Source: Planctomycetota bacterium (GTDB lineage: Bacteria; Planctomycetota; Phycisphaerae; Sedimentisphaerales; Anaerobacaceae). Taken from it: 35,925 nucleotides of DNA. Below are positions 1 to 35,925 of this stretch, in pieces (position 1 is the stretch's first letter; each line of letters starts with the position of its first letter). The translations under genes were made by a program, and so were the position numbers. The DNA is taken from positions 1 to 35,925 of the forward strand of contig JAAYVJ010000048.1 of NCBI GenBank assembly GCA_012517265.1, written 5' to 3'. The notes beneath the pieces are model-generated. The model was not told where the DNA came from. It saw only the letters and a program-made list of their open reading frames with translations, and ran no database searches.

Positions 1-2567
1 GTCGTCACGTCGGAGAAATCGGCCCCGGTCATCGCGGTGGCGTCGTGGCTGCACAACGCCAGGCCGATCAGGACCGGCCCGGTCATCGGGATCGAAACGG
101 GCGCCCCGATCTGGGTCCAGGCGACGCCGTCCGGCGAAATGGAGCCGGAGAAGTTGTCGCCGGTGCGTTCGATTTTCACCCAGTACGGAGCCGCGACCAG
201 CGAGGCGCTGTTGTCGTTGACTGAGGCGGCGTCGACAACCGGCCTTCGCTGGAAGCTGGCGCCGTTGCCGGCGCTGGCCCCGCCGGGCGTGATGCACATG
301 AAGGCGTGGACGGCCCCGGCGTTGGTGTTCTGGCGGATCATGACGCCGGCCTTGGCCCACACATTGCTGTTGTGGACGCTGTTGACGCGGGCGATGATCG
401 CGCCGTTGCCGGTGAGGGTCTTATGGGCATAGCGGAACTGGTCGCCCGTGCCCCAGATGTCGGCGCCGAGGCCGTTCATCAGGATGTGGCCGGAGGGCAA
501 CTCCCGGAACGCCGGCGTGACGCCCTGGTAGTAGAGCGCCACGGCGGCGGCGCCGTGAGCAGTCCAGTTCTGAGGCGAATCGAAGGCCAGCTCGGCCTCG
601 GAGTAGTACGGGGCCGTCGTGTTGTTGTAGGCCAGGGGCATGGACTGCGAGCCCCCGTGAACGATCGTCCTTTCGGCGAACGGGGCCGCCATGTAGCCGA
701 CGGTGGAGCCGCTGGCGCCGGTGGTCAGGCCGTCGATCCAGGATTCATAGATCCGGCTGCCCTCGCTGTCGGTGTAACCCTCCATGTCGTCGATGGACGC
801 GAAATCCTGGGTCGTGAAGTTCCAGAGATCGCCGGCGTAAGTGTCGGCCGCGCCGACCTCGTCGACCTTCCAGAAATAGGTCGTCGCAAACTTCAGGCCG
901 TCCGGAGCCAGGGTGGGCTCGGTCACGGTCTGGGCCGCGACGGCGCCGCCGGCCACGGCGTCGGCGTCGGTTCCGAGGTACACCTTATGCGAAACGACAT
1001 CGCGACCCGACCGCCAGACGAGCGGGGCCTCGACGCTGACGCCCTTGGCATCGGCGCCGGGCCCAGGCTCGAACGCCTTGACGGGGACATAAAAGAACCG
1101 GACCTCGGCCAGGCCGACTTGCGGGGCCATGCCGCCCCAGTTGCTGCTGATCGTCAGCCGGACGTATTTGGCCCAGACGCCGTCGAAGGCGACCGTCGTA
1201 TTCGCGGTGTAGGTCGCCAGGCCCGTCGCTCGGGCGAACTGCGGCACGCCGGTCAGGGGCGTCCAGGTCTGGCCGTCGGCGGAGTACTCGACCGCGACGT
1301 CCTTGGCGCCGAATCCGACGAAGCCCTCGATCACCTGGTTGGAGTTCCAGACCCACATCTCGTGCAGCTTGTAGAGAGCGTCGAACTCGAACTGAATCCA
1401 GTGCGGCCCGACGTCGGTCGTCGTCCACATCGTCTTGATGTCCGTGGAATGCTGGTCGAGCCCGTCGAGACCCAGACCGCTGACGGCGTTCTGTGGCTCC
1501 ATGCCGGCCTGCCACGTGGACGCGGTGGCCGTCACGCCGGTGATCGGATAGGCGTACGGCTCGGTCGTGAACCGCCAGACCTCGCCCGGGAAGACGGTGG
1601 CGCCGTTGACCTCATCCACGCGCCAGAAATACGTCCGGCCGAAATCCAGTTGTCCGACGTCCAGGGTCGTGACATCCAGGTCCAGGCCCTCGGCGACCAG
1701 AGCCGCAGGGGCCGCGGCCTCCACCTCGTCGCGGGAACCGCTGAAATAGACGTTGTGCGTGGCGGCGTAGGCGCCCGGCGTCCAGGACACGTCGGCGGTG
1801 GCGAGCACGTCCTTCTGGCCGTTGCCCGGGATCGGGCTCGACGCGCCCTTGCGGACGAAGAAGCTGTCGCCGGCCCGACCCATGGCCAGGATTTCGTCGG
1901 CCGTCAAGGGCTTGTCCCAGAAGGCCACCGTCGAGACGTTGATGGGCGCGTCGTCGCGGTCCTGGTTGTTGCCAGCGCAGAACAGGAGGATCGTCGAGGC
2001 CAGGCTGAACCGTCCGTCGATTCCCTGCTGGTTGCCCTTGAAGATCTCGACGCCGTCGAAGTAGATGTCGTGCCGAGTCCCGTTGTCGACGACCAGAACC
2101 ATGCGGTACCACGTGTCGCCCTTGGTCGTAAACGACTTGGTGCTGGAGTAGCCGACAGCACCGATCCCGACGGCGCCCGAGGAATTGATGGTCCAGTCGG
2201 CATCGTCCACGTTGGTCGGATTCGTCTGAAACAGGTCGTTGTAGCCGTTCGGCGGATCGGACCGGCTGCTGGCCGGGTAGCTGAAATCGATCAGCAGCGT
2301 CCACTCGTTCACCTTCGTGCCGCCGCCGTTGGGGGCGATGCCATGGGTGCAAATGAAGTAGCTCCCTTCGCCGATTTGGACGGCGCCGTCGCCGGCGACG
2401 ACACCCGCGACCTCTTTGTCCGTGCCGACAAGCTCCAGGGGAGCGCCGACCGTCGCGGCGGTGGTGTCCGGGGGATTGAACTCCCAGACGCTCGTGGGCT
2501 CGGGCACGGCCGCCCGTGCCTGCGAGAACAGAACCACAACAAGGAACGAACCAATGAGTCTTTTCAT
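1..2567 (-). CDS. Secreted multidomain protein (LamG/concanavalin-like, fibronectin-like and discoidin/F5-8C-like segments), 3' end outside window
   Basis: Open minus-strand frame from ATG at 2567 with GGAG-type RBS; reads MKRLIGSFLVVVLFSQARAAVPEPTSVWEFNPPDTTAATVGAPLELVG... with no stop to the window edge. Not in the ORF track because no stop lies in the window; plus-strand ORF 306..3062 is its antisense. Confidence 0.85.
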   Translation of the reverse strand, partial: MKRLIGSFLVVVLFSQARAAVPEPTSVWEFNPPDTTAATVGAPLELVGTDKEVAGVVAGDGAVQIGEGSYFICTHGIAPNGGGTKVNEWTLLIDFSYPASSRSDPPNGYNDLFQTNPTNVDDADWTINSSGAVGIGAVGYSSTKSFTTKGDTWYRMVLVVDNGTRHDIYFDGVEIFKGNQQGIDGRFSLASTILLFCAGNNQDRDDAPINVSTVAFWDKPLTADEILAMGRAGDSFFVRKGASSPIPGNGQKDVLATADVSWTPGAYAATHNVYFSGSRDEVEAAAPAALVAEGLDLDVTTLDVGQLDFGRTYFWRVDEVNGATVFPGEVWRFTTEPYAYPITGVTATASTWQAGMEPQNAVSGLGLDGLDQHSTDIKTMWTTTDVGPHWIQFEFDALYKLHEMWVWNSNQVIEGFVGFGAKDVAVEYSADGQTWTPLTGVPQFARATGLATYTANTTVAFDGVWAKYVRLTISSNWGGMAPQVGLAEVRFFYVPVKAFEPGPGADAKGVSVEAPLVWRSGRDVVSHKVYLGTDADAVAGGAVAAQTVTEPTLAPDGLKFATTYFWKVDEVGAADTYAGDLWNFTTQDFASIDDMEGYTDSEGSRIYESWIDGLTTGASGSTVGYMAAPFAERTIVHGGSQSMPLAYNNTTAPYYSEAELAFDSPQNWTAHGAAAVALYYQGVTPAFRELPSGHILMNGLGADIWGTGDQFRYAHKTLTGNGAIIARVNSVHNSNVWAKAGVMIRQNTNAGAVHAFMCITPGGASAGNGASFQRRPVVDAASVNDNSASLVAAPYWVKIERTGDNFSGSISPDGVAWTQIGAPVSIPMTGPVLIGLALCSHDATAMTGADFSDVT

Positions 2568-3021
2568 GCCTTTCTCCTTTCTCCTGGCGGGATCATCGCG
2601 GGCAGAAACCCGCGGCCAGAGAAAGGGGGACATCCCATGTGCGATGATGCTCCCCTCCTCCGTCCGGATCCTGCACCCGCTGCACACATTTCGACCTCTT
2701 CATCACAGAGCGTCGGGCACCCTGCCGCGATCGCTCCCCCCTGCTCCAATATCGCACGTTCTTCTCCTGACAATGGTAGCTTGCGGCGTGCAAATGGGCA
2801 AGCAGAAAACCGTTACGTGGCAACGAAGGCGGGCAGAGACGACTGCGGCCCTGAAAACGATCCAGAACGTCCCCAAGCCGCCGGATCAGCGACTCGGTTG
2901 CCTCGTCGGGCCCTCCCGGAACGTCAGGGCCGGCGGTCGACCGATGTCGACCACCGGCTCCAGTGTGAGACTCAATTCCACGCCGTCCAAGCGGATCGGC
3001 GAATCGCGTGGGAGCGGCCGA

Positions 3022-3837
3022 TCAGTAGTTCGTCAGCGGCACGAAGCCCTTGGCCTCGATGAGTTCCTGACCCTTCTCAGTCAAGTAGAACGTGACGAAC
3101 CTGTGGGCGACCGAGCCGAGCTTGGGATACCCGTTGGTGAACAGGAACAAGGGGCGGGCCACCGGGTAGGTGCCGTTGCCAACCGTCTGGCGGGTGGGCA
3201 TGATCCCATCGATCGGCAGGACCTTGACGCCCTCGAGGAAGCCCAGGCCCACGTAGGCGATCGCGCCGGCCGTGGTGCGGACCCGCGACTGGGCCTGCGG
3301 ATTGGCGTTGACGTACTCGACGCCGGCGGCCATGGGCTGCTTCTTCATGACGAGGCTCTCGAAGGTCTCGTAGGTGCCCGAGGAGGTGTCCCGGCTGATC
3401 ACGACGATGGGCGTGTTCGAGCCGCCGACCTGGCTCCAGTTGCTGATCTTGCCCGTGTAGATGTCACGGACCTGGGCGCTGGTCAGGGCCTTGACGGGAT
3501 TGGAGGGATGCACCACGACGCACACGCCGTCCATCGCCACGACGTGGGCGACCGGCAGGACGTTGTTGCCGACGGCCTTCTGGAACTCCTCGGTCTTCAT
3601 GAACCGGCTCATCGTCGCGATGTCGCACCGGCCGTCGATCAGGGCCGCGGCCCCGTCGCCGCTGCCGGTCTTCTTGACCGTGATGGCCAGGTCCGGCTGG
3701 ATGCTCTTGAAGTACTCGGCGAACGCGTCCGCGATCGGCCCGACCGTCGTGGAGCCGTCGATCTGGAGCGTTTCCGCGTGCGCTACGACGCCCATCGCCA
3801 GGGCCGCAGCCATCATTCCGACAATCATCTTCTTCAT
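3022..3837 (-). CDS. pstS: Phosphate ABC transporter substrate-binding protein (PstS family)
   Basis: MKKMIVGMMAAALAMGVVAHAETLQIDGSTTVGPIADAFAEYF...SRDTSSGTYETFESLV; signal peptide, GSTTV and SGTYE motifs. Start at 3837 preferred over ORF start 3876 because GGAGG lies just upstream. Confidence 0.9.
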   Translation of the reverse strand: MKKMIVGMMAAALAMGVVAHAETLQIDGSTTVGPIADAFAEYFKSIQPDLAITVKKTGSGDGAAALIDGRCDIATMSRFMKTEEFQKAVGNNVLPVAHVVAMDGVCVVVHPSNPVKALTSAQVRDIYTGKISNWSQVGGSNTPIVVISRDTSSGTYETFESLVMKKQPMAAGVEYVNANPQAQSRVRTTAGAIAYVGLGFLEGVKVLPIDGIMPTRQTVGNGTYPVARPLFLFTNGYPKLGSVAHRFVTFYLTEKGQELIEAKGFVPLTNY

Positions 3838-3908
3838 GTGAACCTCCATTTGGTCTTTTCTGTTCTCTTGCCGCACACAGGCGTTCCATCCTGGTGTACG
3901 CGAGAGTC

Positions 3909-3945
3909 GTTAGGCCTGTATTGGCATTGTGCTACAATTTGGTTA
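3909..3945 (-). promoter_or_regulatory. Candidate PhoB box upstream of pstS
   Basis: Minus strand TAAC/TAGC/CAAT/TAAC at exact 11-bp spacing, then N10 and TACACC. Confidence 0.4.
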
Positions 3946-3957
3946 TCTTCGGCGGAC

Positions 3958-5295
3958 TCAGAATTTGACGGCCAGGTCGACCTGCACCCGGTCGTAGTCC
4001 TCGCCCTGGCGGCCGGGCCGGTCGAACTCGTCCATGTAGTAGGTCACGCCGGCGGCCACGTTTTTGGCGACCATGTAGTTGAAGGCGAAGCGATGGCCCT
4101 TGCCGCCCGCGCCGCCGCCGATGAAGTCCGAGGCGCAGAACTGCCCGACGACCGCGTCGCGCTCCAGCTCGCGGTAATCCCATTCGACCTGCCAGGAGCC
4201 GGGGTCCTTGGCCTTGTTGATCGCAACGCCGACCAGCCAGCCGGTGTCCTCGTCGTCCGCGGCGGTGTTCTGGACATAGTCGCCGAAGACCGCGACCGGC
4301 AGCTTGGCCACTTCGGCGCCGAACTCCGCAAAGAGCTCGAACAGATCGTAGTCCAGCGCGAACAGGTCGCCCGCCGTGGCGGTGTTGCCGAAGAACGCGT
4401 CGTCGTCGGCGTTCCACTCGTCGGCCAGGCTCTCCTCGCCCTGGATATTGCCGTAGTCGAACCAGCTCGCGCCGCCGAGAACGTAGGTGGGCTTGTCGAT
4501 CTGATGCTTGACGTAGCCCTGGATGCCCCAGAGGGAGGTGTCGCCGCCGCTGGACTCCTCGTTGACCCAGAATCCGCCGGCGACCCAGTTGAGCGTCGTC
4601 TTCTCGGTGAGCGACGTGCCGTAGGTCAGCGCCACGCCTTCCGGCGTCAGGTCACTATCCCAGATCAGCTCATTTTTGCCGGGCTTGTAGAAGGGGTTTT
4701 CCATCTTGCCGCCGGTGACGCCGGCCCCTTTGAACCACTGCGGATGGTAGCCGAAGAAGGCCTGATCCAGCCAGATAGGCTTCTTGGAGAAGGCCTCGTC
4801 CAGCGTCTGGTTCGTGGAGACCGGATCGCCGGAGACTTCGCCGTTGCCGGTGGCCAGACGGAAGCCCAGGTCCCACTCGTCGTTGACCTTGACGCCCAGC
4901 CCCAGGCGGGCCCGAATCCGGTTGCGGCTGCGGCTGTCGGTGTCGGCGCCGTCGTCGTCGATATACTCGTACCGGTAGCGGAGATCGCCCGACCAGCTCA
5001 GCTTCGACGCCCACTTGAGCGAGTCCGGAATGACGTCGGGCTTCTTCTCCTCTTCGGGCTTGGCCGCGGCGGCCTGCTCGATCTTCTCGTTCATCGCCCG
5101 CTCCTTGAGCTTCTGACGGGCTTCCAGTTGATTGATCTTGTCCTCCAGGTCCGCCTGTCTGTGCCTCTGCGCTTGCAGTTCGGCCTTGAGCTGATTGACA
5201 TCCTCCTGCGCCCCGGCGAGAGCGGGCCCCAGCAGCACCGCCGCACAAAGGACCCCCAAGCCCAGTTGCCACTTTTTCCACTGCCCGTCGGACAT
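3958..5295 (-). CDS. Putative outer-membrane porin (Porin_5-like) with N-terminal coiled coil
   Basis: Signal peptide MSDGQWKKWQLGLGVLCAAVLLGPALAGAQ, coiled coil, repeated beta-strand-like segments (WSGDLRYRYEYIDDDG...), terminal aromatic VDLAVKF. Start chosen at 5295 by RBS GGAGAA. Confidence 0.8.
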   Translation of the reverse strand: MSDGQWKKWQLGLGVLCAAVLLGPALAGAQEDVNQLKAELQAQRHRQADLEDKINQLEARQKLKERAMNEKIEQAAAAKPEEEKKPDVIPDSLKWASKLSWSGDLRYRYEYIDDDGADTDSRSRNRIRARLGLGVKVNDEWDLGFRLATGNGEVSGDPVSTNQTLDEAFSKKPIWLDQAFFGYHPQWFKGAGVTGGKMENPFYKPGKNELIWDSDLTPEGVALTYGTSLTEKTTLNWVAGGFWVNEESSGGDTSLWGIQGYVKHQIDKPTYVLGGASWFDYGNIQGEESLADEWNADDDAFFGNTATAGDLFALDYDLFELFAEFGAEVAKLPVAVFGDYVQNTAADDEDTGWLVGVAINKAKDPGSWQVEWDYRELERDAVVGQFCASDFIGGGAGGKGHRFAFNYMVAKNVAAGVTYYMDEFDRPGRQGEDYDRVQVDLAVKF

Positions 5296-5389
5296 GATTG
5301 CTTCTCCAAAACGGATTCCCTGCATCGTGCTCCGGAGCCAGTCTCTCGGAGTCACATGCCAGCCATGCGACACGAAATATTCCATACAA

Positions 5390-5426
5390 GTTAACGGCAA
5401 ATGAACGTTGTGTTAGATCTCCGTTT
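5390..5426 (-). promoter_or_regulatory. Candidate PhoB box upstream of porin
   Basis: Minus strand AAAC/TAAC/TCAT/TAAC at exact 11-bp spacing, then N10 and TATTTC. Confidence 0.4.
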
Positions 5427-5535
5427 GGAAACAGGGGAAATCGTGCCTATCAGGACTGGTCAGAGGGGCGCAGAATGCGTGCGGCATCGGCAGACACGGA
5501 ACCATGTCTATTGTGGGACCGCTGCGATGAGGTTG

Positions 5536-7311
5536 TCACTTGCCGGGCAGATAGATCGTGAAGACGCTGCCCTTGCCGGGCGTGCTCTCGACCGTCACCT
5601 GTCCGCCGTGGACCTGGGTGATGTGCTTGACGATGGCCAGCCCCAGGCCGGTCCCGCCCAGTTTGCGACTGCGGCTCTTGTCCACCACGTAGAACCGCTC
5701 GAAGATGCGGGACAGGTGGTCGGCGGGGATGCCGCAACCGGTGTCCTTGACGCGAATCGCGATCTGCTCTTCCCGGGGCTCGACGCGGACCTCCACCGCG
5801 GACCCGGGCTCGCTGTACTTGACGGCGTTGTCGATCAGATTGACGATCGCCTGCTCCAGAAGCGGCGCGTTGACCTTCGCCTGCACGTCCTCCGGGCAGT
5901 CGAGCGAGACGGCGATCTGCTTGTGCTCGGCCTTGACCGCAGCCAGCTCGATCGCGGCCTTCAGAACCGCCTTGAGCGGGTGATATTCGAAGGAGATCGC
6001 CCGCCGCTCGCTGCCGTCCTCCAGACGGGACAGGCTCAGCAGGTCGTCGATGATGGCGTTGAGCCGCTGGGCGTGCTTGCCGATGATGCTCACGTAGCGT
6101 TTGGTCTGCTCGGGGTCGGCGAGTCCCCCCTCCTGCAGGGCCTCGGTGAAGCCCTGGATCGACGTCACCGGCGTCTTGAGCTCGTGCGAAACGTTGGCCA
6201 CGAAGTCGCGGCGCAGGTCCTCCAGGCGGTGGATGCGGGTCATGTCGCTCAGGACGATCACCGCGCCGGCCCGCTCGCCCCGGGGATCGACCAGCCGGGC
6301 CCCCTGGACGTGGAAGAACCGCTCCCCTGCCCCCGAGAACGAGACGTCGTCCTCGGTGGGCTTGTCGCTGGCGAGGGTTTGCCGGACGAACTGCTGGAGC
6401 CCCAGATTGCGGACGACCTCCTCGACGGCCCGGCCCTGGGCCTTGGCCTGGTCGATGCTGAGCAACTGGGCGGCCGCCCGGTTGACGCTGACGATCCGCG
6501 CGTCGGCGTCGACCGCGAAGACCCCTTCGATCATGCTGGACAGAACCGTGTCGAGTTCGTTGCGCTGCCGAGTGATGGTGACGATCCGATCGCTGAGCTG
6601 GGCGGCCATTTCGTTGAGGGCCTTGGCCAGATCGTCCAGCTCGGTCGCCGCGGCGGCGGGGGCCCGGACGTTGAACTGGCCCATCGCGAAGGACTGCGCG
6701 ACGCGTCTCATGCTCACGATCGGCTGGCTGATGCTGCGCGAGATCAAGAGGCTCAGCGCCGCCACGCACACGACGATGACCAGGCCCGCCCACACCACGT
6801 GCGACCGCATATTCGAGATCACGGAATCCATGGCGTTGGCGGAGATCGCCAGGCGAAGGACCGCTTGGCCGGGACTGGCCCCCCCGACGGGCACCGCGAC
6901 ATAGAGCATCTCCCTGCCGAGCGTGGGACTGAAGCGGATCGACTCGCCGAACCCGCCGCGGAGGGCCGCGACGATCTCGGACCGGTCCGAATGATCACCC
7001 ATCAGGGCGGGGTCCTCGTGCGAGTCTCCCAAGACCCGGCCGGCGGAAGTCACTACGGTGAACCGAAGCCGATCCTCGGTGGTCCGGCCGAACCGCTTGC
7101 AGAGCGGATCGATCCCGGCGGGGTCGGCGTCCAGCATCCTGGCGACCTGCGGAGCCGCGACCGTCGCCAGTGCCTTCAGTTCGTCCCTAGCCTCGCTGCG
7201 ATAGAACACGCGGAAGGCGTGCGAGCAATACGCAGCCACCGCTCCCACGGCCACGAGCGTGACCGCCAGGAACAACGGATACACCTGCCAGATCAACCGC
7301 GATCGGAACAT
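5536..7311 (-). CDS. phoR: Phosphate-regulon-type sensor histidine kinase (HAMP, PAS, HisKA, HATPase)
   Basis: DFVANVSHELKTPVTSIQGFTEAL H-box, NLIDNAVKYS N-box, KDTGCGIP and GGTGLGLAIVKH G-boxes; adjacent to phoB-like regulator. Confidence 0.88.
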   Translation of the reverse strand: MFRSRLIWQVYPLFLAVTLVAVGAVAAYCSHAFRVFYRSEARDELKALATVAAPQVARMLDADPAGIDPLCKRFGRTTEDRLRFTVVTSAGRVLGDSHEDPALMGDHSDRSEIVAALRGGFGESIRFSPTLGREMLYVAVPVGGASPGQAVLRLAISANAMDSVISNMRSHVVWAGLVIVVCVAALSLLISRSISQPIVSMRRVAQSFAMGQFNVRAPAAAATELDDLAKALNEMAAQLSDRIVTITRQRNELDTVLSSMIEGVFAVDADARIVSVNRAAAQLLSIDQAKAQGRAVEEVVRNLGLQQFVRQTLASDKPTEDDVSFSGAGERFFHVQGARLVDPRGERAGAVIVLSDMTRIHRLEDLRRDFVANVSHELKTPVTSIQGFTEALQEGGLADPEQTKRYVSIIGKHAQRLNAIIDDLLSLSRLEDGSERRAISFEYHPLKAVLKAAIELAAVKAEHKQIAVSLDCPEDVQAKVNAPLLEQAIVNLIDNAVKYSEPGSAVEVRVEPREEQIAIRVKDTGCGIPADHLSRIFERFYVVDKSRSRKLGGTGLGLAIVKHITQVHGGQVTVESTPGKGSVFTIYLPGK

Positions 7312-7317
7312 AGAGCC

Positions 7318-8001
7318 TCAGTCCTTGAATCGGTATCCCACGCCGCGAACCGTTTCGATGAGCTTGCCGCAGGCGCCGAGCTTGCGGCGCAGCGCCACGA
7401 TCTGGACGTCCACGGCCCGGTCGGTCACAAGATAATCGTCCCCGTGGATGGAGTCCACGATCTGGTAGCGGGTGAAGACCTGTCCGGGCCGGCGGGCCAG
7501 CGTGTGCAGAATGTTGAACTCGGTCAGGGTCAGCGTCAGGGGCTTGCCGCCCAGGGTGACCTCGTGCCGGCCCGGGTCGATCACCAGGTCGTGCGCCTTG
7601 ACGAGCCCCTTCTCCTCGGAGGCCTCGGTCGCCCTGCGCAGGAGCCGCCGGACGCGGGCGATCAGCACCTTGCCGCTGAAGGGCTTGGTGATGTAGTCGT
7701 CGGCCCCCAGCTCGAGCCCGGCCACGATGTCGGATTCCTCGCCCTTGGCCGTGAGCATGACCACCGGGATCTGCTGGAGCCCGGAGTCGGCCTTGAGCCG
7801 TTTGCAGACCTCCAGTCCGTCGATGCCGGGCAGCATCAGGTCCAGCACGATCAGGTCCGGCGTCTTGGACCGGGCCACGGCCAGAGCCTGTTCGCCGGTC
7901 TCGCAGGTCAGGACCCGGTACCCCTCCCGATCCAGGTTCAGTTGGACAAGCTCGCGGATGTCGTCTTCGTCATCGACGACAAGGATGCTGGCTTTCGACA
8001 T
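7318..8001 (-). CDS. phoB: OmpR/PhoB-family response regulator
   Basis: MSKASILVVDDEDDIRELVQLNLDREGY...DLIVLDLMLPGIDG...LTLTEFNILHTLARRPGQVFTRYQIVDSIHG...VDVQIVALRRKLG...ETVRGVGYRFKD; start at 8001 after AGAAGGAGATACTG. Confidence 0.9.
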   Translation of the reverse strand: MSKASILVVDDEDDIRELVQLNLDREGYRVLTCETGEQALAVARSKTPDLIVLDLMLPGIDGLEVCKRLKADSGLQQIPVVMLTAKGEESDIVAGLELGADDYITKPFSGKVLIARVRRLLRRATEASEEKGLVKAHDLVIDPGRHEVTLGGKPLTLTLTEFNILHTLARRPGQVFTRYQIVDSIHGDDYLVTDRAVDVQIVALRRKLGACGKLIETVRGVGYRFKD

Positions 8002-8084
8002 CAGTATCTCCTTCTCACAGCCCGGACGGTCGTCCGGCATCGAGCGACGGCCGGCCTTCTCCGCCGGATTCGATCCTGCGGCCG

Positions 8085-8090
8085 ATTATA
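8085..8090 (-). promoter_or_regulatory. -10 element TATAAT (extended, TGTGTATAAT) for phoB-phoR
   Basis: Exact TATAAT on the minus strand about 85 nt upstream of the phoB start; weak -35 TCGCAA at 17-bp spacing. Confidence 0.55.
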
Positions 8091-8117
8091 CACAATCGCT
8101 GCGCGTGTTGCGACGAT

Positions 8118-8154
8118 TAGCGGAATTCTAACGTCCTATTAACCCGTCTCTAAC
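8118..8154 (+). promoter_or_regulatory. Candidate PhoB box (four 11-bp direct repeats)
   Basis: TAGC 8118, TAAC 8129, TAAC 8140, TAAC 8151 at exact 11-bp period, then N10 and TACCTC. Confidence 0.5.
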
Positions 8155-8268
8155 GCAAAAGGGGTACCTCATGGAAGGTGACCATGCGCGACGCGATGGG
8201 GCGGTCCTCGGCGGAGCCGGCCGCCGGAACCGTCGCGGGAATCGCCCTGTGGTCCGGGAGATGTGGAT

Positions 8269-8478
8269 ATGCTTGAGACGCTCAGAGTTCTGTTGTGTTG
8301 CGTGGGGGCCGTCTATCTGGCGATGCGTCTGTTCGCTCTGATGCGTCTGATCGCCGGGGGTCGTCGTCTCTTGTCGCCCTCCTGTGAAGTCAGCGAGGAC
8401 GACGACTGTGCAAACCGGGGGATCGCGGCGGGTCGCCGCGACAAAGGCGCGCGTCGGCGGGAACGGACAACCGTCTGA
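8269..8478 (+). CDS. Small single-pass membrane protein candidate
   Basis: MLETLRVLLCCVGAVYLAMRLFALMRLIAGGRRLL...; hydrophobic segment then basic tail; GGGAG upstream; alternative GTG start at 8263. Downstream of the candidate PhoB box. Confidence 0.45.
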   Translation: MLETLRVLLCCVGAVYLAMRLFALMRLIAGGRRLLSPSCEVSEDDDCANRGIAAGRRDKGARRRERTTV

Positions 8479-8571
8479 TCGAAATCCCCAGCTGCCGCTC
8501 CCGGCCAAACCGGATCGGGCGAGGCGGCCGCGCGCCGCGGGGCTGCCGCCTCGCCCGGCTCCGGGCACGAA

Positions 8572-8958
8572 TCACTTGCGGATGTTCTCGGAGATCGCCG
8601 AGAGCAGCACTTCGGGCTTGACCGGCTTCTCCAGCACCTTCTTGACCGGCAGCCAGGTCTCGTCCGGCTCGAACCCGAACGGCAGGTTCATCTCGCGGCG
8701 AATCCCGGTCATGATGATGATCGGGGTCGTCGCCAGCTTGGGGTCCTCATGCAGCTCGCGGGCGACGTTGAACCCCTCGTTCTTCGTGGTCATCATCACA
8801 TCGAGCAGGATGATGTCCGGGTTCTCCGCCTTGGCCTTGGCCACGCCGTCCTTGCCGTTGGACGCCGTGTGGACCTCGTACCCCTTGGCGTCCAGCAGGT
8901 TCGAGATCGCATCGACAAATTCCGGGTCATCATCAATCATCAGCACTTTTTTCGACAT
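8572..8958 (-). CDS. Single-domain response regulator (receiver only)
   Basis: MSKKVLMIDDDPEFVDAISNLLDAKGYEVHTA...DIILLDVMMTTKNEGF...IIIMTG...VLEKPVKPE; start at 8958 by AGGAG 9 nt upstream. Confidence 0.88.
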   Translation of the reverse strand: MSKKVLMIDDDPEFVDAISNLLDAKGYEVHTASNGKDGVAKAKAENPDIILLDVMMTTKNEGFNVARELHEDPKLATTPIIIMTGIRREMNLPFGFEPDETWLPVKKVLEKPVKPEVLLSAISENIRK

Positions 8959-8991
8959 CGTTTGCATCTCCTTGAGTTCGCGTGCACGCTA

Positions 8992-10119
8992 CTAATTGTA
9001 CAGCGCTTTCGCCAGATCGGCGTCGGACGAGGCTTCCCATGGCGAGTTCTCGCCTGGGGCGGCCCCGGTCAACCGCAGCGCATCCCCTCGGGCATAGTCC
9101 ACCCGACGGCCCATCGCGGTCACCATCTTCTCGACGGCGGCCACGCTTCGCTGGGGCGTCAGGTCGCAACCGGCCTTGCCGGGGTAGATATCGTAGAGCC
9201 GGCGAACGTCGCCGGGCGTGAAGTTCGGCATAATGACGTTGGCCCCGGCGGCCAGAGCCCGGGGTCGCTCGTCCCGGCCGTGCAGCGAGCCGATCGCGGT
9301 GCTGGCAGGGATGTGGGCGGTGGGACAGAGGATTCGCGTCAGCGCGATCACCTTCACCGTCGTCTCCAGGTCCCCCGCCGGCTCGCCGGCCAGGGGCGTC
9401 TGGGAGTGGGGGATGAACGGACTGACGCTGATCATGTCGAAGCCGCCGCGTTTGAAGAACTCCAGATCGCCGGCCAGGCTCTCGACCGTCTGGCCCTTGA
9501 GGCCGACGAGATTGCCGCTGCCGACCTGGTAGCCCAGAGCGGCTAGGTCCTCCAGACACCGTATCCGATTCTCGAAGCTCATGCCGGGGTGGAGCGCTCC
9601 ATACAGGGCGGGATCGGAGGTCTCGATCTTGAGCAGGTACCGGTCGGCCCCCGCCTCTTTCCACATCTGATATTCCTGGCGGCTCCGCTCGCCGACGCAG
9701 AGCGTGATGGCCGCGTCCAGCGACGATCGAATGGCCGCAATGACCTCTCTGAGCCAAACAGCGTCGAGATTATCCTCTTCGCCGCTTTGGAGCACAATGG
9801 TTTTTATCCCGGCCTTGCAAATATTTCGGACCGCTTCGAGAATCTGGTCCCGGGTCAGCCGGTACCTGGCCAACCGGGTGTTCCGCCGGTTCAGGCCGCA
9901 GTATTGACATGTGTTCCGGCAGACGTTGGAGAATTCGATGATGCCCCGCAACAGGACGCCGTCCCCGACGGACCGACGCCGCACCGCATCGGCGAACCCC
10001 GTCAACGAAGCCATCTCGACGGGGTCCGCGATGCGCAGAATACGGATCAGATCCGCCCGGTCCGGGGTGGGGGCCGAGCCGATTCGCTCCAAGACCGTCT
10101 CTATGCCGGATCGGGCCAC
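8992..10119 (-). CDS. hydE: [FeFe] hydrogenase H-cluster radical SAM maturase HydE
   Basis: Radical SAM CRNTCQYCGLNRRN, QSGEE, ISVSPFIPHSQTPL; GTG start at 10119 overlapping the upstream TAG stop. ORF 8992..11874 is an N-terminally over-extended reading of this frame. Confidence 0.88.
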   Translation of the reverse strand: MARSGIETVLERIGSAPTPDRADLIRILRIADPVEMASLTGFADAVRRRSVGDGVLLRGIIEFSNVCRNTCQYCGLNRRNTRLARYRLTRDQILEAVRNICKAGIKTIVLQSGEEDNLDAVWLREVIAAIRSSLDAAITLCVGERSRQEYQMWKEAGADRYLLKIETSDPALYGALHPGMSFENRIRCLEDLAALGYQVGSGNLVGLKGQTVESLAGDLEFFKRGGFDMISVSPFIPHSQTPLAGEPAGDLETTVKVIALTRILCPTAHIPASTAIGSLHGRDERPRALAAGANVIMPNFTPGDVRRLYDIYPGKAGCDLTPQRSVAAVEKMVTAMGRRVDYARGDALRLTGAAPGENSPWEASSDADLAKALYN

Positions 10120-10649
10120 TACTTGTCCTTTTCCGCCTGCTTGCGGTAGTCCTTGAGGATCTGGACGACCTTCTTGGGGGTCAGCTCGCCGTGGATCTTC
10201 TCCCCGATCATCGCGACCGGAGCCAGACCGCAGGCGCCGAGGCACCGGGCCGGGGCCAGGCTGAACACCCCGTCCTCCGTCACGCCGCCGACGTCGATCT
10301 TCAGCTCGTCCTTGACGGCCTGCAGGATCTGGGCCGCGCCCTTGACGTAGCAGGCGGTGCCCAGGCACAGCGCGATCTCGTACCGCCCCGGCGGGGTCAG
10401 CTTGAAGTAGTGATAGAAGGTCGCGACGCCCCAGATGTGCGCCGTCGGGATGCCCATCGTCTGGGCGATCTCGTCCATCACGTGGTTGGGCAGGTACCCG
10501 TACAGCGACTGCGCCTTGTGCAGGATTGAAATGAGCTGCGACTGGGCGTTCTCCTGTTTCTGAAGCTCGGCCATGTGCGCCTTGAGCTCGGCGAGCTTCT
10601 CCTCGTGCGTGGCGGGCGTCGCCCGTTCTTTCGTCGAAGTCTTTGCCAT
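10119..10649 (-). CDS. hydC: NuoE-like 2Fe-2S thioredoxin-fold subunit of bifurcating-type hydrogenase (HydC)
   Basis: SILHKAQSLYGYLP...IPTAHIWGVATFYHYF...CLGTACYVKG...CLGACGLAP. Confidence 0.88.
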   Translation of the reverse strand: MAKTSTKERATPATHEEKLAELKAHMAELQKQENAQSQLISILHKAQSLYGYLPNHVMDEIAQTMGIPTAHIWGVATFYHYFKLTPPGRYEIALCLGTACYVKGAAQILQAVKDELKIDVGGVTEDGVFSLAPARCLGACGLAPVAMIGEKIHGELTPKKVVQILKDYRKQAEKDK

Positions 10650-10709
10650 GTGATAAGTCCTGGTTCCTTTCTCGTGGGACCGCGGAACTCCGGGTCCCTT
10701 CGTCAGATT

Positions 10710-12224
10710 TCAGAAGTACAAATCGCGCTTGCCGGCCTTGGTCTGTTCGTAATACTTCATGAACGCCTCGAAGACCTCGGGCTGTCGCTGTTTGACCTGC
10801 TCGATTTCCCGGGCGATCACCTTCTCGCCGGCGGCGAGGGTCTCGGGGCTGGCGAAATCGTCCAGCCACTCGCGGAACGTGATGACGGCGTTGAGCTTGC
10901 AGAACTGGCCTTCCTTGCCGCTTCGCAACAGGCCCATGATCTTGTCCCCGGTGCGCCCGCAGCGATAGCCGGCCGTGCAGAACGACGTGATGTAGCCGGC
11001 CTCGGCCAGCTCCCGGATCACAACATCCAGCGACCGGGTGTCGCCCAGGATGAACTGCTGGCGGTCGTCCTGCTGCCGGTCGTCCGGCCGGTCGGCGTAC
11101 CCGCCGATCCCGATGCGACTCGACGCGTCGTACTGCGTGCAACCCAGAGGCAGAACCTCCCGCCTCATCTGGGCGGTCTCGCGGGCGGTCAGAATCATGC
11201 CCGTGTAGGGCACCGCCAGGCGGATCACCGTCACCAGCCGCTTGAAGTCCTCGTCGCTGACCCGATAGGGAAGGTCGTTGAGAAACGGCGTGTTGTGCGC
11301 GGGCTCCAGTCTCGGGAACGAGATGGTGTGCGGCCCGATGCCGAACTTCTTCTCCAGATCGATCGCATGGTGCAGAAGCGCCATGACCTCGAACTTCCAG
11401 TCGTACAGGCCGACCAACGGCCCGATCCCGACGTCGTCGATCCCGGCTTCCATCGCGCGATGCATGCAGTACAGCCGCCAGCGATAGTCGCCCTTGATCG
11501 TGTTCTTCGGGTGGAGCTTCGCGTACGTCGCCTTGTGGTACGTCTCCTGGAACACCTGGTACGTGCCGAGGCCCGCATCCCTCACGATGCGGTATTCCTC
11601 GACCTGGAGCGGGGCCCCGTTGATGTTGCAGCGGTGAATCTGGCCCCAGCCGCGCCGGGTCTTGACCTTCACGTCGTAGATGGTCCGCAACGTTTCGGCC
11701 ATGTACTCGACGCCGGACTTCGGATGCTCGCCGTAGACGACGATCAGCCGCTTGTGGCCGATCTGTCCGGCCAGCACTTCGGTCTCCCGGCGGACCTCGT
11801 CTTGCGAGAGAATCAGCCGGGTTTCCGCATGGTTGCTGCATCGAAAACCGCAGTACGCGCAGTTGTTGACGCACAGATTGCTCAGGTACAGCGGCGCGAA
11901 GGTCACAAAGCGATTGTCGTAGACCTTCGTTTTGACCGCGGAGGCGGTCTGCCGCATCTCGGCCAACAGCTCCGGGTCCGTGACGTGGATCAAGCAGGCC
12001 GTTTCCTCCGGCGTCAGCGTCTCGATGGCGAGAGACTTGGCCAGGATGTCGCGTACCCGCTTGGCGTCACAGCCCCGGTTGGAGGCCAGAGCCTGCTCGA
12101 TCGCAGGCTCGTCGATGAAGTCCCGACCGTTGTCGAGATACTTCTCTATCTGCTCGGGCTTGATCCGATCGCGGATCCAGCCTCGCGTGGACTTGCCGTC
12201 CTTCACCGTCGTCACAGAAACCAC
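10710..12224 (-). CDS. hydG: [FeFe] hydrogenase H-cluster radical SAM maturase HydG
   Basis: CVNNCAYCGFRCSN radical SAM motif, GDTRSLDVVIRELAEAGYITSFCTAGYRCGRTGDKIM; a second GTG at 12215 may be the real start. Confidence 0.9.
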   Translation of the reverse strand: MVSVTTVKDGKSTRGWIRDRIKPEQIEKYLDNGRDFIDEPAIEQALASNRGCDAKRVRDILAKSLAIETLTPEETACLIHVTDPELLAEMRQTASAVKTKVYDNRFVTFAPLYLSNLCVNNCAYCGFRCSNHAETRLILSQDEVRRETEVLAGQIGHKRLIVVYGEHPKSGVEYMAETLRTIYDVKVKTRRGWGQIHRCNINGAPLQVEEYRIVRDAGLGTYQVFQETYHKATYAKLHPKNTIKGDYRWRLYCMHRAMEAGIDDVGIGPLVGLYDWKFEVMALLHHAIDLEKKFGIGPHTISFPRLEPAHNTPFLNDLPYRVSDEDFKRLVTVIRLAVPYTGMILTARETAQMRREVLPLGCTQYDASSRIGIGGYADRPDDRQQDDRQQFILGDTRSLDVVIRELAEAGYITSFCTAGYRCGRTGDKIMGLLRSGKEGQFCKLNAVITFREWLDDFASPETLAAGEKVIAREIEQVKQRQPEVFEAFMKYYEQTKAGKRDLYF

Positions 12225-12228
12225 CCCC

Positions 12229-14010
12229 TTAGACGATCTTCAACTCAGGCGAGACGATGCCCCGCGGCAGCTTCGCCTTGTAATGGGTGTGCAAAAGCTC
12301 GTGCGATTTCTCGCTGAGCGGCCGGCCCAGATACTCGCGATAGAGCCTCTGGATGTCCGGGTTGTCATGGCTGCGCCGGATCGTCTTGCCCCGATCCAGG
12401 TCGTAGAGGGCCTGGGCCCGAAGCCGCAGCGCCTCTTCATCGAGCGGAATCGAGTTGGCCGTGGCGTAGGGCTGGCCGCCGCCGCCGATGCAGCCGCCGG
12501 GACAACCCATCACTTCGACGAAGTGGAACCGGTTGCGATCCTTGCGGACCATTTCCATGACCTTGTGGGCGTTGCCCAGGCCGTGCGCGACCGCCAGGCG
12601 AAGCTCTTTGCCGTCGATGACGACCTTGGCCTCCTTGACGCCCTTGAAGCCGCGAATGTCGGCCAGTTCGATGTCGATCAGGGTCTCGCCCGTGTACAGC
12701 TCGTACGCGGTGCGGACCGCGGCCTCCATCACGCCGCCGGTGACGCCGAAGATGGCGCCGGCGCCGGAGGACAGGCCCAGCGGAGAGTCCGGCTTCTCTT
12801 CCTTGATGTTCACGAAATCGATGCCGGCCGACTTGATCATCCAGGCCATCTCGCGGGTCGTGACGACGAGGTCCGTCGCCCGCATGCCGTGGACGTCCAG
12901 CTCAGGCCGCGTGGCCTCGTACTTCTTGGCCGTGCAGCACATCGTCGCGACGCTCAGGATCTTCTTCGGGTCGATCTTCATCTTCTCGGCCCAGTAGGTC
13001 TTGATCATCGCCGAGGCCATCGACATGGGCGACTTGGCCGTCGAGATGTGGTCCAGCATGTCCGGATAGAACTGCTCCACGTACTTCATCCAGGCGCTGG
13101 AGCACGAGGTGATCAACGGCAGCGGGCCGTTGCCCTGGAGCCGCTCGAGGAACTCGCTGCCCTCTTCCATGATCGTCAGGTCGGCGGCGAACTGCGTGTC
13201 GAAGACGTAGTCGAACCCGAGCCTTCGCATCGCGGCGATGAGCTGGCCTTCCATGTTCCGGCCGGGCGCCAGACCGAAGGCCTCGCCGATGGCGGCCCGG
13301 ACCGAAGGCGCGAACTGCGCGACCTTGATCAGGCTCTTGTCGTTGAGCTTCTCGAACAGCTCCTGGGTATAGTTCTTCTCGACGAACGAGGCCGTCGGGC
13401 AGACGTTGATGCACTGGCCGCAACCGCTGCAGACGCTCTCGGCGAACGGCATGTTGTACGCCGGCATGACCACCGTGTTGAACCCGCGGTGGGCCTGGGT
13501 CAGGCAGTGGACGCCCTGGATCTCCGAGCACATCCGCACGCAGCGCCCGCAGAGGATGCACTTATCCGGATCGCGGATGACGCTGGCGCCGGAGAGGTCT
13601 TTCTCATAGTGCTTGCGCTCGCCGGTGAAGTGGCGATGGCGGATGCCCATGGAGTAGACCAGCCGCTGGAGCTCGCAGTTGCCGTCGCGCTCACAGGTGT
13701 GGCAGTCCTCGGGATGGTTGTCCACCAGGAGCTCGACGATGTCCCGGCGGGCCTGGCGGAGTTCCCTGGTGTTCGTGCGGATCTTCATGCCGTCCGCGAC
13801 GGGATAGCAGCACGAGGCGATGAAGTTCCTCATCCCCTCGACTTCGACGATGCACACCCGGCACGCGCCCTCGATCGAGAGCTTGGGGTGATAGCAGAGC
13901 CGCGGAATGTGGTAGCCGCACTTGTCGGCCGCCTGCATGATCGTCTGGCCAGGATCGACCTTGTATTCCTTGTCGTTGATCGTAATCGTCAGTTTTTTCG
14001 TATTGTCCAT
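12229..14010 (-). CDS. hydA: [FeFe] hydrogenase catalytic subunit HydA (NuoG-like N-terminus, A3-type architecture)
   Basis: N-terminal 2Fe-2S, HPEDCHTCERDGNC His-Cys cluster, two 4Fe-4S motifs, H-cluster motifs TSCSSAW, MCCTAKKYE, EVMGCPGGCIGGGGQP. Confidence 0.92.
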   Translation of the reverse strand: MDNTKKLTITINDKEYKVDPGQTIMQAADKCGYHIPRLCYHPKLSIEGACRVCIVEVEGMRNFIASCCYPVADGMKIRTNTRELRQARRDIVELLVDNHPEDCHTCERDGNCELQRLVYSMGIRHRHFTGERKHYEKDLSGASVIRDPDKCILCGRCVRMCSEIQGVHCLTQAHRGFNTVVMPAYNMPFAESVCSGCGQCINVCPTASFVEKNYTQELFEKLNDKSLIKVAQFAPSVRAAIGEAFGLAPGRNMEGQLIAAMRRLGFDYVFDTQFAADLTIMEEGSEFLERLQGNGPLPLITSCSSAWMKYVEQFYPDMLDHISTAKSPMSMASAMIKTYWAEKMKIDPKKILSVATMCCTAKKYEATRPELDVHGMRATDLVVTTREMAWMIKSAGIDFVNIKEEKPDSPLGLSSGAGAIFGVTGGVMEAAVRTAYELYTGETLIDIELADIRGFKGVKEAKVVIDGKELRLAVAHGLGNAHKVMEMVRKDRNRFHFVEVMGCPGGCIGGGGQPYATANSIPLDEEALRLRAQALYDLDRGKTIRRSHDNPDIQRLYREYLGRPLSEKSHELLHTHYKAKLPRGIVSPELKIV

Positions 14011-14019
14011 GTTCTATCC

Positions 14020-15813
14020 TCAAACCTTTGCGATGGCTTCGAACTTGCAGGTGTTGAAGCACAAACCGCAACGGACGCATTTGTCCTGGTCGATCGTGTG
14101 CTTGGTCTTGGGGCTTCCGGAGATCGCGCCGACCGGGCAGACCCGCTTGCAGGCGCCGCAGCCGATGCACTTGTCGCCGATTTCGTACGAGACGAGGCAC
14201 TTGCAGGCCTTCGCCCGGCACTTCTTGTCGCGGATGTGCTCCTCGTACTCCTCGCGGAAGTTCTTGATCGTGCTGAGCACGGGATTCGGCGCCGACTGGC
14301 CCAGGCCGCACAAGGCGGACTTTTTGATCATGTTGCCGAGCCGTTCGAGGTTCTCGATGTCGCCGGGCTTGCCCTTGCCCTCGGTGATCCGGACCAGGAT
14401 CTCGAGCATGCGCTTGGTGCCTTCGCGGCACGGCGTGCACTTGCCGCAGGACTCGTCCTGGGTGAACTCCAGGAAGAACCGGGCGACGTCGACCATGCAG
14501 GAGTCCTCATCGATGACGATCATGCCGCCGGAACCCATGATCGAGCCGGCCTTGGTCAGTGACTCGTAGTCGATCGGCGTGTCCAGATACTGTTCCGGAA
14601 GGCAGCCGCCGGAGGGACCGCCGGTCTGAACGGCCTTGAAACGCTTGCCGAACGGGATGCCGCCGCCGACGTCGTAGATGATCTCGCGGAGCGTCGTGCC
14701 CATCGGGACCTCGATCAGACCGGTGTTGACGACCTTGCCCGCCAGGGCGAAGACCTTCGTGCCCTTGCTGGTCTCGGTGCCGACCGTGCGGAACCAGTTG
14801 GCGCCGTCGAGGATGACGACCGGGACGTTGGCCCAGGTCTCGACGTTGTTGATGAGCGTGGGCTTGCCGAACAGGCCGACCGCCGCCGGATAGGGAGGCC
14901 TCGGCCGCGGCATGCCGCGAGCGCCCTCGATCGAGTGGATCAACGCGGTCTCCTCGCCGCAGACGAACGCCCCGGCGCCCAGCCGGATCTCGATGTCGAA
15001 TGAGAAGTTCGACCCGAGGATGTTCTTGCCCAGCAGACCGTGGGCCCGGGCGTCCGCGATGGCCTTCTCGATTCGCTTGATCGCCAGCGGGTACTCGGCC
15101 CGGATGTAGACCACGCCGCGCTCGGCGCCGATGGCGTAGCCCCCGATGGCCATGCCCTCGACGATCGTGTGCGGATCGCCCTCGATGGCGCTTCGGTCCA
15201 TGAAGGCCCCGGGGTCGCCCTCGTCGGCGTTGCAGATCACGTACTTGGGCGTGGCTTTTTCATTGGCGGTGAGCCGCCACTTACGACCGGTGGGGAAACC
15301 CGCGCCGCCGCGTCCGCGGAGGCCGGACTTCTCGATCTCGGCGACGACCTGGTCCGGCGTCATCTCGGTGATCGCCTTGGCCAGGGCCTCGTAGCCGCGG
15401 AGCGACAGGTAGTCGTCGATGTTCTCCGGGTCGATGATGCCGCAGTTGCGGAGCGTGACACGCATCTGCTTGCCGAAGAATTTCGCGTCGCCGAAGACGC
15501 GGAAGAACCGGTTGTACAGGTGGTCTTCCTGGATCACCAGGCGCGCCACGGGTCGATTGTTGACCAGGTGCTCCTCGACGATCTCGGGGATGTCCGCCTC
15601 GGTCAGACGGCCGTAGATGGTATAGCCGGGATTGACCACCATGATCGGGCCCTTGTCGCACATGCCCAGGCAACCGGACAGGCCGATGGTCGTTCGGTCG
15701 GCCAGGCCGTGCTTGTCCAACTGCTCCCGCAAAATTGCGGTGAGCTTGCGCGACCCCTTGTTGATGCACGAGGTCCCGTCACAGACGATGATTCGATATG
15801 GTGTCGCAGTCAC
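14020..15813 (-). CDS. hydB: NuoF-like NAD(P)H/FMN hydrogenase subunit (HydB)
   Basis: N-terminal 2Fe-2S thioredoxin-like, GLRGRGGAGFPTGRKW, ICNADEGDPGAFMDR, ESCGKCTPCREGTKR, C-terminal 2x[4Fe-4S]; GTG start at 15813 preferred (AAGGAA RBS). Confidence 0.9.
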   Translation of the reverse strand: MTATPYRIIVCDGTSCINKGSRKLTAILREQLDKHGLADRTTIGLSGCLGMCDKGPIMVVNPGYTIYGRLTEADIPEIVEEHLVNNRPVARLVIQEDHLYNRFFRVFGDAKFFGKQMRVTLRNCGIIDPENIDDYLSLRGYEALAKAITEMTPDQVVAEIEKSGLRGRGGAGFPTGRKWRLTANEKATPKYVICNADEGDPGAFMDRSAIEGDPHTIVEGMAIGGYAIGAERGVVYIRAEYPLAIKRIEKAIADARAHGLLGKNILGSNFSFDIEIRLGAGAFVCGEETALIHSIEGARGMPRPRPPYPAAVGLFGKPTLINNVETWANVPVVILDGANWFRTVGTETSKGTKVFALAGKVVNTGLIEVPMGTTLREIIYDVGGGIPFGKRFKAVQTGGPSGGCLPEQYLDTPIDYESLTKAGSIMGSGGMIVIDEDSCMVDVARFFLEFTQDESCGKCTPCREGTKRMLEILVRITEGKGKPGDIENLERLGNMIKKSALCGLGQSAPNPVLSTIKNFREEYEEHIRDKKCRAKACKCLVSYEIGDKCIGCGACKRVCPVGAISGSPKTKHTIDQDKCVRCGLCFNTCKFEAIAKV

Positions 15814-15831
15814 TGTGCCTATTCCTTTCCA

Positions 15832-15857
15832 GTAGGGTGGAGCTTGTCCCACCCTAC
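15832..15857. repeat. Short palindromic repeat GTAGGGTGG-N8-CCACCCTAC
   Basis: Perfect 9-bp inverted repeat directly upstream of the hydB RBS. Confidence 0.7.
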
Positions 15858-15865
15858 CCGTTTCA

Positions 15866-16222
15866 TCAGTCGATAACCCACTCTTTGATGATTTCGCCGT
15901 TCTTGAGGTGACGCTCGATGATCTGCTGGGCCCGGTCCTTGTCCACCTTGCCGTACTTGACGGGGCTCTTGCCCGCCTCGATCACCTCGACGGTCGGCTC
16001 CAGGTTGCAGCGGCCGGCGCAGCCCTTCTGGCTCAGATACACGTCGGTCAGGCCGCGACTGACGGCCTTCTGGAAGACTTCCATGACGTCTTTCGAGCCG
16101 GCGGCGATCTCGCAGGTGGCCATGCCTACGTACACCCTCTTCGTGGAGAGATAGCCCTTGCCGATGATTCGGCTGACGGCCTCGGCCCGTTTCTTCTTGA
16201 TCAGTTCCAATGGGGTCGGCAT
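15866..16222 (-). CDS. 2Fe-2S thioredoxin-like ferredoxin
   Basis: VGMATCEIAAGS...LSQKGCAGRCNLEPTVEV, four-Cys thioredoxin-like ferredoxin pattern; in hydrogenase operon. Confidence 0.8.
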   Translation of the reverse strand: MPTPLELIKKKRAEAVSRIIGKGYLSTKRVYVGMATCEIAAGSKDVMEVFQKAVSRGLTDVYLSQKGCAGRCNLEPTVEVIEAGKSPVKYGKVDKDRAQQIIERHLKNGEIIKEWVID

Positions 16223-16227
16223 CTTTC

Positions 16228-18096
16228 TTAGTTCCTTTCTATCCGAAATACGAACGAGTTCCCGTGCTCCCGAGGCTCGACAGTGATCGTTCCCCCGTGC
16301 TTCTCGATGATCTGCTTGGTGATGTACAGACCAAGCCCGGTGCCCTTGACTTTCTTGGTCTCGGGGTTGTCGAGCCGCGAGAACTTCTGGAACAACTTCG
16401 CCCTTTGCTCTTCGCTCATGGGCGTGGAATCGTTATAGACATCCACCTCGATCATCCCGTCGATCTGGTGGGCGCTGACTTTGATCTTCCCGGCGTCCGG
16501 GCTGTACTTGATCGCGTTGCTGACGAGGTTGTTCGCCACGATCTGCATCAGGTCCGCGTCGGCGTTGACCACCATCTCCGGGCTGATCTCGTTGGCGATC
16601 TTGAGGCTCTTCTTAACCGCCATCGGCGACAGCGAGTTGATCGAGCTGTCGAAGACGTCCTTCTTGAGGTTCAGGCTCGTCTTGTGCACGGGCAGTTCGC
16701 CCCGCTCGACCCGGCCCAGGCTCAGGAACTTCTTGACCGTGGCGTCCAGGTAGTCGAGGTTCCTCGTGACCGAGTCCAGGGCTTTTCTCTGCTTGAAGTT
16801 GACCAAGCCCAGATACCCGTCGCGAACCGCGTAGGCGTTCATCACCGCCGAGGCCAGGATGCCCTTGAGCTCGTGGGCGACGAACCCGATCAGGTCGATG
16901 TAGCTCTTGTTCGTGGACGCGAGCTTCTCGTTGGAGACCCGCAGGCTCGCCTCCCGCTCCTTCAGGCCCAGCGACATGGCGTTGAAGGCCTCGGCCATGC
17001 TGTTGATCTCCTTGATCGATGTGTTCGGATCGATCTGATAACCCCAGTCGCCGGAGGCCAGGCACTCGCTGGCGCGGACGACCTCGGTCAGAGGCTTGGA
17101 GATCGCCCCGGCCAGCACGAACGAGAAGATCACCGCGATCGCCGAGACCCCGACGACCGACAACAGAAACAGTTGCATGACCTCGCGGGCCATGTCCGTG
17201 AACGGCTGCTCCAGGGTGCCCACGTACAGGATGCCGATGATCCCGCCGTGAATGTCTCTGATCGGCTCGTAAGCACTTTTGTAATAATCAGTTACAACAA
17301 ATGCCCGCTCGTGCCAGGTGCCGCCCTGCTCGACGACCGCCCGGTAGACCTCGTCGGAGACGCGGGTGCCGATGGCCCGCTGGCCGTCCTTGTTCTGGAC
17401 GTTGGTGGCGATCCGCACGTCGTCGAGAAAGATCGTCACGGTGCCGACCGGCTTGTCCTTGTACATATCCCGACCGTAAACCATATCGCGGACGTGGTCC
17501 ACGAAGCTGTAGTCGCGGTTGATCGCCCGCCCGCCGTACAGGACGCCGACGACCGCCCCGTTGCCGTCGAGAACCGGAACCGCATATTCCTTGGCCATGA
17601 CCAGGTTGAGGGTCGTACGGCTCGTGGGCCGGGCCCTCGGGGTCGACTGGATCTCGATGGGCTGCTTGCCGGGGAAATCGCCCATTGTGGCCAGTTCCTC
17701 GACCGAGATGATCCGCGTCCCGCCGACCGGTCTGGCCTTCTCCCCCGCCGAGCGGGCGATCTCGCTTCGCACAGAGCCCAATTCGGCGACGGTCACGTAA
17801 CACAGATAGTGCACGCCGAGCTTGTCCTTCAATGCCTCGATGTTGCCGTTGGGCGAAACCAGCTTCAGCGCCTGGCCGATGCGCTCGATCTCGGCCGTAT
17901 AGACCGTCCGCGCGGTCGCCAGGTCATGGATGACCTTGCGGTCGGTCCGCCCGATGATGTCCTTCTGAATCACCCAGTACCCCAGCAGGGCGATGGAGAT
18001 CGACAGCACCAAGATCACCATGAGGAACGAGAGCAGGATTCTCGTCTTCACAGAGACCGGCGGCAGTATTCGGCTAGTTTCCGTTTTCGTGGGCAT
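16228..18096 (-). CDS. Cache/HAMP sensor histidine kinase
   Basis: Two N-terminal TMs flanking a Cache-like sensor region, HAMP, FVAHELKGILAS H-box, NNLVSNAIKYSP N-box, GTGLGLYITKQI G-box. Confidence 0.85.
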   Translation of the reverse strand: MPTKTETSRILPPVSVKTRILLSFLMVILVLSISIALLGYWVIQKDIIGRTDRKVIHDLATARTVYTAEIERIGQALKLVSPNGNIEALKDKLGVHYLCYVTVAELGSVRSEIARSAGEKARPVGGTRIISVEELATMGDFPGKQPIEIQSTPRARPTSRTTLNLVMAKEYAVPVLDGNGAVVGVLYGGRAINRDYSFVDHVRDMVYGRDMYKDKPVGTVTIFLDDVRIATNVQNKDGQRAIGTRVSDEVYRAVVEQGGTWHERAFVVTDYYKSAYEPIRDIHGGIIGILYVGTLEQPFTDMAREVMQLFLLSVVGVSAIAVIFSFVLAGAISKPLTEVVRASECLASGDWGYQIDPNTSIKEINSMAEAFNAMSLGLKEREASLRVSNEKLASTNKSYIDLIGFVAHELKGILASAVMNAYAVRDGYLGLVNFKQRKALDSVTRNLDYLDATVKKFLSLGRVERGELPVHKTSLNLKKDVFDSSINSLSPMAVKKSLKIANEISPEMVVNADADLMQIVANNLVSNAIKYSPDAGKIKVSAHQIDGMIEVDVYNDSTPMSEEQRAKLFQKFSRLDNPETKKVKGTGLGLYITKQIIEKHGGTITVEPREHGNSFVFRIERN

Positions 18097-18697
18097 TGAC
18101 GAAATAGATCAGATTCTCAAGTTCTGTCTCGAGGTTGATATTGTTCACGATCGAGCCGTTCGGGGCCTTGAGGCAGATCGGCGCGAAATTCAGAACCCCC
18201 TTGATCCCGGCCGCCAGCACAAGCCCCAACACCTGCTGGGCGGCGTAGTCGGGGACCGCGATGATCGCCAGCGTGATGTTGCGGCTCTTCACGAATTCGG
18301 CCAGATTCTCCAGAGGCAGTACAGGCGGTTTGCCGTCCGGATTGTACTTCACCGGATCGATCTCGAATCCGGCGGCGATGCTGATGCCGCTTCGCTCGAA
18401 GCCAGGATAGTGCAGCAGGGCCCGCCCCATGTTGCCGACGCCGATCAGAACGAACTCCTGAAGCTGCTCTTTGCCCAGGATCTTGTTGAGTTGATCGGCC
18501 AATTCGTCGACCTTGTAGCCCCCTCGGCGGTTCCCTGTGATTCCGAACAGAGAGAAATCCTTGCGAACCTGGGCCGCCGTGACACCGGCTGCGTCCGCCA
18601 AATTATCGGAAAAGACCCTGACGAAGTTCAGCGTCTTGAGCCGATTCAGCGCGTTTTTGTACCTGGATAACCGTATTATACAACTTCGATTGGCCAT
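18074..18697 (-). CDS. rex: Redox-sensing transcriptional repressor Rex
   Basis: MANRSCIIRLSRYKNALNRL...AAQVRKDFSLFG...RGGYKVDELADQLNKILG...VLIGVGNMGRALLHYPGF; overlaps the kinase start by 23 nt; ORF 18074..18802 is over-extended. Confidence 0.9.
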   Translation of the reverse strand: MANRSCIIRLSRYKNALNRLKTLNFVRVFSDNLADAAGVTAAQVRKDFSLFGITGNRRGGYKVDELADQLNKILGKEQLQEFVLIGVGNMGRALLHYPGFERSGISIAAGFEIDPVKYNPDGKPPVLPLENLAEFVKSRNITLAIIAVPDYAAQQVLGLVLAAGIKGVLNFAPICLKAPNGSIVNNINLETELENLIYFVNAHENGN

Positions 18698-18784
18698 GAC
18701 CTGCACGCCTTGTTCCCATGCGTTCGAGCTAGCGACAAACCCAGTGGGGTGCCCCCCGAAATGCTCAAAGCTCTTTATCGCACC

Positions 18785-18813
18785 ATTATCGAACATATAC
18801 ACATGCAGGTCAA
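18785..18813 (-). promoter_or_regulatory. Candidate sigma-70-type promoter for rex-hydrogenase operon
   Basis: Minus strand TTGACC (18808-18813), 17-bp spacer, GATAAT (18785-18790). Confidence 0.5.
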
Positions 18814-19297
18814 GGAAAATGTTGCACCATTTTTCACATCTGAGTTCCAGATATCAGTACTAAAAACGAGGATTGGGGTTCAGATCGCCCCTGAGGCACT
18901 GCCGAAAGGCCCATGCGAAACGGACCTGCGATGCCGGGATGGGAACACCTCCCGGGGCCGACCCCGCCCCCTGGCCCCTTCCATCCCCACTATCTGCTTG
19001 GTCAGCTAGGTCGAAGCACGACAGGCGGCATAACCCGACCAGTCTTCGCCTCATACGCAAAAGCAGGAGAAGTCTTATGTTACGAAAATCACAAAAAGCA
19101 TGGTCTTTAAGACTCAGCGATCATCCAAGATGCCAGACAATCCCCAGCCTCGTGCCATATGGAAAGGGTCAATGACCTGACCGCGTACGTCTTTGTAGTA
19201 TATCAGTAGGATAATTTGAAATCCATCTAGGCAAAGCCTGCCTCCAGGAATCCCCCATGATGGCCGAAGTCTATCGCGGCGGCATGCCAGAACGAGA

Positions 19298-19313
19298 GGT
19301 TCTCGCGAGAACC
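19298..19313. promoter_or_regulatory. Perfect 16-bp palindrome GGTTCTCGCGAGAACC upstream of cheW
   Basis: Self-complementary, ends 22 nt before the preferred cheW ATG. Confidence 0.5.
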
Positions 19314-19335
19314 GCATCTGATGAAGGAGAGCGCG

Positions 19336-19836
19336 ATGCCGGACGCACTTGCACAAGATCGCCAGAGACAGACAGCAATGATTGAGAAGGAGGGCAAGTA
19401 CCTGACCTTTGCCTTGGGAGCGGAGGAGTACGGCCTGGAAATCCTCAAGGTCCGCGAGATCGTCGGATACATCAATGTGACCGCCGTGCCGCAGACGCCG
19501 TCGCACGTCAAGGGCGTCGTCAATCTCCGCGGCCAAGTCATTCCGGTCGTCGATCTGCGGGCCAAGTTTGGCATGGCCACCACCGAGGTCACCGAGCAGA
19601 CCTGCATCATCGTCGTCGAGATCACCCAGAGCGGCCGCAAGTCCAACACCGGCATCATCGTCGACCGCGTCCAGGAAGTTCTGGACATCTCCGGCCAGCA
19701 CATCGAGGAGGCGCCGCAGTTCGGCGATTCGGTTGACACCGACTTCATCCTGGGCATGGGCAAGGTCGGGGACAAGGTCAAGATCCTATTGGACATCGAC
19801 CGCGTCCTGGCCGCAAGCGACTCGGCCGTACACTGA
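19336..19836 (+). CDS. cheW: CheW chemotaxis adaptor
   Basis: KYLTFALGAEEYGLEILKVREIVGYINVTAVPQTPSHVKGVVNLRGQVIPVVDLRAKFGM; ATG 19336 has AAGGAG upstream (ORF start 19321 overlaps that RBS). Confidence 0.92.
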   Translation: MPDALAQDRQRQTAMIEKEGKYLTFALGAEEYGLEILKVREIVGYINVTAVPQTPSHVKGVVNLRGQVIPVVDLRAKFGMATTEVTEQTCIIVVEITQSGRKSNTGIIVDRVQEVLDISGQHIEEAPQFGDSVDTDFILGMGKVGDKVKILLDIDRVLAASDSAVH

Positions 19837-19874
19837 GCCTATCGCTGTATGAGTGCATTGAAAAGGAGAGACCG

Positions 19875-22394
19875 ATGCTGGAGAGAATGAGACTCGTCAC
19901 AAAACTGGGGGGAGTGTGCATTCTGTTGGCCGCCGTCCCGGTCACGATCATGGGCGTGTTGAGCCTGCATGCCCAATTGTCCTCAGGGAACCGGGTGTCC
20001 GAATTGACGGGGGAACGTCTGCGCAAGAACGCCGAGGACGCCCTGCTTTCAGGCACGAAGCAGGACGGCCAGACCGTGTCGGCCTTCATCGCGGGAGCCC
20101 AGAACGACACTCTGGCCCTCGCCGCCTCGGGAACCGTTCATTCCTATGTCCAGGCAAAGACCGGATCGAGCGAACTGTGGAATCGCATCACGCGAGCGCA
20201 CTGCGATCTGATCCTCAACGGGCTCCTCGACGCGGCTGTCCTTCAGAAGGCCTCCGCCGAACAGACCGCCGGAGTCGATACGACCCTGCCCAAGATGGTC
20301 CTGTCCAAGAAAGTCGGGAAGACCGGCTATGCCTTCGTGCTCAACTCCAAGGGCGACACCCTGGTTCACCCCCGAACGGAGTTCGTTGGCAAGAACGTGA
20401 TCACCGACATGAAGCTGACCGTCTTCCAGGAAATGCTCGACCGTCGCAAGTCCGGCGAAAACGGGTGGCTCACGTATGCGTTCGAAAACCGCCAGAAGTT
20501 CCTTGCTTACACTTATTTCGCCGACTGGGACTGGCTCGTATGCATCAGCGGATACATGGATGAGATGAGCCAGGCGGCGGCCGAGGACAGCATTCAACTT
20601 CTCCGGCGGGACATGCTCGAGGTCGCGCAGCGAGTCAAGCTGCAAACGGCCAAAGGCCCGAAACCCTGCTATTCCCAGGTTCGATTCCTCGATGCGGGGG
20701 GAAAAGAGATTGTGGTCGTCAACAACGGCGTCCTCGTGAACGAAAGCGCCCTGGGGACACGAAGCGACGCCGACTGGTTTGAAACCGCCAAGAAGATGCC
20801 CGAGGGGCAGGCTTACATCACGCCTGTGGAAATCGCCAAGAACACGGGCAGTCCGGAGATCCGCATCGCCGCCCCGGTGTACGTGCAGGGGGAACCGCAC
20901 GGCGTTGTCGTCATCAACGTGGATTGGAGTCTGGTCCAGGATCTGCTGGCCGACAGCATCTATGGAAAGACGGGCTACGCCTACATCCTCAACGAGAAAG
21001 GAGTCCTCCTCACGCATCCCAAGTACACGTTGAAGGACAACACGAACCTCAGCGACTCCAGTTTCGGCAAACTGGCGACGATTGTCAAAGACCAGATGCT
21101 CCAGGGCGCCACGGGAGTGTCACGCTATCTCTTCGAGGGCGTGGACAAGTACGCAGCCTTCTGTCCGCTGGTGTTGGGAGACAATCACTATGTCGTCGCA
21201 ACCACGGTGCCGGTGGATGAGGTGACCGAGATCGTCCGCGAGATCGACCTCATCGTGGCCGGCGGGACTCGCGTCCAGCTTTGGATCGTCGCCATCGCGG
21301 TTGTCGCGATGGCTGGAGTCGGCATGGCGATCGGAGTTCTCTTTGCGCGATCCGTTTCGAAGGCGCTCGGTCGAATCGTAGTGCAGTTGACCGAGGGGGC
21401 CGAGCAGGTCGCTTCGGCATCCAGCCAGGTCTCCTCGGCCTCGCAGTCGCTGGCCGAAGGGGCGACGGAGCAGGCCGCCGGCCTGCAGGAGACCTCCTCC
21501 AGCCTTGAAGAGATGTCCAGCATGACCAAGCAGAACGCCGACAACGCCCAGCAGGCCAACACCCTGGCCGCCGAGGCGAAGAAGGCCGCCGGCTCCGGCG
21601 TCGAATCGATGAGCCGGATGAACGCCGCGATCCAGGAGATCCAGAGGAGTTCCGACGAAACCGCCAAGATCATCAAAGTGATCGACGAGATCGCGTTCCA
21701 GACGAATCTGCTGGCACTGAACGCCGCGGTGGAAGCGGCGAGGGCAGGCGAGGCGGGCAAGGGCTTCGCCGTCGTCGCCGAAGAGGTGCGGAACCTGGCG
21801 ATGCGATCGGCGGAAGCGGCCAAGAACACCGCCAGCATGATCGAGGAGTCGGTCAAGAACTCCAAGAACGGCGTGGACATCGCCAGCGAAGTCAGCAAGG
21901 TCCTCGAAGAGATCGTCCAAAGCGTGGGCAAGACGACGGACCTGGTCAGCGAGATCGCGGCGGCTTCGCAGGAACAGGCCCAGGGGATCGACCAGGTGAA
22001 CACCGCGGTCTCTCAGATGGACAAGGTGACGCAGCAGAACGCCGCCAACGCCGAGGAATCGGCCAGCGCGTCGGAAGAGCTCAGCGCCCAGGCGGAAAGC
22101 ATGAAGGAGATTGTGAGCCAACTGGTGGCGATGGTCGAGGGCGCCGGCTCGCAGGCGGCCCGGTCGCACGCAGGCGGATCGGATCGTCACGCCGTCCGTT
22201 CGAACGTCGAGACTCAGTTCCGCGCGGTTTCGAAGCCCCGGCCGAATACCCGCAAGTTCGCCAGGTCGGACGAAGTCCTGCACGAGATCGCCGAGCCGTC
22301 CGGCAAGTCGCGGGCCGCAGCCTCGAAATCCGCCGCAAAGGCCGCGATCCCGCTCGAAAGCGACCACGAAAGCCTCAGGGAATTCAACAGCTAA
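19875..22394 (+). CDS. Methyl-accepting chemotaxis protein with Cache-type sensor domain
   Basis: N-terminal TM, Cache-like segments (GKTGYAFVLNSKGDTLVHP; GKTGYAYILNEKGVLLTHP), signalling hairpin DEIAFQTNLLALNAAVEAARAGEAGKGFAVVAEEVRNLAMRSAEAA; RBS AAGGAGAG. Confidence 0.95.
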   Translation: MLERMRLVTKLGGVCILLAAVPVTIMGVLSLHAQLSSGNRVSELTGERLRKNAEDALLSGTKQDGQTVSAFIAGAQNDTLALAASGTVHSYVQAKTGSSELWNRITRAHCDLILNGLLDAAVLQKASAEQTAGVDTTLPKMVLSKKVGKTGYAFVLNSKGDTLVHPRTEFVGKNVITDMKLTVFQEMLDRRKSGENGWLTYAFENRQKFLAYTYFADWDWLVCISGYMDEMSQAAAEDSIQLLRRDMLEVAQRVKLQTAKGPKPCYSQVRFLDAGGKEIVVVNNGVLVNESALGTRSDADWFETAKKMPEGQAYITPVEIAKNTGSPEIRIAAPVYVQGEPHGVVVINVDWSLVQDLLADSIYGKTGYAYILNEKGVLLTHPKYTLKDNTNLSDSSFGKLATIVKDQMLQGATGVSRYLFEGVDKYAAFCPLVLGDNHYVVATTVPVDEVTEIVREIDLIVAGGTRVQLWIVAIAVVAMAGVGMAIGVLFARSVSKALGRIVVQLTEGAEQVASASSQVSSASQSLAEGATEQAAGLQETSSSLEEMSSMTKQNADNAQQANTLAAEAKKAAGSGVESMSRMNAAIQEIQRSSDETAKIIKVIDEIAFQTNLLALNAAVEAARAGEAGKGFAVVAEEVRNLAMRSAEAAKNTASMIEESVKNSKNGVDIASEVSKVLEEIVQSVGKTTDLVSEIAAASQEQAQGIDQVNTAVSQMDKVTQQNAANAEESASASEELSAQAESMKEIVSQLVAMVEGAGSQAARSHAGGSDRHAVRSNVETQFRAVSKPRPNTRKFARSDEVLHEIAEPSGKSRAAASKSAAKAAIPLESDHESLREFNS

Positions 22395-22428
22395 GATCCC
22401 TTTCACCAAAGGCCGTTCCATAGCGGCC

Positions 22429-22465
22429 GAACACCCGGGTGGAGAGGAAGTCCGCCCGGGTGTTC
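22429..22465 (+). terminator. Strong stem-loop after MCP gene, probable terminator
   Basis: GAACACCCGGG - 15 nt loop - CCCGGGTGTTC (11-bp perfect stem) followed by TCTTCTCTT. Confidence 0.65.
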
Positions 22466-22641
22466 TCTTCTCTTGAGACAACCTGCGCCGGATTGGGGTT
22501 TGCCCTTGCGGTCGCGGTCTCGGCGGGTGCTGCAGGAAGGTCTTCGCGATGCCCCGGTTGGAGCCCTCGCGGCTCTCCGTGGAGTCCTCGTCAGGAGGGC
22601 TCTTCTCGCAATCCAATGCTTGTCCGACTATGCCATGCCCT

Positions 22642-23250
22642 TCACCGCGAATGGCCCAGCGCCGCCTGGATATCGCCTACGAGTCGCTCGTCGAGCGGGT
22701 CGACGGCCGGTTCGTACCGGGCGATCACCTCGCCCTGCCGGCTCACCAGGAACTTGGTGAAGTTCCACGGAATGTCGCCACCGAACCGGGGAAGGCCCGT
22801 TAAGAAACGGTACAGCGGATGGATGTCGTCGCCTTGCACGGAGATCTTCGCGAACAGCGGAAAGGTGACGCCGTAGGCGGTGGAGCAGAACTCCTTGATC
22901 TGCTCGTTCGTCCCCGGCTCCTGGCCCCGGAAGTTGTTGGCCGGGAAAGCGAGCACCGTCAGCCCCTGATCGCGGTACTTCTCGTACAGGGCCTCGAGCC
23001 CGGCGTACTGCTTCGTGTAGCCGCACTTGCTGGCGACGTTGACCAGGAGCAGGACGTTGCCGCTAAACCGGCTCAGCGGGACAGGGTTGCCGTCAATGTC
23101 GTCCAATTCGAACGAATACAGACGTGGGGATGCGGCTTCTTTCGATTCAATGGTCCCTTGGGAAGATGAAGCGACGGGCTCCTGCTCGTGACCGCATGAC
23201 GACGCCAGAAGCAGCCCCGCAACCAGGATCGCGCCAATAGTGGTTTTCAC
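22642..23250 (-). CDS. Glutathione peroxidase family lipoprotein (Cys-type)
   Basis: Lipobox-like LLLASSC; NVASKCGYTKQYAGLEALYEKY, FPANNFRGQEPGTNEQI, WNFTKFLV. Confidence 0.9.
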   Translation of the reverse strand: MKTTIGAILVAGLLLASSCGHEQEPVASSSQGTIESKEAASPRLYSFELDDIDGNPVPLSRFSGNVLLLVNVASKCGYTKQYAGLEALYEKYRDQGLTVLAFPANNFRGQEPGTNEQIKEFCSTAYGVTFPLFAKISVQGDDIHPLYRFLTGLPRFGGDIPWNFTKFLVSRQGEVIARYEPAVDPLDERLVGDIQAALGHSR

Positions 23251-23492
23251 AGGTTTCTCCTTGTCTCAGACGGAACTGTGGTTTCATAGAACTCCAGATC
23301 GGAGGCAGGCCCTTGGGCAAGACAGGGGACCCCGATCTCGCCGGACCTTCTGTCCACAAGCCCAACCGGCTCACCGACACCCCTGTCTGCGGGGCGTCTT
23401 GTCGTGCCCCCAGGAGTCTTACCCCGATCCGGCGAGCCTTTCCACCGGGGGCGACGCCTCGGTTCGAAGCGCAGGCCCGAATTCCATCCCGT

Positions 23493-23975
23493 TCAACGGT
23501 TGAGCCACCAGATCGACGCATTCAGAACTCCCGCGAAGGACACCCACGCCAAGTATGGGGCCAGAAGCCCGGCCGCTACCCCCGATATCCAGGCGAAGCG
23601 CCACAAGGTGACGACGAGCGCGCCCCAGAGCAATATGAGCACAATCAGCGCCAACCCGATCCGATGCCAGCCAAAGAACACCGGGGACCACAGGGCGTTG
23701 AGAACGAGCTGCACCAGGAACCAGGCCAGAGCCGCCCGCACACCCCGCGAATCCAGGCCTTTGCGCCATACGAGAAACGCCGCGACGCCCATCAGAATGT
23801 ACAGGGTCGTCCAGACAGGGCCGAAAACCCACCCCGGCGGCGTGAACGAAGGCTTCCGGATCGCTCCATACCACGCCTGAAACCCGCCTGGTCCGGGGAC
23901 CAACGAACCAATCACCCCGGCTCCCAGACTCGCACCGCAGGCCGCGGTCAGACGGAGAAGATCCTTGCCGCTCAC
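23493..23975 (-). CDS. TspO/MBR family (tryptophan-rich sensory) protein
   Basis: WYGAIRKPSFTPPGWVFGPVWTTLYILMGVAAFLVW...ALWSPVFFGWHRIGLAL...PYLAWVSFAGVLNASIWWLN; GTG start at 23975 preferred. Confidence 0.9.
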   Translation of the reverse strand: MSGKDLLRLTAACGASLGAGVIGSLVPGPGGFQAWYGAIRKPSFTPPGWVFGPVWTTLYILMGVAAFLVWRKGLDSRGVRAALAWFLVQLVLNALWSPVFFGWHRIGLALIVLILLWGALVVTLWRFAWISGVAAGLLAPYLAWVSFAGVLNASIWWLNR

Positions 23976-24215
23976 AATCAACCTCTCTTTCCAGGCGTCA
24001 ATACACGGACACTCGTCGCGATCAACCAACAGCTATACAGGCCGTCCAAACGGCGGGTTCCGCCGGAACAAAGGCAAAATCTCCGCGCGCTTTCACAGAA
24101 CCCGGAGCCCGCCGGGCTGTAGAAAGAACGCGGGCAGTTGCGCCGAAGGTCGTGGCTGGCGGAAGCAGGTGACGTGAGGCAAGAGCAGGGGCAGAAAAGA
24201 GAGAAAGGAACCGGA

Positions 24216-24716
24216 ATGAACATCTTCGAATTCGCGATGGACAAGGAGAAGTACAGCGAGTTGTACTACCGCGACCTGGCGCAGAGGAGCACGAGCGCCG
24301 GATTGAAGAACATCCTGACCATGCTGGCCGATGAAGAGGCCAAGCACTACCGCACCATGGAACACATGAAGGCGGGAACGCCGCGATCGGTCGCCGATAC
24401 GCCGGTCCTGGGCAGCGCCAAGAAGATCTTCGAGAAGATGCGCAAGGAGGCGGAGAAGGTCGACTTCCACATGGGCGAAGTGGATCTCTACAGGAAGGCC
24501 GCCAAGATCGAGGAAGAGAGCAAGCGGTTCTACAGTCAGAAAGCCCAGGAGGCGACCGATCCCACCCACAAGGAAATCCTCCGCAAGCTGGCCCAGGAGG
24601 AGGACAGGCACCTGGTGTTGATGGACAGCCTCGTGAGCTTCGTGTCCCGGCCGGACACCTATCTCGAAGACGCCGAATTCAGCCACATCGACGACTACGT
24701 GGAGGAGGAGTTCTAA
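24216..24716 (+). CDS. Ferritin-like/rubrerythrin family protein
   Basis: Repeated ExxH/EE helices: LTMLADEEAKHYRTMEHM...LRKLAQEEDRHLVLMDSL. Confidence 0.8.
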   Translation: MNIFEFAMDKEKYSELYYRDLAQRSTSAGLKNILTMLADEEAKHYRTMEHMKAGTPRSVADTPVLGSAKKIFEKMRKEAEKVDFHMGEVDLYRKAAKIEEESKRFYSQKAQEATDPTHKEILRKLAQEEDRHLVLMDSLVSFVSRPDTYLEDAEFSHIDDYVEEEF

Positions 24717-24791
24717 GGTTTCGGCGGTGGAGCGAGCCCCCGGGAAAAGACCCCCGGCGGCGCCCGGTTCCCCGCCAAAACGGCTTCCGCG

Positions 24792-25490
24792 CTATTGCGG
24801 CTTCGGACCTGGTGCGATTACCGTTTTGGCGGAGAACTCCCTTTGCAGATCGCTTTCCAGGCGTCCGAGGATGTCCACGAGACTTCGGTTGAGGGCCTCC
24901 ACAAAGACTTCCGTGGTCCGGTCGGAGACAGGGGTTGCCGCATGATAGGTCTGGGCGAAAGCCACCTTCTCCGTCCCACCGGAATTGTCCAGAAGGAACA
25001 GACGCATCTCCATCACCGCCGCGGGGGCGGATTCATCCGAAAAGTCGCCGTAGAGGGCGGTGACGTTGCCTTCCAGGGTGTAATCCGGCGCGATCCGGCT
25101 GCCCGCCGGCACAACTCTCTGGAATAACCCGGAATCGGCGAGCCAGGCTCGGGTCTGCTCGGTGATCATGGTGCCCGGCGCGATCAGGAACTGGCGATAG
25201 GCGTCCGCCTCATACTCGAACCGCCCGAGGCGATAGACCAGGTTTCGAGCCGTGAAGGCGGCGTCGACGCTAAACCGATGCACCTCCAGCGTGCCATCGA
25301 CCACGGGCCGTAGGGATTGGCCCGACCGAACGGCTTCCAGGATATACTGCTGCCGCTCTTTCGAAGAGTGCGTCGAGCATCCCCCGGCCAGCACCCCCAG
25401 GCAGATCAGGCAGAGGCCCGCCAGGCCGGGCGTCCACAAGGCTCGCGAGGAGCCGATCCGGGTTTCGACGAATCTGGGACTACGGGTCAT
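24792..25490 (-). CDS. ABC-type transport auxiliary lipoprotein (Mla/Pqi-type)
   Basis: Lipobox LAGGC; RRFVVAPGT-like LIAPGTMITEQTRAWLADSGLFQRVV; overlaps mlaD-like stop by 4 nt. Confidence 0.75.
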   Translation of the reverse strand: MTRSPRFVETRIGSSRALWTPGLAGLCLICLGVLAGGCSTHSSKERQQYILEAVRSGQSLRPVVDGTLEVHRFSVDAAFTARNLVYRLGRFEYEADAYRQFLIAPGTMITEQTRAWLADSGLFQRVVPAGSRIAPDYTLEGNVTALYGDFSDESAPAAVMEMRLFLLDNSGGTEKVAFAQTYHAATPVSDRTTEVFVEALNRSLVDILGRLESDLQREFSAKTVIAPGPKPQ

Positions 25491-26710
25491 TTCAATACCT
25501 CCGATTTGCGGGGCGGGTTGCTGAACAGAAGCTCCGACGGACGCTCCCTGAGCGTCGCAACCAGATCACTCAGGCCGTCCAGGGTCTCTCGCAGCTCGAC
25601 CAGAATCGTCTGGATCTCCGGCCTCTCGGTCGCCAGGACCTTGTTGAGCTGCGACATCATCTGGTTGAGCCGGGCCACCACCTCCGGCACGTTCGCCCGA
25701 GTAGTCGCGCCGTCGGGCGGGGCCAGAAGGTCCTTCAGATACAGGTTCGTTCCGCGAAGCTCGGCGATCAGGCCCTGTGACTGGCGGCTCAGCGCCGGGA
25801 CGTTGGCGTCGGCCACCGCCTGATTCAGGGCGCCGAGGAGCCGCTCGACGTCCGCGTTGATCTGGACCATGTTCACCGCGGCCACCTTGTCGTTCAACGC
25901 GGTCAGCACGGCGCGGATCTGGCGGCTGATCTCGCGGACTTCGGCGTCCTCGACGGCCCGGCTCAGCGAGGCCAGGAGTTCCTGCGTGGACGTGTTGATC
26001 TTGTCCATCTCCAGGTCTTCCATCTTCTGGCGGCCCACCTGCAGCAGGGCCCGGGCCTCCACGCTCAGCTCGGCCAACTGGGCATCGTTGATCGCCCGAT
26101 CCAGGGACGTGAACAATTTCGCCAGCGAGCCGGCCAGCCCCTCGACGTCAATGCTCTGCAACTGGGTCAGGACCTTGTCGATGGAGTCCTTGATCGTCGT
26201 CAGTTCGCCCGGCGCCGAGGGGATCACCCTATAGATCGGCGTCCAGGGGAACTCATTGAGGGGGAACCGGTTCGGATCGAGATAGTTCATCTCAAGATAG
26301 GCCTGGCCGGTGAGGATGTTCGAGGTGATCCGCACCCGGAGCCCGCGGGCGATCATCTGCCGCATGGATTCCTCGATCGTCTCGACAGCGAAGTCCGGCA
26401 TCTTCGACCGCGGCACCGCGGTAACCACTCGGACATAGCACGCGTAAGGGGAAAGGGAACCGCCCTGCGTCGGCAGTTCGTACCTGTTGCCCACGAATCC
26501 GATCTGCGAAACCTGCCCGATTCGGACGCCTCGGAACTCCAGGGGCGACCCGACGCTCAGGCCGGTGATCGACTCGGCGAAGTACGACTCAAACAGCAGT
26601 TCGTCTTGCGCCAGCATCCCGGCTCCGAACACGACGACGGCCACCACGATCAGCGCCATCGCGACCAGCACAAAGAGACCGATCTTGAAATAGTGCGGCT
26701 TTGCATCCAT
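25487..26710 (-). CDS. MlaD/MCE family protein
   Basis: YFKIGLFVLVAMALIVVAVVVFGAG...FAESITGLSVGSPLEFRGVRIGQVSQIGF; start at 26710. Confidence 0.88.
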   Translation of the reverse strand: MDAKPHYFKIGLFVLVAMALIVVAVVVFGAGMLAQDELLFESYFAESITGLSVGSPLEFRGVRIGQVSQIGFVGNRYELPTQGGSLSPYACYVRVVTAVPRSKMPDFAVETIEESMRQMIARGLRVRITSNILTGQAYLEMNYLDPNRFPLNEFPWTPIYRVIPSAPGELTTIKDSIDKVLTQLQSIDVEGLAGSLAKLFTSLDRAINDAQLAELSVEARALLQVGRQKMEDLEMDKINTSTQELLASLSRAVEDAEVREISRQIRAVLTALNDKVAAVNMVQINADVERLLGALNQAVADANVPALSRQSQGLIAELRGTNLYLKDLLAPPDGATTRANVPEVVARLNQMMSQLNKVLATERPEIQTILVELRETLDGLSDLVATLRERPSELLFSNPPRKSEVLK

Positions 26711-26739
26711 TCCACAAACCCATCCAATCTTAAACTGTG

Positions 26740-26816
26740 GAAGCGTTGAAGCGTAGAAGCGTGGAAGCGTCAGAACTCCACGCATCTACGCTTCCACGCT
26801 TCCACGCTTCTACGCG
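26740..26816. repeat. Inverted array of 8-bp tandem repeats (GAAGCGTN x4 / ACGCWTCY x4)
   Basis: AAGCGT at 26741, 26749, 26757, 26765; ACGC[AT]T at 26780, 26788, 26796, 26804; includes perfect 18-bp arms 26753-26770 and 26796-26813. Confidence 0.85.
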
Positions 26817-27574
26817 TCCACCTTCTCGAGCCGGCGATTGAAGAACTGCCGGACCATCGGATGCTCGCTCTTGTCGCGAAGATCCTTCGGGCGGCCGTCG
26901 GCGACGATCGTCTTGCTCTCCCGGTCCACCATGATCGCGCGGTCGGCCACCGCGAAGATGCTCGGCAACTCGTGCGTCACGATCACGAACGTGATGCCCA
27001 GACTCCGCGACAGTTCCAGGACCAGCTCGTCGAGCTGCGCCGACGTGATCGGGTCCAGGCCCGCCGAGGGCTCGTCGAGGAACAGGATCTTGGGATCCAG
27101 GGCCAGGGCCCGCGCGATGGCGGCCCGCTTTCGCATGCCGCCGCTGAGCTCGGACGGCATCTTATACGCCGCGGCCTGGAGTCCGACCGCCTTGAGCTTC
27201 ATCTGGGCGATCACCTCGATCGCCTCGCGGGGCAGATCCGTGAACTCCTCCAGCACCAGCGCGACGTTCGACAGGATGGTCATCGAGCCGAACAGGGCGC
27301 CGCTCTGATAGGCCACGCCGATCTTGCGGAGCACGTCGAGCCACTGTTGTCCCTGGGCGGTCACGATGTCCGTCCCGTCGATCACGATGCTCCCGCTCAG
27401 CGGCCTGTGCAGGCCGATCATGTGCTTGAGCAGCGTGCTCTTGCCCGACCCGGAGCCGCCGAGAATGGTGAGAATCTCCCCGGCCCGGACATCGAAGTTG
27501 ATGTCCTTGAGGATGACCGTGCTGCCGTACCCGACAGCGAGGTCTTTCACCTGGACAATGGGTTGATCCGCCAT
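26810..27574 (-). CDS. ABC transporter ATP-binding protein (MlaF-like)
   Basis: Walker A GGSGSGKSTLLKHM, signature LSGGMRKRAAIARALA, Walker B ILFLDEPSAGLDP. Confidence 0.92.
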   Translation of the reverse strand: MADQPIVQVKDLAVGYGSTVILKDINFDVRAGEILTILGGSGSGKSTLLKHMIGLHRPLSGSIVIDGTDIVTAQGQQWLDVLRKIGVAYQSGALFGSMTILSNVALVLEEFTDLPREAIEVIAQMKLKAVGLQAAAYKMPSELSGGMRKRAAIARALALDPKILFLDEPSAGLDPITSAQLDELVLELSRSLGITFVIVTHELPSIFAVADRAIMVDRESKTIVADGRPKDLRDKSEHPMVRQFFNRRLEKVDA

Positions 27575-28708
27575 CTAGATCCCCAGGAAGTAATACACGA
27601 CCGCGAAGATGCCGTCGGCCACGACGATCGCGATGATCCCGCTGACGACCGCGCGGGTGGCCGAGTCGCCGACCGCGCTGGGCCCGGTGCCGGTCTGGAG
27701 ACCGCGCAGGCAGCCGATGCCCGCGATCAGGGTCCCGAATACGAACGTCTTGGCCAGGCCGCCCACGACGTCGCCCAGAGTCGCCGCCTCGCTGACCCGC
27801 TCGATGTACGTGCTGATCGGCACGTCCCACGTGGTCATCACTACGCCGCAGCCGATCAGGCCGAAGAGCAAATTGAACATCGTCAGCAGGGGCAGCATGC
27901 ACACCGCGGCGATCAGGCGGGGCAGAACCAGGAATTGAACCGGGTCCAGGCCCATCGTCACCAGAGCGTCGACTTCTTCGTTCACCTTCATCGTGCCCAG
28001 TTCGGCGGCGAAGGCCGATCCGCTGCGGCTGGCCAGCACCAATGCCGTGATCAGCGGACCCAGCTCGCGGAAGAGGGCGATCGCCACGAGGTCCGCCACG
28101 AAGATCTCCGCGCCGAACTTCTGCATGGCCGCGGCCGACTGAAACGCCAGGATCAGCCCGATCAGAAAGCCCAGCAGAGCCGTGATGCCCACGGCGTTGA
28201 CGCCGGCCTTCTCGGCCATCAGGAAGGTGTCGCTCCGGCGCAGGCTCGCCGGGTGGAACAGAGTCTTGAGCAGCTTGACACAGATCTCGCCGATGAAGCT
28301 GACCTGGGCGGTGAAGTCGAAGAACAGCCCCGCGGCCCACCTGCCGATGTTGTGGATGGCGTTGGCGAGGGGCCCCAGCGGCTTGGGCGGCAAGACCTGG
28401 TGATCGATCTCGAACAAGGCCATCAGTTGTCGAAACTGCGGTCGCAGGTCGCGGATCTCGGCCCGGCCGCCGCTGTCGGCCTGGATCCGCTGGATCTCCA
28501 TGAGCAGCGCGATCCCCGCGCCGTCGCAATACTCGACCTGGCCGACCTGAACGGTCAACTGCTTGGGACGCAGCGCTCGCAGCTCGCGCATGCACGGCCG
28601 CCAGAGAGAAGCCGTACCATCGTGGTCCAGCCTGCCCTTGAGGGTCAGCGTGGCCTGAGCCCCCTGTCCAGTCTCCAACCTGTATGTCGCCTGTTCCGTA
28701 TCTTCCAT
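27575..28708 (-). CDS. MlaE-like permease with N-terminal STAS domain
   Basis: STAS-like N-terminus; IGEICVKLLKTLFHP...GRSGSAFAAELGTMKVNEEVDALVTMGLDPVQFLVLPRLIA. Confidence 0.88.
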   Translation of the reverse strand: MEDTEQATYRLETGQGAQATLTLKGRLDHDGTASLWRPCMRELRALRPKQLTVQVGQVEYCDGAGIALLMEIQRIQADSGGRAEIRDLRPQFRQLMALFEIDHQVLPPKPLGPLANAIHNIGRWAAGLFFDFTAQVSFIGEICVKLLKTLFHPASLRRSDTFLMAEKAGVNAVGITALLGFLIGLILAFQSAAAMQKFGAEIFVADLVAIALFRELGPLITALVLASRSGSAFAAELGTMKVNEEVDALVTMGLDPVQFLVLPRLIAAVCMLPLLTMFNLLFGLIGCGVVMTTWDVPISTYIERVSEAATLGDVVGGLAKTFVFGTLIAGIGCLRGLQTGTGPSAVGDSATRAVVSGIIAIVVADGIFAVVYYFLGI

Positions 28709-28908
28709 GACACCCGTCGATCCAAGGAATCCAACCGCCCTATTGTAAACGCGGGCAAGACCTCTTGCCTAGCCCCTTGCAGCCATTCTCCACGCCGGCC
28801 GGGCAGATCCAACGAATTCCCGCTGTTGGCGCAAACGAGGATCGACCATTAGAATGCACGTCGCAGCCGCTGAAGAACCGCAACGTGCATGGTGAAGGAG
28901 GTCGGAGT

Positions 28909-30099
28909 ATGGTGGATGGTCGCGATCATACGATGGTGCGACGAGAGTTCCTGGGCAGGCTCGGAGCGATCTCGCTCGGAACGATGGCCGGCGCCGGCCT
29001 GGCCGCCGGACGCAGTGACGCCAGAGAGCGACAACCGGTCAAGGCATGGGAGCCGGTCTGCGAACGCAAGGTCCGCGTCGGCATCGTCGGCTACGGCGTG
29101 TGCAAATTCGGCGCGCAGTTCGGTTTCCAGGACCATCCGAACGTCGAGGTCGTCGCGGTCAGCGACTTGATCCCCGACCGGCGAAACGGCCTCATGGAGG
29201 CCTGCCGGTGCGGCAAGTCGTACGACTCGCTCGAAGAGCTGGTCAAAGACCCGAGGATCGAAGCGGTCTTCGTCGCCACCGACGCGCCCAGCCACGCCAG
29301 GCACTGCATGGAGGTCCTCAATCACGGCAAACACGTGATGACCGCGGTGCCAGCGGTGCTCGGCTCGCTCGAACAGGCCGAACAGCTTGTGGAGACCGTC
29401 CGAAAGACGGGCCTGAAGTACATGATGGCCGAGACGAGCTGCTTCCACGAGGATTGCTACGCCATGCGGAAGATCTACCACGCCGGCGGATTCGGCAAGC
29501 TCCTCTATTCCGAGGGCGAGTACTACCACTATTGCCCCACGCCGATCCCCTCCTATAAGGATTGGCGGGTCGGCCTGCCGCCGCTGTGGTATCCCACCCA
29601 CGCGACCGCCTATTACGTCGGCACCACCGGCAAGCGTTTCACCTCGGTCTCCTGCGCCGGCTCCAGCGCGGGCTTCGCCGCCTTCGCCCCGGGGGCCAAC
29701 AAGTACGACAACCCCTTCAGCGACGAAGTGGCCCTGTTCCAGACCAGCGAAGGCGGCTCGTCGCGGATGCTCATGTGCATGGGCGTGTACGGACTGGTCG
29801 ACGAGACCGGCCGGGTCTTCGGCGAGAAGGGCTATATGAACAAGATGGACTACCAGGGCACGATGAAGGACCTGCCCGACCTGGCGAGGCCCGCCCTGCC
29901 GCCATCCGTCGATGCTGGCGGTCACGGCGGATCGCACGGCCCCCTGATGAACGAGTTCGTCACGGCGATCCTCCAGGACCGCGAGCCGATGGTGAACGTC
30001 TACGAGGCCCTGGCGATGACCGTGCCCGGCATCATCGCGCACCAGTCGGCCCTCAAGGGCGGCGAAACCCTCAAGATCCCCCAGTTTGACAGAACATAA
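28909..30099 (+). CDS. Gfo/Idh/MocA family oxidoreductase with Tat-like signal
   Basis: RREFLGRLGAISLGTMAGAGLAAG; KVRVGIVGYGVCKFGAQFGFQDHPNVEVVAVSDL; start 28909 with GGAGG upstream. Confidence 0.85.
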   Translation: MVDGRDHTMVRREFLGRLGAISLGTMAGAGLAAGRSDARERQPVKAWEPVCERKVRVGIVGYGVCKFGAQFGFQDHPNVEVVAVSDLIPDRRNGLMEACRCGKSYDSLEELVKDPRIEAVFVATDAPSHARHCMEVLNHGKHVMTAVPAVLGSLEQAEQLVETVRKTGLKYMMAETSCFHEDCYAMRKIYHAGGFGKLLYSEGEYYHYCPTPIPSYKDWRVGLPPLWYPTHATAYYVGTTGKRFTSVSCAGSSAGFAAFAPGANKYDNPFSDEVALFQTSEGGSSRMLMCMGVYGLVDETGRVFGEKGYMNKMDYQGTMKDLPDLARPALPPSVDAGGHGGSHGPLMNEFVTAILQDREPMVNVYEALAMTVPGIIAHQSALKGGETLKIPQFDRT

Positions 30100-30133
30100 C
30101 GTCCTGCATGACTGTTGCTGAAAGTGGAGATTC

Positions 30134-30209
30134 ATTCTTCAAGGAAATCGTGAGACAGACTTCCTTGAAGAACAGGGGTCGAATACCCCTTCTGCACAAA
30201 TCCTGTTGA
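30134..30209 (+). repeat. REP-like palindromic module, solo copy
   Basis: TTCTTCAAGGAA/TTCCTTGAAGAA stem plus tail GGGTCGAATACCCC..CTGCA; similar to right half of the element at 31530-31707. Confidence 0.75.
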
Positions 30210-30218
30210 AAGCGTCCC

Positions 30219-31526
30219 ATGTACACGATCAAAGACATTCTGCGGATCCAGGTGGCCCCCGCTCTGGGCTGCACGGAGCCCGCGGCCGTCGCCCTGTGCA
30301 CCGCGGCGGCCCGAACCTTGCTGCCCGGCGGCGAGCCGGACTCCGTCGAATTGTGGCTGAGCCCCAACATCTACAAGAACGCCTTCGCCGTGGCGATCCC
30401 CGGCACCGGGGGCGCCAAAGGCATCGGCCTGGCCGGGGCGCTGGGGTTCTACGCCGGAGACCCTGCCAGAAAGCTGGAGGTCCTGGAGCCCGTCAACGAG
30501 GAATCGCTCGCCAGGGCCCAGGCGCTCGTGGCCGCCGGCAAGGTGGCGGTCAACCTGCTCGAAGGCCGCTCGGGGATCTACATCCGGTCCACGATCAGGG
30601 CCGGATCGAACGAAGCTGAAGCGGTCGTCGAAGGCACCCACGACAACCTCGTCGGCCTGCGAAGCAACGGCCAACCCGTCAAGGACCATCCCCTGCTCTC
30701 CGGCACCGTCGCCGACAAGAGCGAGACCGACCGGCTCGAGAGCTTCCTGTGCAGTCGGACGCTGGAGCAGTTGCTCGTGCTCGTCGAGGACATGGACGAC
30801 GAGGACCTCCGGTTCATCCGCCGGGGCGTGGAGTGCAACGTCAAGCTGGCCGAGCACGGATTGGCCTTCCACGACGGCCTGGGCGTCGGCGGCACCCTGG
30901 AACGCTTGACTCGAGAAGGGCTGACGTGCAGGGACATGGTCGCGGAGGCCCGCATCCTGACTTCGGCGGCCTCGGACGCGCGGATGGCCGGCGTGAAGCT
31001 GCCCGCGATGAGTTCGGCCGGCAGCGGCAATCACGGCCTGACCGCGGTCCTGCCGATCTGGGCGGTGCGGACCCACCTGCACCACCTCACGGACAAGAAC
31101 GTCCTCAAGGCGATCGGCCTGAGCCACGTCGTCACCGCGTACATCAAGGCCCACACGGGCCGGCTGTCCGCGGTCTGCGGCTGCTCGGTCGCCGCCGGGG
31201 CCGGCGCTGCCGCGGGCGTCGCCTACCTCATGGGAGGCAACCTGGCGCACATCGCCGGCGCGATCAAGAACCTCCTCAGCGACCTGGCGGGCGTGATCTG
31301 CGACGGGGCCAAGGCGAGCTGCTCGCTGAAGCTGGCGACCGCCGCGGGCGCCGCGGTGCAGGCGGCCCTGTTCTCGCTGCACGGCCTGGCGGTCGGCGAA
31401 CGCGACGGCATCGTCGCCTTGACGCCGGAGCAGACGACGCGAAATATGGGCCAGATCAGCACCAAGGGCATGATCGAGACCGACCGGACGATCCTCCAGA
31501 TCATGATCGACAAGCAGTTCAGCTAA
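30219..31526 (+). CDS. L-cysteine desulfidase / UPF0597 (CyuA-like) family
   Basis: IQVAPALGCTEPAAVALCTAAA, SPNIYKNAFAVAIPGT, CGCSVAAGAGAAAGVAYLMGG, GVICDGAKASCSLKLATA. Confidence 0.85.
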   Translation: MYTIKDILRIQVAPALGCTEPAAVALCTAAARTLLPGGEPDSVELWLSPNIYKNAFAVAIPGTGGAKGIGLAGALGFYAGDPARKLEVLEPVNEESLARAQALVAAGKVAVNLLEGRSGIYIRSTIRAGSNEAEAVVEGTHDNLVGLRSNGQPVKDHPLLSGTVADKSETDRLESFLCSRTLEQLLVLVEDMDDEDLRFIRRGVECNVKLAEHGLAFHDGLGVGGTLERLTREGLTCRDMVAEARILTSAASDARMAGVKLPAMSSAGSGNHGLTAVLPIWAVRTHLHHLTDKNVLKAIGLSHVVTAYIKAHTGRLSAVCGCSVAAGAGAAAGVAYLMGGNLAHIAGAIKNLLSDLAGVICDGAKASCSLKLATAAGAAVQAALFSLHGLAVGERDGIVALTPEQTTRNMGQISTKGMIETDRTILQIMIDKQFS

Positions 31527-31529
31527 GAG

Positions 31530-31707
31530 TTGGACTTCTGCAAAATGGGCATTCGACCTGCTTTCAGAGGGAAAAATCTGCTTCACGATTTTTCCCTCTG
31601 AAATCGTAACTCCCTGAAATGAAGCGATGAAGTCCATTCTTCACGGAAATCGTGAAGCAGATTTCCTTGAAGAATATAGGTCGAATGCCCATTTTGCAGA
31701 AGTCCAA
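31530..31707. mobile_element. MITE/BIME-like palindromic element with perfect 30-bp terminal inverted repeats
   Basis: 31530-31559 TTGGACTTCTGCAAAATGGGCATTCGACCT is the exact reverse complement of 31678-31707; two internal hairpins 31562-31603 and about 31634-31673. Confidence 0.75.
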
Positions 31708-31717
31708 TCAAGAGCAT

Positions 31718-34135
31718 TTACCGCGGCGACAAAGCAATCGTCGTGATTCCGCGAGGGCCGACCGTGAACGCGACTCGATCCTCGTTTGCCTCCAGAGGCT
31801 TCTGGGATCGTTCGAGCGCGTCGCACATTTCCGGCGCCGACCAGCCGGAAGGCGGCCGGAATGAACCGTCGGTCTCCCGGTCCAGGACGTTCCAGAATCG
31901 CAGAATCACGCGGCGGTTGTCCTGCGCGATCTTGAAGGCCAGCAGCGGCCCGCCGGGAAAGTCGATGTCCAGAGCCTCCAGGCCCGGCACTACGGGCGAT
32001 TGACCTCGCACATGCAAGAACGGCGGGACATCGAATCGCTGAGCCTCCTGGACCGCGACCAACGGATCGAACGGCTTGTCGAGCAACACGATGCGATAGC
32101 GGAACGTCCACTGCCGCTGGCCCCCCTGTCCGAACTGATGGTCGTTACGCGTGAGATTCATCATGGGCATGGAGGTCATGCACGCATCCTCGCGACCGAA
32201 CCGCCACAGGAGCGAATCCGGCGCAAGCACCAGCGCCGTTCGCCGCCGGTCGCTGGCGGCGGCGAATGTCACGCTCGCGTACAGTTCGGGATTGGCCCCA
32301 GGCAGATCATCCCCCCCGGCCTGCTTGGGACCGGCGGCCACAATCGCCCCCGGCGTATCATACCAATAGGCCGGCTTGTCCACCGCAAAGGGAAAAAGGA
32401 ATTCGACCGTTTGGGGATCGTCGGTCCATCCGTCGCGCAAATAGTAGCTGACATCGATCCAGGGATTTGTCTCGTGGAAAAGCCACTCGCTCCCCACCTG
32501 GAAGCCGGACCGGTCGAAGTCCGCCGCGATCCGCACGCCCAGATCGGTTCGAGAGCAACGCAGGCCCCGAAGCATCGTGGCCGCCGACGAAGGCAGAACC
32601 TCGGGAAAGACAGAATCCGGCTTGGCCTGGCCGCGATAGCGCGCGTGCACGAATTCGCCAAAACCGGGACTGCGATCCGCACCGACCCACGGTCTCCCTG
32701 CGGCGTCCGCCACGGACGCCACGCAGCACCGATTGGGGTCGAAGACGACGCGGCCGCCGCGCCAGGAGAACGTCGTCTCCTCGGGCCGGCCGTCCTTCAG
32801 AGGGACAGTCCGTTCAACAGGTTCAGGCTGTAGCGAGCGGGCGATATCCGCCGCCTCGGTGACTGCGTCGGCCCTCGTCCCAGCCGAGAGCGCCGCCCGC
32901 CGGCGGTCCGTGCCGCCGAAATCGTGCTCGGCGAATCGCAGCAGTTCCACGAACCCATGCCGAATCAGGTCGCGGTTCTTCGCTTCGCCGTGCCCTGCCA
33001 CGGTTCTGAGGGTCTCGCCCGCCTCGGCCAGTCTCAGCAGCCGCTCGGCCTGGCGGAACTGGGCGGTCAGTCCGGCCAGATGGGCCGCCCATTCCTCCCA
33101 ACAGATCCCGAACGTGCCTTCCATGACCGGGATCGTCAGGTTCTGCTCCCGGATCTCCTTTTCTGCGGCGGCGAAGAAGTCCTCGTACCTGGCGTCCACC
33201 AGTCGGATGGTCCCGTCGGACTCCGCGTTATACTTGCGGATGAAGAGCGAGAGATCTTCCGTCTGTGTCCAGTTGTCCCAGCCGGTGCCGAGCAGCAGGA
33301 TGCTCGATACGGGGTAGTTGGCGCCGTAGGCTTCGTAGCGTTCGACCGTGCGGCGGATGAACTCCTTGCGCCCGGCGAAGATCTCCGGGCTGTTGCGGTC
33401 GCCGAACGACTGAATCCGAAACGCGTCCCACTTCTCGCCGGCGACGTTCACCAGCGTGTGGCCCTCGGCGTATCCGCCCCAGCTCTCGGTGTCGCAATAG
33501 AGGTCCCATCGCATCAGGATTCGCTTGCCGTTCGGCGCCTGCCACCACACCAGGGGCAGCGGCTCCCGACGGCTCAGGTAGCTCTCCGCCCGCAGATTGT
33601 AGACGCCCCGCCCGAGGAAATCGAAGCCGCATTCGGTCAGGACGTTCGCCACGCCCCAGGGGATCGTGGCGTTCTCCATGACCAGCGCCGTGCGAGTCCG
33701 CACTCCCGTCGCCCGCTCGAGATCGGCCGACGCGAAAGTGGCTCGAATCGCGGTCTCGGTGTCGAGAATGCCCCACAGGAGCACGGCGTAGTTGCCCGCG
33801 CACCCGATGCGGCCGGCGCGAATCGCCCGATGGAGACGTTCGCTGCCGGCTTGGCCGCGATGCCGCCCATAGACCTCATTCCAGATCGTTCCGTCGAGAT
33901 TCCAGCGAGCCCGGTCCTGTTCCGCGAGGTCCAGGTAGTAATCCAGAAGCGGCGCCATCCGCAGCTCGATCTCCGTGGTCGAGCCGCACCAGCCGTAGTC
34001 GAGATGCTTGTCCTGGGCCAGATAGACGGTCCATCGCCTCCCGCCCTCCGCCCCCAGACAGGGGATCCAAGCGGTCAGGCATAGAAGCCACGCGAACAGG
34101 CAAGCCGATTCCCCGACGGGTTTCCTTCCAGGCAT
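31718..34135 (-). CDS. Secreted glycoside hydrolase family 38-like (alpha-mannosidase-type N-terminus, DUF5054-like)
   Basis: Signal peptide; YLAQDKHLDYGWCGSTTEIELRM..., MRWDLYCDTESWGGY; overall family assignment from recall. Confidence 0.6.
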   Translation of the reverse strand: MPGRKPVGESACLFAWLLCLTAWIPCLGAEGGRRWTVYLAQDKHLDYGWCGSTTEIELRMAPLLDYYLDLAEQDRARWNLDGTIWNEVYGRHRGQAGSERLHRAIRAGRIGCAGNYAVLLWGILDTETAIRATFASADLERATGVRTRTALVMENATIPWGVANVLTECGFDFLGRGVYNLRAESYLSRREPLPLVWWQAPNGKRILMRWDLYCDTESWGGYAEGHTLVNVAGEKWDAFRIQSFGDRNSPEIFAGRKEFIRRTVERYEAYGANYPVSSILLLGTGWDNWTQTEDLSLFIRKYNAESDGTIRLVDARYEDFFAAAEKEIREQNLTIPVMEGTFGICWEEWAAHLAGLTAQFRQAERLLRLAEAGETLRTVAGHGEAKNRDLIRHGFVELLRFAEHDFGGTDRRRAALSAGTRADAVTEAADIARSLQPEPVERTVPLKDGRPEETTFSWRGGRVVFDPNRCCVASVADAAGRPWVGADRSPGFGEFVHARYRGQAKPDSVFPEVLPSSAATMLRGLRCSRTDLGVRIAADFDRSGFQVGSEWLFHETNPWIDVSYYLRDGWTDDPQTVEFLFPFAVDKPAYWYDTPGAIVAAGPKQAGGDDLPGANPELYASVTFAAASDRRRTALVLAPDSLLWRFGREDACMTSMPMMNLTRNDHQFGQGGQRQWTFRYRIVLLDKPFDPLVAVQEAQRFDVPPFLHVRGQSPVVPGLEALDIDFPGGPLLAFKIAQDNRRVILRFWNVLDRETDGSFRPPSGWSAPEMCDALERSQKPLEANEDRVAFTVGPRGITTIALSPR

Positions 34136-34151
34136 TCAGGCTCCTTTCGAT

Positions 34152-34703
34152 CTACGCATTCAGCCGGAATCGTCGCAGGGCTCTCTGCAGGCTCTTGGCG
34201 TCGCCGACGAGACCATCGAGTTCGTGCCAGAACGCCCGGCTGTGGTTCTTGTGTCGCGTGTGCACCAGCTCGTGGAGGATGACGTAGTCCCGCAGTTCCT
34301 CCGGGAGCCGGAGCAGGTTCACATTCAAATTGATGTTGTTGCGGTGCGAGCAACTGCCCCAGAGGGTCCGCTGGTTCTTCACCGTCGCCTTGTTGAACTG
34401 GTAGCCGTGCCGGGCGGCCAATTCCCGCAGGCGGTCGAACAGGAGATCGCGGGCCTCGGACCAGCCGGCGACCGGCATCTCCGCCAGGCCGCGGAAGTCG
34501 CGACGATGCCGCTTGATCCAGGCGATGCGGGAATCGAAGAACCGCCGGGCCTGGTCCAGCGAGACCATCGCGGGAATCGTCAGCTTGACTTCGCCGCTGC
34601 GTTTGAGGGTGATCCGCGTATATCGGGCGCGATCGGAGGTCTCCACCGCGACCGGGCCGATGTCCGGGATCTGCCACGTGTCGATTCGTTTCAGCATAAC
34701 CAT
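34152..34703 (-). CDS. YgjP-like/M48-type metallopeptidase domain protein
   Basis: LWGSCSHRNNINLNVNLLRLPEELRDYVILHELVHTRHKNHSRAFWHEL (HExxH). Confidence 0.88.
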   Translation of the reverse strand: MVMLKRIDTWQIPDIGPVAVETSDRARYTRITLKRSGEVKLTIPAMVSLDQARRFFDSRIAWIKRHRRDFRGLAEMPVAGWSEARDLLFDRLRELAARHGYQFNKATVKNQRTLWGSCSHRNNINLNVNLLRLPEELRDYVILHELVHTRHKNHSRAFWHELDGLVGDAKSLQRALRRFRLNA

Positions 34704-34745
34704 AGGACCTATGGGACGGATGGGGCGAACAGGACCTTGCGGCTC

Positions 34746-35903
34746 TCAATCCAGGACCTTGGCCGTGCCGCCCGAAGACTGTGATTCCAGGGCCGCGGTG
34801 AAGAGCATGTGCCAGGCGACGCTCTCCCACGGCGTGACGCAGCCCGCGAACCGGCTGGGCGTGCGGCCCGTGTCCAGCTCGTACAGGAACGCCGCCCACA
34901 TCTGCAGGATCGCGTCCGAGACGCCGAACTGGAAGATCGCCGGCGTGATCGAGGCGTACGCGGTCTCCTGGCCCAGGTCGATCCGCCGCCAGGTCTGCTC
35001 CCGGCCCGACGCGTATTCGAGCGTTTCCAGCCTGTTCGGCTCGCTCAGGCTGTACCGGGCCGAAGTCCGCGTCCCGAGGATCTCGATATACCAGTTGTTC
35101 TTCTCGCCCGGCGCGATGCGATGCGTCTTCAAGGACAATGGAAAGACGCTGCCGGAGGCGGGGTCGTGCGCTTCGCACAGCAGGGACGCGTTGTCCCAGG
35201 TTTCGCACGGGACCTTGTTTCCCCTGCCGTCGGGCCGCTCCGTGACAATGTCGGAGAGAATTGCGCGCACGTTGCGAGGCACCCAGCCGGCCCGCAACGG
35301 GATGACGCAGACGTGGGGCCCGAGGTCGCCCATCACGCCGTAGCGGCCGTTGAATTCGAGCATGCGCTTCCAGTTGATCGGCTTGTTCGGATCGAGATCG
35401 CTGCTGTGCAGATAACCCGTGTTGACCTCGATGATCCGTCCGAAGGCGCCGGCATCGATCATCCGCCCGATTCGCTGAGCCGCCGGGAAAAACACCCACT
35501 GCGACGCGCATCGCACGAAGCAGTCCGGATGCTTGTCCACCGCGGCCAGGATCGCGGCGTTGGCCGCCAGGTCGATGCCGAAGGGCTTCTCGCCCATGAG
35601 GTGCTTGCCGGCCTCGATGGCCGCGATGTAGAACTCCCGGTGCAGGTTGTGCGGCACCGCGATATAGACCGCCTCGACCTCGTCGTTGGCCAATAGTTCG
35701 CGATAGTCGCTGGTCACCTGGCGGACCGTGGGGATGTGATCGCGAAACCAATCCACCTTGGGCGTGCCCAGCGTGCGATTGCAGACGGCGACGATCTCGG
35801 GTCGCACCGCCATCTCCGGAAGGTGCAGCCAGCGCGCCGCCGCACTGGCGAACTCCCGGCCCATCATCCCGCACCCGATGATCCCGAATCGAACCGTCCG
35901 CAT
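34746..35903 (-). CDS. Gfo/Idh/MocA family oxidoreductase
   Basis: RFGIIGCGMMGREFASAAARW...VYIAVPHNLHREFYIAAIEAGKHLMGEKPFGID. Confidence 0.88.
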   Translation of the reverse strand: MRTVRFGIIGCGMMGREFASAAARWLHLPEMAVRPEIVAVCNRTLGTPKVDWFRDHIPTVRQVTSDYRELLANDEVEAVYIAVPHNLHREFYIAAIEAGKHLMGEKPFGIDLAANAAILAAVDKHPDCFVRCASQWVFFPAAQRIGRMIDAGAFGRIIEVNTGYLHSSDLDPNKPINWKRMLEFNGRYGVMGDLGPHVCVIPLRAGWVPRNVRAILSDIVTERPDGRGNKVPCETWDNASLLCEAHDPASGSVFPLSLKTHRIAPGEKNNWYIEILGTRTSARYSLSEPNRLETLEYASGREQTWRRIDLGQETAYASITPAIFQFGVSDAILQMWAAFLYELDTGRTPSRFAGCVTPWESVAWHMLFTAALESQSSGGTAKVLD

Positions 35904-35925
35904 CCGCTCTACCTCCAGATCAACA

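What the first reader, a model, noticed from the sequence alone, without database searches (positions are those of the whole stretch)
30134..31707. Three copies of one REP-like module with covarying stems
Reading the left half of the element in reverse gives the same module as its right half and the solo copy at 30134-30209: variable stem, conserved loop core AATCGTGA(A/G).CAGA, then tail GGTCGAAT.CCC...TGCAGAAGTCC. Stems differ (TTTCAGAGGG/CCCTCTGAAA; ATTCTTCACGG/CCTTGAAGAAT; TTCTTCAAGG/CCTTGAAGAA) but stay paired, i.e. compensatory change. This indicates selection on structure, as in REP/BIME or IS200/IS605-end-derived elements; I do not recognise the family.
Basis: partly seen in the sequence, partly recalled or inferred. 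Interest (0 to 1): 0.7.

Follow-up and report, generated by a model that had tools for sequence, protein, structure and literature searches.

The report
Palindromic transposon invading planctomycete protein genes
The repeat is one copy of a small, hairpin-rich jumping DNA found so far only in one family of Phycisphaerae bacteria; most copies land between genes, but one branch has inserted itself in frame inside working enzyme genes and adds about 60 amino acids each time, a behaviour best known from Rickettsia.

Summary
31530-31707 is one 178-nt element: a 30-bp inverted repeat enclosing two hairpins whose loops are complementary. 30081-30204 is a decayed second copy. The genome has 14 full copies. 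All nine genomes searched in the genus carry it, as do a few other genera of the same family; other families sampled do not. Covariation is overwhelming: 34 of 56 pairs change on both sides, 0/500 shuffles match.

The REP/IS200-IS605 reading fails. Copies carry target-site duplications (24 of 99 perfect 7-mers, 0.5 expected). Relatives show the empty site at the window locus. Y1 transposase genes neither track the element nor carry its ends. G·T and A·C mismatches are equal (83:84), so pairing is maintained as DNA, not RNA. This is a non-autonomous, MITE-like palindromic transposon; its transposase was not found.

Unexpectedly, a subfamily sits in frame inside genes (purQ, NAD synthetase, RNase R, [FeFe]-hydrogenase, radical SAM, GH127, MTHFR-like; once in the window's own genome), adding about 58-61 residues. 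Seven relatives have purQ without it. This behaves like Rickettsia palindromic elements, in Planctomycetota.

The parts
31530..31707 (-). full-length palindromic element (178 nt; consensus orientation, hairpin A first, is the - strand)
   Evidence: (inverted repeats I1, I3, I4), (162 bits on -, 94 bits on +)
31530..31559 (+). outer terminal inverted repeat, left arm
   Evidence: I1: 30 nt, 100% complementary
31678..31707 (+). outer terminal inverted repeat, right arm
   Evidence: I1
31562..31603 (+). inner hairpin B; loop 31579-31586 TGCTTCAC
   Evidence: I4; covariation (helix 4)
31636..31675 (+). inner hairpin A; loop 31652-31659 GTGAAGCA, perfectly complementary to the loop of hairpin B
   Evidence: covariation (helix 3); loop-loop pairs
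31523..31529 (.). left target-site duplication CTAAGAG (includes the sdaA stop codon TAA)
   Evidence: sequence; family-wide TSD statistics
31708..31714 (.). right target-site duplication TCAAGAG (5 of 7 identical to the left)
   Evidence: sequence
   Evidence: 44 bits, E 7e-7; family D2
30219..31526 (+). flanking gene: serine dehydratase alpha-chain family (sdaA-like); the element starts 3 nt after its stop codon
   Evidence: PF03313; empty site in relatives
31718..34135 (-). flanking convergent gene: glycosyl hydrolase 38-like
   Evidence: PF17677 (PF01074 just below its cut-off)

Best explanation
A family of non-autonomous palindromic transposons (MITE-like). Each unit is about 175-179 nt: outer terminal inverted repeats (about 30 bp) enclose two hairpins of about 16 bp separated by a spacer of about 33 nt, so that either DNA strand can fold into the same three-way junction, possibly locked by loop-loop pairing. 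An enzyme supplied in trans, not identified, inserts units by staggered cutting and leaves 6-8 bp duplications in this genus (up to about 12 bp in a sister-genus subfamily). SHOWN: copies, structure, covariation, duplications, empty sites, DNA-level symmetry. INFERRED: trans mobilisation, and that structure is kept because only well-folding units propagate (or because one arm repairs the other during replication). Most subfamilies, including the window copy, sit between genes, where they are probably passengers. One subfamily is tolerated inside genes: one strand and frame is read through most often, two antisense frames less often, and the unit adds about 58-61 residues without breaking the reading frame. 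Out-of-frame insertions are presumably purged (inferred).
For: Copies: 14 full in the own genome; all 9 genomes of the genus and 3 others of 41 relatives; class survey 6 of 298, all in the same family. Covariation: 34/56 pairs with two-sided changes, 0/500 shuffles, slid controls far lower. DNA not RNA: 83 G-T against 84 A-C in-register mismatches over 99 copies. TSD: 24/99 perfect 7-mers against 0.5 expected; exact 10-12 bp duplications in G017 copies. Empty site: the sdaA/GH38 junction without the element in G003 and G004. In-frame insertion: purQ in G004 330 aa, 7 relatives without the insert; Pfam GATase_5 split in two; RNase R cold-shock domain split by an antisense-frame copy in G004, contiguous in G005, G000, G001 and G008; the own-genome copy (L016) and its G004 homologue (L189) carry it at different positions. 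The peptide shows no amino-acid constraint: codon-position differences (1:2:3) 3:4:4 and 10:7:13 in the insert against 47:24:135 and 104:65:256 in the hosts. Coding copies keep 97% Watson-Crick pairing.
Against: No autonomous partner or transposase was found, even in G007, which has young copies. TSD length varies with subfamily (6-12 bp), unusual for a single DDE transposase. TSDs are clear in a minority of copies; the window copy's matches at 5 of 7. The genomes are fragmented MAGs, so the autonomous element may simply be unassembled. No expression or protein data.
Confidence: 0.87

Rival explanations
1. REP/BIME-type or IS200/IS605-end-derived element mobilised by a Y1 (RAYT) transposase that recognises the single-stranded hairpins.
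For: Paired inverted hairpin modules resemble a BIME; hairpin B is followed by GTAG in many copies; Y1_Tnp genes exist in the genome; DNA-level structure fits ssDNA recognition; TIRs flanking Y1-type genes are described elsewhere (PMC3733652).
Against: Clear 6-12 bp target-site duplications; Y1 genes equally present in genomes without the element; no element or convincing TIR end at 22 Y1 loci.
Confidence: 0.06
2. A structured RNA (regulatory element or bidirectional terminator) transcribed from these loci.
For: Very stable predicted fold, about -100 kcal/mol; strong covariation; the window copy lies between convergent genes.
Against: G-T and A-C mismatches are equal, whereas G-U should dominate in an RNA (six tRNAs gave 5:0, a small control biased by the finder); no Rfam match; no terminator-like site; dispersed insertions with TSDs and empty sites.
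Confidence: 0.04
3. Compensation is mutational, not selective: one arm repairs the other by intrastrand template switching (quasi-palindrome correction) during replication, with no function for the fold. (Compatible with the transposon reading; a rival only for why the structure is kept.)
For: Symmetry of G-T and A-C mismatches; even the most similar pairs of copies have 36% of changed positions in compensated pairs, far above independent change; inserts are less diverged than host third codon positions.
Against: The share of compensated changes rises steadily with divergence to about 0.85, as selection at the level of propagation also predicts.
Confidence: 0.35

Closest known systems
Rickettsia palindromic elements (RPE) and Wolbachia protein-coding palindromes
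   Same: Short (RPE about 150 bp) palindromic repeats inserted in frame in unrelated housekeeping genes, adding tens of residues; also present outside ORFs (PMC10969869; PMC2996958).
   Different: Different phylum and, from its environmental MAG sources, probably free-living; no sequence relation was tested; here the insertion signature (TSD), empty sites in relatives and a two-hairpin-plus-TIR fold are demonstrated.
Bacterial MITEs (ERIC, NEMIS, RUP, YPAL, Nezha, Bcr1)
   Same: 70-300 bp with 15-30 bp TIRs, no transposase gene, often beside genes, stable fold (PMC3733652); TSDs are usual for MITEs (own knowledge).
   Different: No parent IS identified; near-perfect covarying internal hairpins in every subfamily; one subfamily specialised for coding sequence.
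REP/BIME and TIRYT-associated TIRs
   Same: Inverted pairs of palindromic modules in intergenic DNA; some Y1 genes are flanked by palindromic TIRs (PMC3733652).
   Different: Carries TSDs; no linkage to Y1 genes.
PARCEL palindromic coding repeats
   Same: Palindromic DNA that is read as protein (PMC2996958).
   Different: PARCELs are repeat arrays with an amphipathic protein pattern; these are single dispersed insertions of a neutral-looking peptide.

Membership tests
MITE | short (<600 bp) and not coding for a transposase | tested here: met
   175-214 nt units
MITE | terminal inverted repeats | tested here: met
   30-bp TIR; covarying outer stem in 14 copies
MITE | target-site duplication | tested here: met
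   24/99 perfect 7-mers against 0.5 expected
MITE | multiple dispersed copies with empty sites in relatives | tested here: met
MITE | related autonomous IS with the same ends (usual, not strictly defining) | tested here: inconclusive
   no pair of inward-facing ends at IS distance in G007; other genomes not searched this way, and MAG assemblies lose repeats
REP/IS200-IS605-derived (Y1-mobilised) | no target-site duplication | tested here: not met
   duplications present
REP/IS200-IS605-derived (Y1-mobilised) | flanks or accompanies a Y1/RAYT gene | tested here: not met
Rickettsia palindromic element-like (behaviour) | in-frame insertion in unrelated protein genes | tested here: met
Rickettsia palindromic element (membership) | homology to an RPE family | not tested
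   no RPE sequences were compared; no homology is claimed
structured RNA family | G-U greatly in excess of A-C at changed pairs | tested here: not met
   83:84

The most novel reading that the evidence does not exclude
An RPE-like protein-invading system outside Rickettsiales: one MITE family in Phycisphaerae has split into intergenic subfamilies and a coding subfamily whose preferred frame is kept open, so that it repeatedly installs a neutral loop of about 60 residues in essential enzymes. The same frame is also open in intergenic copies of another species, so the element may have been selected for tolerable translation.
Probability: 0.6. Interest if true: 0.85.

Novelty: new variant of a known kind. 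Interest (0 to 1): 0.72.

Why it matters
In-frame invasion of housekeeping genes by palindromic repeats is known mainly from obligate intracellular Rickettsia and Wolbachia; a 2024 review calls it only conceivable that other prokaryotes do the same (PMC10969869). Here it occurs in Planctomycetota, with a visible insertion signature, relatives that show the pre-insertion protein, and intergenic sister copies. How such inserts arise, survive and shape proteins thus becomes directly testable by comparing near-identical enzymes with and without the insert. The element also has near-perfect DNA-level covariation, which annotators could easily mistake for a structured RNA.

Tried and rejected
Rfam search of the window: nothing. 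Viral contigs: the hairpin A pattern is absent. Autonomous parent: end-pattern search of G007 gave only truncated or internally deleted copies, no transposase-bearing unit. Y1 linkage: none. RNA hypothesis: rejected by the G-T/A-C balance; my first tally of this double-counted the A-C class and was redone. Loop-loop kissing: complementarity exceeds shuffles but is partly explained by dyad ancestry, so it is left as possible. Home-made gene calling for orientation statistics was unreliable (it called the wrong strand for sdaA), so its orientation counts are not used; it did prompt the discovery of in-ORF copies, which were then verified independently. Terminator scan: none.

Full report
1. What is there. 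The window is one contig (G000:C522) of a 5.24-Mb, 766-contig MAG. Relatives carrying the same repeat are Phycisphaerae/Planctomycetota MAGs. At 31530-31707 lies one dyad-symmetric unit: a 30-bp perfect inverted repeat, two internal hairpins (31562-31603, 31636-31675) and a spacer of about 32 nt. The loops read TGCTTCAC and GTGAAGCA, exact complements.

2. Family and structure. BLAST and then a covariance model built from 14 oriented copies gave 14 full copies in the genome plus several remnants. Forty relatives plus the own genome: 12 of 41 carry it, namely all nine genomes of the genus and three of 16 other genera of the family; none of the 16 genomes from other families of the order do. A survey of 298 genomes of the class found it in 6, all in the same family (stricter filters). 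On the 14 copies, 34 of 56 pairs change on both sides, 91.2% of cells pair (81.8% after shuffling), 0/500 shuffles reach any of the five measures, and sliding the partner by one column drops pairing to 53-58%. Loop-loop pairs score above shuffles, more weakly.

3. DNA, not RNA. With symmetric scoring of in-register stems over 99 copies, mismatches were 83 G-T and 84 A-C. A transcribed structure should prefer G-U on one strand. Rfam and terminator scans were empty.

4. It moves. Flanks of copies share direct repeats: 24 of 99 copies have an identical 7-mer on both sides against 0.5 expected after shuffling partners (first seen). Duplications are 6-8 bp in this genus and 7-13 bp (many 9-12) in the G017/G021 group. 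The window locus is empty in two relatives, G003 and G004: the same convergent sdaA/GH38 pair with about 25 nt between the matches and no element. The window copy's own duplication, CTAAGAG/TCAAGAG, spans the sdaA stop codon. The divergence profile fits an element whose structure matters for spread: changed positions lie in compensated pairs in 36% of cases for the closest copies and about 85% for distant ones. Intrastrand repair of one arm by the other remains a serious alternative cause of the compensation.

5. Not a Y1 element. Three Y1_Tnp matches exist in the own genome, but 34 of 41 relatives have them irrespective of the element, and 22 Y1 loci carry no copy or convincing end. Together with the duplications this excludes REP/IS200-IS605 membership as usually defined. 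The transposase is unknown: a search of G007 for ends found only truncated or internally deleted copies.

6. The unexpected part. A subfamily with ends GGATCGGAAAAAGGC...GCCTTTTTCCGATCC lies inside long ORFs. The G004 genome (99% complete) has 41 matches to its translated peptide, many in open frames of 300 to 1760 codons; the window's own genome has one strong match, at C255. Hosts verified by Pfam with the insert inside a domain or between two domains: purQ (GATase_5 split), NAD synthetase (CN_hydrolase split), pdxB-like, PfkB/HAD fusion, GH127; [FeFe]-hydrogenase subunit, GH2, beta-helix/PDZ; radical SAM/SPASM, RNase R (CSD2 split), MTHFR-like fusion. Two cases are decisive. PurQ is 330 aa in G004; seven relatives match residues 1-112 and about 177-323 on adjacent DNA, i.e. 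61 residues inserted in frame in one species. RNase R of G004 carries an antisense-oriented, in-frame copy in the cold-shock domain that is absent in G005, G000, G001 and G008. L016 (own genome) and L189 (G004) are homologous proteins with the insert at different positions. The pdxB-like (G004/G005) and GH127 (G004/G003) insertions are shared between species at the same site, so they persist. Within these shared inserts, differences are spread evenly over codon positions, unlike the host genes: the peptide itself shows no amino-acid constraint in this small sample, while the DNA palindrome stays 97% paired.

7. Comparison. Behaviour matches Rickettsia palindromic elements and Wolbachia coding palindromes (PMC10969869; PMC2996958, which also cites an archaeal case); anatomy matches MITEs (PMC3733652). 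No paper found links planctomycetes to in-frame palindromic insertions, but only open-access texts were searched, and Ogata et al. 2002 could not be read. I therefore call it a new variant of a known kind: works like an RPE, built like a MITE, in a new phylum. No homology to RPEs is claimed.

8. Limits. MAG assemblies, no expression data, no transposase, and translation through the inserts is inferred from intact reading frames (for purQ, the only match in that genome; a second, uninterrupted RNB-family gene does exist in G004).

Noticed in passing
L188, L190, L192 (G004 host proteins): A second in-frame repeat peptide, EGEKV...VRPSDL.NFSPSSS, occurs in several host proteins, twice in L192: probably another coding palindrome family.
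   Followed up: no
L193, L197, L201; L186 and L243: Further recurrent in-frame peptides: GPAAPGWGKNTPEGGGAT and STGILPV..GQDAPAT.GRDAHAT, in unrelated proteins.
   Followed up: no
L131, L133, L134-L136 (loops) and L132 (stem): Small GC-rich or REP-like palindromes inserted in the loop or stem of this element's hairpins, as if extruded loops were insertion targets.
   Followed up: partly
L151-L164 (G007): One-armed and internally deleted mini versions (about 46-75 bp) of the element.
   Followed up: partly
window 26737-26821: A 34-bp inverted repeat made of short GTGGAAGCGT-like tandem units between two mla-type genes.
   Followed up: no
L161 near 3391 (G007:C210): A solitary element end lies next to a CRISPR-like repeat sequence.
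   Followed up: no
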